Source: Bacteroidota bacterium
Lineage (GTDB): Bacteria > Bacteroidota > Bacteroidia > Bacteroidales > JAAUTT01
Reading direction: 5' to 3'
DNA: 64,000 bases
NCBI GenBank assembly: GCA_020048915.1
Contig: JAIFLU010000038.1
Span: 2,358-66,357, forward strand
This document shows, piece after piece, positions 1-64,000 of the stretch. The notes under the pieces were generated by a model. That model made no database searches, had not been told where the DNA came from, and saw nothing but the letters and a program-made list of their open reading frames with translations. Every line of letters starts with the position of its first letter. Within the stretch, counting starts at the first letter, position 1. Position numbers and translations under genes: made by a program.

Positions 1-248
1 ATAACTGCTTTATTTATTGTTATCAGTTCTATTATTAATTCGTTTAATTCTTTAAAAGTGAATGGAATTTTTTTATTTATTAATTTAGCAGAATTGATTA
101 ACCTTAAGTAATGGTTTTCAAGGAATAGAGGTACTCCGTTTATTACCCTAAATACTTCATAAATTGAAAATTTACTGTTAATATCAATTGGTTGAATAGG
201 TTGAATTTGTTCACCTAAACATAAATAATTCTGGCAAAATATTTCCAT
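1..248 (-). CDS. Aminotransferase class IV family protein (branched-chain aminotransferase/aminodeoxychorismate lyase-like), N-terminal part, truncated by window edge
   Basis: Reverse-strand reading from ATG at 248: MEIFCQNYLCLGEQIQPIQPIDINSKFSIYEVFRVINGVPLFLENHYLRLINSAKLINKKIPF..., open to window edge; resembles the class IV aminotransferase N-terminus (YEVFRVxxGxPxFLExHxxRL). Not in the ORF track. Confidence 0.7.
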   Translation of the reverse strand, partial: MEIFCQNYLCLGEQIQPIQPIDINSKFSIYEVFRVINGVPLFLENHYLRLINSAKLINKKIPFTFKELNELIIELITINKAV

Positions 249-395
249 AACTAATTACTGGATAAATAATTTAAGCAAGAATGTATGACAAAATATTAAT
301 GTCAAACAAAATTTAAATTTCTTCGTACTAAAGTATGTTTGTACCTGAAAAATTGTAAATTTAATTATTATTGGAGCCTTCTAAAGATTTTTGTT

Positions 396-779
396 ATGGA
401 AAATAAGCTAATATTTGTGGTAGATGATGATAGGATAATTCAAAATTTATTAGAATATACCTTTAATAGTCGGGATGGATATAAAGTTAAGGTGTTCCCT
501 TCAGGAGAGGAATGTATTAAGAATTTAGAAATGAAACCAGATATAATTGTATTAGATCACCTATTCTTAAATGGGGATAATAATTCAATGAGTGGAATGG
601 ACACACTCATTGAAATCAGGAAACAAGACCAAATAGTTCCAGTCATAATACTTTCAAATCAACCCAATCAAGAAATCGTAAATAGCTTTTTTTCTAATGG
701 TGCGACAAGCTATATCCCAAAAGAAGATTATTTTGTAGATAATTTGATTGAAGCAATAGAAAAAGTATTGACCGTTTAG
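396..779 (+). CDS. Single-domain response regulator (receiver domain)
   Basis: LIFVVDDDRIIQNLLEYTF...PDIIVLDHLF...VPVIILSNQ...GATSYIPKEDY; acidic DDD, phosphoacceptor D and C-terminal K present. Start at M20 of the supplied ORF is more likely than 339. Confidence 0.85.
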   Translation: MENKLIFVVDDDRIIQNLLEYTFNSRDGYKVKVFPSGEECIKNLEMKPDIIVLDHLFLNGDNNSMSGMDTLIEIRKQDQIVPVIILSNQPNQEIVNSFFSNGATSYIPKEDYFVDNLIEAIEKVLTV

Positions 780-2581
780 CTATTGTTGTTTTGACGTTTT
801 CTTTCGTTTTCATCCAATAGAATTTTCCTAAGTCGTATACTTTTAGGAGTAACTTCCACATATTCATCTTCTTGAATATACTCTAATGCTTCTTCCAGCG
901 AAAATTTAATTGCAGGCGCAATCCGGGCTTTATCGTCTGAACCTGAAGCTCTCATATTAGTAAGTTTTTTTGTTTTAGTAATATTTACTCCCAAATCACC
1001 GGAACGTGAATGTTCTCCAATTACTTGTCCAGAATATATCTCATCAAAGGGATCTACAAAAAACTTTCCCCGATCTTGTAATTTATCAAGCGCATATGCT
1101 ATCGCTAATCCAGTTTCTATTGCGATAAGCGACCCATTCTGTCGTTTCTCAATATCTCCCTTTAGCGGTTCAAAATCTTTGAAACGGTGAGTCATAACTG
1201 CTTCCCCCGAAGTTGCAGTTAGAAGCATATTTCGCAGACCGATAATACCTCTCGAAGGGATATTAAATTCCAGGTGAATTCTTTCCATTTTTCTTTCCAT
1301 TTTAATAAGTTCACCTTTCCTGCGATTAGCCATTTCAATAGCTTTTCCAGAAAACTCTTCAGGCAAATCAATACTTAAAATTTCGATGGGTTCACATTTT
1401 TCGCCAGCAATTTCTTTGATAATTACTTTAGGTTGGCCAACCTGAATTTCATACCCTTCGCGTCGCATTGTTTCAATGAGTATAGAAAGGTGCAATACTC
1501 CTCTTCCAAAAACAATATGAGCATCGGCTGTATCAGCCGGTTCAACTCTTAACGCAATATTTTTTTCCAGTTCTCTGTCAAGTCTGTCTTTTAGGTGTCT
1601 TGAGGTAACAAATTTACCATCCTTTCCAAAAAAGGGAGAGTTATTAATAGTAAATAACATACTCATGGTTGGTTCGTCAATGGCAATTGTCTCCAAAGCT
1701 TCCGGAGACTCAAAGTCAGCAATAGTATCCCCAATTCCAAATCCTTCTATTCCAACTAAAGCACAAATATCACCGCACTGAACTTTATTGACTTTCCGTT
1801 TGGACAATCCTTCGAATATAAGAATTTCTTTTATTCTGGTTCTTACTATGGATTGGTCACGTTTAACTAACGAAACCATTTGGTTATCAATTAATTCTCC
1901 TCTTTGAAGTTTCCCAATTGCAATTCGGCCAACATAGGATGAGTATTCAAGCGAGGAAATGAGCATCTGAACCGTTCCTTTGTTTATTTTTGGAGCAGGA
2001 ATATGTTTAATTATACAATCAAGCAACGGAGCAATATCTGTGGTAGGATTCTTCCAATCGTTCGACATCCAGCCATGTTTAGCAGAACCATATATGGTAG
2101 GGAAATTTAGTTGGTCCTCTGAAGCTTCCAAATTGAACATCAATTCAAATACTTCTTCTTGTACTTCTTCAGGTCTGCAATTTGGTTTATCTACCTTGTT
2201 AATAACAACTATTGGCTTAAGTCCCAACTGAACAGCTTTCTGCAAAACAAAGCGTGTTTGAGGCATTGTGCCTTCAAAAGCATCAACTAAAAGCAAAACC
2301 CCATCCGACATATTTAATACCCGCTCAACTTCACCACCAAAATCAGCATGGCCTGGAGTATCTATGATATTAATTTTAACCCCTTTGTATTCAACTGATA
2401 CGTTTTTTGACAAAATGGTAATTCCCCGTTCGCGTTCCAGTTCATTACTATCCATTATCAAATCACCAGGGGTTTCATGGTCCTTAAATATTTTACCACT
2501 TACCAGTAATTTATCTACAAGTGTTGTTTTACCATGGTCAACATGGGCAATTATGGCGATATTTCTCAACTCTTTAATCAT
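776..2581 (-). CDS. typA: Translational GTPase TypA/BipA
   Basis: IAIIAHVDHGKTTLVDKLL, DTPGHADFGGEVERVL, NKVDKP; full-length TypA architecture. Confidence 0.97.
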   Translation of the reverse strand: MIKELRNIAIIAHVDHGKTTLVDKLLVSGKIFKDHETPGDLIMDSNELERERGITILSKNVSVEYKGVKINIIDTPGHADFGGEVERVLNMSDGVLLLVDAFEGTMPQTRFVLQKAVQLGLKPIVVINKVDKPNCRPEEVQEEVFELMFNLEASEDQLNFPTIYGSAKHGWMSNDWKNPTTDIAPLLDCIIKHIPAPKINKGTVQMLISSLEYSSYVGRIAIGKLQRGELIDNQMVSLVKRDQSIVRTRIKEILIFEGLSKRKVNKVQCGDICALVGIEGFGIGDTIADFESPEALETIAIDEPTMSMLFTINNSPFFGKDGKFVTSRHLKDRLDRELEKNIALRVEPADTADAHIVFGRGVLHLSILIETMRREGYEIQVGQPKVIIKEIAGEKCEPIEILSIDLPEEFSGKAIEMANRRKGELIKMERKMERIHLEFNIPSRGIIGLRNMLLTATSGEAVMTHRFKDFEPLKGDIEKRQNGSLIAIETGLAIAYALDKLQDRGKFFVDPFDEIYSGQVIGEHSRSGDLGVNITKTKKLTNMRASGSDDKARIAPAIKFSLEEALEYIQEDEYVEVTPKSIRLRKILLDENERKRQNNNS

Positions 2582-2778
2582 ACTTCACAAATTTCAAAAA
2601 ATGGGTTGCAAAATTAGTTCTAATTTCCGTAACAAGGGCATAAGTATGAATTTATTTTTATTTGACAGGCTTTTGAAATCAAATAAGATCAATGATCAGT
2701 TGAGATAATAAGCCTATTTTTCTTTTTTCTTTTTTTATTAAGATTTAAATTTATACTTTTGCACGTTGAAAAAAAATA

Positions 2779-3312
2779 GTGGTGAAGCGTCATAGTCAAT
2801 ATGTTATAGGATATAAGGGATTATCTAATGATCTTCATCAATTTGATTTTAAAGTAGGTGACAAGTTCTTTGAAGATTTTGAGAATAGTGAAATTCAAAA
2901 AGGAGACATTGATGTTCACGTTATTCTTAATAAAAAAACACTTATTCTTGAGTTTGAATTTGATTTACATGGAAAAGTTTTGTTAACTTGTGATAGATGT
3001 CTGGACGAATTTGAAATGGATATAGAATATCATACTGTTTTATATGCTAAATTTGGAGAAGAAAATCGCGAAGAGACAGATGAGTTATTAATACTTTCGT
3101 TACAAGAAAGTGATATAGACCTTTCGCAGTATATTTATGAGTATATTCATTTAAGTTTACCATATAAAAGAGTTCATCCTTTAGATAAAAAAGGTAATCC
3201 AATTTGTAATAAAGAAATGTTAAAACGCTTGGAAGGATTATCGATAAATGAAGATAAATCAAGAAATGATCCCAGATGGGATGATTTAAAACGTATTTTT
3301 AATAATAACTAA
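2779..3312 (+). CDS. DUF177 (YceD-like) protein
   Basis: LTCDRCLDEFEMDIEYHTVLYAKFGEE motif and position immediately upstream of rpmF. Confidence 0.85.
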   Translation: MVKRHSQYVIGYKGLSNDLHQFDFKVGDKFFEDFENSEIQKGDIDVHVILNKKTLILEFEFDLHGKVLLTCDRCLDEFEMDIEYHTVLYAKFGEENREETDELLILSLQESDIDLSQYIYEYIHLSLPYKRVHPLDKKGNPICNKEMLKRLEGLSINEDKSRNDPRWDDLKRIFNNN

Positions 3313-3324
3313 ATATAATTTAAA

Positions 3325-3510
3325 ATGCCAAATCCGAAACGAAGACATTCGAAGCAGAGACGGGATAAGAGGAGAACTCACGACAAGGCTGTTGTTCCAA
3401 CTACGGCGAAATGCAGTAACTGCAATGCCACAGTATTATACCACAGGGTTTGTCCAGAGTGCGGATATTACCGGGGTAAGCTTGCGATTGAAAAAGAGGT
3501 TGCTGCTTAA
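3325..3510 (+). CDS. rpmF: 50S ribosomal protein L32
   Basis: MPNPKRRHSKQRRDKRRTHDKAV...CSNCNATVLYHRVCPECGYYRGK. Confidence 0.97.
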   Translation: MPNPKRRHSKQRRDKRRTHDKAVVPTTAKCSNCNATVLYHRVCPECGYYRGKLAIEKEVAA

Positions 3511-3538
3511 TAGTCATTTTTAATCATAATTTTCTATT

Positions 3539-4480
3539 ATGAGGATAGGCTTAGATGTTATGGGAGGAGATTTTGCTCCTGAAGTTACAGTTCATGGAGC
3601 AATCCTAGCCCAGAAACAATTGCCTACTGAGGTAGAACTGGTGCTTTTTGGAGATGAGCAAATAATTCGTTCACTTTGTTTAAAATACAATGCTGACGCG
3701 GGTTTGTTTAGCATCGTTCATGCTCCGGAAGTTATTGGAATGGGGGACCACCCAGCTAAGGCATTCGCTCAGAAAACCAAATCGAGCATTTACGTAGGTT
3801 TCGAAAGGCTACATGCCGGAGAAATAGATGGATTTGCAAGTGCAGGAAGTACAGGTGCAATGATGGTGGGTACCATGATGACCGTTAAAACTATTCCAGG
3901 AATTTTACGCCCCGCCATAACCGCTTCAATACCGCGGATGGATGGAGGATTTACAATTCTGTTGGATGTTGGACTGAATCCAGACTGTAAACCCGAAATA
4001 CTGTATCAATATGCAATATTAGGGTCACTCTATACTGAATTTGTCTATAAGATTCCTCGGCCAAGGGTTGGACTGCTTAATATAGGTTCCGAAGAAGAAA
4101 AGGGGAATCTTTTGACAAAAGCTGCGTTTCAATTAATGCATGGTAGCAAGGATTTTAACTTTGTTGGAAATGTTGAAGGGAATGACCTTTTTGATTTCAA
4201 GAAAGTAGATGTAATTGTTTGTGATGGATTCGTTGGAAATATACTTCTGAAAGCTGCTGAAGCTTTTTATAAGCTTACTCGAAAAAGAAATATCAATGAT
4301 GAATTTTTCGAAAGATTTAATTTTGAAAACTACGGTGGAACGCCAGTTCTCGGTGTAAATTCCAATGTTATTATTGGCCATGGGATTTCAAATGAAATTG
4401 CTATTAAAAATATGGTTCTTCACACATACGATGTAACCAAAGCAAATTTACCATCAAAAATTAAGGAATTTTTTCACTAA
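3539..4480 (+). CDS. plsX: Phosphate acyltransferase PlsX
   Basis: [21 protein letters not shown]...SAGSTGAMM; gene order rpmF-plsX-fabH. Confidence 0.96.
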
Positions 4481-5475
4481 TGGAGAAAATAAGAGCCGCT
4501 ATTACCGGCATTGATGCATTTTTACCTGAGTATCGTCTTACAAATGAAGAGTTAAGCCGTATGGTCGATACTTCTGATGAATGGATAATGCAGCGGGTTG
4601 GAATAAAAGAACGTCGCATCTTAAAAGGAGAAGGGTTGGCCACTTCTGATATGGGTGCTGAAGCTGTTAAAAAGCTTTTGGAAAAAACTCAGGTTTCTGC
4701 GGATGAAATTGACCTTATTTTAGTTGCAACTGTTACTCCCGATATGTTTTTTCCCTCGACAGCATGTATAATTGCAGATAAAGTTGGTATAAAAAATGCA
4801 TGGGGCTATGATATAAGTGCTGCTTGTTCTTCCTTTCTTTTTGTATTAGAAACCGCCAATAAGTTTATTCAGTCAGGGCAATATAAAAAGGTTATAATAG
4901 TAGCTGCTGATAAGATGTCTGCTATCACTGATTATTCTGATAGAACTACCTGTCCTCTTTTTGGTGATGCTGCAGTTGCCATGCTAATTGAGCCCAGTGT
5001 AGAAGATGTTGGTGTGATTGATCAAATACTTCAAATAGATGGATCAGGACGACATTATTTATATCTTAAAGCCGGAGGTTCTTTAAAACCATCCTCCTTA
5101 GAAACTATTGAACTTGGTGAACATTATATTCATCAGGAAGGACAAACTGTTTTTAAAGTTGCTGTTTCAAAAATGGCTGATGTTGCTGTAGAAATGATGG
5201 AAAGGAATAATATTACTCCTGATGATCTTTCATGGCTCGTTCCACACCAGGCTAATTTAAGAATTATTGAAGCAACTGCTCGTAGGATGGGACTTAACAA
5301 AGAGAAAGTTATGATTAATATTGAACGTTATGGAAACACCACTGCTGCAACAATTCCCTTATGTTTATGGGAATGGGAAAAGCAACTTAAAAAAGGAGAT
5401 AAAATAATTCTAGCTGCTTTTGGAGGTGGGTTTACATGGGGTTCAATTTATTTAAAATGGGCATATAATTCTTAA
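4480..5475 (+). CDS. fabH: 3-oxoacyl-ACP synthase III
   Basis: GVKERRI-like [20 protein letters not shown] active-site Cys, [19 protein letters not shown]; overlaps plsX stop. Confidence 0.96.
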
Positions 5476-5498
5476 TCCGATAATATTGTAATATTTTA

Positions 5499-5531
5499 AG
5501 ACCTTCTTGCTTAACAGGAAGGTCTTTTTTT
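5499..5531 (+). terminator. Putative rho-independent terminator downstream of fabH
   Basis: AAGACCTTC...GAAGGTCTT inverted repeat followed by T-run. Confidence 0.8.
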
Positions 5532-5667
5532 GTTGATAATTTTGAGAATACAGTTTGGATATATAATAGTTAGATAGTTTATTTTTATATCTCTATCATA
5601 AAATAACTTTAAGATTTTATATATTTGTTAGAATTCTAGTTTAACTCATAAAGAAATCCTTGTCGCT

Positions 5668-6030
5668 ATGGCTAAATTTGTTGAAAACGAACCTAATTCG
5701 CATAATACAATTACTACTGGTACCGAAATAACAGGTGACATAAGTTCAAATGGCGACATCCGCTTAGATGGCTACCTTAATGGAAATATTAATTCTAAAG
5801 GAAAACTCGTAATTGGAGAATCGGGAAAGGTTTTAGGAACTATCAATTGCAAAAATGCGGATGTTTATGGTATCATTGAAGGAAAGCTTAATGTTTCTGA
5901 ATTATTGTCGTTAAAAGCAACAGCTAAGGTGATTGGAGATATTGTTACAAACCGGCTTGCGATTGAACCAGGATGTAATTTTACCGGAAACTGCAAAATG
6001 ACAGAGGATCAAAAACCTGATGCAATCTGA
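5668..6030 (+). CDS. Bactofilin family polymer-forming protein
   Basis: TGTEITGDISSNGDIRLDGYLNGNINSKGKLVIGESGKVLGTINCKNADVYGIIEGKLNVSELLSLKATAKVIGDI. Confidence 0.9.
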   Translation: MAKFVENEPNSHNTITTGTEITGDISSNGDIRLDGYLNGNINSKGKLVIGESGKVLGTINCKNADVYGIIEGKLNVSELLSLKATAKVIGDIVTNRLAIEPGCNFTGNCKMTEDQKPDAI

Positions 6031-6253
6031 GAAGCCCAAATCATCTGAAAAAAATAATCTATATTTTCTTGGAAAATATTCAGCTTTGGCATTTCAAATG
6101 GCTGCTATTATTGGAGTAGTTACATTTGCAGGTTTTAAAATAGACCAGTTTTTTGATTTTAAGTTCAAAATTTTCACAATTGTATTTGCATTTTTATCGG
6201 TTATAATCGCTATTTATTTTGCCATTAAAGATTTCTTAACTCCTAAAAAGTAA
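6020..6253 (+). CDS. AtpZ/AtpI-like small membrane protein
   Basis: 77 aa, two hydrophobic segments, FLGKYSALAFQMAAIIGVVTFAGFKIDQFF; directly upstream of ATP synthase genes. Confidence 0.75.
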   Translation: MQSEKPKSSEKNNLYFLGKYSALAFQMAAIIGVVTFAGFKIDQFFDFKFKIFTIVFAFLSVIIAIYFAIKDFLTPKK

Positions 6254-6260
6254 CTTCCAC

Positions 6261-6668
6261 ATGCCTAAAGCTGTTATTAATTATTTATATCAATCTATAA
6301 TCATCTCAGTAATTTTATCTATCACCTATTACTTATTCACTCATTTTTTCTTCCCTTCTTTTTACTGTGTGTGGGTCTATTTTATTATTCTAACTCTTTT
6401 TTTAATAAATGCAGGCGTTTTTTCCTATCTGATTTATACTTCCTATAACAATTCAGAAGCATTTACCCGTCGTTTTTTGGCATCTACTATGTTAAAGATT
6501 TTTGCCTATTTAATATTTATTCTTGCTGTTGTTTTTTCAGGAATACCTCAGATTAAAGTTTTTCTGGTAGCATTTTTACTATTCTATGTAGTATTCACTT
6601 TCCATGAAATTTCTTCAATTCTGCAACATCTGAAAAAAATTAGTTCGAACCGTTTTAAAAGCAAATAG
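6261..6668 (+). CDS. Multi-TM protein in ATP synthase operon (AtpI-like, uncharacterised)
   Basis: 135 aa with four hydrophobic segments in the atp operon. Confidence 0.6.
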   Translation: MPKAVINYLYQSIIISVILSITYYLFTHFFFPSFYCVWVYFIILTLFLINAGVFSYLIYTSYNNSEAFTRRFLASTMLKIFAYLIFILAVVFSGIPQIKVFLVAFLLFYVVFTFHEISSILQHLKKISSNRFKSK

Positions 6669-6703
6669 TTTTTATTAACTTTAATTTTATTTTTTAGCGA
6701 GCG

Positions 6704-7810
6704 ATGAACTTTAGATGTAGAAGAGTCTTTTTGAGTATTATAATATTCTTAATCACTAGCTTAGTTGTAGGTACTGTTGCATTTAGTTCAGAACCTGAAA
6801 ATAAGAACCATAGCGAAAATCCTGCTGAGAAAAAAGCTTTTAACGCAGGGGAGTTTATGTTCGACCACATTAAGGATGCCTACGAGTGGCATATACTTTC
6901 ATGGAAAGGTCATCATGTTTCTATTCCACTCCCGGTAATTGTGTATAGTAAAACCAGTGGTTTGAATATCTTCATTTCTTCGAAATTTCACCATGGACAT
7001 GAAAGTTATAAAAGCTTTAAAATTGAAAAAGAAGGAAAGTATAAAGGAAAGGTAGTTGAAGAAATGGAAGGAGGCGCTGTTGTTAGGCCTTTTGATATTT
7101 CCATTACAAAAAATATTACCTCTCTTTTTATTGGAGTTGCAATTATGCTTTGGCTTTTTCTCGGGATTGCAAAAACATACCGGAAGAACCCAAACAAGGC
7201 TCCTAAGGGTGTGCAGGCATTTTTAGAACCACTTATACTTTTTGTACGTGATGATATTGCGAAACCAGCTATTGGAGAGGATAAATATGAAAAATACCTT
7301 CCTTATCTTTTAACCGTCTTTTTCTTTATCTGGATTAATAACATGTTAGGACTAATTCCAATTTTCCCAGGAGGAGCAAATTTAACCGGAAATATTGCAA
7401 TTACTTTGGTATTGGCCTTGCTAACATTTATTATTACAACGGTTAGCGGAACAAAAGATTATTGGGTACATATAATCAATATGCCCGGAGTTCCCTTATT
7501 ATTAAAATTTCCAATTCCTTTATTACCTTTCATTGAAATAATGGGGGTTTTCTTAAAGCCTTTTGTTTTAATGATTCGTCTTTTTGCCAATATTACTGCA
7601 GGCCACTTAATCATTCTTGGTTTTATAAGCTTGATTTTTATATTTGGTAATATGAGCCCTATCGGAGGGTATGGAATTTCGATTTTGTCCATTGGCTTTT
7701 CTATATTTATGATGTTTATAGAATTATTGGTTGCGTTTATACAAGCGTATGTTTTTACTTTATTATCAGCAATGTATTTTGGAATGGCTCTTGAAAAAGC
7801 CCATCATTAA
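6704..7810 (+). CDS. atpB: F0F1 ATP synthase subunit a
   Basis: FLKPFVLMIRLFANITAGHLIILGF, ELLVAFIQAYVFTLLSAMYFGMALE; long N-terminal extension with signal-like segment. Confidence 0.96.
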   Translation: MNFRCRRVFLSIIIFLITSLVVGTVAFSSEPENKNHSENPAEKKAFNAGEFMFDHIKDAYEWHILSWKGHHVSIPLPVIVYSKTSGLNIFISSKFHHGHESYKSFKIEKEGKYKGKVVEEMEGGAVVRPFDISITKNITSLFIGVAIMLWLFLGIAKTYRKNPNKAPKGVQAFLEPLILFVRDDIAKPAIGEDKYEKYLPYLLTVFFFIWINNMLGLIPIFPGGANLTGNIAITLVLALLTFIITTVSGTKDYWVHIINMPGVPLLLKFPIPLLPFIEIMGVFLKPFVLMIRLFANITAGHLIILGFISLIFIFGNMSPIGGYGISILSIGFSIFMMFIELLVAFIQAYVFTLLSAMYFGMALEKAHH

Positions 7811-7820
7811 TAATAATTAA

Positions 7821-8093
<273 letters not shown>

Positions 8094-8169
8094 AACTTAG
8101 AAATTCCTGCAGGTCGGCATATTCATTCTGATCTGCTATATTTCTTTTAATTAATTAATAAAGGGCGTT

Positions 8170-8664
8170 ATGGAATTAATTACCCCGGATGTTGGGACAT
8201 TATTTTGGATGTTATTGGTTTTTTTAACCGTATTATTTATTTTAACAAAATATGCGTGGAAGCCAACACTTAAAGCCATTCAAAATCGTAGTCAGACTAT
8301 TGAAGATGCCTTAAAATCTGCGGAAAAGGCAAAAGAGGAAATGGAAAAGCTTCAGGCAAGTAACGAGAAAATTCTAGCTGAAGCTCGGGTTGAGAGAGAT
8401 AAACTTTTAAAAGAAGCACGCTCAATGAAAGATAAAATCATTAGCGATGCTAAAGAAATTGCTGGTCAGGAAGCTAAAGGCATTATGGAAGCTGCTAAAG
8501 TAACTATCAACAATGAAAAAATTGCTGCCATTTCTGAAATCCGAGATCAAGTTGCAAATCTTTCCCTTCAAATTGCCGAAAAAGTATTACGTCAGAATCT
8601 TGAGAATGATAAAAATCAAAAAGATTTGATTGATAATTTGATGAACGACATGAAATTAAACTAG
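8170..8664 (+). CDS. atpF: F0F1 ATP synthase subunit b
   Basis: N-terminal TM then long charged coiled coil; operon position. Confidence 0.95.
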   Translation: MELITPDVGTLFWMLLVFLTVLFILTKYAWKPTLKAIQNRSQTIEDALKSAEKAKEEMEKLQASNEKILAEARVERDKLLKEARSMKDKIISDAKEIAGQEAKGIMEAAKVTINNEKIAAISEIRDQVANLSLQIAEKVLRQNLENDKNQKDLIDNLMNDMKLN

Positions 8665-8679
8665 AAATCCTGAAAGAAA

Positions 8680-9234
8680 ATGGACTTAAGCACAATATCT
8701 GTTCGATATGCCAAAGCATTTTATCTTTTAGGAAAGGAAAAAGACCTTTTAGATCAGATAAAGAATGATATATTGGTTATTTCCGGTTCAATTAAATATG
8801 CTCCCGATTTTAAAATGGTAATTGAAAGCCCTGTTATTAAACCTTCTCTTAAAATTAATGCAATTACTGCTATTTTTAAAGATAAAATTCATGCCCTAAC
8901 ATTAAATTTTTTAACCATTCTGGTAAAAAATAAGCGTGAACAAAACCTTGAAGGAATATGCAGGCGATTTTTAAACATTTATGCTGAAGGAAAGGGGATT
9001 AAAACTGCTCTTATTACTACTGTTCTTCCTCTTGATGACAAAGAAAATACTCGTCTTACTGAAATTCTGTCCCGAACTTTCCAGGCTCAGATTGAAGTTG
9101 AGCATAAATTAAGTCCGGAGATATTGGGGGGGTATATACTTAAAGTTGGCGACCAGCAATATGATGCAAGCGTTGCCAGTAGCTTACGAAAGATGCGGCA
9201 AGCTTTACTAAAACCGAACTATTCAAAAAATTAG
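8680..9234 (+). CDS. atpH: F0F1 ATP synthase subunit delta
   Basis: ISVRYAKAFYLLGKEKDLL...EHKLSPEILGGYILKVGDQQYDASVASSLRKMRQAL. Confidence 0.95.
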   Translation: MDLSTISVRYAKAFYLLGKEKDLLDQIKNDILVISGSIKYAPDFKMVIESPVIKPSLKINAITAIFKDKIHALTLNFLTILVKNKREQNLEGICRRFLNIYAEGKGIKTALITTVLPLDDKENTRLTEILSRTFQAQIEVEHKLSPEILGGYILKVGDQQYDASVASSLRKMRQALLKPNYSKN

Positions 9235-9258
9235 TTTTCATATAATATAGATCTACAT

Positions 9259-10839
9259 ATGGCAGATATTAAACCTGCAGAAGTTTCAGCGATATTAAAA
9301 CAACAAATTGAAGGTTTTAAATCGGAAGCTGCATTTGAAGAAGTTGGTACTGTTCTACAAGTGGGCGATGGTATAGCCCGTATTTATGGTCTTTCAAATG
9401 TTCAATCGAATGAAATGATTGAATTTGAGAACGGAATGAAAGGAATTGTACTTAATCTGGAAGAAGATAATGTTGGAGCCGTTCTATTAGGATATTCAGA
9501 ATCGTTAAAAGAAGGGGATACTGTTAAGCGTACCCGGCGTATAGCATCAATAATGGTCGGAGAAGGATTGTTAGGGAGGGTAGTGAATACTATTGGTGAA
9601 CCTGTTGACGGGAAAGGCCCTGTTACCGGAGAGCTATATGAGATGCCCCTGGAACGCAAAGCACCTGGAGTTATCTTTCGGCAACCTGTAAAAGAGCCTC
9701 TTCAAACTGGTATAAAAGCTATTGATGCGATGATACCTATTGGTCGTGGTCAACGTGAATTAATTATTGGTGACCGCCAAACTGGGAAAACTGCCATTGC
9801 AATAGATACAATCTTAAATCAACGGGAATTTTACGATCGTGGAGAGCCTGTATTTTGTATTTACGTTGCAATAGGACAAAAAGGATCTACTGTAGCAAAT
9901 ATTCAACGTACTTTGGAGAAATATGGAGCAATGGCTTATACAATAATTGTTATGGCTACTGCTTCTGACCCTGCGGCATTGCAATTTTATGCCCCGTTTG
10001 CGGGTGCTGCCATTGGTGAGTTTTTTCGAGATACAGGTCGTCCGGCTTTAGTCGTTTATGACGATTTGTCAAAACAAGCGGTTTCTTACCGTGAAGTTTC
10101 TTTATTACTTCGTCGCCCACCAGGCCGTGAAGCTTATCCTGGCGATGTGTTTTATCTTCACTCCCGTTTATTAGAAAGAGCTGCAAAAGTTATTGAATCG
10201 GATGAGATTGCCCGGCAAATGAACGATCTGCCTCCAGCGCTCAAACCAATTGTAAAAGGGGGAGGTTCATTAACAGCATTACCAATTATTGAAACTCAGG
10301 CAGGTGACGTTTCTGCTTATATACCTACAAATGTAATTTCAATTACAGATGGACAGATTTTCTTAGAATCTAACCTTTTTAATTCCGGATTGCGGCCGGC
10401 TATTAACGTAGGTATTTCTGTATCGCGTGTTGGAGGCAATGCCCAGATTAAATCGATGAAAAAAGTGGCTGGTACATTAAAGATTGACCAGGCACAATTT
10501 CGGGAATTGGAAGCATTTTCAAAATTTGGTTCCGATTTGGATGCTGCAACACTTGCCGTTTTAGACAAGGGATCTAAAAACGTTCAGATTTTAAAGCAAG
10601 CACAATTCTCGCCAGTTACTGTGGAAAAGCAAATTGCTATTATATACTGTGGTACAAAAGGATTATTGCGCGATGTTCCGGTTAATAAGGTGAGAGATTT
10701 CGAAATAGAATTCATTGAGTTTCTTGATCTCAAGCATAAAGATGTACTGAAAAAATTGAAGGCTGGAAATTTGGATGATGAAACTACATCAACTTTAGAA
10801 ATGGTTGCCAAAGATTTGTCAGCAAAATATAAAAAGTAA
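9259..10839 (+). CDS. atpA: F0F1 ATP synthase subunit alpha
   Basis: [25 protein letters not shown], full-length alpha subunit. Confidence 0.98.
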
Positions 10840-10862
10840 CCTGAGGAGGATATTTCGTAACT

Positions 10863-11753
10863 ATGGCAAATTCTAAAGAAATACGTACCCGTTTGGTATC
10901 TGTTGCCTCAACGAGACAGATTACAAGCGCTATGAAAATGGTTTCTGCTGCTAAGTTAAAAAAAGCTCAGGATGCTGTATTGCAATTACGCCCTTATGCT
11001 CAAAAGCTTCAGGAAATATTAGGAAGCCTTAGTAACAGTGACAACGAAGGTAGTAGTGAATTTACCAGGGAACGGGAAATTGAAAAAGTTTTGGTAATAA
11101 TAGTTACTTCAAATCGTGGACTTTGCGGGGCCTTTAACGTTAACGTTATCAAGCAGGCTTTTCAAATGGTTCAGGAAAAGTACTCCAATCAGCTATCGAA
11201 TAAAAAAGTCTCCTTTATTGCCATAGGTAAAAAAGGAGCTGATTTTTTGAAAAGGAGGAATTTACCAATCTATGATCTTAATACCAATTTGGTTGACAAA
11301 GTAAATTTTGAAAACGTTTCAACATACGCATCAGGAATTATGGCTGATTATGTTGAGGGTAAATTTGACAGGGTTGAACTTGTATACAATCAATTTAAAA
11401 ACGCTGCTGTTCAGATTCTACGATCGGAGCAATATTTGCCTGTTGCAAAAGCTGTTGAAGTCAAAAAGGTTGGTTCGGGAACCAGTACGAATATAGACTT
11501 TATATTCGAGCCCTCAAAATCCCAAATAATTAAGGAATTAATTCCTAAATCGTTAAAGATTCAATTATTTAAAGCTGTTTTAGATAGTGTAGCATCAGAA
11601 CATGGTGCACGGATGACGGCAATGCATAAAGCAACTGATAATGCGACCGATTTACTGAAAGAATTAAGACTGCAATATAATAAGGCACGGCAGGCAGCCA
11701 TAACAAACGAAATTCTTGAAATTGTTGCTGGTGCAGAGGCCTTAAAAGGTTAA
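10863..11753 (+). CDS. atpG: F0F1 ATP synthase subunit gamma
   Basis: RLVSVASTRQITSAMKMVSAAKLKKAQ, TSNRGLCGAFN, RQAAITNEILEIVAGAEAL. Confidence 0.97.
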   Translation: MANSKEIRTRLVSVASTRQITSAMKMVSAAKLKKAQDAVLQLRPYAQKLQEILGSLSNSDNEGSSEFTREREIEKVLVIIVTSNRGLCGAFNVNVIKQAFQMVQEKYSNQLSNKKVSFIAIGKKGADFLKRRNLPIYDLNTNLVDKVNFENVSTYASGIMADYVEGKFDRVELVYNQFKNAAVQILRSEQYLPVAKAVEVKKVGSGTSTNIDFIFEPSKSQIIKELIPKSLKIQLFKAVLDSVASEHGARMTAMHKATDNATDLLKELRLQYNKARQAAITNEILEIVAGAEALKG

Positions 11754-11784
11754 AAAAAACCCACGAATTTCGTGGGTTTTTTAA
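11754..11784. terminator. Bidirectional rho-independent terminator between atpG and convergent peptidase
   Basis: AAAAAACCCACGAATTTCGTGGGTTTTTT: hairpin with A-run and T-run. Confidence 0.85.
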
Positions 11785-11804
11785 TTAAATCAAATCCTGA
11801 TTCC

Positions 11805-12491
11805 TCAGTCTCTTCTACCTAAATAGATCATAATGTAATATACCAATGTAGCTAAAGATCCAAGAGCAGCTACTACATAGGTATAGGCAGCCCAACGCAA
11901 AGCATCCTGTGCTTGTGGATGAGAATTGTACGAAGTAATTCCAGCATTGTTTAACCATGCAAGCGCTCTGCTACTCGCATTTATTTCAACCGGCAGAGTT
12001 ACGAAACTAAAAAGTGTCATAACACCAAAAAGAATTATTCCTATAAGTAATAGACTAGGAAACGTATTCACCAGTAGGATACCTGCCAGCAACACCCACT
12101 GAACCCAATTCGAAGCAAAATTTACTGCCGGTACTAATGCCGACCTCATTTTTAAAAATGCATATGCCTCTGCATGCTGTATTGCATGGCCGCATTCGTG
12201 TGCTGCAACCGCTGCCGCTGATACATGATTACCATAGTATACTTCCCTGCTTAAATTTACTGTTTTATTTGTTGGGTTATAGTGGTCAGTCAGTTCACCT
12301 TCCACCGATACTATTTTCACATCATAGATTCCGCTGTCATGCAGCATTTTTTCAGCTACATCACGTCCTGTAACACCATAATTTACTGGTATTTTAGAGT
12401 ATTTCTTAAATTTTGATTTCAAAACCTGGCTAATGATCCAACTTACAATTGCGACCACAGCAAAAATTATTAAACTTGGAATCGAGAACAT
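11805..12491 (-). CDS. Zinc metallopeptidase (YugP-like membrane protease)
   Basis: AHECGHAIQHAEAY HExxH-type motif, multiple TMs, typical YugP layout. Confidence 0.9.
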   Translation of the reverse strand: MFSIPSLIIFAVVAIVSWIISQVLKSKFKKYSKIPVNYGVTGRDVAEKMLHDSGIYDVKIVSVEGELTDHYNPTNKTVNLSREVYYGNHVSAAAVAAHECGHAIQHAEAYAFLKMRSALVPAVNFASNWVQWVLLAGILLVNTFPSLLLIGIILFGVMTLFSFVTLPVEINASSRALAWLNNAGITSYNSHPQAQDALRWAAYTYVVAALGSLATLVYYIMIYLGRRD

Positions 12492-12642
12492 ATCGTTATG
12501 TTTTAAAATTATAATTGCTTTAACGCAAAAAGTTGGCCAAAGGTTTTTTATGGATAAATTGACAGTTTATAACTATTCGGTTGAAATTTTGTCAGGTTTA
12601 ATAGCAAAACGATTATTTTTGAAAGTCTTAATCTTTATTCGA

Positions 12643-14619
12643 ATGAGAACATATATTACTTTATTACTCTCCCTATGGTTTACGACCTCTTTCTTTGCTC
12701 AGAATCCTGAGGATATATCTTTACAAAGTCAGATTTTATTTAATAAAGGCGACTATATTTCGACTATTGAATATCTTGATAAATCAATACTTATATCTCC
12801 TAAAAATGGTACCGCCTTTTACTATCGTGGGCTTTCAAAAATATTTCTTGGAGACTATTCCGGTGGTTGTTCTGACTTAGCTGTAGCAAAAAGTTTCGGG
12901 ATAAAACCCCCGGATAAGAAATTTTTTGGCTTTTTGTGCGACCCTCAATTTAAATTGAAATTTCTAAAAGAAAATTACTATCCCAAGGTAGATTTGCTCC
13001 CTGAAAATGGTTACCGTCCTGTATATACTTATAAAGACAGTTTGAGAGGCAGTTTAAGATCCGAAAGAACTTGTTACGATGTTACTTTTTACGATTTAAG
13101 AATTAAGTTGGAACCAGAAAATAAGTTTATCAGTGGAAGCAATACTATTTTCTTTCGAGTGCTAAAGCCAACAATGAGAATTCAGATTGATTTGTTTTCA
13201 CCATATACTATTTCGGACATATTATGGAATGAACAAAAACTCGCATTTATCCGTGAATTTGATGCAGTATTTGTTTCATTTCCGAGCGAACTGGAAATAA
13301 ATTCTATTCAACAGATTCAGGTAAATTATTCAGGTAAACCTCAAAAAGCTGAAAACCCTCCCTGGTTTGGTGGTTTTGTCTGGAAAAAGGATAAAAAAGG
13401 AAACCGGTGGGATGGAGTTGCCTGTGAGCATTTAGGGGCAAGCTCTTGGTGGCCGTGTAAAGATCATATGAGTGACGAACCTGACTCAATGTTACTTACT
13501 TTTACCGCACCTAAAGATTATGATATAATTTCAAATGGAAGCCTTCGGGCTATAGTTAATGTAGATAAGGAAACCAGATCACACTCATGGATTGTCAAAA
13601 ATCCTATTAATAATTATAATGCGACTTTTTACATGGGGAAGTTTACTCATTTTTCAGACTCTGTAACGAATAGTGATGGTACTTATCCGCTTGATTATTA
13701 TGTTCTCCCTTATAATCTCGAAACAGCTAAAGAAAGTTTCAAGCAAACCAAAGAAGTTATTTTAGTTTACGAGGAATTATTTGGCAATTACCCCTTCCCG
13801 GAGGATGGTTTTGGAATGGTTGAATCGCCATTCGAAGGAATGGAGCATCAAGGAGCAATAGCTTATGGAAGCGACTTCTTTAAAAAAAATAATCCTTTTG
13901 TACATAAAGAATACGATTATATTATTGTTCACGAAACAGCGCATGAATGGTGGGGAAACTCAGTATCTGCTACTGATATGGCTGATATGTGGATTCAGGA
14001 AGGTTTCGCGACCTATTCAGAACTCTTGTTTATGGAGAAACGGTTTGGTTACAACGATTATTTGAAGGAAGTTGTCGCGAAGATGTTTGAGATTTTTAAT
14101 TTTTGGCCACTGGTTGAAAATCGTGGGGTTAACGAAAACACCTTTGCTTCAAACGATGTATATAACAAAGGGGCCATTATGCTTCATAATTTGAGGTGCA
14201 CCATAAATGACGATTCGCTATTTTTTAAAATTATTAAGAATTTTGCGTTGAAATATAAAAATAGGATGGTTACCACCGACGATTTTATAACATTAGTTAA
14301 TGAATTTACAAACAAGGATTTTAACCCGTTTTTTGATAAATTTTTAAAAGAAACCGGGTTACCAATACTATCTTATACTTTTGAGAAGAAAGACAAAAAT
14401 ATCCTCTTAAAAATTAAATGGAGCGAAGTTAAAGATGGATTTGAAATGCCAATTTGCTTACGATCGGGTAATAATACTTTTCGAATAGAAGTAACAACCA
14501 AGGTTCAATCTTTTGAACTTAAGAATTCAGAGACATTTCGCTTTTATAATATCTGGAGCGGAATTGATGGGGTGGAGAAGAACGCTTTTACCTATTATTC
14601 AACCCGTAAGGAAGAATAG
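12643..14619 (+). CDS. M1 family aminopeptidase-like protein with N-terminal TPR-like segment, secreted
   Basis: Signal MRTYITLLLSLWFTTSFFAQ; HETAHEWWGNSVSATDMADMWIQEGFATYSE gluzincin motif. Start at M71 of the ORF preferred; upstream extension overlaps the divergent gene. Confidence 0.88.
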   Translation: MRTYITLLLSLWFTTSFFAQNPEDISLQSQILFNKGDYISTIEYLDKSILISPKNGTAFYYRGLSKIFLGDYSGGCSDLAVAKSFGIKPPDKKFFGFLCDPQFKLKFLKENYYPKVDLLPENGYRPVYTYKDSLRGSLRSERTCYDVTFYDLRIKLEPENKFISGSNTIFFRVLKPTMRIQIDLFSPYTISDILWNEQKLAFIREFDAVFVSFPSELEINSIQQIQVNYSGKPQKAENPPWFGGFVWKKDKKGNRWDGVACEHLGASSWWPCKDHMSDEPDSMLLTFTAPKDYDIISNGSLRAIVNVDKETRSHSWIVKNPINNYNATFYMGKFTHFSDSVTNSDGTYPLDYYVLPYNLETAKESFKQTKEVILVYEELFGNYPFPEDGFGMVESPFEGMEHQGAIAYGSDFFKKNNPFVHKEYDYIIVHETAHEWWGNSVSATDMADMWIQEGFATYSELLFMEKRFGYNDYLKEVVAKMFEIFNFWPLVENRGVNENTFASNDVYNKGAIMLHNLRCTINDDSLFFKIIKNFALKYKNRMVTTDDFITLVNEFTNKDFNPFFDKFLKETGLPILSYTFEKKDKNILLKIKWSEVKDGFEMPICLRSGNNTFRIEVTTKVQSFELKNSETFRFYNIWSGIDGVEKNAFTYYSTRKEE

Positions 14620-14624
14620 TACAC

Positions 14625-15377
14625 CTATTGAGCAATAAATACATACGTTAATATCCCCTGTTGCTTTGATGGAGCTTTATTGGAAGGATTAAATCGAATA
14701 GATTTAACGGCTTTCTCGGCAGATTCAATAATACAATCCTCCGGAATGTCAGATTCTGCCCTATTAACTTCGTAACTGTCTACATATCCCTGCTGGTTCA
14801 CAAAAATTTTAAGCACTACTTTCCCGCCACCCTGGCACTTATAAGCAATTGGAGGAAGAAAAATATGGTATCTGTAATCCAAAGAATAGGATACAGTTGT
14901 AGGACCTTTATAAAATGTTTGAACACCAACGAAATTATGCTTTGCCCCGGATTTTTCGACTTTTGCGGCTTCATCCGAAACGGCATCTTCAGCAGGAGCA
15001 GGTTGAGACGCCTTTGGATTTTCGGAGGGAACAGGATCTTTTACCCCCAATTCGTTTTTAATTTCCGAAACCATTTTGTCAATATTGTCCAAGGCATCTT
15101 TATCGGAAACATTCGTAGCAATATTACGTGCTCCTAAATATTCCTGCTGAATGTTCTTCATAAAATCCTGAGGGCTTTGTGCAGGTAGCTTTTCTTTAGC
15201 TACCTCAGGATCGGTAATTTCTTTTACCTGCTCTTCGCTTAGTAAATCCAATACAACTGTTGATTCCTGCTGCTTAATCGTATTTATTTTCATTATCAGA
15301 ACAATGGTTGCCAAGGCCAAATGCACTACAATTGTCCCAAGAATACCCGTCCTATGTCGTTCTAATAAATCAAGCAC
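14625..15377 (-). CDS. TonB-family energy transducer C-terminal domain protein
   Basis: N-terminal TM, variable middle, C-terminal VVLKIFVNQQGYVDSYEVNRAESDIPEDCIIESAEKAVKSIRFNPSNKAPSKQQGILTYVFIAQ. Confidence 0.75.
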   Translation of the reverse strand: MLDLLERHRTGILGTIVVHLALATIVLIMKINTIKQQESTVVLDLLSEEQVKEITDPEVAKEKLPAQSPQDFMKNIQQEYLGARNIATNVSDKDALDNIDKMVSEIKNELGVKDPVPSENPKASQPAPAEDAVSDEAAKVEKSGAKHNFVGVQTFYKGPTTVSYSLDYRYHIFLPPIAYKCQGGGKVVLKIFVNQQGYVDSYEVNRAESDIPEDCIIESAEKAVKSIRFNPSNKAPSKQQGILTYVFIAQ

Positions 15378-15434
15378 GCTATGTAATTATTTATTTTGTA
15401 AAGCTACAATATTGAGGCAATTTTGCAAAATGCA

Positions 15435-18287
15435 TTAATATACAAGATTTACCGAAAAGATTCCCTGAGCGAAGTATTCACCTCTATCGGGCAAATATCC
15501 CATTCGCATACCTACCTGAAACGGGAACATAATTCTGAGAAAATGAACGTCGGCAATAAAATCGGCTCCATAAGAACGCATTGTTGACTGAGATATTTTA
15601 CTGACAGAGTTTTTAGCCGCGTCGAAAAAGAAATTGCCTCGTATCCGTTTTATATAGAAAATTGGTCCCAGGTTTAAATCGGGATAAAGTATGGGAAAAG
15701 CATAGTCGAGGTTTATAAGTTTCATTTCCTGAGAGCTACTGGCGACGAATCCTCTCGGGAAAGGCAATAATGTGGAATAATAATATGCCAGGGGAGATTG
15801 TTGCTGATAACCTACCCGAACCTGGAAGCTATGATGTTTAATTAAAACGGGTAAGTATATACGTAAGCTATATGCATATATATTATTAAAAAGTTTATTC
15901 TCAAAAGGGGTAGTTTGCATTTTAAAATAAGAAGAAAAACCTAATGGTGGGAACAAATCGCGAGTCGCCATTTTTTTGTACCGGTAATAATTTAAACCCC
16001 AGTTTATGTAATTTAACCCATGATAATATTGATTGTCACTTTTCTTAAAATAGACACGTCTGTTATATTTCCATTCCAAATAAGGAGTTATGGCCGATGC
16101 ATATTTCCCCCGGGTCAAATTTAACGGAATACTTAAGTTCAGTGTAGAAGAAATATTAGTGGTGTAATCAGCTTCCTGATTCGGATTACCGTTTATTCTG
16201 TCAAATGGCCCTCCAACATCTATATTCCAACTGATAACTGGGTATAGGGCTTTGTAGTTAATATTAGCATGGAGATGAGAATATCCATTTTCGTATGAAT
16301 ACCCAAGTGATGAAATAAGAGTACCTAGCACATCCTGCGAAAGTACCATAAAACCAGGGTATAATTGGGGGTTAGTTATCTCGGAGGGGGAATAATTATA
16401 ATAAGCAGGAGTCCAACTATGGATATTAAAAAGGTGAGGAATGCGGGAGAATTTCCTGATTGGATAATTTTTTGAAACAGTTTCTGCATCCTGCAAATTG
16501 AAAATCGTTTGAATGGTTGAATCTTTTTTATATTTGAAACCGGCTATTTGAATCGATACAGTTGAAAGTTTCGGGGACCAATTTGTATAATTTATTCGAT
16601 ATCCATTAGAAGTGTATTCCGAAAAAAACAATCTGCCCGTATTCGTATCAAAATAAGGTTCGAAAGTGCCAAATTCGGAAGATGTTATTTTGAAAAATGA
16701 TTTTGAAGGAATGTTGTAGCTAAAAATATTGTTATGACCATTTGTCTCTCCAGCCAGAATTATATTATCGCCAGCAATAGAAAAGCTGCTAATATCAGAA
16801 AATGTTGAAGGAATAATCGTTTCCCACTCATCTATGGTTTTATCATATTTCAAGAGTGCCTTACCATTTTTTCCTACCGCGAGACAATAAATATTTCCTG
16901 TTTCGTCCCAAACGGGGAATTGTAAATGGTTTTTGTCTGGTGCCGGAATCCGCAATTTTAGTTCACCATTTTCTGAATTAATAATTACTAACGAGGATTG
17001 GTATTGAGGCGATTCTTCAACAACGGCAATATCTTTCCCATCTTTTGAAAACGATGGGGAGTAATACCAGGTTTTTTTTGTGAGTCTTATATGTTTTTTC
17101 CTTACCAGATCATAAATTCTTATTTCTGAATAACTTCTATTTTGCCAGCGCAAATCTGCCGTACTTTCGGACCAGGTAATCCTTGTTTTGTAAAACGAGA
17201 TTCGATCTGCACTTAATGATCCGGGTGTAAAAACCACTTTTTCCTTTCCGGTTTTATTAACTAAAACAAATTGCCGGGTATTCGATAAGCTCCACTTTTG
17301 AACCAGAATAATAGAATCGTTTATACTAATTGGTAAATTATAATTCGTAAAGGTTTTTGTTGTTTTTACCGGCCAGGTTTCATAATTAATAGGTGGTAAT
17401 ATATTCTGTTTTGCCCAGGTAGCTTTTAAATTTGTGTAAGTGTATTGATATAGTTTTTTATTATTTAATCCTGTTTGATTTTTAAGGCTTATTCCAAAGG
17501 GGAACCCTAGAAAAGGATATTTTGCGGAAAAAGTTAATCCATTGCCAAACAAATCATTGCTAAATGAATCACGGCCCATTTTTACCATGGGGTACCCCAT
17601 TTGATATTGGTCAGGAATAAAATCCTTATAGGATCCTAATAATGCTTTGTCGTAAGGAAAGAGCTTTTTTTGATTCATTACCATAGCTCTATATGGCATG
17701 GAGAATGCAGCACTTCTTCCTCTTCCCGCTTTAGAAAATATTGTTTCAGAAAATACTGCGTCCCCTTCAAGAAACCATCGCGGAACTAATCCTGCAACAA
17801 CCCCAACTGCCTGTTCTCCCAATAAATAATATCCTAACCTTGTGATACCGCTTTTTAAAGCATCCATTTGGGCAACATGGCGGGTTTCGTGCAGGGCTAG
17901 CTGGTCGAGCCAATCCTGCGGGTAATTGTCCTGAGGGGGAATAGTATAGAGCTCCATTCTTTTTGGAGCATAAACAACCATGCCATTGGATAATGAGGAT
18001 TGGGTATGAAAAACAACCGAGAATTTCGAAGGCGATTGAGGCAAATATTTTCCGATGAGAGGATAAATCGTATCCAGGGAAGATGCATAGCGCATTGCCT
18101 CCTGCTCAAAACCGGTTGGAAAGATTAGCCGATATTGTTTGGTATTGATTTGTTTCCACGAAACTGAGAACGGATCCTGGCCAGTTTCATAAAATTGCGA
18201 CTTCACTTCCCCACTTATCAAACTGCTAACTAAAAATATAAATGCAAGTCTGATTTTTAATTTCCTCTTTTGAGACATGAATTTCAA
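15435..18287 (-). CDS. Large secreted protein: N-terminal gluzincin-like HExxH domain, TolB-like propeller region, C-terminal outer-membrane beta-barrel-like region
   Basis: LALHETRHVAQMD ... PRWFLEGDAVFSET; repeated FSKDGKDIAVVEE/FPVWDETGNIYCLAVG propeller-like blades; C-terminal alternating aromatic strands ending FSVNLVY. Confidence 0.65.
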   Translation of the reverse strand: MKFMSQKRKLKIRLAFIFLVSSLISGEVKSQFYETGQDPFSVSWKQINTKQYRLIFPTGFEQEAMRYASSLDTIYPLIGKYLPQSPSKFSVVFHTQSSLSNGMVVYAPKRMELYTIPPQDNYPQDWLDQLALHETRHVAQMDALKSGITRLGYYLLGEQAVGVVAGLVPRWFLEGDAVFSETIFSKAGRGRSAAFSMPYRAMVMNQKKLFPYDKALLGSYKDFIPDQYQMGYPMVKMGRDSFSNDLFGNGLTFSAKYPFLGFPFGISLKNQTGLNNKKLYQYTYTNLKATWAKQNILPPINYETWPVKTTKTFTNYNLPISINDSIILVQKWSLSNTRQFVLVNKTGKEKVVFTPGSLSADRISFYKTRITWSESTADLRWQNRSYSEIRIYDLVRKKHIRLTKKTWYYSPSFSKDGKDIAVVEESPQYQSSLVIINSENGELKLRIPAPDKNHLQFPVWDETGNIYCLAVGKNGKALLKYDKTIDEWETIIPSTFSDISSFSIAGDNIILAGETNGHNNIFSYNIPSKSFFKITSSEFGTFEPYFDTNTGRLFFSEYTSNGYRINYTNWSPKLSTVSIQIAGFKYKKDSTIQTIFNLQDAETVSKNYPIRKFSRIPHLFNIHSWTPAYYNYSPSEITNPQLYPGFMVLSQDVLGTLISSLGYSYENGYSHLHANINYKALYPVISWNIDVGGPFDRINGNPNQEADYTTNISSTLNLSIPLNLTRGKYASAITPYLEWKYNRRVYFKKSDNQYYHGLNYINWGLNYYRYKKMATRDLFPPLGFSSYFKMQTTPFENKLFNNIYAYSLRIYLPVLIKHHSFQVRVGYQQQSPLAYYYSTLLPFPRGFVASSSQEMKLINLDYAFPILYPDLNLGPIFYIKRIRGNFFFDAAKNSVSKISQSTMRSYGADFIADVHFLRIMFPFQVGMRMGYLPDRGEYFAQGIFSVNLVY

Positions 18288-18661
18288 CCGCCTGCTTTTT
18301 TAGCTTTATACCCTTTTTGTATCAGCATTTGCAGGATTTTTTCCCGAAAATCGCCTTGTATTAATATTTCGCCATCTTTAGCAGAACCACCTACCCCGCA
18401 TTTCGATTTTAATTCCTTCGCTAATGCTTCCAGATCGTCTTCTTTACCAACAAAACCAGTTATTAATGTTACCATTTTACCTCCCCTGTTTTTTTTATCA
18501 AGCATTACTCTCAGATCTTGTTGCTGAGGAGGCAAGGTTTGCTGTTCTCCTTTTTCGGAGTACTGATAATTAAAATTGGGATTGGTCGAATATACTATTT
18601 CTTGTCGTTCGCGATGGTTCTTCTTACTCATACCGTTTATTTTTTTCAAAAATAAAAACAA
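18284..18661 (-). CDS. SUI1/YciH-like translation initiation factor
   Basis: VTLITGFVGKEDDLEALAKELKSKCGVGGSAKDGEILIQGDFREKILQMLIQKGYKAKKAGG. Confidence 0.93.
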   Translation of the reverse strand: MFLFLKKINGMSKKNHRERQEIVYSTNPNFNYQYSEKGEQQTLPPQQQDLRVMLDKKNRGGKMVTLITGFVGKEDDLEALAKELKSKCGVGGSAKDGEILIQGDFREKILQMLIQKGYKAKKAGG

Positions 18662-18740
18662 TTAACGATGGGTGAAAATATCTTCCGGGAAAATGCTTAT
18701 GAATTCCAGTTTGAACCAAGTATTGAGTTGTAAGGAAAAT

Positions 18741-20219
18741 TTATTTTTTTCTTAAATAACCAACTAATACAGGTAATAACTTTTCCCTTTTTAAAATATA
18801 TAATATAAACAAAAGCAGGATCAGGTTATTGACAATAAACTGAACAATTATTTGTGAATTTTTGAGAAAAAATACCGGAATTAGAACTATTAGTGACAAA
18901 AGAAAATACCAAAAAATTGATTTCAAATTATAAGGGATCCGGTAATATTTCTGTCCGAGCCAATAGCAAACGATAGTCATAGCCACATAACAGATTAATC
19001 GTGCATAAGCTGAAGCCAGATACCCATATTTACTAACAAACAGATAGTTTATGAGTACTGTAATAGCCGAGCCAAAAATAATAATATATGCACCATACAT
19101 TGTTTTACCCGAAAGCTTGTACCAGATGGATAAATTCAAATAAATTCCTACAAATACATTGGCCAGCAGAATTATAGGAACTATATTTAAACCTGACCAA
19201 TATGTATTATGGATAAAGTATTTTATCCAGCTTATATTTCCAACCGTTGCAATAAATATGATGAAACAGAATACGGCAAAATATTTCATAATATCAGCAA
19301 ATACCTGTTTCGAATCTTTTTCCTTTTCATAATTAAAGAAAAAGGGCTCGGCAGCAAACCGGAAGGTTTGAACAAAAACGGTAAGTATAACGGCAATTTT
19401 AACGATAGCAAAATATACACCTAACTGGTGCATTGGGTTATTGGCATCCGGAATCATATATTTTATAAACTGACGGTCAATAGCATCGTTAATTCCTCCG
19501 GCAAGTCCAGCTAAGAGTAGTGGAAGTGCATATTTTAACATCCTTTTCCAAAGCTCAATATCGAAAGAAAGGGAAAATTTGAAATCCTTATATAGCATAA
19601 CCATAGTAGTGATACTAGCAATAATATTGGCAATAAAAATATATCCAATACCAATTTTTGAAGAATATATAAAAGATGGTAAATGAGTAATGTGCGCATC
19701 TATCCAGGGGAATACAACGAGAAAAATTATAGTAAACGTTACATTAATGATTACGTTAAATAGTTTAAAGCTTGCGAATTTCAAGGCTTTATTTTGCTGC
19801 CGCAATTTTACAAAGGGAATAGCACAAATAGCGTCAACTCCCAGGATTATAGCACACCACCGAATATATTCAGGATTATTTGGATAATCAAGTAGGTTGG
19901 CAATTGATTGTGAAAATAGAATAGCTAGGATAATAAATAATGAGGAAGATGTGATTAGTGAAATAAGTGAGGTACTATAAACTTTATTTGCATCTTTTTC
20001 ATTTTGGCTAAACCGGAAGAACGCAGTTTCCATCCCATATGTCAAAACGATCAGGAGGATAACAACCCAACTATATAAGTCTCCAACTATCCCATAGGTA
20101 GAGGGGTCTGTAAATATATACGTGTGCAGGGGGACCAAAAAATAATTCAAAAAGCGCGGCACAATGCTGCTAAGGCCATAAATTGCTGTTTGTCCGGCGA
20201 GTTTTCTTAATGGATTCAA
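18741..20219 (-). CDS. Polysaccharide biosynthesis flippase (MATE/MVF-like, Wzx-type)
   Basis: 492 aa with about 12-14 hydrophobic segments; LAGQTAIYGLSSIVPRFLNYFLVPLHTYIF start typical of Bacteroidota oligosaccharide flippases. Confidence 0.9.
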   Translation of the reverse strand: MNPLRKLAGQTAIYGLSSIVPRFLNYFLVPLHTYIFTDPSTYGIVGDLYSWVVILLIVLTYGMETAFFRFSQNEKDANKVYSTSLISLITSSSLFIILAILFSQSIANLLDYPNNPEYIRWCAIILGVDAICAIPFVKLRQQNKALKFASFKLFNVIINVTFTIIFLVVFPWIDAHITHLPSFIYSSKIGIGYIFIANIIASITTMVMLYKDFKFSLSFDIELWKRMLKYALPLLLAGLAGGINDAIDRQFIKYMIPDANNPMHQLGVYFAIVKIAVILTVFVQTFRFAAEPFFFNYEKEKDSKQVFADIMKYFAVFCFIIFIATVGNISWIKYFIHNTYWSGLNIVPIILLANVFVGIYLNLSIWYKLSGKTMYGAYIIIFGSAITVLINYLFVSKYGYLASAYARLICYVAMTIVCYWLGQKYYRIPYNLKSIFWYFLLSLIVLIPVFFLKNSQIIVQFIVNNLILLLFILYILKREKLLPVLVGYLRKK

Positions 20220-20346
20220 TGTTTCTTTTTTGAGATTACAAATTAAATACTTTCGGCTGACAATTAAAGTTTATTTTATTGAGACGCGTTACCTTTTAAA
20301 ATTTAAAATGGTGTCAAATAAATTATTAATTTCGGTATAATTGATC

Positions 20347-20466
20347 CAATATCGTTGACTTAAGAAAGACCCTTCGACTTCGCTCAGGGTGACACTTCGG
20401 AGTAGAGTCATTCTGAGCGAGTCGAAGAATGGATAGGAAAGATAAATCCTTAAGTCAACGACATTG
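20347..20466. mobile_element. MITE-like palindromic element, copy 1
   Basis: TIRs CAATATCGTTGACTTAAG / CTTAAGTCAACGACATTG (17/18 complementary); internal TTCGACTTCGCTCAG...CTGAGCGAGTCGAA; flanked by perfect 10-bp direct repeats ATAATTGATC (20337-20346 and 20467-20476). Confidence 0.75.
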
Positions 20467-20554
20467 ATAATTGATCTTTACTTATTTCTGGTATTTTATA
20501 TCACTGGGCTTGGTTAAGAAAAGTCAGATATTTGTTTGCACTAACAAAAATTTA

Positions 20555-23554
20555 ATGAATCGATACAAACTATTTAATAATATTTTGGGCTGTGTAATTT
20601 TCTCAATTGCCTTAGCTGTTTACCTCTTAACTCTGGAGCCAACTGTCAGTCTCTGGGACTGTGGAGAGTTCACATCTGCTGCCTATAAGCTTGAAGTTGG
20701 TCATCCTCCCGGTGCACCTTTTTACCTGATGCTTGGAAGGATTTTTTCATTATTTTCTCCGGATAAAGCCCAAGTTGGCATGTTCATAAATTCTCTTTCT
20801 GCTATTGCGAGTGCTTTTACTGTACTTTTTCTCTTTTGGACAATTACTCACCTGGCTCGCCGAATAATCATTCAAGAAAATAATAACTACTCTCAAGGGA
20901 ACATCCTTGCAATTTTGGCAAGTGGATTTATAGGGGCTTTGGCATTTTGTTTTTCCGATACGTTTTGGTTTTCGGCTGTTGAAGCAGAAGTTTATGCATT
21001 ATCTTCTCTTTTTACTGCCATTGTTATCTGGGCTATTTTAAAATGGGAAGATGAAGCAGGTCAAAAATTTGCTAACCGTTGGCTAATACTAATATCCTAT
21101 TTGATGGGCCTTTCTATCGGGGTTCATTTATTGAACCTGTTAGCAATTCCTGCCATAGTTTTAATTTATTATTTTAAGATGTATCCGTTTTCCTGGAAAA
21201 GATTTGGATTTGCTGTATTTGTCTCCTTTCTCATACTTCTTGGAGTTATGAACCTGATTATTCCCGGAATAGTTTGGCTGGCATCGCGCTTCGAAATTGT
21301 TTTCAGCAACAACTTTGGCTTTGCCAATCATGTTGGAGTTATTGTTTACTTGTTTCTACTAATTGGTCTATTAATTTGGGGATTAAACATTACCTATCGT
21401 CATAAGAAAGTTTTTTGGAATTCGTTTTTGTTAGTTTTTACCGTTATTTTAATAGGGTATTGTTCCTATGCCATGATTATTATTCGTGCGCAAACTCAGA
21501 TTCCTATTAATACCAACCAACCTAAAAATGTTTTATCGCTTTTATATTATTTGAACCGCGACCAGTATGGAGATAGTCCGCTTATTTATGGTCAGTACTA
21601 TAATTCATCCACCCTGGGAGTAAAAGATAAAGCACCGGTTTATACAGTTAAAGATGGGAAATATATAGCTTCTTCAAAGCGCCAATATATTTACGATGAG
21701 CGGTTTATGACATTCTTCCCAAGGATGTATAGTTCAAAACCCGGACATGTTGAGGTTTATAAGGATTGGGGCACTATAAAAGGCACGCCGGTTCGGGTAG
21801 CTAATCAAAATGGAGGTTCTGATATTGTAATGAAACCAACCTTTAGTGATAACCTTGAATTCTTTTTTAAGTATCAGCTTGGATACATGTACTTTCGGTA
21901 TTTTATGTGGAATTTTGTAGGTCGACAAAACGATCTTCAGGGAAATGGGGGAATTTTAAAGGGAAATTGGATATCGGGAATTGATTTTATTGATAAAATT
22001 TTTATTGGTCCCCAAAACACCTTGCCCCAATTTCTTAGGAATAATGTTGGTAAAAACAGGTATTATTTTCTACCCCTTATCCTTGGTTTTATTGGTCTTC
22101 TTTATCAGGCATCCAAAAGCAGGCGATACTTTGTGGCAGTGTTATTTATTTTTATTTTAACCGGAATTGCTATTGTTTTGTATACTAACCAAACGCCCCA
22201 GCAACCCAGGGAACGAGATTATGCTTATGTTGGATCGTTTTATGCATTCTGCATTTGGATAGGACTAGGCGTTTTGTCACTAGCAATTTGGTTAAAAAAA
22301 TTACTTAAACCTGTTATGGCTTCTCTTGCGGCGGCGGCGATCACTTTGGTTGTTCCTGTTATTTTGCTCGGACAAAATTGGAACGATCATGACCGATCTA
22401 ATCGGTTTATTGTACGAGATTTAGCCTATAATTATCTGAACAGTTGTGCTCCCAATTCCATACTTTTTACTGTCGGCGACAATGATACTTATCCTTTGTG
22501 GTATCTTCAGGAAGTAGAAGGCATCCGCACCGATGTTCGGGTAGTGAATCTTATGCTCCTGAACGCATCCTGGTATATCGACCAGATGAGGAGCAAGCAA
22601 TATACTTCAGACAAACTTCCAATTTCCCTTCAACCGGAGCAATATGTTAGTGGAAAACGGGATGCTGTTTATATTCTCGAAAAATCTGCGAATCCTATAA
22701 CGCTTAAAAATGCTATCAATCTTATAGCAAGTGACAGCAAAAATTATAAAATTGAAACTGCTTCAGGAGCCTATCTTGATTTTATTCCTTCAAAGCAACT
22801 ATTGCTTCCTGTAAATAAAGAAGAGGTAATTTTAAATGGCATAATTCTTCCCTCATCTGTTGATATGATGGAAGATACTATAAAGTTTAATCTCCCTTCG
22901 GATAATATCGGTAAAAGTGAATTAATTGTTATGGATATCCTATCAAATTTTGATTGGAAGCGACCGGTTTACTTCAATTCTCCTGGTTATAAATGGACAT
23001 TAGGTTTAGATCATTACCTTCAGCTTGATGGATTTGCTTACAAGCTAATGCCTGTTTATTCGGATGGTAACGATTATTTATCCTATGGAAATGTGGAAAC
23101 TGATTCCCTGTATAAAAAACTTATGTTTACGTTCAAATGGCGGGGGCTTTCCGATCCTAATGTTTTATTAGATGAACACATAATAAAAACTCTTTCCATA
23201 ATTCGGGTACGAAATTGTTATGCCAGGTTAGCTCTTGCATTAGCAGCACAAGGAAATTTTAAAAAAGGGATTAAGGTTTTAGACCGATGTATGGAGATTA
23301 TGCCCACCTCGCGTATCCCTTACGATGCATATTGCATTCAGCTTTCGAATGCTTATTATAAATGTGGAGACCGGGATAAAGGAAACAAACTTGCTGAAGG
23401 ATACGCAAACCAGCTCAACGAAGAACTTTCCTATTATAACACCTTGTCGCCAAAAATGCAAGGTTGGATCAATCTTGAAAAAACCATTGCACAAAATAAT
23501 TTAAAAAGACTACAGGCTATGTTAAACGAAAACACTACAAATTTAAAGCTCTAA
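20555..23554 (+). CDS. DUF2723 family membrane protein (protein O-mannosyltransferase-like)
   Basis: YLLTLEPTVSLWDCGEFTSAAYKLEVGHPPGAPFYLMLGRIFSLF; multi-TM, TPR-like C-terminus. Start at M29 of the ORF preferred. Confidence 0.92.
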   Translation: MNRYKLFNNILGCVIFSIALAVYLLTLEPTVSLWDCGEFTSAAYKLEVGHPPGAPFYLMLGRIFSLFSPDKAQVGMFINSLSAIASAFTVLFLFWTITHLARRIIIQENNNYSQGNILAILASGFIGALAFCFSDTFWFSAVEAEVYALSSLFTAIVIWAILKWEDEAGQKFANRWLILISYLMGLSIGVHLLNLLAIPAIVLIYYFKMYPFSWKRFGFAVFVSFLILLGVMNLIIPGIVWLASRFEIVFSNNFGFANHVGVIVYLFLLIGLLIWGLNITYRHKKVFWNSFLLVFTVILIGYCSYAMIIIRAQTQIPINTNQPKNVLSLLYYLNRDQYGDSPLIYGQYYNSSTLGVKDKAPVYTVKDGKYIASSKRQYIYDERFMTFFPRMYSSKPGHVEVYKDWGTIKGTPVRVANQNGGSDIVMKPTFSDNLEFFFKYQLGYMYFRYFMWNFVGRQNDLQGNGGILKGNWISGIDFIDKIFIGPQNTLPQFLRNNVGKNRYYFLPLILGFIGLLYQASKSRRYFVAVLFIFILTGIAIVLYTNQTPQQPRERDYAYVGSFYAFCIWIGLGVLSLAIWLKKLLKPVMASLAAAAITLVVPVILLGQNWNDHDRSNRFIVRDLAYNYLNSCAPNSILFTVGDNDTYPLWYLQEVEGIRTDVRVVNLMLLNASWYIDQMRSKQYTSDKLPISLQPEQYVSGKRDAVYILEKSANPITLKNAINLIASDSKNYKIETASGAYLDFIPSKQLLLPVNKEEVILNGIILPSSVDMMEDTIKFNLPSDNIGKSELIVMDILSNFDWKRPVYFNSPGYKWTLGLDHYLQLDGFAYKLMPVYSDGNDYLSYGNVETDSLYKKLMFTFKWRGLSDPNVLLDEHIIKTLSIIRVRNCYARLALALAAQGNFKKGIKVLDRCMEIMPTSRIPYDAYCIQLSNAYYKCGDRDKGNKLAEGYANQLNEELSYYNTLSPKMQGWINLEKTIAQNNLKRLQAMLNENTTNLKL

Positions 23555-23634
23555 CAATTAGCTAGATAATAAATTATGTGCCTAAAAACATATTTTAGAA
23601 CAGTATTTATTACAAAATAGTTATTTTTGCCACG

Positions 23635-25167
23635 ATGCACTTTTTTATACTACTTATGGAAAAGAACAGTAAGATTACCGTATTCCAAAAATACTCTCAT
23701 CACGTTCGTTATTTTTGGCTCATTCTAGGATTTTTAGTCTTTGCAAACCCTCTATTTTCTCAAGGGTATGAAATAAAACTTAAAATAGCTTCGCTTAAAG
23801 ATTCGACGATAATTCTCGGACATCATTTTGCTGACGCTTATTACCCCGACGATACATTACAATTGGATAATAAAGGGTTTGGTTCATTTAAAGGTACAAA
23901 GCCACTGCCTTCAGGTATGTATTTTATTTACCTTCCCACTAAAAAATTTTTCGATATTATTATTGGACAGGATCAGAACTTCTCCATCGAAGTGGATACG
24001 ACCGATTTTGTAAAAACAGCGAAATTTTCAGGTTCTACGGAGAATGAATTGTATTTTAATTATATGCGGTCACTGGGTGTAAATCAGGAGAAGGCAAATA
24101 ATTTAATAAGCCGAAAGAAAAATTCAACTTCTGAAATTCAAAAGGATTCGATTTCAAAAGCACTGGATAATATTAATAAGGAAGTCCTTACTTATATCGA
24201 TAAACAGATACAGGATAATAAAGGTTTGTTTTACGGAAAATTTCTGTTGGCGCTGAAAGAAATTAATGTTCCGGATGCTCCACGCGATGCTGCAGGTAGA
24301 ATTACCGATTCGACCTTTCAATACCGATATTATAAAGCGCATTATTTCGATCATTTCGATTATACTGACGCTAGTCTTTTGCGCTCTCCCATCTATGAGA
24401 AGAAAATAAAGGACTTTGTTGAAAAAGTAATTCCACAAATACCTGACAGTATAAACAAGGAACTCGACATCCTTTTAGACAATGCTAAAAAGAACGATGA
24501 GGTATTTCGTTATTTACTGGTGACATTTTTCAATATGTACGCACAAAGTCAAATCATGGGATTCGATGCCATTTTTGTTCATATTTCCGAAAAGTATTAT
24601 TTGCCGTATGCCACCTGGAACGATAAGGACTTTATGGAAAAGCTTAAAAAAGAAGTTGCTAAGATTAAGCCTAATTTGGTAGGAAATATTGCTCCCAATA
24701 TAAAATTAGTGGAGATTCCCAGAGAACATTTTATTGCTGCTAAAACAGATACTGCCCTAAAAAGTAATCCCTATGTGGGAGGTTTTGTGAATATTCACGA
24801 TATAAAAGCAAAATATACCATTTTAATTTTTTGGGAAGCTGATTGCAGCCATTGTAAAAAGTCGATTCCCCAGTTGCATGAATTATATCAATCGCTAAAA
24901 GATAAGGGAGTAAAAGTATTAGCGGTGCATACCATTAGTAGTGTAGAGGGAAAAAGAAAATGGATTGATTTTGTGAACGAGCATGCATTGCTTGATTGGG
25001 ATAATTTATGGAGCCCGTATAGTTTTGAATACAAGGATATTTATAATGTATTTACCACTCCGGTATTATATGTTTTAGATGAACATAAAAAAATACTTGC
25101 CAAAAGGATTAGTCCTGAGCAAGCCAAAGAATTAATAGAGTTTGAAATAAAAAGAGAGAAGAAGTAA
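23635..25167 (+). CDS. TlpA-like thioredoxin-fold lipoprotein/periplasmic protein (DUF4369/DUF5106-like)
   Basis: ILIFWEADCSHCKKSIPQLHELYQ with CxxC; N-terminal beta domain typical of Bacteroidota TlpA-like proteins. Confidence 0.85.
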   Translation: MHFFILLMEKNSKITVFQKYSHHVRYFWLILGFLVFANPLFSQGYEIKLKIASLKDSTIILGHHFADAYYPDDTLQLDNKGFGSFKGTKPLPSGMYFIYLPTKKFFDIIIGQDQNFSIEVDTTDFVKTAKFSGSTENELYFNYMRSLGVNQEKANNLISRKKNSTSEIQKDSISKALDNINKEVLTYIDKQIQDNKGLFYGKFLLALKEINVPDAPRDAAGRITDSTFQYRYYKAHYFDHFDYTDASLLRSPIYEKKIKDFVEKVIPQIPDSINKELDILLDNAKKNDEVFRYLLVTFFNMYAQSQIMGFDAIFVHISEKYYLPYATWNDKDFMEKLKKEVAKIKPNLVGNIAPNIKLVEIPREHFIAAKTDTALKSNPYVGGFVNIHDIKAKYTILIFWEADCSHCKKSIPQLHELYQSLKDKGVKVLAVHTISSVEGKRKWIDFVNEHALLDWDNLWSPYSFEYKDIYNVFTTPVLYVLDEHKKILAKRISPEQAKELIEFEIKREKK

Positions 25168-25177
25168 TCAACTGAAG

Positions 25178-26263
25178 ATGAAGAATACACAATCGATTAA
25201 ATTAGTATTGGAAGATGGAACTGAAATTGCTGGCTGTAGTTTTGGCTTTGAGGGTTCGATAAATGGCGAAGTTGTTTTTAATACTGCTATGACTGGCTAT
25301 CCTGAAAGCCTTACAGATCCATCTTATAAAGGACAAATTTTGGTTCTTACATATCCCCTCGTTGGAAATTATGGGGTGCCAGCAGATAGCATGGAGAATA
25401 ATATGCTGAAGTTTTTTGAATCAAATAAATTGCATATCTCCGCATTAGTAATTTCTGATTATTCCTTAGAATATAGTCACTGGAATGCTTCAAAAAGCCT
25501 GTCTGCCTGGTTAAAGGAAAATAAGGTTCCCGGAATATATGGAGTGGACACCAGGGCACTTACCAAGCGGTTACGCGAAAATGGTACTATGCTTGGTAAA
25601 GTTATTTATAATAATCAGGATGTTGAATGGTATAATCCTGATTTGGACCATTTGGTAGCCCAGGTAAGCACTCCCCAAAAAGAAGTGTATGGGAATGGAA
25701 AGTATAAAATTGTTTTGATTGATTGCGGCGTAAAATATAACATTATCCGATATTTGCTTCAAAAGGATACTACTGTAATTCGTGTTCCTCACGATTACGA
25801 TTTCTCTCAGGAGGCTTACGATGGTTTGTTTATTTCGAACGGCCCCGGTGACCCAAAAAAATGTGAGACAACTATTAACAATCTTGCCAAAGCATTTAAA
25901 CAAGATATTCCGGTTATGGGTATCTGCCTGGGAAATCAATTAATGGCTTTGGCATCGGGTGCAAATACGTATAAATTAAAGTATGGACATCGAAGTCACA
26001 ATCAGCCTGTTCTAAAAGTTGGAACTCCAAAAGCCTATATTACCTCACAAAACCATGGGTTCGCCATTGATAATAATACTCTTGGGAGCGATTGGGAACC
26101 TTATTTTATCAATTTAAATGATAATACGAACGAAGGAATGCGCCATAAAACAAAACCGTTTTTTTCTTCGCAATTCCATCCGGAAGCTTCTGGCGGACCA
26201 ACGGATACCGATTTTCTTTTTAACGACTTTATTAAAGACGTAAAAAAATACAAAGGCAATTAA
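25178..26263 (+). CDS. carA: Carbamoyl-phosphate synthase small subunit
   Basis: GEVVFNTAMTGYPESLTDPSYKGQILVLTYPLVGNYGVP; GICLGNQLMALA; SQFHPEASGGPTDT. Confidence 0.97.
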   Translation: MKNTQSIKLVLEDGTEIAGCSFGFEGSINGEVVFNTAMTGYPESLTDPSYKGQILVLTYPLVGNYGVPADSMENNMLKFFESNKLHISALVISDYSLEYSHWNASKSLSAWLKENKVPGIYGVDTRALTKRLRENGTMLGKVIYNNQDVEWYNPDLDHLVAQVSTPQKEVYGNGKYKIVLIDCGVKYNIIRYLLQKDTTVIRVPHDYDFSQEAYDGLFISNGPGDPKKCETTINNLAKAFKQDIPVMGICLGNQLMALASGANTYKLKYGHRSHNQPVLKVGTPKAYITSQNHGFAIDNNTLGSDWEPYFINLNDNTNEGMRHKTKPFFSSQFHPEASGGPTDTDFLFNDFIKDVKKYKGN

Positions 26264-26283
26264 TTAGTTGTTAATTGTTACTG

Positions 26284-26330
26284 AAAAGAGTCAACTCAAT
26301 TTTTATTTGAGTCGGCTCTTTTTTATTTTT
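26284..26330 (+). terminator. Putative rho-independent terminator downstream of carA
   Basis: AAAAGAGTCAACTCAA...TTTGAGTCGGCTCTTTTTT inverted repeat with T-run. Confidence 0.8.
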
Positions 26331-26480
26331 GGAGGGCTGGAGGTATATTTTATTCGATCAATCTAGGTTGATATATTTAGAGTTACTTGTTATATAATAC
26401 CAATTATATAACAATAATATAATTATTTAAAAATATATTTTTAATTTTTCTAGTAAATATATATTTTGGCTCATATTTTG

Positions 26481-26516
26481 TAACTAATTAATTAGTTAAT
26501 AAACTAAATTGTTAGG
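26481..26516. promoter_or_regulatory. Candidate BlaI-like operator (two adjacent dyads) upstream of the BlaI/M56 genes
   Basis: TAACTAATTAATTAGTTAATAAACTAAATTGTTAGG contains the perfect 16-bp palindrome AACTAATTAATTAGTT; 32/36 identity with 28313-28348. Confidence 0.6.
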
Positions 26517-26563
26517 ATATTTGCATATTAATATTAGCAATTTATCCAATTTAAAAGTTCAAG

Positions 26564-26962
26564 ATGCAACCAAAAAGAGATATAGTACTTACCCGTGCAG
26601 AGGAATCAATAATGCAAGTTCTATGGCAAATAGAGCGCGGAGTTGTAAAAGATATTATTGAGCACTTACCTGATCCAAAACCTGCTTATAATACTGTCTC
26701 AACAATCATACGCATTCTTGAAGCAAAAAAAATCGTTACTCATAAAGCCTATGGGAAAACGCATGAATATTTTCCTTTGATTTCCAAGGACGACTATTCC
26801 CGAAGATTTCTAAAAGGCTTTGTAAAGGGATATTTCAATAATTCGTTTCAAAAGATGGTTTCGTTTTTCTCAGAAGGAGAAGAAATTGATATTCTTGAAT
26901 TGGAACAAACTATGAAAATTATGCAGCAACAACTTGAAAACAGAAAAAAGACAAAATCATGA
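26564..26962 (+). CDS. BlaI/MecI/CopY family transcriptional regulator
   Basis: LTRAEESIMQVLWQIERGVVKDIIEHLPDPKPAYNTVSTIIRILEAKKIVTHKAYGKTHEYFPL. Confidence 0.93.
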   Translation: MQPKRDIVLTRAEESIMQVLWQIERGVVKDIIEHLPDPKPAYNTVSTIIRILEAKKIVTHKAYGKTHEYFPLISKDDYSRRFLKGFVKGYFNNSFQKMVSFFSEGEEIDILELEQTMKIMQQQLENRKKTKS

Positions 26963-28296
26963 ATTACCTAATTTATCAATTTAAGGTAGCTATACTATTG
27001 AGCTTATTTTATGGAATATATAGAATTTTGTTAAAAAACTCGGTTCAATTTCGGTTAAATAGGTTTTTTATATTGTGTTCCCTCTTTTTGTCAATGATTG
27101 TTCCTTTTATCAAGATTAACATTGCAGATAAGCAATTGTTAAACTACGCTCAATTATTACCAGAAGTGATTGTAGGAAATATTAAGATGGGCTCTCCTTT
27201 TTCTTCGGATGTCTGGATAAATTCATTTGTACTTTTTACTTTAGTTATATTTATTTTATTATTTATATATCAGTTTGTTAAATTGTTCATTTTTATAAAT
27301 TCATCTCAAAAAAAGTTTAATAAAAATTATATTCTTGTTCTAACTAACGGATATGAAGCTTTTTCTTTTTTCAGGTTTATTGTTTTGGGAAAGCTTATTC
27401 CAATGAAAGATAGAAAGACAATTATCCAACACGAGAAACTACATATTCGATATTTTCATTCAATTGATATTGTTATATATGATATTTTTAAATTAATGCA
27501 ATGGTTTAATCCTTTCTTATGGCTCTTTGGAAATTCATTAAAGGAAAATCATGAATTTGAGGTGGACAGAAAATTAATTAATCAAGGAGTTTCTATGGTT
27601 AGGTATCAGGAATTGTTAATGAATCAGTTATTTCAATCCGGTAAAATTAAGTTTTCTTCATTTAATCATAATTCACTAATTAAAAATCGAATCAACATGA
27701 TGAAAAATTCAAAAGGAAAGTCAGGGAAAACCAGGTTTTTGCTGGCTACAGTTTTAAGTTTATTTATTATTTCGGTGTTTGCTTTTAGAGGCGAAACAAT
27801 TAATGAAAACATTTCAATGAAATCGATAATTCATTCGAATGGAGATGTAGTAGAAAATTCTGGTAAATCTTTACAGAAGGATCATGCAACTGGATTGCAG
27901 AAAAATAATTTGCAAGCAACCTTAATTGTTACTCCCTTAAAAAAAGATACGGTTAAAAAGCTGGATTTAAAGGATGTTGCTTATTTACAACCAGAGGTTG
28001 CTGCACAGTTTCAGGGGAAAGATATTAATGAATTTGTTAGTTATGTGGCAACAAATGTTAAATATCCTACTGATGATGCTAAAAAGGGATTGCAAGGAAA
28101 AGTTTATATTCAGTTTTCGATTGAAAAGGACGGGAGTATTAAAACTGCATCTGTGATTCGTTCCAGTGGACATCAAAGTTTGGATAATGAAGCAGTTCGA
28201 GTAATATTATCCTCTCCGAAATGGACACCTGCAAGCGATAAAGGTAAAGTTGTAAAACAAATTTTTACTATCCCGGTAGTTTTTAGTTTGAAGTAA
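26959..28296 (+). CDS. M56 family (BlaR1-like) membrane metallopeptidase with C-terminal TonB-like domain
   Basis: IIQHEKLHIRYFHSIDIVIYDIFKLMQWFNPFLWLF; EVDRKLINQG; C-terminal VYIQFSIEKDGSIKTASVIRSSGHQSLDNEAVRVILSSPKWTPA; 4-nt overlap with the blaI-like gene. Confidence 0.92.
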   Translation: MNYLIYQFKVAILLSLFYGIYRILLKNSVQFRLNRFFILCSLFLSMIVPFIKINIADKQLLNYAQLLPEVIVGNIKMGSPFSSDVWINSFVLFTLVIFILLFIYQFVKLFIFINSSQKKFNKNYILVLTNGYEAFSFFRFIVLGKLIPMKDRKTIIQHEKLHIRYFHSIDIVIYDIFKLMQWFNPFLWLFGNSLKENHEFEVDRKLINQGVSMVRYQELLMNQLFQSGKIKFSSFNHNSLIKNRINMMKNSKGKSGKTRFLLATVLSLFIISVFAFRGETINENISMKSIIHSNGDVVENSGKSLQKDHATGLQKNNLQATLIVTPLKKDTVKKLDLKDVAYLQPEVAAQFQGKDINEFVSYVATNVKYPTDDAKKGLQGKVYIQFSIEKDGSIKTASVIRSSGHQSLDNEAVRVILSSPKWTPASDKGKVVKQIFTIPVVFSLK

Positions 28297-28312
28297 TTTT
28301 TTTTGAATTTTA

Positions 28313-28348
28313 TAACTAATATATTAGTTAATAAACTAATTAGTTAGG
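28313..28348. promoter_or_regulatory. Second copy of candidate BlaI-like operator, downstream of M56 gene
   Basis: TAACTAATATATTAGTTAATAAACTAATTAGTTAGG: perfect palindromes AACTAATATATTAGTT and AACTAATTAGTT; same length and spacing as 26481-26516. Confidence 0.5.
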
Positions 28349-28435
28349 TAATTGATTTGTTGGAAATTCAGCGGAATTTTATTCAGTTGGGTTTCCAACT
28401 TTTCATTTATATGTACCGTTCAAATAATCAATAAG

Positions 28436-28556
28436 CAATGTCGTTTAGTTAAGAAGTAGGCTTAGACTCGCTCAGCCTGACAAACTGGTATTATTTTCAT
28501 ACTGAGCGAAGTCGAAGTGCGGATTAATTATTCAATTCCTAAACTAAACAACATTG
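28436..28556. mobile_element. MITE-like palindromic element, copy 2
   Basis: TIRs CAATGTCGTTTAGTTAAG.../...CTAAACTAAACAACATTG; internal GACTCGCTCAGCCTGACA...CTGAGCGAAGTCGAAG; imperfect 10-bp flanking repeats aatcaataag/aattaataat (8/10). Confidence 0.7.
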
Positions 28557-28558
28557 AA

Positions 28559-29056
28559 TTAATAATATGTAAATTTTTCAAATGCGGGAAAGGAGTTCGG
28601 ATACTCTTTCCTTAAGTCTTCTTTTCTCACAAATTCAAAGTCTTTAAAGTCAAAACCGGGAGTTACAACACATCCAACTAGTGTAAATGAATTTCCATCA
28701 AATGGAGTTGCTCCGAATATTGTTCCGGCTTTTATTATGGCTTGTGGAAGCTGACCAAGTGAAATGTCAGCTCCTAATATTAAAGATGAAATTTCGCCCT
28801 CTGATAGGCAGATTATGCGCATAGGACTTCCGCAATGATAATACCAAATTTCATCCGATTTTAACCGATGAAATTTTGAAACCTGTCCCGATTCCAATAA
28901 ATAATAAATGCTGGTTGCTAAATTCCGTTTCCCCTTATGCCCTTTATTAAGAATATTGAAAGATATGGAATCGTCGCTTCGATATGTCTCTTTATAATAA
29001 CCTCCTTCGGGGTGAGGTAGTAATTTTAGTAGTTCTATTATTTCATTAGCTTTCAT
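28559..29056 (-). CDS. DUF985 cupin family protein
   Basis: LLPHPEGGYYKETYRS; STSIYYLLESGQVSKFHRLKSDEIWYYHCGSP-like core; GCVVTPGFDFKDFE. Confidence 0.93.
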   Translation of the reverse strand: MKANEIIELLKLLPHPEGGYYKETYRSDDSISFNILNKGHKGKRNLATSIYYLLESGQVSKFHRLKSDEIWYYHCGSPMRIICLSEGEISSLILGADISLGQLPQAIIKAGTIFGATPFDGNSFTLVGCVVTPGFDFKDFEFVRKEDLRKEYPNSFPAFEKFTYY

Positions 29057-29153
29057 TGGTTTTTAAATTAATTGAGTAATTGAACAAACTACTTAACAAA
29101 TATGAACCTAAAAGTTCTTTTTTTTGTTTACCAGATGATATAATAGTAATAAT

Positions 29154-29672
29154 ATGAAAGTTTTTGAACTCTTTATTGAAAAATTAATATTTTTTAGCCG
29201 TTGGATTCAACTGCCAGTTTATTTAGGACTTATTGTTGCCTCGGTAATTTATGCAATAAAGTTTATAATTGAGTTGTGGCATTTATTGCAGGATTTTCCT
29301 TCCATGAACGAAAATGTGATTATGCTTTCGGTACTTGGGTTGATTGATATATCCATGGTTGTTAATCTATTAATTGTTGTAATTATTGGAGGGTATTGGA
29401 CATTTGTCAGTAAAATTGAATTTGAAAATCAGGAAGATAAACCCGATTGGTTAAGCAAGATTAATGCTTCAACCCTAAAAATTAAATTAATTGTATCATT
29501 GGTAAGTATTTCGGGAGTTCACTTATTAAAGACATTTGTCGATATTTCTAATGTAGAAATGAACCATGTTATTTTACAAATAGCCATACACCTTGTTTTT
29601 ATAATTTCAGCGTTGCTTTTGGCTTATACTGATAAAATAATGCATGCTGACGAGGCATCTCAAAGCCATTAA
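29154..29672 (+). CDS. UPF0114/YqhA family membrane protein
   Basis: SRWIQLPVYLGLIVASVIYAIKFIIELWHLL...LGLIDISMVVNLLIVVIIGGYWTFVSKIE. Confidence 0.88.
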   Translation: MKVFELFIEKLIFFSRWIQLPVYLGLIVASVIYAIKFIIELWHLLQDFPSMNENVIMLSVLGLIDISMVVNLLIVVIIGGYWTFVSKIEFENQEDKPDWLSKINASTLKIKLIVSLVSISGVHLLKTFVDISNVEMNHVILQIAIHLVFIISALLLAYTDKIMHADEASQSH

Positions 29673-29698
29673 TTTTTAATACCTAGAAACCTAAACAT

Positions 29699-30367
29699 TT
29701 AATCACACCACATTAACTCCTTGTTTATTGATAGGTTATACATAATATCAATTTGTTCCTGGGTAATGCGTTCAACAGAAAGTGGAGGATGGTTATCTTT
29801 TTCAAAATATCCTACATCCAATGTTTCAAGGCCTGGTTTAATTTCTCCACTTATATGCTTGCAAAGAATGAATATTTTATAGGAATACCAAGGAGTAGGA
29901 GGATGATTATGGCATTTCTTATCCATTACTGCTAAAAGTCGAACAGGCTCTACTTTTATCCCTGCTTCTTCCCAGACTTCTTTCACAGCGTTTTCATTGG
30001 GAGTTAGTCCTACATCGGCCCATCCTCCCGGAAGGGTCCAGCAACCATCAACTTTTTCTTGTACCATAAGAATTTTGTCGCCTTCAAAAATTACTCCCCG
30101 TACATCGACTTTAGGTGTTTGATATCCTTTTTGGTGTGCAAACAAATCCCGGATAACTTCCGTAGTTTCATTTCCAAGTTTGCTTAGCATTTCAAAACTT
30201 AACTCTTTTAACTGTTCGTAGCGTTCGCTGTCGTATTCGTTATTTTTAAATGTCAAGCCAGTCTCGGCAATGGCGTGTACTTTTTTAGCAAATTCGAGCC
30301 ATAAATGGTCCATGGTATTTTTTTTAGATTTTGTTTGATAGCACAAAGCCGCAAAGAATTCTTTCAT
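29699..30367 (-). CDS. NUDIX hydrolase with N-terminal NUDIX_N-like domain
   Basis: GGWADVGLTPNENAVKEVWEEAGIKVEPVRLLAV Nudix box. Confidence 0.92.
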   Translation of the reverse strand: MKEFFAALCYQTKSKKNTMDHLWLEFAKKVHAIAETGLTFKNNEYDSERYEQLKELSFEMLSKLGNETTEVIRDLFAHQKGYQTPKVDVRGVIFEGDKILMVQEKVDGCWTLPGGWADVGLTPNENAVKEVWEEAGIKVEPVRLLAVMDKKCHNHPPTPWYSYKIFILCKHISGEIKPGLETLDVGYFEKDNHPPLSVERITQEQIDIMYNLSINKELMWCD

Positions 30368-30406
30368 TATTCAATTGCGGCTTTGACAGATGCGTTTAAA
30401 TGTATC

Positions 30407-33400
30407 TTAATATTCGTCCCAGCTTTTAATTGGGATATCGTCAATATCACGTTTACAAATAGCGATTAGGAAGGCACTTGCAAGCCGGGCATTTGTAATA
30501 AGAGGAATATTATAATCCACTGCACTCCTACGAATGGTATAGTCGTTATTCAATTCTTGTTTCGAAAGGTTTTTAGGGATATTTACCACTAAATCTATTT
30601 TCTTTTGCCTAATATAATCAAGTGTGTTGGGTTCCTTGTCTTCATCAGGCCAATGCAGCGCCGTCACCTCTAACCCATTGCTACGGAAAAATTCGGCAGA
30701 TCCTTTTGTCGCAAATAAGTTATAACCTTTTTCAACTAGCAGGCGGGCACTGTTTAATAATTCGACTTTATCGCGGGCTGTTCCGGTGGATAATAAAATA
30801 TTCTTCTTCGGAATAGTATATCCTACAGATAGCATAGATTTTAAGAGCGTCTCATAATAATCGTCTCCGATACAACCAACTTCTCCGGTTGAAGCCATTT
30901 CAACTCCTAATACAGGATCAGCCTTTAAAAGACGGTGAAAGGAGAATTGAGGAGCTTTTATCCCGATGTAATCCACCTCAAATATCGATTTGTCAAGTTT
31001 TTCAGCAGGAGCTCCCAGCATGATGCGCGTTGATAAATCTATAAGATTAGATTTTAAAACTTTTGAAACAAAAGGCATGGATCGTGAGGCACGCAAGTTA
31101 CATTCTATCACTTTAATGTCGTTATCCTTTGCAAGGAACTGCATGTTGAAGGGCCCAGAAATATTTAATTCCTTCGCAATTTTTCGGGCAATGCGTTTAA
31201 TACGTTTTACAGTTTCGAAATATATTTTTTGCGGAGGAAATACCATGGTGGCATCTCCACTGTGAACCCCAGCAAATTCTATATGTTCGGAAATTGCATA
31301 GGCCATCATTTCGCCGTCTCTGGCAACTGCATCAATTTCTATCTCTTTTGCGTTTTCAATAAACTCCGAAACAACCACCGGATAACGTTTCGACACATTG
31401 GCAGCCAATTCAAGGAAGTGTTTTAGTTCCTCCCGGTTAGAGACCACATTCATGGCAGCACCAGAGAGCACATACGAAGGACGGATAAGCACAGGAAAAT
31501 CTACCAGATCAATAAATTTATAGATTTCTTCGATACTGGTTAATTCTTTCCAACGAGGTTGATCAATTTTCAGGGTGTCGCACATCATTGAGAACTTATG
31601 ACGATCTTCGGCCCTGTCAATAGATAGTGGGGATGTTCCCAGAATGGGCACATGCTGATTGTGTAAACGGATGGCCAAATTATTTGGAATTTGTCCACCG
31701 GTAGAAATAATAACCCCTTTAGGAACTTCCAGGTCGGTAATATCAAGAACCCGTTCAAGTGAAAGTTCATCGAAGAAAAGGCGGTCGCATACATCGTAAT
31801 CAGTACTAACCGTTTCGGGATTATAGTTGATCATTACCGAACGGTAACCTTGCTCTTTAATGGTGTTTAAGGCACTTACCCCACACCAGTCGAATTCAAC
31901 CGAACTACCAATACGATATGCCCCTGAGCCTAGCACTACAACAGATTTATTATCACGAGCAAATTCCACATCGTGTTCTGTGCCGTTGTATGTAAGGTAG
32001 AGGTAATTGGTTTTGGCAGGATATTCTGCTGCCAGTGTATCAATTTGTTTTACAAATGGAACAACGCCCTGTTGCTTGCGATAAGTACGCACATTGAGGA
32101 GGTAATCTTCCATATGGTCGTTATCGCTTTTCAACACAAAACGGGCAAGTTGAAAATCAGAATACCCCATTTGTTTTGCATGTCGGAGCAAAGGAATGGG
32201 AAGTTCTTCAATTTTGTTGAATTTCTCTAATTCGTTCTTAAGACTAAAAATATTATGAAGCTTTATTAAAAACCAACGGTCAATTTTGGTAAGGTCGTGA
32301 ATTCTGTCCACAGAATATCCCCTTTCAAATGCATCAGCAATAACGAAGATGCGCATATCGGTAGGATTCGTAAGTTCCTTGTCCAAGTCGTCAAATTTTA
32401 AGTCGCGGTTACCAGTAAATCCGTGCATCCCCTGACCAATCATTCGAAGCCCTTTCTGAATCGCTTCTTCAAACGAACGTCCAATGGACATAACCTCTCC
32501 AACACTTTTCATAGAAGAGCCAATTTCTTTTGAGACGCCTACGAATTTGTTCAAATCCCAACGGGGAATTTTACATACGATATAATCAAGCGCTGGCTCA
32601 AAAAAAGCAGAAGTTGTTTTGGTAATAGAATTTTTAAGTTCGTGCAGACCATAGCTCAATGCAAGTTTTGCAGCAACAAAAGCCAGGGGATAACCGGTAG
32701 CTTTTGATGCAAGCGCAGAAGAGCGCGATAAACGTGCATTCACTTCAATAACACGATAGTCCTCAGAATGTGGGTCAAGCGCATACTGAACATTACATTC
32801 TCCAACAATTCCAATATGGCGAATGATTTGAATGGATAGACGACGCAGTTTATGATATTCGCTGTTAGTAAGCGTTTGTGAAGGAGCTACGACAATACTT
32901 TCGCCTGTATGAATTCCCAGAGGATCGAAATTCTCCATGTTACAAACCGTAATACAGTTATCGTAACAGTCGCGCACTACTTCGTATTCGATTTCCTTCC
33001 AGCCTTTAAGGGATTCTTCTACTAACACCTGGTTAGAGTATGCAAAAGCTTTTGAAACAAGCTTCTTTAATTCGTCCATATCGGAACAGAATCCACTGCC
33101 CAGTCCGCCCAGAGCATATGCTGCCCGCACAATAAGGGGGAATCCCAGTTTTTCAGCTGCTGCCATAGCATCTTCAAGATTGGAAGCTGCAACACTGCGG
33201 GCAGTTTTTACATTTATCTCGTTAAGTTTATTTACAAACAAATCACGGTCTTCAGTATCCATAATGGCCTGGATAGGAGTTCCCAAAACCCTGACATTGT
33301 ATTTTTCGAACATGTTAGCTCTAAACAATGCTATACCACAATTAAGAGCTGTTTGGCCACCAAAAGAAAGGAGTATCCCATCGGGTTTTTCTTTGGCTAT

Positions 33401-33625
33401 AACTTTTTCGACGAAATATGGGGTTACCGGTAAGAAATATATTTTATCGGCGATGCCTTCGGTAGTTTGAACAGTAGCAATATTGGGATTGATCAGAACA
33501 GTGTAAACACCTTCCTCTTTGAGGGCTTTGAGGGCTTGCGAACCGGAATAATCAAACTCACCAGCCTCCCCTATTTTGAGTGCCCCGGATCCCAGCACTA
33601 TTACTTTCTTTACGCTTTTATCCAT
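30407..33625 (-). CDS. carB: Carbamoyl-phosphate synthase large subunit
   Basis: VIVLGSGALKIGEAGEFDYSGSQALKALKEEG; duplicated ATP-grasp halves, MGS-like C-terminus. Start MDKSVKK preferred. Confidence 0.97.
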   Translation of the reverse strand: MDKSVKKVIVLGSGALKIGEAGEFDYSGSQALKALKEEGVYTVLINPNIATVQTTEGIADKIYFLPVTPYFVEKVIAKEKPDGILLSFGGQTALNCGIALFRANMFEKYNVRVLGTPIQAIMDTEDRDLFVNKLNEINVKTARSVAASNLEDAMAAAEKLGFPLIVRAAYALGGLGSGFCSDMDELKKLVSKAFAYSNQVLVEESLKGWKEIEYEVVRDCYDNCITVCNMENFDPLGIHTGESIVVAPSQTLTNSEYHKLRRLSIQIIRHIGIVGECNVQYALDPHSEDYRVIEVNARLSRSSALASKATGYPLAFVAAKLALSYGLHELKNSITKTTSAFFEPALDYIVCKIPRWDLNKFVGVSKEIGSSMKSVGEVMSIGRSFEEAIQKGLRMIGQGMHGFTGNRDLKFDDLDKELTNPTDMRIFVIADAFERGYSVDRIHDLTKIDRWFLIKLHNIFSLKNELEKFNKIEELPIPLLRHAKQMGYSDFQLARFVLKSDNDHMEDYLLNVRTYRKQQGVVPFVKQIDTLAAEYPAKTNYLYLTYNGTEHDVEFARDNKSVVVLGSGAYRIGSSVEFDWCGVSALNTIKEQGYRSVMINYNPETVSTDYDVCDRLFFDELSLERVLDITDLEVPKGVIISTGGQIPNNLAIRLHNQHVPILGTSPLSIDRAEDRHKFSMMCDTLKIDQPRWKELTSIEEIYKFIDLVDFPVLIRPSYVLSGAAMNVVSNREELKHFLELAANVSKRYPVVVSEFIENAKEIEIDAVARDGEMMAYAISEHIEFAGVHSGDATMVFPPQKIYFETVKRIKRIARKIAKELNISGPFNMQFLAKDNDIKVIECNLRASRSMPFVSKVLKSNLIDLSTRIMLGAPAEKLDKSIFEVDYIGIKAPQFSFHRLLKADPVLGVEMASTGEVGCIGDDYYETLLKSMLSVGYTIPKKNILLSTGTARDKVELLNSARLLVEKGYNLFATKGSAEFFRSNGLEVTALHWPDEDKEPNTLDYIRQKKIDLVVNIPKNLSKQELNNDYTIRRSAVDYNIPLITNARLASAFLIAICKRDIDDIPIKSWDEY

Positions 33626-33840
33626 TCTTTTTTTCCTAAATAATTTTACTTTCCAAAAATACACTTTTTATCCAGCGCGTAAAAATATATGTTTTGCAAC
33701 ACTTATAAAAGGAGAAAATGCAAAATACAGTTAGAAAATATTAATGATTGGACTGACGTGGGTTATAGGCGGTTTTTTTTATACAGCATCCTTCAACTTG
33801 CCGAAACAGGTTAATCCAATACAATATTTTAAAAATTCCA

Positions 33841-35076
33841 TTACAAATCCCTCGCCACTTCCCCATGGAAACCAATATCCAGCCCTTCTTTTTCCATTTC
33901 AGGATCAACTTTAACAGGGGTGAATTTGTTTATCGCTTTAAGTATTAACATGGTAAACGAATAAGCATAAACAATGGCTATAATTATCGCAGTCACTTCT
34001 TTGATTAATAATGTAAACCCTCCTCCACTGAATAATCCGTTTGCGCCATTCGGGTTTATAGTAGTAGTTGCAAAAAGGCCAAGACAAACGGTTCCAATAA
34101 CTCCTCCCATGCCGTGAACACCCCATACATCAAGCGCGTCGTCCCATCCTTTGCGCATTTTGAATTTTACTGCCATAAAGCATCCGATAGCTGCTATGAT
34201 TCCTATAAGGGCAGATTGAAGCACTGTAACATAACCGGCAGCAGGGGTTATTGTAGCTAAACCAGCAACTGCACCTGTCATTAATCCAATAAATGTTGGC
34301 TTTTTATTTCCGGTGTTCCATTCAATTAAAAGCCAGGTAACAGCCGCAAAAGATGCTGCTGTATCGGTATTAATAAAAGCAGCAATTGTAATATCGTCAA
34401 CATTTAGTTCACTTCCGGCATTAAAGCCATACCAGCCAAACCATAGCAGAGCTGTACCAATTGCAACTAAAGGTATATTATTAGGAACATTTGCCTTTTC
34501 GGAACGGGCTCCAACATAATTTACACAAGCCAATGCAGCAAAACCTGCTACAGCATGAACTACAATTCCTCCCGCAAAGTCCAAAACGCCCCATGATGCA
34601 AGGATTCCTCCACCCCAAATCATATGCACAAATGGATAATAAACCAATAATTGCCAAAGTATTAAAAAAATAATATATGCTTTAAAAGTAATGCGGTTGA
34701 TAAATGCCCCTGTAATAAGCGCTGGGGTTATAATTGCAAACATCATTTGATAAGCAAAGAACAAATATTCGGGGAAGTTCCGGTCTGGAGAAAATACTGT
34801 TTTGGGTGTCACTCCATTCAGAAAAGCCTTATCTAAATTCCCGTAAATTCCGAAAAAATCGTTCCCATGTGCAATGTTTCCACTAAAACAAAGAGAGTAA
34901 CCAAATGCAAGCCAAAGTACCGAAGTTAGTCCCATGGAAACAAAACTCTGAATCATAATATTGAGGATATTCTTTTTACAACCCAAGCCGCCATAAAAGA
35001 AAGACAATCCGGGAGTCATAAGCATTACCAAACTGGTGGCAAGCACCATGAAAGTAGTAAGTCCAGTATCGAACAT
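33841..35076 (-). CDS. amt: Ammonium transporter
   Basis: LVMLMTPGLSFFYGGLGCKKNILNIMIQSF; FAGGIVVHAVAGFAAL; DVWGVHGMGGVIGTVCLGLFA. Confidence 0.96.
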   Translation of the reverse strand: MFDTGLTTFMVLATSLVMLMTPGLSFFYGGLGCKKNILNIMIQSFVSMGLTSVLWLAFGYSLCFSGNIAHGNDFFGIYGNLDKAFLNGVTPKTVFSPDRNFPEYLFFAYQMMFAIITPALITGAFINRITFKAYIIFLILWQLLVYYPFVHMIWGGGILASWGVLDFAGGIVVHAVAGFAALACVNYVGARSEKANVPNNIPLVAIGTALLWFGWYGFNAGSELNVDDITIAAFINTDTAASFAAVTWLLIEWNTGNKKPTFIGLMTGAVAGLATITPAAGYVTVLQSALIGIIAAIGCFMAVKFKMRKGWDDALDVWGVHGMGGVIGTVCLGLFATTTINPNGANGLFSGGGFTLLIKEVTAIIIAIVYAYSFTMLILKAINKFTPVKVDPEMEKEGLDIGFHGEVARDL

Positions 35077-35562
35077 GATTTAATGTTTTAAAATTTCGCG
35101 ACGAAGATATAAAATGTTTTTAATCCTAATTTTCACAGGGGTATTAATTTTATTTATATAGATAAAATCTATTTTATGTTTTAAATTGTAATATATATCT
35201 ATTTTTTAATTAGTATTATTTACATGATACCCTTAGGATTTAATATATACCGATTTGTTTTCCATGTTTCATAAAATGGTATAAACAGCCATTTTTATTT
35301 CAAATAGTAATAATTAATGATAGTTCAGTTGATGATTATAAAACGGAAGCGGAGAGCTAACGATCCCGGATTTTGACTATCGAAGTAATCTATTAGATTA
35401 ATATTCCAAATAACTTTTATATTTTCGGTGCACAATTAATTAAGAATGAACAGAAATAGTTGGCTACCTCCGTCCAAATTATGGCAGTAGAAATTCAGTG
35501 ACTTTTTTAACTTAACTAATTGTTTAATAAAATTTCAATTAATTATTTATATAGATGGTGTT

Positions 35563-37527
35563 ATGAAATTCAGCATTTACTTTTTTCTCTTTTTACTAAG
35601 CTGTTTGCGCGTTAATTCCCAAAAGCAGGATTCGATAATATTTACGACCCAATTTGAAAAGCAGGTTTTTTCTACATACATCAAAACGGAAGAAGTTTCC
35701 TCCTTCGACTTATTACTGGCAATGAATTATGAAAGCCAATCAACTCAGATAAAATCTTCTTTAAATCTGTTTATTAAATCACTTGAATTGAAGGGGCTGG
35801 ACAAGTATCCCCGTAAAAAGCAAATCAAAGAAATATACAAACTGGTACATGACCGTTTTTTTAAAAAATATACCGAGGAGACTTATTTCTCTGATATTTT
35901 TAAGAACGGTAACTATAATTGCGTTACAGCTTCGGCACTTTATGCATTGGTATTGGATCACTTTAAAATAGAATACATCATTAAGGAAACGCCCAACCAT
36001 GTATATATTATTGCAGATCCCAACAGCACCAGTTTCCTAATCGAAACAACACTTCCTTCGAAGGGGGTTTACCAGTTCGATGACCGATTTAAGAAAAACT
36101 ATGTTGATTTTTTAGTGAGTAATAAAATTATCTCTCAAAGCGAATATAAGACTAACTCGATAAACGATTTATTCGAAAAAAACTATGAATCGGCTAAGAC
36201 AATTAGTTTGCTGCAATTGGGGGCGTTGCAATATTATAACAGGGGTGTATTTGCATTCAATGCAGCAAATTATCCTTTGTCTTCATCAAATTTCGAGAAG
36301 GCAAGTATTATTTATCCTTCCAATAATGTAAAGTATTTGTTTTCGAATTCTTTATTACTGATGCTGACTGATCAAAGTACCAGAAAAAAATTCGATGGTA
36401 AAACATTGGCCAAATATGCCAATACCAATAAAACTAATACGGAAGCAATTCAACAATCGAAAGACCATTTTAAAGCAATTGGTTCGGAAATGGTTATTAA
36501 TCATCCCGATATTAAAGGATTCAAAATTGTGTATACCGATTTATGCGCTTTTCTGAACGATTCAATTGATAAGAGCGATTTTACCCAAACTTATCATGAC
36601 TTGTTGGCTTATTACTATTATACCAAAAATGATTTTGGAGAGGTAATTAAACATGCGAAAGCATCTTACCAGGTAAATCCGGATAATATCCAAACACAGC
36701 AATTTTTAAAGGAGGCATTGTTAAAATACCTTTCGGTTAACTATACCACCGAAATGCCTCCAAGTGATAGTATGATTTACTATGCCGAAAAATATCCCTT
36801 TATGCTTGGCGAAAATGCATTTTTAAATATGCTGGCAGGCTCTTATGGCAATGATTTGCTAAAAAATTCGAATTCGAAGAATGAGAAGGAGGTTTCGGAA
36901 TTGCATAAACGTTTCCGTACTTTTATTCGAAGACAATCAGGAAATGGAATGGAAAAGGATTTTATTGAAGGGTTCTATTCTGAAACCTCTTCGATGTTTG
37001 TTAAAATAGCGGAGTATGAAATAGCGGAAAGCATCCTTCAGGAAGGACTCTTATTTGTTCCGGAATCGTGGATATTAAAGCAGAAGCTTCAGACTATCAA
37101 AACCTCTAAAAAGGATTTGCAGAAATACATGAATTCTACAAAAACGTATGTGAAGTATAAAGCCCCCGAGCCTGTTAAACCTCCAAAATTTGATGCCGCA
37201 ACAGTAAATGCCAATGTAAAAAAATATTTGCCAAAATGCTGGAGCCTCAACATGGAGGGAAAATCAAATCCCAAGGGGAATAAAAAGGACGACGAGTTAA
37301 AATTTATTTTTTTTACTGATAATAAGGTAAAATTCAAATCGGGGACTGAAGAGCATTGGGGAACATATAAATTTAATCAAAGCAATTCAACCCTCGAACT
37401 TGAAAGCAATGAGGATAAAGAAAAATTTGCAATCCTTATTTATGAAGCTTCGGAAATGCAGATGAAAGGTATAATGTCTGTCGATTCGGATGGAATGAAA
37501 GTTGAATTAAACGGGTGTGAAAAGTAA
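35563..37527 (+). CDS. Secreted TPR-containing protein with transglutaminase-like segment
   Basis: Signal peptide; YNCVTASALYALVLDHF...PNHVYIIADP (Cys/His transglutaminase-like) followed by TPR-like repeats. Confidence 0.6.
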   Translation: MKFSIYFFLFLLSCLRVNSQKQDSIIFTTQFEKQVFSTYIKTEEVSSFDLLLAMNYESQSTQIKSSLNLFIKSLELKGLDKYPRKKQIKEIYKLVHDRFFKKYTEETYFSDIFKNGNYNCVTASALYALVLDHFKIEYIIKETPNHVYIIADPNSTSFLIETTLPSKGVYQFDDRFKKNYVDFLVSNKIISQSEYKTNSINDLFEKNYESAKTISLLQLGALQYYNRGVFAFNAANYPLSSSNFEKASIIYPSNNVKYLFSNSLLLMLTDQSTRKKFDGKTLAKYANTNKTNTEAIQQSKDHFKAIGSEMVINHPDIKGFKIVYTDLCAFLNDSIDKSDFTQTYHDLLAYYYYTKNDFGEVIKHAKASYQVNPDNIQTQQFLKEALLKYLSVNYTTEMPPSDSMIYYAEKYPFMLGENAFLNMLAGSYGNDLLKNSNSKNEKEVSELHKRFRTFIRRQSGNGMEKDFIEGFYSETSSMFVKIAEYEIAESILQEGLLFVPESWILKQKLQTIKTSKKDLQKYMNSTKTYVKYKAPEPVKPPKFDAATVNANVKKYLPKCWSLNMEGKSNPKGNKKDDELKFIFFTDNKVKFKSGTEEHWGTYKFNQSNSTLELESNEDKEKFAILIYEASEMQMKGIMSVDSDGMKVELNGCEK

Positions 37528-37714
37528 TTTTTAGGGCCTTCCGTTACAATTTCGATATCAGGGTGTAATCCAAATTACTAGTCTTAACAACTTATGATTT
37601 AGCTCTATCTCTGTTTTTAATTATTGGTTATTGTTACGAAAATTTAATATTCCGCCCATTCAATTAACATACCTTTAATATTAATTACCTTATTTTTGAA
37701 GGGTTCATCGGCCA

Positions 37715-39811
37715 TTGAAGATGATTCTTTTTTTAAATAAAATTATTAGGTATATGTTATGTAAAAAATCTACTTTTCGGTTTATTGTAATAATGATGCT
37801 GACGTTTTGCTACAGGTATGGAATGGCACAACATAGCGATTCAATAAACCAAAAGGAAATAATATCGTCGAAAGACCTCGACGAAGTTGTAGTTACCGCC
37901 TCACGACTTAACTCATTGCGGATAAAAACACCCGAGGCCATTGAAATTCTCTATAGCAAATCGATACAGCAATATCAACTGCGTACAACTCCCGAGGCAC
38001 TTGCTTTGACTCCAGGGGTCTTTATCCAAAAAACAAATCATGGTGGGGGATCCCCATTTTTAAGGGGATTAACCGGCAACCAAACGTTGTTGCTCATAGA
38101 TGGAATTAGATTAAGTAATTCGACAATGCGTTATGGACCAAATCAATATCTCAATACAATTGATGTTTTTAGTATCGAAAAACTGGAAATTCTCCGCGGA
38201 AATGGCTCTGTGCAATATGGCTCTGATGCTATTGGTGGTACTATTCAGGTATTTAGTCCTGGGTTGGAATTTACTGATAAACCAACCTGGAGCAGTACCC
38301 TTTTTTCGCGGATAGCCACGCAGGGAATGGAAGAAAGCCTACATGCCAATGTTAATTATACCGGCAAAAAACTATCGGTAGTAGGAGGAATAACCCGGCG
38401 CAATTTTGGTGACTTAATTGGAGGTGACACCACTGGCAGACAAACCCCCAGTGGTTATAACGAATTGGACTTTGACCTTAAAGGGAAAGTGTTGCTTTCG
38501 AAAAATTCCATACTTACCTTTCTTTATCAAAACGTGCATCAGAACAATGTGCCGGTATTTCATAAAATTGTCCTGGAAAATTACGACTTAAATGAAATGG
38601 AGCCCCAACGGCGTGAATTAGCCTATATTCGTTTGAATCAAAAACTGAAGAAAGGCATTTTTAAATCGCTTGTATTGACATTATCTGGGCAACAATCTGA
38701 GGAAGGACGACAATCTCATAAGAAAGGAGCAAAAGTTATTCGGTTTGAAAATGATAAAGTTCAAACTATTGCATTTACCGGGGAAATATTTACAGAAAAA
38801 GGAAAAATATGGTCGGCAAATTCAGGAATAGAAGTTTATAGCGATTTGGTGCATAGTTTACGAACCGATAAAGATACCTCGGCTAATCTTGAACTATCAA
38901 AACGCGGATTATACCCGGAAGGATCAAAGATGAATAGTATTGCAGCTTTTTCCCTTCACACCCTCGATTTTAATAAGTGGAATGTGACTTTGGGCGCTCG
39001 TTACAATAGTTATCGCATCAGCGTTGATGACACCAGTTTGGGGAAAACAATTCTTTCTCCTTCTGCGCTAGTAGGAAATATTGCGCTTCTTAGAAAATTA
39101 TCGCCTTCATCCAACGTGTTTTTATCCCTTAATTCCGGTTTTAGGGCTCCTAATATCGACGATTTAGGAACTTTGGGGATTGTCGATTTTCGCTACGAAA
39201 CGCCAAATTTCTCTCTAAAGCCTGAAAAGTCGTTTCAATATCAGGTAGGCTATAAATTTCATAACCCGAAAGTGAAGGGGGATATTTATTTCTACCGAAA
39301 CGAATTATACAATTTAATAGTTCGTAATCCAATGGATGGAGATAGTATTGAAGGTTACCCGGTTTATCAAAAGGAAAATATGGAACGGGCATTTATTCAG
39401 GGGGTAGAATCTTCACTGATACTTGATCTCACTAAGGCATGGACATTTAATGGACATTTAACGTATACATATGGGCAGAATATTACGAAAAACGAACCTG
39501 TAAGAAGAATTCCACCGCTTTTTGGTCGATTTTCCACGTCGTATCGGTATAAGTATTTTTGGGTGAATGTTGAGTTCCTGGCAGCTTTAAAACAAACTCG
39601 CCTGGGACAAGGTGATATAGCCGACAATAGGATTCCTGATGGTGGAACTCCTGGTTGGGAGGTATTAAATTTTCATACGGGCTATACCTTCCGGTTTGTT
39701 TCTGTTAACCTGAGTCTTCAGAACATATTTAATGAAGACTACAGGTACCATGGTTCGGGTGTGAATGGATATGGAAGATCAGCGTTTCTTAGCCTTTCGG
39801 TTAATTTATAA
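37715..39811 (+). CDS. TonB-dependent outer membrane receptor
   Basis: DEVVVTASRLNSLRIKTPEAIEILYSKSI...FLRGLTGNQTLLLIDGIRLSNS...VQYGSDAIGGTIQV; C-terminal NLSLQNIFNEDYRYHGSGVNGYGRSAFLSLSVNL. Confidence 0.95.
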   Translation: MKMILFLNKIIRYMLCKKSTFRFIVIMMLTFCYRYGMAQHSDSINQKEIISSKDLDEVVVTASRLNSLRIKTPEAIEILYSKSIQQYQLRTTPEALALTPGVFIQKTNHGGGSPFLRGLTGNQTLLLIDGIRLSNSTMRYGPNQYLNTIDVFSIEKLEILRGNGSVQYGSDAIGGTIQVFSPGLEFTDKPTWSSTLFSRIATQGMEESLHANVNYTGKKLSVVGGITRRNFGDLIGGDTTGRQTPSGYNELDFDLKGKVLLSKNSILTFLYQNVHQNNVPVFHKIVLENYDLNEMEPQRRELAYIRLNQKLKKGIFKSLVLTLSGQQSEEGRQSHKKGAKVIRFENDKVQTIAFTGEIFTEKGKIWSANSGIEVYSDLVHSLRTDKDTSANLELSKRGLYPEGSKMNSIAAFSLHTLDFNKWNVTLGARYNSYRISVDDTSLGKTILSPSALVGNIALLRKLSPSSNVFLSLNSGFRAPNIDDLGTLGIVDFRYETPNFSLKPEKSFQYQVGYKFHNPKVKGDIYFYRNELYNLIVRNPMDGDSIEGYPVYQKENMERAFIQGVESSLILDLTKAWTFNGHLTYTYGQNITKNEPVRRIPPLFGRFSTSYRYKYFWVNVEFLAALKQTRLGQGDIADNRIPDGGTPGWEVLNFHTGYTFRFVSVNLSLQNIFNEDYRYHGSGVNGYGRSAFLSLSVNL

Positions 39812-39821
39812 TTCGTGCTAT

Positions 39822-42596
39822 TTATTCCAATCTCCAGTTTTCCTGCTCCTTACTTTCCCGGATCATATCTTCGGGATTATCAATATCTGGCCCTTCATTC
39901 AATTGTTTCCAGTCAAATTTTTCATCGTGTGGATCTAATGCTTTTTGTGGATCAAAAACACGTTCATCTACCGGAACAGCCAGGTATGGACTAAAATCAG
40001 GTTTATCAGTGAACATATCTCCCATATCGGAAGCTCCAGCGTCGTATTGATTTAAGTACGGTATTCCAAGTATGTTCCAGAATGTTTTGAAAATGCTCCC
40101 AAAACTCATATGCACCTGGCTCACATAATTCTTTTTGGCATAAGGTGAAATTAGCATTAAAATACTCCGGTGTGCATCAACATGATCAACCCCACCCTGG
40201 GCATCATCTTCGGTAATCACTATCATCATATTTTTCCAGTAAGGGGTATGCGACAAAAATTCTACAATTCGGCCAACAGCCAAATCGTTATCGGCTTCGT
40301 AGCTTTCGCGAAAGGGATAACCCGCTTCTGGTCTTTCGTCAGCACCGTGATCGTTTGGCAAAATCACAGTAAGCATTTGCGGCATAGTTTCTTTCCCTTC
40401 TCCCCATTTTTCTTCAAACTCTTTCTTAAACATATCTACCCTAAACTGATCGGGTATTGCCATGTTATAGGTAGGGTATTGAAAGGAGGTTCGGTTCAAA
40501 AGCGAAGCCGGTAGCGGAAAGTTGGCTACATGCTTAATCCCTCCATATTTGTATGTGTCCTGATAATCGGCTGGTTCGAACATTACCCCAAAACCAAAAT
40601 TGAAAAAAGATTTGCGGTGCCTGGCCATATGGTCCCACATAGAACCAGCTTCGTTATAATCTTCGGGATAAATAGCCCCGGCTGAGCCATTTAATCCAAG
40701 GTTTCCCGGTGCATTTGAGATTTCTCTATATTCCCGGTTGCCTCCATAACTGGCCGGAGTTGTTGCTTCGACCCATTCGTTTGGATAAGTATTCACCAGC
40801 CATCGGTGACCATCAGCAGAAACATCCGAGTCGACATAAAAATTATCGCTGATACAATACTCCTTAGCCAATTTGAGATGGTTTGGCATAATGGTAGCAT
40901 TCTCAATTTTTACAATTTTTTTACGATTTGTAAATGTCACATTAGCTCCATAACGCGCAAGAGTAGAATCTCCTTTGACATTTGTTTTCTGCCCAAATAT
41001 CTCGTCGAAGGTTCGGTTTTCTTTCGAAATAAAAACAATGTGTTTTATCGGTGTTTCTTTTTGTCCAGGGAAAAGCGGAACCGGATTGGTTTTTCTCCAA
41101 TCGAACTTCGAAGACTGCGTTGATTCCATTACAAAATTATTAGCGATTACCTGCCTGGACAGTTGTTGAAGTTGATCATCTGTTGGAATGTCCAAAATTT
41201 CAACGGTACCTTTCATCAAACTGCCAATATAACTCCCTTCCTGCCCAATACTATATTTTCTTCCTCCGTTAGGGCCACTGCCGTAACCTTTAGCATTTGT
41301 AACAATCAGTTTCTTTCCATCCGGGGTTACTTTCAATTTTGCAGGAAACCAGCCAACGGGGATATGACCAATTATTTTCAACGTTTTAACATCAATAACA
41401 CCTATGGCATTAATTCCCGATTCTGCCACATAAACTCTCTTTTCGTCAGGAGATACAGCCAATCCAAAAGGAATTACTCCTCTTAATTTAGCCAGTTTTT
41501 CTTCCGGACAAAGTGTAATATGCTTCACTATCTTTTGATTGCGGCTGTTAAGTACGGTAATATTGTCGTTTGTACCATTGCTGATAAAAATATGCTTTTT
41601 AGCTGCTACTATTGAATTGGGGCTGGAACCACCTACCGCGGGAATACCTTCGACCATTTGGCCCACCAGAACCCCGGTTTTTATTTTTGCTATTACTTTT
41701 GGAGTATTAGGATTCTCTACATTAATACCCCAGACCGAAAACGATTTATCGGAATTAATAGGACCAAGACCAGGTATTTGCAATGAGTCATTTGAAGTAC
41801 CGGTTTCCGATTCTTTCGTACCATAAGCAAATGCCGGTGAATCAAGAGTTCCCCTTTTCCATTCTCCATTCTTCTTACGTTTAATGTAATCGTACTGGTA
41901 CATGCCCACATTGGCAACATAAACAGTTTTTTCGTCACGAGACAACGCAATGCCAAACGGATATCTTCCTACGGGCAGGTTCGAAATGACTTTTTGTAAT
42001 TGCAAATCAATAATTATAAGTCGGAAACCAATCTGATCGACTGCAAATAATTTTTTCCCATCTTTACTCATCACCATATCGCCAATATAGCCATGGGTAT
42101 AATCGGCACTGTCATTCATAGAACTGCAATCAATCGAGCCTTTAGCTGCTCCGGTAGCAATTTCGAATTTGTAAATTTTATTCTCTTGTCCACCCGCAAC
42201 ATAAACCAGTTGGTTATCGGGGGTAATTGCTAATCCCATAAACACCGAGGCCAAAATACCTTTATCTCCTTTTGGCGAAGGAGGTACCTGCTGAATTTCT
42301 GGCTTTGCTGAGTTGAGGTTGCGGAGGATCGTAATAGAAAGGGGACTTGTACCGGAATTGGCAGTCACTGCAATAGTTCCATCGTTACTAATTGCCAGTC
42401 CATATGGATGCGGAGCAACAATAATGCTTTTGCCTACAGGGGTTAGCAGGCGCCCATTCGGAATAACCGAGGTGCCTTTAACGTCAATTTCGGTATAGCG
42501 ATTACCAGCCGGAGCACTTATGATGTATCCGTTGGTTTGTGCCAATAAAACAATAGGGAAACCAATTATTACAATTAAGGATAAGATATGCTTCAT
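39822..42596 (-). CDS. Bifunctional YncE-like beta-propeller / phosphoesterase family protein
   Basis: Repeated PDEKRVYVAESGINAIGVIDVKTLKIIGHIPVGWFPAKL blades; C-terminal KHIVFISKENRTFDEIFGQ...VITEDDAQGGVDHVDAHRS. Confidence 0.88.
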   Translation of the reverse strand: MKHILSLIVIIGFPIVLLAQTNGYIISAPAGNRYTEIDVKGTSVIPNGRLLTPVGKSIIVAPHPYGLAISNDGTIAVTANSGTSPLSITILRNLNSAKPEIQQVPPSPKGDKGILASVFMGLAITPDNQLVYVAGGQENKIYKFEIATGAAKGSIDCSSMNDSADYTHGYIGDMVMSKDGKKLFAVDQIGFRLIIIDLQLQKVISNLPVGRYPFGIALSRDEKTVYVANVGMYQYDYIKRKKNGEWKRGTLDSPAFAYGTKESETGTSNDSLQIPGLGPINSDKSFSVWGINVENPNTPKVIAKIKTGVLVGQMVEGIPAVGGSSPNSIVAAKKHIFISNGTNDNITVLNSRNQKIVKHITLCPEEKLAKLRGVIPFGLAVSPDEKRVYVAESGINAIGVIDVKTLKIIGHIPVGWFPAKLKVTPDGKKLIVTNAKGYGSGPNGGRKYSIGQEGSYIGSLMKGTVEILDIPTDDQLQQLSRQVIANNFVMESTQSSKFDWRKTNPVPLFPGQKETPIKHIVFISKENRTFDEIFGQKTNVKGDSTLARYGANVTFTNRKKIVKIENATIMPNHLKLAKEYCISDNFYVDSDVSADGHRWLVNTYPNEWVEATTPASYGGNREYREISNAPGNLGLNGSAGAIYPEDYNEAGSMWDHMARHRKSFFNFGFGVMFEPADYQDTYKYGGIKHVANFPLPASLLNRTSFQYPTYNMAIPDQFRVDMFKKEFEEKWGEGKETMPQMLTVILPNDHGADERPEAGYPFRESYEADNDLAVGRIVEFLSHTPYWKNMMIVITEDDAQGGVDHVDAHRSILMLISPYAKKNYVSQVHMSFGSIFKTFWNILGIPYLNQYDAGASDMGDMFTDKPDFSPYLAVPVDERVFDPQKALDPHDEKFDWKQLNEGPDIDNPEDMIRESKEQENWRLE

Positions 42597-42833
42597 AATG
42601 GATAAATTTTATCGGAAGTAAAATATGAATTAGATGGTGAAATTAGGGAATTCGTATTAATTCAATAATAAGCATACTTTAATTTTATGCATTTAATTTA
42701 TCAAACTTTCAGTAAATTTTTTCTTAGAAATGATTTGTTACTTTTTTGATGCAGCAATTTCAAAAAAAAGTCGTCCTTAAAAAAAGAACAACATTTTCAA
42801 TTGACTTTAATTTTTAAACAAAAAATAACGATT

Positions 42834-43799
42834 ATGAAAAGAATAAACATTTCTGGTATACCTGCATTTGCATTGTTGCTTTCGGTCATATTTACCTCCT
42901 GCGTTTCATCACAGAATTTTTTCCCTGTTAGAGGAACGGGTGCCTTGGTAGATAAAAACATTCATATATCCGATTTTCATGGAATTGATGTTTCAGGAGG
43001 ATTTGATGTTACCTTAATCCAGGGAAATAATGAAGGTCTTGTATTAACCGCGCAAGAGAATTTATTTGAGCATATTACCGCAGAGGTGGAACAAGGGGTA
43101 CTAAAGATTTATACCGACAAGAATATTATTGAATCGAAAGGGATGAAAGTTCAGATTTCCTTCAAAAATATAGATAAATTAAGTGTTTCTGGTGGTGGAG
43201 ATGTGAAAGGCGAAACAACTATTGATGTTCCCAATTTAGCTGTTAACCTAAGCGGAGGCGGTGACATAAATACCGTGGTAAATATTTCGGATTTAAAATG
43301 CACTATCAGTGGTGGCGGCGATGCTAAAATTGATGGTACCATTAAGAATTATGGAATTGTAATTAGCGGAGGAGGAGACTTAAAATCGGAGGTTGCATCA
43401 AATTACCTGAATTGCACAATGTCGGGTGGTGGTGATTTTTATCTGAAAGGGAAAGAAAGAGGAAGCGAGGCAAAAATCAATCTTTCCGGTGGTGGCGATA
43501 TGACGCTCGATCTTACAACTAATAACATTTCGTGTAGCGTTTCTGGTGGTGGCAATGCCTCGCTTACAGGTCAAGCTACCAACCTCGATGTAAGCCTTAA
43601 TGGTGGTGGAGATTTAAATGCCGGGGGGATGGTAACCGATAAAACAATATTCCATGCCAATGGAGGTTCGGATATTCATGTGAACGCAACCAGGGAAATC
43701 GTTGGTCATATTTCAGGTGGTGGCGATGTTTATTATTCGGGAAATCCACCTATAGTGGATATTGATGCTAAGGGAGGCTCGGAAGTTCATAAGCAGTAG
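42834..43799 (+). CDS. DUF2807 / head-GIN domain protein (predicted beta-helix, lipoprotein-like)
   Basis: FHGIDVSGGFDVTLIQGNNEGLVLTAQENLFEHITAEVEQGVLKIY followed by ten or so SGGGD-type repeats about 20 aa apart; LLLSVIFTSCVSS lipobox-like. Confidence 0.9.
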   Translation: MKRINISGIPAFALLLSVIFTSCVSSQNFFPVRGTGALVDKNIHISDFHGIDVSGGFDVTLIQGNNEGLVLTAQENLFEHITAEVEQGVLKIYTDKNIIESKGMKVQISFKNIDKLSVSGGGDVKGETTIDVPNLAVNLSGGGDINTVVNISDLKCTISGGGDAKIDGTIKNYGIVISGGGDLKSEVASNYLNCTMSGGGDFYLKGKERGSEAKINLSGGGDMTLDLTTNNISCSVSGGGNASLTGQATNLDVSLNGGGDLNAGGMVTDKTIFHANGGSDIHVNATREIVGHISGGGDVYYSGNPPIVDIDAKGGSEVHKQ

Positions 43800-43920
43800 G
43801 TTGAAAACTAAATGGATAAAGCCGTCTTGGACGAAGCAAGGCTTATCTCTGTTCGACTTGCTGAACTATAAATAGTATAAAACAACCAGGTAGTGCTTTT
43901 ACTATCCTATACATTACTTT

Positions 43921-43994
43921 CTTTGCGAACCTCTGCGATTCTTAGTGTAGCTCTGTGAAATAGTCTAAAAGCTATAACGCAAAGGTTCGCAAAG
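43921..43994. repeat. Intergenic inverted repeat
   Basis: CTTTGCGAACCTCTGCG (43921-43937) versus CGCAAAGGTTCGCAAAG (43978-43994), 16/17 complementary; similar words are common intergenic repeats in Bacteroidota. Confidence 0.7.
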
Positions 43995-44131
43995 TTCTCG
44001 CAAAGGTATGCTAAAAACCTATTCTTAATTAACTATTACTGATTTAACTAGATGATTATAAATAATAAATGTGGAGCATAGCTTCCAAACTACACTTTTT
44101 TTGCTTGCAATAAAATTGAAGTGTTTTTTTG

Positions 44132-45091
44132 TTAGTTAGAATTTCCTAAAATCTGTCTGGCTGTTTCCAAACCGGTACCAAAGATTAGTTGTTGTGCTTT
44201 GCTATCGGTATGGTAACCACTTTTTTTGGTGGTGTACTGCCGGATAATAATAATTTCCACATCGTTCTCGTGACTGAATTCCTTTATAACATTTTCGGGA
44301 ACTGAAACAGAATCGTAGCAGTTACTTAATCGCTTAGTAGAATCTTTTGCTACCAATACCGCATAGAAGTATGGATAGTCTTGTCCCTGCACATTGTTCA
44401 TCGAAACCTGCGCATAAAGTCCCAAAAAATCCTCCGGTTGATCTTTAAATTTTATTTTCATCTTTAAATCGGCAGGAAGTTTTTGGTCTTTGCCGTTTAC
44501 CAAGGTCAGGTAATTAACTTTATCCAGGGCAAGTTCAGCCTGAAATCCTTCCATAAGTTTAAGATACAGGTTAATCTTACTAATCAAAGCAGGGAGGGTT
44601 GTAATACGTTTAACGCCTGTAAACCAATGTGGATATATAAGCACAGAAAGATTGGCAACTAAAATGAGTATCCCTTTTTCGGAACTAAAAGGATTCATCG
44701 CAAATAGCAATACCAATACGACAAGCGATAATATAAACATCAGCACTCCCAACCCGCTGGTGATATCGAACGCGCTTACATCCCATTTTTTAATGCTTTT
44801 ATTCAGATCTACAATTTTTTGAAGTTGCTCGGCATCGGTAGATACCCATTCCGATTCGGGGTGGTATTTATCGAGCTTTATGCGCTTATCGTACCCTTTA
44901 ACAAGCAATAACAAATTTCCCGCTAATACCAGTAGAATTCCTGGTAATAACTGAAAGGCCATATACTGGAACACAAAACCTAATAAAATAGAAATCAGAC
45001 TTACTGTAAGTCGTGTTTTATAGGGCAACGATTTCCAAAAGTGGAAGATTACGATTCCCTGCTCGTCTTGTGATAAAAGTAAACTGCTCAT
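44132..45091 (-). CDS. Uncharacterised multi-TM protein in the radical SAM cassette
   Basis: Two pairs of hydrophobic segments then a soluble C-terminal domain; ATGA overlap with the upstream radical SAM gene. Family not recognised. Confidence 0.7.
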   Translation of the reverse strand: MSSLLLSQDEQGIVIFHFWKSLPYKTRLTVSLISILLGFVFQYMAFQLLPGILLVLAGNLLLLVKGYDKRIKLDKYHPESEWVSTDAEQLQKIVDLNKSIKKWDVSAFDITSGLGVLMFILSLVVLVLLFAMNPFSSEKGILILVANLSVLIYPHWFTGVKRITTLPALISKINLYLKLMEGFQAELALDKVNYLTLVNGKDQKLPADLKMKIKFKDQPEDFLGLYAQVSMNNVQGQDYPYFYAVLVAKDSTKRLSNCYDSVSVPENVIKEFSHENDVEIIIIRQYTTKKSGYHTDSKAQQLIFGTGLETARQILGNSN

Positions 45092-46425
45092 AGTATATTT
45101 TGAAGTTGAATAGACAATAATTCGCTGAAACCAATATTACGCCAGTAAAGCGGGCAACCACCGTTGCAGATGGCAAAGCTGTCGCAGTCCTGACAGATAG
45201 AATGCGCAAATGTTTTATTGCGAAAGAATTTAGCGTTTTTGCCTTGCCAAATTTCGGCGAAGGAAGATTTTTTAAGGTTTCCAACAGGCTGGTCGTAAGA
45301 AGCACAAGGTAAAATATCGCCATTCGGTGCAACCGAAATAAGACCATCGCAGGCAGCACATCCTTTGTTGCCTAAATCGTGGGTAATGGTATTAAAAATG
45401 CACATGGGGATTGGCGAGTACCACATAAATTCAACGTGTTGCTCAAGACTATTGGCTTGAATTTTCTCTATTATGGAACCAACCTCTCGATATTTTATTA
45501 CCATGTCATCGTTAAAAATACTGCTGCCGGTAGGTATAACCAAATTCATGCTAAAGCGGTCGAGTTGCAACGTGTTTCGTACAAATTGGGGTAATCTCAG
45601 GCATTCTTCGGCATTAAGCTGATTGAGGGTAGTGTTGGTATGTACGTGGATTCCCAGATTCTTAAAGATAGAAACTGTTTTTACACTCTTCGCAAAAGCG
45701 CCATCGTGTTGTACAATTTTATCGTGCGTTTCAGCAGTAATTCCTTCTATACTAACCTGTACCGAATCTAATCCTGCATTTACTAGATTTTGGCCAAACG
45801 TTTCATCAATCTGAGTCCCATTAGTAATAAGATTTACCCGCATACCAAGGTCTTTTGCATACCGGATGCAATTCAGCAACAATTGAGGTTTTAATGTTGG
45901 CTCTCCTCCGGTAAAACTGATAGAAGGAACCCGAGCCTCGTTGTATATGGTTTTAATGATCGTTTTAAATTCGCTTTCGGAGAGTTCCTTGTCTGAACCG
46001 GCAGGATTGGTAGTACAATTGCAACCTGCATAGCAAAACTTACAGCGAAGGTTGCATTTATAGGTGAGAGCCAGCTCCGAGAGGACAGGTAACTTACTAA
46101 ACTGCATGGTAAACGGACTTGTCTCAACTGCCGGATTTGAACTGAATTCATCCAGGTTTCCTTCGAGAAAGCTTTTAACGGCCAGCATAAACAACTCTAT
46201 ATCATGAGCCTTGTCTAATCCTGTTTTTTTTAAAAGTCCATCGATAGTTCCTCCTTCTAAAAGAAAATGAAGGATTTTGGCTCCGGTGGCATTGATTTTT
46301 GTTGCCTGGTTGGGGCGTTTAATGAGGATATTATCTTCGGTCCGCACAAAAATATAAGGCTTTACACGATTGATAAACTCATCAATCCATTCCAAATTAA
46401 TTTTATTTTCCACTGAGCTTTCCAT
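45088..46425 (-). CDS. Radical SAM/SPASM peptide-maturase-like protein with N-terminal PqqD/RRE-like region
   Basis: LALTYKCNLRCKFCYAGCNC (CxxxCxxC), SFTGGEPTLKP, LITNGT, C-terminal GCAACDGLISVAPNGDILPCASYD...CQDCDSFAICNGGCPLYW; N-terminal KPYIFVRTEDNILIKRPNQATKINATGAKILHFLLEGGTIDGLLKKTG resembles PqqD/RRE. Start at M37 of the ORF, TAATG overlap with upstream stop. Confidence 0.88.
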   Translation of the reverse strand: MESSVENKINLEWIDEFINRVKPYIFVRTEDNILIKRPNQATKINATGAKILHFLLEGGTIDGLLKKTGLDKAHDIELFMLAVKSFLEGNLDEFSSNPAVETSPFTMQFSKLPVLSELALTYKCNLRCKFCYAGCNCTTNPAGSDKELSESEFKTIIKTIYNEARVPSISFTGGEPTLKPQLLLNCIRYAKDLGMRVNLITNGTQIDETFGQNLVNAGLDSVQVSIEGITAETHDKIVQHDGAFAKSVKTVSIFKNLGIHVHTNTTLNQLNAEECLRLPQFVRNTLQLDRFSMNLVIPTGSSIFNDDMVIKYREVGSIIEKIQANSLEQHVEFMWYSPIPMCIFNTITHDLGNKGCAACDGLISVAPNGDILPCASYDQPVGNLKKSSFAEIWQGKNAKFFRNKTFAHSICQDCDSFAICNGGCPLYWRNIGFSELLSIQLQNIL

Positions 46426-48008
46426 TAATGGGAACCTCCGCTGACGCATGCTGAGTGACAGGCTGAATGGCAAGCTGAATGACAGGCCGAGTGGCAGGCG
46501 GAATGGCAAGCCGAATGACAGGCATCGTGACAAACATTGATATTGTTCAGCACATCGTTCGACGGGTTGTAAAGGTGATCGGTTTTAACCGGTATATCGT
46601 ATTCGTGCTCGTGGGGATTGGTATTGTAGTAATTGTAATGATAGTAGCTGTGATTCCCGTAATAGTAGTGGTACCATAACCAGTTACTGGCATTGCCTGC
46701 AAATTGTTGTCGTTGGTCTTCAGGAATGTTTTGGTCTTTCCATCGCCCATATTTCTCGCGGTAATGGGCTTTGGTAGCTTCAATATCGCAGTCCCAGGCT
46801 TTCTTCTGGATATTTTTAACAATTAGCTTCATCAGATCTTCGAGCTCCGATTGAGAAAATTCGCCATCGTCGGCGAGCGCATAATATAATTGCGCTTCGT
46901 ATTCACTCAGGTTATTAATTTCGGGCGACCTGTTTACGCGGATTTTTAACGGTGATTTTGTAATTATTTCCATAAATCCTTCGTTTACCATGGCCGAAAC
47001 CATTCCGCTGACAATGCTTTTAAATGGAATTTCGAGGTAAAATGCAATTTCGAGCGGAGAAAGATCTTTACAAATTTTCCCCTCAATATGATAATGCGAA
47101 AGATTCAATTTTGGAGGAGACCAGTCGAGATTATCCCAATTTACATCGTCCATACCGGCTTTGGCCGCTACCATCGATCGGTGCTTTCGGGTTACTACAA
47201 ATAAAAAGAGCAATCCAACCAAAATTCCTCCCCCAATAAGCAGGTTTTTGTCATTCTTTAGTTCACTGAGGGTGAAAGTTCCATCCTGTTCATATAGTTC
47301 TGCGTTCGAAAATAGAAACAATTCACCAGGCATATAGAACTGGGTGCGCATATTGAATCGGCTCGTAGGATGATTCTTATGAAATACCAGCATTAGTTTT
47401 TCGCTATTACTTCGCTGGTAATCGATTAAAAATTTTTCGTTTACAAATTTCTCGGTTAGGATTATTTCTTTATCCATAAAGTATTCGCGAAGGTTTGCCA
47501 AACCCGCAGCAACATCAAAGGGGACAATAACTTTGAGGGTATAATGGTCCATCCCTTCATCATCCTCCCATTCCACAGGCGACCAGTTAAAAACGGTCAA
47601 TAGTTTTCCGGCATCAGAGGTTGTATTGACCAAATAACCGGCTTCGTTAAAATTGGTATTAAAATAAAAAACATATGTTATAGTGCCCGACGGAATTCCA
47701 ACACCATCGGCTAGCACAATGTCCCATTTATCATTCGTGACCTGCGATATTTCAAGTTTATACCTGGTACCGGCATCATCAACTGCATACGATTCGTCGT
47801 GGAACCCGGTAATATTCAATCGGGCATTTCCCGAAAAATAGAACCCGTGGAGGTCTCCTTCGGTAACACGATACTGAATAGTATAAGCCACCGTGGCTTC
47901 GCCCGATTTTTGAAGCTCTACCGTTGTCTCCACAAAATTGATTAATCCTTTGCCTGCAAAAAGATTGCAGGAACTTATGAGCAGAAGAAAAATAAAATAT
48001 TTTCGCAT
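46425..48008 (-). CDS. DUF2207-like single-pass membrane protein with C-terminal (CHSA)n tail; candidate modified precursor
   Basis: Signal MRKYFIFLLLISSCNLFAG; extracytoplasmic beta domain; TM NLLIGGGILVGLLFLFVVTRKHRS; winged-helix-like LSPLEIAFYLEIPFKSIVSGMVSAMVNEGFMEII; Tyr/His-rich linker; tail CHDACHSACHSACHSACHSACHSACHSACVSGGSH. Confidence 0.85.
   Translation of the reverse strand: MRKYFIFLLLISSCNLFAGKGLINFVETTVELQKSGEATVAYTIQYRVTEGDLHGFYFSGNARLNITGFHDESYAVDDAGTRYKLEISQVTNDKWDIVLADGVGIPSGTITYVFYFNTNFNEAGYLVNTTSDAGKLLTVFNWSPVEWEDDEGMDHYTLKVIVPFDVAAGLANLREYFMDKEIILTEKFVNEKFLIDYQRSNSEKLMLVFHKNHPTSRFNMRTQFYMPGELFLFSNAELYEQDGTFTLSELKNDKNLLIGGGILVGLLFLFVVTRKHRSMVAAKAGMDDVNWDNLDWSPPKLNLSHYHIEGKICKDLSPLEIAFYLEIPFKSIVSGMVSAMVNEGFMEIITKSPLKIRVNRSPEINNLSEYEAQLYYALADDGEFSQSELEDLMKLIVKNIQKKAWDCDIEATKAHYREKYGRWKDQNIPEDQRQQFAGNASNWLWYHYYYGNHSYYHYNYYNTNPHEHEYDIPVKTDHLYNPSNDVLNNINVCHDACHSACHSACHSACHSACHSACHSACVSGGSH
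46446..46532 (-). repeat. Coding 12-bp repeat array encoding C(HDAC)(HSAC)x6
   Basis: Seven 4-aa units read directly on the minus strand; six identical at aa level with varying synonymous codons. Confidence 0.95.
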
Positions 48009-48238
48009 TCCAGTAAAGATTATGACCTGTTTATGATCGAAAATTATGAAAAATATCGAAAACAACTTATAACGAGTTAGTTATTTAGTTTTGTTCTAAA
48101 TGGGAATCTAAACCCGATCTCTGGATATGATTTTTCTATTATTAAAAACATAATGTTTCTCATTAAAAATAAACTGCTTAAATTTAGTTCAGGTTATAAG
48201 AACCATATTTCCAAAATTTTATACTAAACCTGAAGAAA

Positions 48239-49735
48239 ATGAATCGCCTGAAATTAGCTGGTATAACAATCTGTCTAAGCTTGATAATACATCATTCCCT
48301 TGTTGCCCAGCAGCGCCCATCGTTCCACTTTACAACTACTAAGAATTGGATAAATGACCCGAATGGATTGGTTTATTCCAATGGGGAATATCATTTGTTC
48401 TATCAATATAATCCTTTTGGGATTGGTTGGGGCCATATGAGTTGGGCACATGCTGTCAGTAAAGATCTGGTTCTTTGGGAACATTTACCGGTCGCAATAA
48501 TGGAAGATACGGTGATGATTTTTTCGGGAAGTTGTGTGGTGGATAAGAATAATACCAGCGGGTTATTTAAAAAGGAAGGGGATCAAAATCTGGTGGCTAT
48601 TTATACTGCACAGCATACGAATAAGGAAACTCAGGCAATTGCATACAGCGAAGATTTTGGAAGAACTTTCACCAAATATTCGGGTAATCCAGTTCTTGAT
48701 TTGAATAAGAAAGATTTTCGGGATCCAAAGGTGTTTTGGTACGAAAAGCAAAAGAAATGGATCATGGTTGTTTCTTTGCCAACGGAATTTCAAGTAAGGT
48801 TTTATGGTTCGGCAAACCTGATGAAGTGGAATTTGCTTGGGGAATTTGGAAATCAGGGGAATATTGATAAAATTTGGGAGTGCCCCGATTTATTTGAGTT
48901 ACCTATTATAGGAGAACCGGGGAAAACAAAATGGGTGTTATTGATCTCAGGAGCTCACCCAAAAAAGGATTTTGTTGGTATGCAATACTATATCGGCAAT
49001 TTCGACGGAAATGCTTTCACCAACGATAATTTGGCGAATGAAGTTTTGTGGCTCGATTATGGGAAAGATTTTTATGCTGCCGTTACATACAATAATATTT
49101 CTGCAAGCGATGGCCGCAGGATTGCCATCGGTTGGATGAACAACTGGGCCTATGCCGGAAATATCCCGGCAACAGAGTGGCGGGGTTCCATGAATTTCCC
49201 AAGAGAATTAACACTCAAGAAGTTTCATGATGGATACAGGCTTATTCAACAACCAGTTGCTGAAATTAAGAAGCATAGAAAAGAAGAAATTCATATGCAG
49301 GATATTGATTTTCCTGGCGCAAATGCAACGCTTGTAACAACGTGGATTTCTGACAATAGCTACGAACTTGAAATTAAAATTGCCCTGAATAACGCCGAAG
49401 ATGTTAGTTTACAAATTTTAAAGGGGAAACAGTGTTTTACAAGTGTTGGCTATAATAAAAAAGATGCCCGGATGTATGTTGATCGTCAAATGTCCGGTAA
49501 TACAAGTTTTTCGCCACACTTTGCCTCTTTAGATAAAGCTCAGCTAAAGTGCATAAATGGTGTTGTTACCTTGCACATTTTGGTTGATAAAACGCTGGTA
49601 GAAGTATTTGGAAATGATGGTATTGCTGTTATAAGCAGTCAGGTATTTCCAAATGAAGAAAATTTGGGAATTCAATTATTTTCAAAGGGGGGCGAAGCCA
49701 GAATTATATCGTTTAACGGTTGGAAAATTGAATGA
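48239..49735 (+). CDS. Glycoside hydrolase family 32 (levanase/fructanase/invertase-like)
   Basis: FHFTTTKNWINDPNGLVYSNGEYHLFYQYNPFGIGWGHMSWAHAVSKDLVLWEHLPVAI; DFRDPKVFW; WECPDLFEL. Confidence 0.95.
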   Translation: MNRLKLAGITICLSLIIHHSLVAQQRPSFHFTTTKNWINDPNGLVYSNGEYHLFYQYNPFGIGWGHMSWAHAVSKDLVLWEHLPVAIMEDTVMIFSGSCVVDKNNTSGLFKKEGDQNLVAIYTAQHTNKETQAIAYSEDFGRTFTKYSGNPVLDLNKKDFRDPKVFWYEKQKKWIMVVSLPTEFQVRFYGSANLMKWNLLGEFGNQGNIDKIWECPDLFELPIIGEPGKTKWVLLISGAHPKKDFVGMQYYIGNFDGNAFTNDNLANEVLWLDYGKDFYAAVTYNNISASDGRRIAIGWMNNWAYAGNIPATEWRGSMNFPRELTLKKFHDGYRLIQQPVAEIKKHRKEEIHMQDIDFPGANATLVTTWISDNSYELEIKIALNNAEDVSLQILKGKQCFTSVGYNKKDARMYVDRQMSGNTSFSPHFASLDKAQLKCINGVVTLHILVDKTLVEVFGNDGIAVISSQVFPNEENLGIQLFSKGGEARIISFNGWKIE

Positions 49736-49787
49736 GAACACCTTTCCTGGCAGATAATTAATAAATTTGTGCATAAAGTCTTTTTCT

Positions 49788-51251
49788 ATGGGATTTTCGT
49801 TCGATAATATATTGCTGATTGGTTCGTTGCTGGTGATTATTAGTGTGCTTGCCAGCAAATCGAACAAGTTTGGGATTCCTTCCATGCTATTATTTTTGGT
49901 TGTTGGGATGCTGGCAGGTTCGGATGGAATTGGGGGAATTTTCTTTTTCGATACCCATATCGCCAAGCTTATCGGAATAATTGCCCTTATCTTAATATTG
50001 TTCTCCGGGGGTATTGATACGCGGTATTCCGACATTAAACCAATTTTGTGGAGGGGAATTACCCTTTCGACCCTTGGGGTATTTCTTACTTCGACCATTG
50101 TAGGTGTGTTTGTAAGCTTAGTAACCGATTTAAGCATTTATGAGGGGTTATTGCTAGGGTCTATTATTTCATCAACCGATGCAGCTTCCGTATTTACCAT
50201 ATTACGGTCCAAGAACTCCGGGTTAAAAGGGAATATTCGTCCCTTACTGGAATTCGAAAGTGGGAGTAATGACCCAATGGCTTATTTTCTTACTATTTTA
50301 TATATTTTTTTAATTCAACATCAGGGAGTATCTTTTATGGAGACAATTCCCCTGTTCTTTAAGCAATTTATTCTTGGTGGTGCATTTGGCATTTTTATGG
50401 GCTATGCTATTCATAGGATTTTTAATAAGATCAAACTGGATTTCGATGGTTTATATTCTGTGCTCTTGTTAGCCTTTGCACTTTTTACCTTTTCGTTTTC
50501 CGATTTTATCGGAGGCAACGGTTTTTTATCGGTTTATATCGCAGCCTGTATTCTCGGTAACAAGGATTTTGTTCACAAACGGAGTCTTACAAAACATTTT
50601 GACGGACAAGCCTGGTTAATGCAGATTATAATGTTTTTAACGCTCGGGCTACTAGTTTTCCCGAAACAATTGATGCCCTTAACGGGAATTGGAATATTGA
50701 TAGCGGTTTTTATAATTTTTATTGCCAGGCCAATAGCGGTTTTTCTTTCGTTAAGTTTTTCGGATTTCAATATCCGTTCGAAACTTTTTATTTCATGGGT
50801 TGGTTTACGCGGTGCCGTACCGGTAATTCTGGCCCTCTATGCCTTAGATGCTGACCTTCCCAATTCCATGCTGATTTTTAACCTTGTATTTTTTATTTCG
50901 GCATTGTCGGTATTAATTCAGGGAACCACTATTCCCTTTGTTTCGAGGGTTCTCCATTTAACGGTTCCGGTAAGCATTCGTAAAAAATCTACCCTCGACA
51001 TTGAATTGGCCAATAAAGTAAAATCTATTTTGGTTGAATTGGAGGTAAACGCCAGTTTTAAATGTGCCAACAAATCAATTATAGATATTACGTTGCCAAA
51101 AGGTATTCTAATTTCAATGATTTCAAGGGGGGAAAGTTATCTTCAGCCCGAGGGAAGCACTGTTATCCTTGTAGGAGATAAATTATCGATTCTGGCAGAT
51201 TCAATTGATGCTTTGCAAGGTTTTTACAAAAGCATTGGGGTTGTTAAATAA
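49788..51251 (+). CDS. Potassium/proton antiporter (CPA1/NhaP2-like) with C-terminal TrkA_C-like domain
   Basis: DNILLIGSLLVIISVLASKSNKFGIPSMLLFLVVGMLAGSDGIGGI; GSIISSTDAASVFTILRSKN; WVGLRGAVPVILALYAL. Start MGFSFDN preferred. Confidence 0.93.
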   Translation: MGFSFDNILLIGSLLVIISVLASKSNKFGIPSMLLFLVVGMLAGSDGIGGIFFFDTHIAKLIGIIALILILFSGGIDTRYSDIKPILWRGITLSTLGVFLTSTIVGVFVSLVTDLSIYEGLLLGSIISSTDAASVFTILRSKNSGLKGNIRPLLEFESGSNDPMAYFLTILYIFLIQHQGVSFMETIPLFFKQFILGGAFGIFMGYAIHRIFNKIKLDFDGLYSVLLLAFALFTFSFSDFIGGNGFLSVYIAACILGNKDFVHKRSLTKHFDGQAWLMQIIMFLTLGLLVFPKQLMPLTGIGILIAVFIIFIARPIAVFLSLSFSDFNIRSKLFISWVGLRGAVPVILALYALDADLPNSMLIFNLVFFISALSVLIQGTTIPFVSRVLHLTVPVSIRKKSTLDIELANKVKSILVELEVNASFKCANKSIIDITLPKGILISMISRGESYLQPEGSTVILVGDKLSILADSIDALQGFYKSIGVVK

Positions 51252-51303
51252 TATCCTTGCTAAATTCTAAATAGAGATAGCGATCATTGATTCAATTAAA
51301 AGA

Positions 51304-51333
51304 AAAAGTCCAGGGTCAAAACCCTGAGCTTTT
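51304..51333. terminator. Putative bidirectional terminator between antiporter and GH2
   Basis: AAAAGTCCAGGGT caaa ACCCTGAGCTTTT imperfect hairpin (11/13). Confidence 0.65.
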
Positions 51334-51343
51334 ACATTAGAAC

Positions 51344-54157
51344 TTAATCCATCACAAATACTAACGTAGGATCTAAAGGATATCGTCCAAATTTTTCGCC
51401 ATAAATAGCCAAACCCCCTGGGAGAGCCGAATCAACTTCCAGTCGGATTGTAATTGTTCTGTTTGGGGAATTGGCAATAAGCTGTGCCGGTATATTGGCA
51501 TTTACTAAATAACCATAAGAACCGGCTTCGTTTAATTTATTGTTTTTGGGTTGGGAATACCACGACAGTATTCCACGGTGGTCGGCAGGATCGTCTTCAA
51601 GCACATAACTTCCCACAAATTCTCCGTTAACACGAATTCGAACATTGCTCGGAAACTTGGTTTCATCGGTCATTGGGTAAGAATTCGGGTTCAACCCATT
51701 ATCAAATGTTCCTTTGCCGCGCATATAATCACCTGCCATGCTTTCGCTTTTCGGTTTGTCTTTTCCAAATAACTGCTTGGATGAGGCTTCGATTAATAAC
51801 GAAACATAGTCGATATCGGTAAGATTGATGTATTCTGGAATGGTCACGTTGTATTCAAAAAAACCATAACCAGCTCCGTTTACTTTTAAGCCATCAAAAA
51901 CATTCCATTGCTTTTGGCTCCATTCGGTCGAAGTAAAACTTGATGGGGCAAAACTTAACAGGTGTGTTTTCTTTTCGTTTAGGGAGAAGGGTTGACGGGC
52001 AATATTTTTTTCATCTTCGACCACAAAACTTATAAAATTATGGTGCAAGGGTTTCCCGGCAGCATCTTCGAGGGTAAGTCTTAATACAGCTAATCCAGAA
52101 TGGGAGGGCATATTAACCGGTAATTTGGTTATTTCTTTAAACATCCAGGGTTGATAGGCTACATTCAGTTTAACAGTAGAATATTGTTCAAACCGGCCCA
52201 ATTTGTCCCACCCTACCATCTCAGCCTTAAGGTAAACATTTCGACCATAGTTATGGTCGGTCATAAACGAGGCAATAAGCGGGAGAACAATTGTTTCACC
52301 CGGTTTGGCCTTTCGGCAAATTTCGCCGGGAGTGGAAATATACATGTCGCTGTGGAAATCGTTTATCGACATTCCCGGCACCAATTCTTCAAGACCGGTA
52401 TATTTTCGGGTGCGGTCGAATTTAAAATATCCGTTCCATTCGTTTATTACATCGTGATGTTCGGTATACAGCCAGCCGCAAATTTTTGGGTGCATCCGCA
52501 GTTCATTCATCATCAAATGATAATCCCAACTCCAGTCTACATCGCCGGTACTTCCTTCGTATCCCCAAACATTACCACACTCGCTGTTCATCATGGGTTG
52601 GGTTCCCTGTTTGTTTCCTCCGATATAGTTCCAGGTAGAACCTTCGAATGTTTTTTCGGTGGCATTGTCGAGAAACTCTTTCCATTTATATCCCGGAAGA
52701 TAGACGTGCCAGCTGTTTATGTCCGAAACGACATGATCGTAATTGCAAGCGGAGTTATCTTCGATTAACCGGGAAGGATCGAGTTGTTTGGCCAACCGAT
52801 ACATAGCTGCTACCCAGCTTTGGGTAGCTGGAAGATATTCACGTTTTTTTTCTTCTTTATTGGTGGTGGTAAATAATCCCCAGGTTTCGTTAAACAATAC
52901 CCACGAAAAAATACTTGGATGGTTAAAATCGCGGTTTAACATCCCCCGCATTGCCACTTCCCATTCTTTTTGCTGCGCTTCTTCGGGTTCGCCCCATGAA
53001 TTGGGAACGTCGGCCATGATAAGTAAACCGAGTTTGTCGGCCCAATAAAGTTTGCGGGGAACTTCCACTTTTATATGAATGCGGTTTCCGTTTAATCCGA
53101 TTTGTTTGGAAAGGAGAATTTCGTTTCGCATAAATTCATCCGTAGGAAACGTATAAAAACCATCGGGATGATAGCTTTGATCCAGGGTAAGTTGCAGATA
53201 AATCGGTTTGTTGTTTAAGGATATGTAAGGGTAATTTACACCCGGAAGATTCATCACACTAATTTTTCGCATTCCGAAATAGGTAGTTACCTTATCGGTT
53301 TCCTTATTTTTATCTGTTAAAGATACATTCACGTCATACAAAAACGGATCGTCGAGGTTCCAGAGATGCATTTTTTCAATAGCGATCTGGAATGAAACTT
53401 CGGTAGCACCTTTCTTAACTTTTTGAAGAACTTCGGGTTTTGATTGATTTCCGTTTAAAAAATTAATCTTTAAATCTACATCTGCTGGGGCTGGGGCATT
53501 AAGGGTAGCTTTTACAAAAACCAACGATTTATCAATATCCGGTGTAAAATGAACAAATTTAAGCGAAGCTTGCCCACGGGCCTCCAAATAAACCGTTTGC
53601 CAAATTCCTTTGGCTTCACCATACCCTTGTTTCCCTTCGAGTTTATAGGGGAAAGGCGTATCGTCCACTTTAACAACGATGGTTTGGGTCTGCCCGGCTT
53701 TAAGGTAAGGCGTGAGTTCAAACTCAAAAGGAGTGTACCCTCCCTGATAAGTTCCAAGCTGCTGGCCATTTATCCAAACGGTAGTTTTCCAATCGCAGGC
53801 GCCAAATACTATATACACCTTTTTTCCATCCCAATTCGCAGGTACTTCAATTTTCCGGGCATACCAGGCAATGTCCGCTTCGTTAGCCACACCCGAAAGT
53901 TTCGAACCCCAAGGGAATGGAACCAGAATTTTTTTATTGAACGTTTCGGGATTGGAAAACCATTTTTCGGCTTCCCCGGCATTTTGCTTATCGAATTTGA
54001 AATCCCACCAACCGTTGAGGTTCACCCATTGTTCCCGCATAAAATCGGGACGGGGGTGTTCGGGTAATGGAATAGTTTCAGCATTCTGCCCAAAAGATTG
54101 GAATGTTAAACCGAGAATGAATGCTAAAGCAATGGTTGTTAGAAGTTTTTTCATCAT
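51344..54157 (-). CDS. Glycoside hydrolase family 2 (beta-galactosidase/beta-glucuronidase-like), secreted
   Basis: PRPDFMREQWVNLNGWWDFKFD...DWKTTVWINGQQLGTYQGGYTPFEFELT...GNRIHIKVEVPRKLYWADKLGLLIMADVPN...WVLFNETWG; signal peptide ending FGQ. Confidence 0.9.
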   Translation of the reverse strand: MMKKLLTTIALAFILGLTFQSFGQNAETIPLPEHPRPDFMREQWVNLNGWWDFKFDKQNAGEAEKWFSNPETFNKKILVPFPWGSKLSGVANEADIAWYARKIEVPANWDGKKVYIVFGACDWKTTVWINGQQLGTYQGGYTPFEFELTPYLKAGQTQTIVVKVDDTPFPYKLEGKQGYGEAKGIWQTVYLEARGQASLKFVHFTPDIDKSLVFVKATLNAPAPADVDLKINFLNGNQSKPEVLQKVKKGATEVSFQIAIEKMHLWNLDDPFLYDVNVSLTDKNKETDKVTTYFGMRKISVMNLPGVNYPYISLNNKPIYLQLTLDQSYHPDGFYTFPTDEFMRNEILLSKQIGLNGNRIHIKVEVPRKLYWADKLGLLIMADVPNSWGEPEEAQQKEWEVAMRGMLNRDFNHPSIFSWVLFNETWGLFTTTNKEEKKREYLPATQSWVAAMYRLAKQLDPSRLIEDNSACNYDHVVSDINSWHVYLPGYKWKEFLDNATEKTFEGSTWNYIGGNKQGTQPMMNSECGNVWGYEGSTGDVDWSWDYHLMMNELRMHPKICGWLYTEHHDVINEWNGYFKFDRTRKYTGLEELVPGMSINDFHSDMYISTPGEICRKAKPGETIVLPLIASFMTDHNYGRNVYLKAEMVGWDKLGRFEQYSTVKLNVAYQPWMFKEITKLPVNMPSHSGLAVLRLTLEDAAGKPLHHNFISFVVEDEKNIARQPFSLNEKKTHLLSFAPSSFTSTEWSQKQWNVFDGLKVNGAGYGFFEYNVTIPEYINLTDIDYVSLLIEASSKQLFGKDKPKSESMAGDYMRGKGTFDNGLNPNSYPMTDETKFPSNVRIRVNGEFVGSYVLEDDPADHRGILSWYSQPKNNKLNEAGSYGYLVNANIPAQLIANSPNRTITIRLEVDSALPGGLAIYGEKFGRYPLDPTLVFVMD

Positions 54158-54365
54158 TTTATAATTAGATATATGGTTGTCTTGAAACCAAACGGAATCA
54201 ATGGCACTATACATTCCTGTTTTTGATTTTTTTATTCAATCAAAAACGATTATTGTATTAGGTTTGGTATAGACAAGTAAAAGTACGGAAAAGCATTCAA
54301 TGAGCGTTAAATAATTAATGCCAATTCAAAAGTGTGATAGATGTGACACTTAGTTTTGAGAAATC

Positions 54366-54959
54366 TCAGATCCAAATCATTACAATACTTATAATCATTA
54401 GGATAAAAAGGGTGTAGCCCAGCATACGATTGGCTCTTTCCGACTTAAGGATCCGCGAAATTGTATCGCCGAGAAAAACCCATGAAATCATGCATGGAAT
54501 ACCTACCAAGGCAAACAATATAGCAAAAACAAAAACCTTTAGATGGATATTGGCATAGGTTGGCATAAACGCGCTTGCACCGCTTATTGCCATAATCCAG
54601 GCTTTGAAATTAATAAACTGCATTAAAAACCCTTTTCCGAATCCAATTTTCGCAGCATTATCTGAGGTAATTTCCGACCCTAATTTGCTGAGAACAAATG
54701 CCAGATACAGTAGCCAGGCCGATCCAAGTACTTTTAAGATTAATTCGGCCACAGGGTTTTGGGTAATAATTTCGGCAATTCCATAACCAGTTGCTAAAAG
54801 CATAACAAAAAAACCGGCCAAAATCCCAGCCATAAGCTTTCCCGAATCTTTAAATCCATAGTTTTTACCATATGAAAAAAGCAGAAAATTATTCGGACCC
54901 GGAGTAATGGAGGTCACAAAAGCAAAAATGAGGTATCCGGCAAGATTATAACCCAACAT
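54366..54959 (-). CDS. LysE/RhtB family translocator
   Basis: FAFVTSITPGPNNFLLFSYGKNYGFKDSGKLMAGILAGFFVMLL; hydrophobic throughout. Confidence 0.9.
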   Translation of the reverse strand: MLGYNLAGYLIFAFVTSITPGPNNFLLFSYGKNYGFKDSGKLMAGILAGFFVMLLATGYGIAEIITQNPVAELILKVLGSAWLLYLAFVLSKLGSEITSDNAAKIGFGKGFLMQFINFKAWIMAISGASAFMPTYANIHLKVFVFAILFALVGIPCMISWVFLGDTISRILKSERANRMLGYTLFILMIISIVMIWI

Positions 54960-55010
54960 GCATTTTAAATGTTTGTTAAACTTTGAATAATTCTTTCTGT
55001 TGGTAAATAT

Positions 55011-55964
55011 ATGAATTCAACGGAAAATGAAAAGGTCAGAAAGCTTATCCATATGCAAATCAGCGGAAATTCATTCAAAATCTTGTATCTTTATACAAGT
55101 TCAATACAAGAGTGCAAAGCGGTGAATCATAAATTAAACCAGTTGGTAGGCTTATTAAACGAGAAGCTAAGACTTTTTTTAAGTATTAGTTTTGGAGTGT
55201 TTTTATTTATTCTTTTCTTTCAACCTTTTCCTTTAGATAATTTCGATTTTAACGACCGTTTGCTTATTGTTGCCGGATTTGGGGCAATTGTCTTTTTATT
55301 TATGTTCCTGATTCAGGTTTTCCTTCCCTGGATAACTGATACCAACTTAAAAAAGGAACAGGAGCCTGTTTTGCCTTCGTATTTTAGCAGCTTCATTATA
55401 TTATCGCTAAGTGCAGTAGCTTTTACATTCTATTTGCGGTATGTAGGATTAGTACCTATCACCTTTTATATTGTATTTAAGATTATCTTGATTTGTCTTG
55501 CACCTGCTGTAGTATTAAGGGTCTATGATTCAAATAAGGAATTGGGACAGCAAAATGATCTGCTGCATGTTGAGAATAAAATACTGCAAAAACAGATTGA
55601 AAAATTCGAAGAAGGAATTTCAGTTAAAACTCTAGAGATTCTTTCGGACAATGCTACTGAAAAATTAACTTTTCAATCAGCCGAAATTGCATTTATTAAA
55701 TCGGCTGATAACTACGTAGAAATTGTTTACAAGGATGGGGAAAATTTTAAAAAGAAATTGATACGAAATACCTTGAAGAATATCGAGCAGCAAACAAAAC
55801 AGTTTTCAAATTTTGTTCGTTGCCATAGAACCTGCATTGTGAATATTCATTCAATTGAGAAGCTGCATAAAAGTTATAATAACCATTGGTTAATTATTAA
55901 GGGTTATCAGGAACAAATACCGGTTTCGCGTCAATACATGCTTAAGCTTAAAGAGTCTCTTTAA
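55011..55964 (+). CDS. LytTR-type DNA-binding protein with N-terminal TM region
   Basis: EIAFIKSADNYVEIVYKDGENFKKKLIRNTLKNIEQQTKQFSNFVRCHRTCIVNIHSIEKLHKSYNNHWLII; four hydrophobic segments upstream. Confidence 0.9.
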   Translation: MNSTENEKVRKLIHMQISGNSFKILYLYTSSIQECKAVNHKLNQLVGLLNEKLRLFLSISFGVFLFILFFQPFPLDNFDFNDRLLIVAGFGAIVFLFMFLIQVFLPWITDTNLKKEQEPVLPSYFSSFIILSLSAVAFTFYLRYVGLVPITFYIVFKIILICLAPAVVLRVYDSNKELGQQNDLLHVENKILQKQIEKFEEGISVKTLEILSDNATEKLTFQSAEIAFIKSADNYVEIVYKDGENFKKKLIRNTLKNIEQQTKQFSNFVRCHRTCIVNIHSIEKLHKSYNNHWLIIKGYQEQIPVSRQYMLKLKESL

Positions 55965-56109
55965 TTGTTGGGGCGAATACCACCTGCCCTGAAAATCTGA
56001 CATTCGTCCCCGAATAGTATGGTTTATCCCTAATTAAAACCTGTTAATCCCTTCTTTTTGACAGGAATATTTTATGGAAATACCTTTGTCCAAATTTATA
56101 TTGGCAACA

Positions 56110-57591
56110 ATGAATATCCTATTGCTATACCCGAAATATCCCGATACTTACTGGAGCTTTAAGCACGCATTAAAGTTTATTTCGAAAAAGGCGGTGAATA
56201 TTCCGCTCGGGATTTTAACAGTGGCTGCTATGCTACCGGTTGAATGGAAAAAGAAATTTACTGATCTTAATGTTACTGATCTTAACGATAAGGATATCAT
56301 TTGGGCCGATTTTGTTTTTATCAGTGCCATGTCGGTGCAAATGGAGTCGGTGAGCCAAATTATTGAACGATGCCGGTTGCTTAAAACTAAAATTGTTGCT
56401 GGTGGACCGCTGTTTACGGAAGAGTTTGAGCAATTCCCCGAAATTGACCACCTAGTTTTGAATGAAGCTGAAATTACATTGCCCCCGTTTATTGAAGACC
56501 TAAAGAACGGACACCCAAAAAAAATATATCAATCGGCTTTGTTTGCCGACATGGCCAAGACTCCACTTCCGGATTATTCGCTTATAAAACACCAAGAGTA
56601 TGCCGGGGCAACCATTCAATACTCCCGTGGATGCCCTTTCGATTGCGAATTTTGCGACATTACCGCATTGTTTGGACGGCAAGTGCGTACAAAAACTTCG
56701 CCCCAAATTATTGCCGAATTAGACGAATTATTGAAAATAGGTTGGCGAGGCAGTGTCTTCTTTGTCGATGATAATTTTATCGGACATAAGCAAAAAATTA
56801 AGCACGATTTACTTCCAGCTATAATTCGTTGGATGGAAAAAAAGAACTATCCATTTACTTTTACAACCGAAGCCTCCATTAACCTTGCCGATGATGCGGA
56901 TTTAATGGACAAAATGGCCAGGGCAGGTTTCCGAAAGGTATTTGTAGGCATTGAAACGCCCGACGAGAGTTGTTTAACCGAATGCAATAAACTTCAGAAT
57001 AACAACCGTGACCTCATCGAATGTGTAAATGCAATTCAGCACTATGGTATGGAAGTGTCTGCTGGTTTTATTGTGGGTTTTGATAACGATTCATCCAATA
57101 TTTTCGAGAGGCAGATAGATTTTATACAACGCAGCGGAATTATTACGGCCATGGTTGGTCTGCTTAATGCCCCGCGCCTTTCGAAGCTTTACCGCCGATT
57201 ACAAACCGAAGGCAGAATTATCGACAATTTTACCGGCGATAATACCAATTACTCCATGAACTTTGTTCCGATAATGGATAAGGCCGAACTTCTTAAGGGT
57301 TACCAAAAAATTGTTCACGATATATACTCCAGTAAGTTTTATTATCAAAGGGTAAAACTATATTTAAAACAATATCGACCTCCACTGGGTACAAAAAAAA
57401 TGCTTACCTTAAATGATCTTATAGCCTTATTGAAATCGGTAGTGTATATCGGCATTTTAAAACAAAACCGGAGATACTACTGGTACCTGGTACTTTGGAG
57501 TATTTTTAACAAGCCGAAGGCATTTCCAATGGCGGTTACTTATAGCATTTACGGATATCATTTCCGGGCAATATTTAAGAATGTAAATTGA
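56110..57591 (+). CDS. B12-binding-domain radical SAM protein (DUF4070-type)
   Basis: NILLLYPKYPDTYWSFKHAL; WADFVFISAMSVQMESVSQII; YSRGCPFDCEFCDITALFGRQVRTKTSPQIIAELDELL; FVGIETPDESCLTECNKLQN. Confidence 0.88.
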   Translation: MNILLLYPKYPDTYWSFKHALKFISKKAVNIPLGILTVAAMLPVEWKKKFTDLNVTDLNDKDIIWADFVFISAMSVQMESVSQIIERCRLLKTKIVAGGPLFTEEFEQFPEIDHLVLNEAEITLPPFIEDLKNGHPKKIYQSALFADMAKTPLPDYSLIKHQEYAGATIQYSRGCPFDCEFCDITALFGRQVRTKTSPQIIAELDELLKIGWRGSVFFVDDNFIGHKQKIKHDLLPAIIRWMEKKNYPFTFTTEASINLADDADLMDKMARAGFRKVFVGIETPDESCLTECNKLQNNNRDLIECVNAIQHYGMEVSAGFIVGFDNDSSNIFERQIDFIQRSGIITAMVGLLNAPRLSKLYRRLQTEGRIIDNFTGDNTNYSMNFVPIMDKAELLKGYQKIVHDIYSSKFYYQRVKLYLKQYRPPLGTKKMLTLNDLIALLKSVVYIGILKQNRRYYWYLVLWSIFNKPKAFPMAVTYSIYGYHFRAIFKNVN

Positions 57592-57615
57592 TTCAAATAC
57601 GTTAAAAATTAAGAT

Positions 57616-58725
57616 ATGATAAAAGATAAAATAAAATTTTCTGCTCAGGTGAAACCGGAGTTTATTAATGAATTAAGGGAAGAGGTGAAAATTTTTCTGG
57701 AAACAAATCGCCTTTCAAAATATGGGAATGCCCAAATGGTTGTAAAAACCATTTTTATGCTTTTGGTATATATGGGACCTTATTTTCTGATGCTCTCGGG
57801 AGTGGTTAGTTCCGTTCCGGGAGTATTGCTATGCTGGGTTATTATGGGAATTGGCATGGCAGGTGTTGGCATGGGAGTGATGCACGATGCCAACCATGGT
57901 ACTTTTGCTAAAAACCGATCGGTAAATTCGTTTTTTACCAAATCGTTATATCTCCTTGGGGGATTTCCTCCTACCTGGCAACATCAGCATAATACACTTC
58001 ATCATGGTTTTACGAATGTCGAAGGACACGACGAAGATATCGGAGGTATTGCAATACTTCGGTTTTCACCACACCGTCCGCTCTATAAAATTCATAGGTT
58101 TCAATATTTATATGCCTGGTTTTTTTATGGTTTGATGACCATATCATGGTCCACTATAAAGGATTTTGGACAATTACGTCTGTTCAAAGCATCGGGAGCA
58201 ACGTTAGCAAATAATACTACCTATCGTCAATTATATATGCGCATGATTTTCGGGAAAATTTTCTACTACATAATTTTTATGGTAATTCCATTATTCGTGC
58301 TGACTGTCCCCTGGTATTGGGTGGTGCTGTCCTTTTTGGCAATGCATTTTATTTGTGGGGTAATTTTGGGTGCAATTTTTCAAACAGCTCATGTGGTAAC
58401 TTCATCGGCTTATCCTTTGCCCGACGAAAACGGAAATATTGAAAATAGCTGGGCGATACACCAACTGCAAACTACTTCGGACTATTCTCCTAACAACCCG
58501 ATTTTTTCGTGGCTGATAGGAGGTTTAAATTATCAGGTAGAACATCATCTATTCCCAAATATCAGTCACATTCATTACCATAAGATTGCGCCTATCGTGA
58601 GGGAGAAAGCCGAGAAGTTTGGGTTGCCTTATCATGTACATCCCTCATTTTATTTAGCGGTGGGCAATCATGTAAAAATGCTTAAAAATTTGGGGAGACA
58701 GGTTATACGTCCAACAGGGCTTTGA
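57616..58725 (+). CDS. Fatty acid desaturase (acyl-CoA/linoleoyl-CoA desaturase-like)
   Basis: Three His boxes: HDANHGTF, HQHNTLHH, QVEHHLFP. Confidence 0.94.
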   Translation: MIKDKIKFSAQVKPEFINELREEVKIFLETNRLSKYGNAQMVVKTIFMLLVYMGPYFLMLSGVVSSVPGVLLCWVIMGIGMAGVGMGVMHDANHGTFAKNRSVNSFFTKSLYLLGGFPPTWQHQHNTLHHGFTNVEGHDEDIGGIAILRFSPHRPLYKIHRFQYLYAWFFYGLMTISWSTIKDFGQLRLFKASGATLANNTTYRQLYMRMIFGKIFYYIIFMVIPLFVLTVPWYWVVLSFLAMHFICGVILGAIFQTAHVVTSSAYPLPDENGNIENSWAIHQLQTTSDYSPNNPIFSWLIGGLNYQVEHHLFPNISHIHYHKIAPIVREKAEKFGLPYHVHPSFYLAVGNHVKMLKNLGRQVIRPTGL

Positions 58726-58751
58726 CTTCAATCGGCCTGATAATTTATCGT

Positions 58752-59040
58752 CCATGATTTATCGTATTTCGACTCCGCTCAATATCACAAATCATGGGTG
58801 TATGACAAAATTCCCTCTTTGAAAAATTAACCACGAAGTGGTTGAATGTGAATAGCCCTGAGTGATCCCGATAGCCATCGGGATCACTCAGGGGGTAAAG
58901 GAAAGGTCGGTTTTGCAACCCTGCAAAGGGTTGAATATGAGAAATGAACAAATTCAACCCTTTGCAGGGTTGTTGTATATTATCGCTGTTTCACCCCGGA
59001 TGGAATCCGGGGCTATTGACATTAAATCCTTTCAGGATTT
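58752..59040. repeat. Cluster of consecutive intergenic inverted repeats (hairpin chain)
   Basis: CCATGATTT...AAATCATGG (58752/58797); AACCACgaaGTGGTT (58829-58843); CCCTGAGTGATCCCGAT-AGCC-ATCGGGATCACTCAGGG (58856-58893); CAACCCTGCAAAGGGTTGAAT...ATTCAACCCTTTGCAGGGTTG (58916-58972); CCCCGGATggaATCCGGGG (58994-59012); AAATCCTttcAGGATTT (59024-59040). Confidence 0.9.
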
Positions 59041-59177
59041 CAAAAAACATTTTATAATTGAAAAACTGAAATTATCCATTTGGGATTTTTGTCAAACACC
59101 TCAAATCATGAACATTTTAGATATTATCTGTATTTCCGGAGTTTTCTGAGTATAATGGCTGTTGGTTATTTAGCATT

Positions 59178-59519
59178 CTATTTCTTCTTCTTTGATGCCT
59201 TTGCACGACTATTAAAATCCAGGGCTAGATTAATCCAGTAATCAAAATCTTTTTTGGTTCTCATACCGCTGTCATCAATTAATACATAACCTTTCATAGG
59301 CCGTTTGGTAAAATCCATGGTGCGGCAACCTGTTTTCTCCACTTCATCGTTGTGACGGTCGGGGTCGATACGACACATCAAATCGTCTTTTATTATGCCA
59401 ACACACATTTTACCATTGTACATAAAGACTAATCCACCCATCATTTCTTTCTCTTCCAGGTTCTCCAAAACCGAAAGGGTTTCACGCACCCGGTTTGCTA
59501 ATTGTTCATTATAAGCCAT
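59178..59519 (-). CDS. TfoX/Sxy N-terminal-domain family protein
   Basis: EEKEMMGGLVFMYNGKMCVGIIKDDLMCRIDPD...MKGYVLIDDSG. Confidence 0.9.
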   Translation of the reverse strand: MAYNEQLANRVRETLSVLENLEEKEMMGGLVFMYNGKMCVGIIKDDLMCRIDPDRHNDEVEKTGCRTMDFTKRPMKGYVLIDDSGMRTKKDFDYWINLALDFNSRAKASKKKK

Positions 59520-59527
59520 GGCATTAT

Positions 59528-60700
59528 TTAATTTAACGTTTTTCCCATCCAGATATGCTTATAAAATAACGCTTTCCGCAGCGTTTTATCTGTTTGTAAG
59601 TATCTTTCCAAAAATACCTTATGTTCTTTCAGATTAACCAAGGCATCGTCATTTGTCCAATCTAATTCTATGATGGCAGTAACCATGGAAGAATTTGGAT
59701 GCTTTATCTCCCTGAGTTTGAATTTTGAATTATTGAAAAAATATTCTGCCGAATCAATCATTTGCGTTATTAATTTATCGGGCATTTCGGGTGTAAATTG
59801 TTGATTTCGATATTCCACAAACCTGTTAAACTGCTTTATTCCCTCATTATACAATTTTTCTGATTCGAAGTATTGCTCCATAACCATTTTGTTTGTGAAA
59901 TAGTCAATTTTCTTTTTAACATCATTCAACCGTTCCAGAATAATCATGTTTATTACTCCATTACCCTCGATCCTTTTGGCGCATGATACCCATTTTTCTA
60001 TTTCAGTATCGTGTTCGAATTTATATAAAGTATCTCTGTAATTAAAATAAGGTTTGATTTTGTTAATTGAGTCTTTCCCCTGATAAAAATCGCGAGTGGT
60101 AAGCGGGTAATTTAAGAACTGCCATAAGGGATCAAATGGCATGTGTGTTTTGATGAATTCTTCGGGCTTCGTTTTGAAATAAAGGTTATTCAGTTTCTTA
60201 ATATATTTTGCATTTCTAATATTACCCGATCCCCAAGTTGGATCGAAAAGATACCAGGCGGAATCGATGTTTGCTGCACACCATGCATGAGAATTGCTGT
60301 CGATAGTTCCATTTTGTTTGCTTAATCCTGAGATCACATACGATTTTATCCCTACCTGGTTGGCAATGGCTGTAAAAAGTTCCGCATAATTTGTACAGAC
60401 TCCTTTTTTTGTTTTCAAAACTATATCAACTGCTTCGCGTGAGTCTTTGAAATATATAAAAGAATATTCATTTTCAAGATCGTAAAGAATGTTGTTTGCA
60501 ATCCAAACGAATATGGCTCTTGCTTTATTTCCCTGATTTGTAAAAGACGCATTTATATAACCCGCTATTCCTTCAGTTGAATGGGTTAAGGAATCGGGAA
60601 TCAGCAGCATAATTTTATTTATTCTCTGGTAATCACAGGTATTTTGAGCGTTCATACCGGAAAATAAACCAATTAGGATAATTGATGCCAAGAATTTCAT
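59528..60700 (-). CDS. Transglutaminase-like domain protein, secreted
   Basis: TKKGVCTNYAELFTAIANQVGIKSYVISGLSK...SHAWCAANIDSAWYLFDPTWGSG. Confidence 0.9.
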   Translation of the reverse strand: MKFLASIILIGLFSGMNAQNTCDYQRINKIMLLIPDSLTHSTEGIAGYINASFTNQGNKARAIFVWIANNILYDLENEYSFIYFKDSREAVDIVLKTKKGVCTNYAELFTAIANQVGIKSYVISGLSKQNGTIDSNSHAWCAANIDSAWYLFDPTWGSGNIRNAKYIKKLNNLYFKTKPEEFIKTHMPFDPLWQFLNYPLTTRDFYQGKDSINKIKPYFNYRDTLYKFEHDTEIEKWVSCAKRIEGNGVINMIILERLNDVKKKIDYFTNKMVMEQYFESEKLYNEGIKQFNRFVEYRNQQFTPEMPDKLITQMIDSAEYFFNNSKFKLREIKHPNSSMVTAIIELDWTNDDALVNLKEHKVFLERYLQTDKTLRKALFYKHIWMGKTLN

Positions 60701-60826
60701 AATAAACCAAATTTCAAAATCACATTATTGTCCAGAAATAAACTTGTTGGTGCTTTCTTACTGTAATATTAAGCATTTTATATGGCTAAAATTCAATTCT
60801 GTTTTTAAATTACATTTTGTAATAAT

Positions 60827-61756
60827 TTATTGCTTCGACCAAATGCGCAGGTTCAAATTTAAATCGTCCACTAAACCTGCATAAAGCATTATTGGCTCAT
60901 AACTTTGCATCAGGAAATTAATATCCATAAATGACTCAAATAATGCCGGTTCGAATAAATTTTTAGAACTGGGAATTGTGCAGTATAGCCGGTTTCCAAT
61001 AAACGAAAATGCTATTTCGACCTTTAATTTTTTTTTGTAGTCCAGAATTCGCTGCATAAAACTGGTAGTTAAAATGTACCGCGATTCAACCTGATCGTCG
61101 CTCAGAACAATAAATTCGCGTTCGAATTCCGGATCTTCCAGCTTGACATTGAACGAGCTTCCTAATACTTTAAACCGTAGCTTGCGAAAAAATGAAGTGG
61201 TTTTTTCGGGGAAAATAAAGGTTTTCGAACTAAAATACTTGTTAAATGTGGCAGATATAAATATTCCCTCGAACATAACCGAAGTAGGGCCGTAGGAGTA
61301 TACCTGCGATTCGCAGAACATTATTTCAACATCGCCAATTTTAAAACTCATAAAGTCTTCCCCATCCACCTTGCTAACCTCATGGGGGAATAAGAAACTT
61401 TTATCAAAAACCGATTTTGAAATTCTCTGATTTGGAATGTACTTAAATTCGGTATTGACAAAACCGATTAGTATAGGTAATATCCTGGTTTTATATTTCA
61501 GTTTTAAAGCCCGGTTGGTTTTTCCGAGATGTTCGAAAGCAAAAGCTTCGAAAAAGATAATTGTAAGTAGTACTATAGCGCAATACAGAGGTTTGCCAAG
61601 TATCAGACTTACCAAAAAGAAAGGACTTAAAAAAATAACGAGGTATTGAATTTTTTTGAACTTCCTTATCCTCCCGATTCTATAATCCTCCAATGGTTGA
61701 AGCAATACTTTAAGTTCCGTTTCGAAATATTGTTGAAATCCTGCTTTTAGCCGCAT
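60827..61756 (-). CDS. DUF3137-like membrane protein
   Basis: Two N-terminal TMs then galanin-like beta domain; adjacent to lemA, a frequent pairing. Confidence 0.75.
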   Translation of the reverse strand: MRLKAGFQQYFETELKVLLQPLEDYRIGRIRKFKKIQYLVIFLSPFFLVSLILGKPLYCAIVLLTIIFFEAFAFEHLGKTNRALKLKYKTRILPILIGFVNTEFKYIPNQRISKSVFDKSFLFPHEVSKVDGEDFMSFKIGDVEIMFCESQVYSYGPTSVMFEGIFISATFNKYFSSKTFIFPEKTTSFFRKLRFKVLGSSFNVKLEDPEFEREFIVLSDDQVESRYILTTSFMQRILDYKKKLKVEIAFSFIGNRLYCTIPSSKNLFEPALFESFMDINFLMQSYEPIMLYAGLVDDLNLNLRIWSKQ

Positions 61757-62316
61757 CAGCTCCTGAATAAGTCTTTTGCGCTAATATTCTGCCGCTCCTG
61801 CTCTTTTGTTTCCAATACGTTCATAGGACTGAATTTAAAAATATCGGCCAAAATGCTTGCAGGAAATGTTTGTATGGCATTATTATAATCGGTTACGGTG
61901 GAATTGAAAAACCTTCTTGAAGCGGAGATTTGCTCTTCGGTTTCGTTCCAGGAAGACTGTAGTTTAAGAAAATTCTGGCTTGCTTTTAAATCGGGGTAGT
62001 TTTCAACAGTGACCATAATTCTGTCGAGTTGCCGGGAGATGTCGTTATGCAATCCTATCCTTGCTTCGTTTGACAAATTCTCGGTTAATCCCGCCCTTAA
62101 TTTTGTTATATCCGAGAGCGTGGAAGCTTCATGAATCGTATATTGTTTTACCGTCTCTATTAAATTCGGCAGTAAGTCGTATCTTTTTTTAAGCATGGCA
62201 TCTACTGAACCAAATGCGTTGTCTGTTTCGTTTCTTTTCCGGATGATGTTATTATACAACAGTATAACATATAGTACTATAATGACGAGTAAAACTGTAA
62301 TTAGAAATCCATTCAT
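61756..62316 (-). CDS. LemA family protein
   Basis: NNIIRKRNETDNAFGSVDAMLKKRYDLLPNLIETVKQYTIHEASTL. Confidence 0.95.
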   Translation of the reverse strand: MNGFLITVLLVIIVLYVILLYNNIIRKRNETDNAFGSVDAMLKKRYDLLPNLIETVKQYTIHEASTLSDITKLRAGLTENLSNEARIGLHNDISRQLDRIMVTVENYPDLKASQNFLKLQSSWNETEEQISASRRFFNSTVTDYNNAIQTFPASILADIFKFSPMNVLETKEQERQNISAKDLFRS

Positions 62317-62351
62317 TGGGCAAAAATTTTAGTTGGGTTAGTAGTATGATT

Positions 62352-63272
62352 CTATTTTATTTCGATTATACGTTCTTCCACATTCACAATTTCTTCGCTC
62401 GATACTTCTTTGGTTTCGACGCTATAAACCGGCCATCCGGAGGGTCCGTGAATCCAGGTCCCCGAGCGGGTTTCGTTTACAATTGGTTTCATGTCTTCTT
62501 TGGCCAGCGGAGGAACACCTAATGTTGCAGCCGATTTTTTCAGATATTCGTACGTTGCATCCGTTAATTGCTGCGAATTTATGGTTTGCCACATTCGGAA
62601 TAATGCGTTATCATCCTCCGTATCTATCTCATCCAGCATTACGGTTACATCTCCGTCAAAAGGTTCTCCCCCTAATAAATTCGCATATTTTAACTGTCCG
62701 CTTAGTTCTTCGCCTAATTTATATTTCCCCCCATGAAAGGAGTAAAATTGCTGAATATCTTTAATTGCAGCGGCTTCAATTGCTTCTTTTGATGCAAACA
62801 TCCCGGCCACTTGCTTTACGATATCATCAATTTTAGGAACATCTTTAAACTCTTTCTTTAGTTTGGCCGCAGCTTTCTTAATAATTTCATTCACTTCTTT
62901 CCAGTTTACAACTTCAACAAACGCCCCCATTTCGGTAGTTTTTATAACCACTTTGCAATCTTCGGCAATCGATGCAAGCCGTTGGGTGAGTTTGTTATCC
63001 GAATCAATTTTAAAATTTTTGTAATACCACTCAATGGTATAAGAGGTAGCTGTTGAATCGGTAATGGTAATATTTAAATCGTACGTATACATTTCGCGCG
63101 AGGTAGTATCTGAATCTTTTATTTTATATTTCTCCAAAGAGACGCTATAGAGCTGTTTTTCATGATTGTCCCAATATCCAATAACCTGAACGGTGGAATC
63201 CTCCATGTTTATCTGGCCAAAAACACTCTTAGCAATCAGAAGAAATAAACCAAGAACTACTGATATTTTCAT
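62352..63272 (-). CDS. Uncharacterised secreted protein in lemA/DUF3137 cluster
   Basis: Signal peptide ending FGQ; no family recognised; same strand and tightly spaced upstream of lemA. Confidence 0.65.
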   Translation of the reverse strand: MKISVVLGLFLLIAKSVFGQINMEDSTVQVIGYWDNHEKQLYSVSLEKYKIKDSDTTSREMYTYDLNITITDSTATSYTIEWYYKNFKIDSDNKLTQRLASIAEDCKVVIKTTEMGAFVEVVNWKEVNEIIKKAAAKLKKEFKDVPKIDDIVKQVAGMFASKEAIEAAAIKDIQQFYSFHGGKYKLGEELSGQLKYANLLGGEPFDGDVTVMLDEIDTEDDNALFRMWQTINSQQLTDATYEYLKKSAATLGVPPLAKEDMKPIVNETRSGTWIHGPSGWPVYSVETKEVSSEEIVNVEERIIEIK

Positions 63273-63645
63273 ATTCTACAAATTATTAGCATGATGTATT
63301 TTATAACGAAAAATTGAAAGAGTCAACTGACTTTGCACGTCAATTCCATATGTATATTCGTTATATAAGTAATCCGAACGCTTTGTTTTTAAATCAAGGG
63401 TATTAATTTTTTTGTAAGATTATAAAAATATGCCGATTTAAAAAGGCTGGCAGGAAATAAAAAATACTGCCGAGGGTTGCCACCTAAATAATTTAGGATA
63501 CGCGTTAAAACCATACATCGGCATTTTCCATTAACTATCAATCCGAATTGGTTTATTTGTCAAATGTTATAGCCCCTTTTCAATGGGTTGGGGTTAGTTG
63601 GCTGAGAGTTGGAACGCATCACAACCGCAGGCCAACTTAATGTAA

Positions 63646-63791
63646 GCTAATTGTCACATTGAGCGGAGTCGAAATGTGTTCATGGGCACTCAATACAAAC
63701 GCGCGCCTGCTTCATGGAAGTTAATTGTCACATTGAGCGGAGTCGAAATGTTTGCATGGACACACGTTACAAACGCGCACCTACTTCATCG
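63646..63791. repeat. Two-copy tandem repeat, period 74 bp
   Basis: Copies containing TTGTCACATTGAGCGGAGTCGAAATG...CATGG.CAC...TACAAACGCGC.CCT.CTTCAT start at about 63646 and 63720. Confidence 0.9.
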
Positions 63792-63799
63792 AATTCCCC

Positions 63800-64000
63800 T
63801 TAATACGTCAATCCAAATCCATAGGGATAAAGCGGATTTTTCGAATCGTGCGGTACATCTTCTTTTTGATTCAGAACGGCCTCCATCGACGAGGGCAACT
63901 CAAACGGCAGTTTACCTCCGGGTTTGAACTTTCCAAAAATCAGGTCGAGGATAATTTCGTTTGCACTGCTGAAATCGGCAATTACTGCTTTGCTGCCGGC
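63800..64000 (-). CDS. Glycoside hydrolase family 3 C-terminal fragment (beta-glucosidase-like), truncated by window edge
   Basis: Reverse strand: AGSKAVIADFSSANEIILDLIFGKFKPGGKLPFELPSSMEAVLNQKEDVPHDSKNPLYPYGFGLTY*; GKLPFxxP and PLYPYGFGLxY are typical of GH3 C-termini. Not in the ORF track. Confidence 0.85.
   Translation of the reverse strand, partial: AGSKAVIADFSSANEIILDLIFGKFKPGGKLPFELPSSMEAVLNQKEDVPHDSKNPLYPYGFGLTY

Follow-up and report, generated by a model that had tools for sequence, protein, structure and literature searches.

A T run at fixed distance before a BlaI-type operator at the 3' end of blaI-M56 operons in Bacteroidota: a possible repressor-dependent transcription stop

The 64-kb stretch of Bacteroidota DNA analysed here, referred to as the window, carries an operon in which a blaI-like repressor gene is followed by a gene for a BlaR1-type M56 peptidase that overlaps it by 4 bases. 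The operon lies, together with cupin, UPF0114 and Nudix genes, between carA and carB (25178-26263 and 30407-33664), which are on opposite strands. Its features are as follows.

26474-26480, plus strand: TATTTTG, a probable -7 element of the promoter, adjoining the upstream operator on its 5' side
26481-26516, no strand: upstream (5') putative BlaI operator, with dyads at 26482-26497 and 26502-26517 whose starts are 20 bp apart; conserved before blaI
26564-26962, plus strand: blaI-like repressor gene, 132 aa (Penicillinase_R, PF03965, E 6e-28)
26959-28296, plus strand: BlaR1-type M56 peptidase gene, 445 aa, with a TonB_C domain (Peptidase_M56 8.6e-11, TonB_C 1.3e-18)
28297-28304, plus strand: T8 run that starts where the M56 stop codon ends, read from the sequence
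28305-28313, plus strand: 9-nt spacer GAATTTTAT from the T run to the dyad, invariant in length among the 3' arrangements described below
28313-28348, no strand: downstream (3') putative BlaI operator, with dyads at 28314-28329 and 28334-28349, the second degenerate; conserved in the sister genomes G003 and G002
28359-28408, plus strand: ordinary intrinsic terminator of the operon (stem-loop 28359-28399) with a T-rich tail

The repressor covers the whole Penicillinase_R domain (residues 9-120, 97.9 bits against a cut-off of 22.6) and matches the MecI and BlaI structures by sequence. Its partner matches the Peptidase_M56 family (PF05569) at 42 bits against a cut-off of 31, and its translation contains the HEXXH zinc motif as HEKLH. 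A penicillin-binding sensor domain was not found at the C-terminus of this protein, where a TonB_C domain stands instead; the protein is thus a member of the M56 family but not a BlaR1/MecR1, and probably responds to a different signal. The putative promoter element was identified by eye from a comparison of the upstream regions of the window and G003, the latter having TATATTTG at the place of TATTTTG. At the other end of the operon, the stem-loop of the terminator is 41 nt long (-22 kcal/mol, z -5.7) and lies about 55 nt past the start of the 3' dyad. Neither this hairpin nor the T8 run had been mentioned in an earlier note on the same DNA. Between the terminator and the cupin gene, at 28460-28520, there is a REP-like repeat containing ACTGAGCGAAGTCGAAG, with about 30 copies in the genome at one mismatch or less against 0 for the reversed control, and with a close inverted pair in one case.

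The earlier note had drawn attention to the two 36-bp sites that bracket the operon, reporting 32 of 36 identical positions and a first dyad that stays palindromic in both copies. Direct comparison gave the same identity, and the central dyads AACTAATTAATTAGTT and AACTAATATATTAGTT are both perfect palindromes. Each site consists of a perfect 16-bp palindrome and a weaker second dyad starting 20 bp further on, and the repeat holds at 85% when lengthened to 47 nt. In the window the double-dyad pattern is matched twice, compared with 0 matches in 100 shuffles. A search of the 6.58-Mb genome for the exact dyad AACTAATNNATTAGTT, which the note had proposed, returned 2 places only, namely the two sites of the blaI-M56 operon, and the close matches to the double site are limited to these two and to those of two paralogous blaI genes. 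The dyad was not enriched in a genome-wide regulon search, and other targets of this BlaI are therefore not apparent in its own genome.

To assess the conservation of the upstream copy, loci with relatives of the window BlaI were gathered from other Bacteroidota, giving 161 distinct loci, and dyads of the form AACTA-N6-TAGTT with at most one mismatch were sought within 260 nt before blaI. Such a dyad is present in 141 of the 161; in 98, two dyads start at a distance of 20 bp from each other. This is by far the commonest spacing (110 pairs, against 8 for the next). The double operator of the Bacteroidota reads AACTAAN4TTAGTT twice at this spacing. In 81 upstream loci a -7 box TAnnTTTG follows a dyad, and similar double sites occur in relatives before TonB-like and thioredoxin-like genes adjoining blaI. 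The earlier note had taken the upstream copy for an autoregulatory operator and had named lack of conservation before orthologous pairs as evidence against it; the opposite was found, and the proposal is now well supported. Because the dyad is conserved before blaI across the Bacteroidota, we infer that it is the operator to which this BlaI clade binds.

The characterized operators of BlaI/MecI and CopY share a core TACANNTGTA within an extended 16-bp site (PMC7253601). The window dyads have no ACA/TGT core and do not contain the published one, and are a Bacteroidota variant site, not a canonical cop/mec box, membership of the family resting on the protein. As in the BlaI/MecI-BlaR1/MecR1 and CopY systems, a winged-helix repressor of the same Pfam family is accompanied by an M56 antirepressor, and the sites are palindromic and often two in number. 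The Bacteroidota systems differ from them in the dyad AACTAAN4TTAGTT and its 20-bp repeat spacing, in an M56 partner that ends in TonB_C, and in the presence of an extra operator at the 3' end.

This extra operator was followed into G003 and G002, which belong to the same genus as the window. The 3' dyad stands 17 nt (G003) and 22 nt (G002) past the M56 stop codon, and the gene that comes next encodes a cupin in the window. In G003 this gene is glycosidase-like and in G002 aldolase-like, both names having been given by eye from the reading frames. Since the dyad is kept while the next gene differs in each species, the 3' site belongs to the operon. The suggestion in the earlier note that the downstream copy marks a lost gene is contradicted by these observations, and a lost downstream gene was ruled out on the same grounds. 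In all three species the T run at the stop codon is separated by exactly 9 nt from AACTAA (T8-GAATTTTAT in the window, T8-AATCTTTAT in G003 and T10-GAGTTTGAT in G002). The distance between the 5' and 3' sites is 1832, about 1708 and about 1756 bp in the three species. At the G003 locus (L148, G003:C108:88476-89736), two overlapping frames (275 and 155 aa) take the place of a single M56 gene, owing to a frameshift or an error in sequencing, and both operators are intact.

The close likeness of the two window copies could also suggest that the operator-blaI-M56 unit was once duplicated in tandem and that the downstream copy is a functionless remnant, and a tandem arrangement does occur at G080:C293:12961-15173, where two near-identical blaI genes lie 1844 bp apart. 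Nevertheless, G003 and G002 keep the positions of the dyads but have other centres and linkers, and the T run with its 9-nt spacer recurs in several families. We consider a relic very improbable, and conservation appears to have largely refuted it already.

The recurrence of the spacing was examined in 393 genomes of the order, using a pattern in which T7 is followed, after a gap of 0-30 nt, by AACTAAN4TTAGTT. Among the 55 sites recovered, 15 had a gap of 9, whereas each other gap had 1.33 sites on average (Poisson P 1.6e-11 without correction for relatedness, the 15 sites coming from eight family codes). All 15 are at blaI-M56 operons and on the sense strand, 12 of them after M56 and 3 in the blaI leader; outside BlaI-M56 operons the arrangement is at background. 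To look beyond the order, 395 genomes of the class were sampled; the window genome alone had a site at gap 9, and none of the 19 sites in the other genomes did. A Cytophagales-labelled contig (L099) provides a degenerate example.

A second scan, in which the T run was not preset, covered 147 distinct operons and considered 3' dyads within 150 nt of the M56 stop codon. Such a dyad was present in 18 operons, and in 14 of these it is preceded by a run of T7-10 at gap 9; for one of them (L247) the script reported a shorter T run within the spacer, the T8 run itself being at gap 9. At least two of the other four (L023 and L150) are promoter operators of the following gene. When runs of six or more T were compared with dyads throughout the 3' regions of the 147 operons, gap 9 was seen 14 times and gaps 1-8 and 10-19 not at all, and the matches at gaps 24-29 in operons with the arrangement correspond to later dyads. 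A follow-up search of three families revealed the same arrangement behind M56 in G774, G775 and G205. Of these, G205 has the same sequence as L031, which the local set already contained, so that the clearly new cases number two. The arrangement is present in only about one in ten of the operons examined, and on a poorly resolved quick tree of BlaI the 3' trait changed at least seven times by parsimony. Judged by its sequence anatomy, with T7-10, 9 nt and a dyad in a 3' position specific to blaI-M56 operons and an operator identity established by conservation, the downstream copy is a selected element with a rigid architecture, not a relic.

The T run could have belonged to an ordinary hairpin terminator, a reading ruled out by the lack of a stable hairpin directly before it in 13 of 15 3' sites; none precedes 28297-28304 either. 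Furthermore, a strong hairpin terminator is found past the operator in 11 of 16 cases, and the arrangement is thus not needed merely to end the transcript.

Promoter function was likewise tested. According to the earlier note, the downstream copy might serve an antisense or small-gene promoter, and a BlaI-repressed 3' promoter for a small or antisense RNA, with TTTTTTTG before the dyad as its -7 box, would agree with several observations. Some 5' operators, such as those of L048 and L101, read TTTG-N8-dyad, the same distance as in TTTTTTTG-N8-dyad; the base after the T run is G in 10 of the 14 3' arrangements (P 5e-5); and in the window a near -7 box, TTGATTTG, lies past the site. However, seven or more T leave no A for TAnnTTTG, which was found at 0 of the 14 sites, the -33 element is absent from 13 of them, no gene lies in that direction ahead of the hairpin terminator, and G003 is without any TTTG there. 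On the opposite strand, inspection by eye of the sites checked detected no TAnnTTTG. A promoter on either strand was not supported by these -7 and -33 element tests, and we regard this proposal as improbable. The shared TTTG-N8 distance may reflect a common origin of the 3' arrangement and a promoter arrangement. The G after the T run also agrees with the known pause consensus, Y at -1 and G at +1.

The position of the T run in relation to the operator suggests a different role. In the 3' arrangements it starts 16-19 nt and ends 10 nt upstream of the dyad, the T8 of the window covering 10-17 bp. E. coli RNA polymerase halts with its RNA end 14 nt upstream of the site of EcoRI Gln111 (EcoRI-Q111; PMC5499547), and in yeast Reb1/Nsi1 stop Pol I inside a T-rich tract, 15 bp before the bound protein (PMC12366685); both distances fall inside the T runs found here. 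The T run includes the positions 14-15 bp before the dyad, so that an RNA polymerase blocked by BlaI would contain a hybrid rich in U, which would be the simplest reason for an exact T-run-to-operator distance on the sense strand. We thus favour, with a probability of roughly 0.55, the reading in which transcription stops at the 3' end of the blaI-M56 operon in a repressor-dependent way, the downstream copy supplying the half of the device that binds the protein. The odds appear even that an inducible repressor standing 9 nt behind a hairpin-less U tract both stops RNA polymerase and releases it where its own operon ends, setting promoter activity as well as the mRNA 3' end.

From the arrangement we infer BlaI binding, polymerase arrest, RNA release and an effect on the mRNA, in the following order. 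BlaI on the upstream operator would block initiation and would also occupy the 3' operator, until the M56 protease, presumably, removes it on a signal. A polymerase that had escaped from the promoter and passed M56 would meet BlaI head-on, and its leading edge would halt with the RNA 3' end within the U run, 10-17 nt before the dyad, where the RNA-DNA hybrid is expected to be weakest. The transcript would be released at the U run, perhaps with Rho or Mfd; once BlaI is cleaved, polymerase would continue to the normal hairpin terminator. BlaI would then control initiation and also the choice of mRNA 3' end: speculatively, an early, hairpin-less and presumably unstable mRNA while BlaI is bound, and a hairpin-protected one after M56 has destroyed it. 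Release is the weak step of this reading. With Pol I, a roadblock and a T-rich tract alone released no RNA without a hairpin (PMC12366685), and since the hairpin is absent from 13 of 15 sites here, polymerase might depend on Rho or Mfd for release, or might only pause. The strong hairpin terminators that lie past most of the 3' operators, and the small share of operons with the arrangement, also count against this reading.

The main rival to the repressor-dependent stop is looping or local concentration, by which BlaI on the 3' operator would contact BlaI on the 5' operator 1.8 kb off and strengthen repression. In its favour, the operon has a strong operator on either side in at least the window and G003, and the only other close genomic matches to the double site are those of two blaI paralogues. 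A precedent is given in PMC10310618, where loops strengthen the roadblocks of LacI and lambda CI. On the other hand, looping leaves a T run at exactly 9 nt unexplained, and the inter-site distance varies among the three species. BlaI and MecI are dimers that are not known to loop, which also counts against it. Looping is possible but, in our judgement, unlikely. Of the earlier interpretation as a whole, the upstream operator stood; for the downstream copy the lost-gene option was contradicted, the promoter option found no support, and looping may still apply.

BlaI on the 3' operator might also act as an insulator that stops antisense polymerases from a convergent neighbour before they enter M56. 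In the window and in both sister genomes the next gene is convergent with the operon, and in one genus an opposing frame ends near the dyad. In L234, L246 and L247, however, the next ORF is co-directional, and the T run is on the sense side of the operon, whereas an opposing polymerase would reach the operator first. We consider an insulator decidedly improbable.

The proposed stop resembles the Pol I terminator (Reb1/Nsi1/TTF1 with a T-rich element; PMC12366685) in that a protein would be bound about 15 bp past the stop point, behind a T-rich tract, at a fixed tract-to-site distance and at a gene end. The T8 run spans the 14-15 bp upstream of the protein site, as in that system, but the upstream RNA hairpin that triggers release there is missing directly before the T run in most cases here; for this reason the 3' arrangement is likened to, and not classed as, a Pol I terminator. 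Moreover, the protein here would be a bacterial, inducible autorepressor of its own operon, and the arrangement is known from its anatomy. A terminator of this kind would be a bacterial counterpart, independently evolved, of the Pol I T-rich/roadblock terminator. With intrinsic terminators it would share the U tract as release element, the bound protein replacing the hairpin that is lacking in 13 of 15 sites.

Bacterial repressors that halt or terminate elongation from sites past the start site include LacI, PurR, GalR, CcpA and CodY (reviewed in PMC10310618). In Chlamydia, transcripts from upstream are terminated by YtgR at its operator (PMC6504234). In the passages of these two articles drawn on here, no roadblock has a dedicated U tract at a set distance, and none is placed after the final gene of the operon that encodes the repressor itself; a further difference is that a normal terminator comes after the operator in the window. 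The same arrangement was not found reported in the literature searched, which comprised open-licence papers only, and nothing relevant was found on Bacteroidota BlaI operators. Support for repressors wired to terminate, and not just to block, has so far come mostly from engineered LacI sites and single examples. An exact T-run-to-operator spacing kept in several lineages provides a case from nature that can be tested directly, a rule by which others may be found from sequence and, if the reading is true, a hairpin-free inducible terminator part, linking BlaI-type antirepressor systems to the control of mRNA 3' ends.

Related pairs occur in 5' leaders, where a second operator after a T run lies between the canonical promoter-operator and the blaI start codon. 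The gap is 9 in L249 (G332), L228 (G182), L227 (G054), L245 (G288) and L256 (G364), and 11 in G266 and G222. A weak hairpin precedes the T run in some, and most spacers read like ACAATAAAC or ACAATAATC. The leader pair looks like an attenuator version of the same arrangement, promising and less uniform than the 3' form. In G774:C61:19407 and G775:C129:1156 (L270 and L269), the 5' operator also has a T run 9 nt upstream, and that of G774 resembles the tail of the preceding gene's hairpin terminator.
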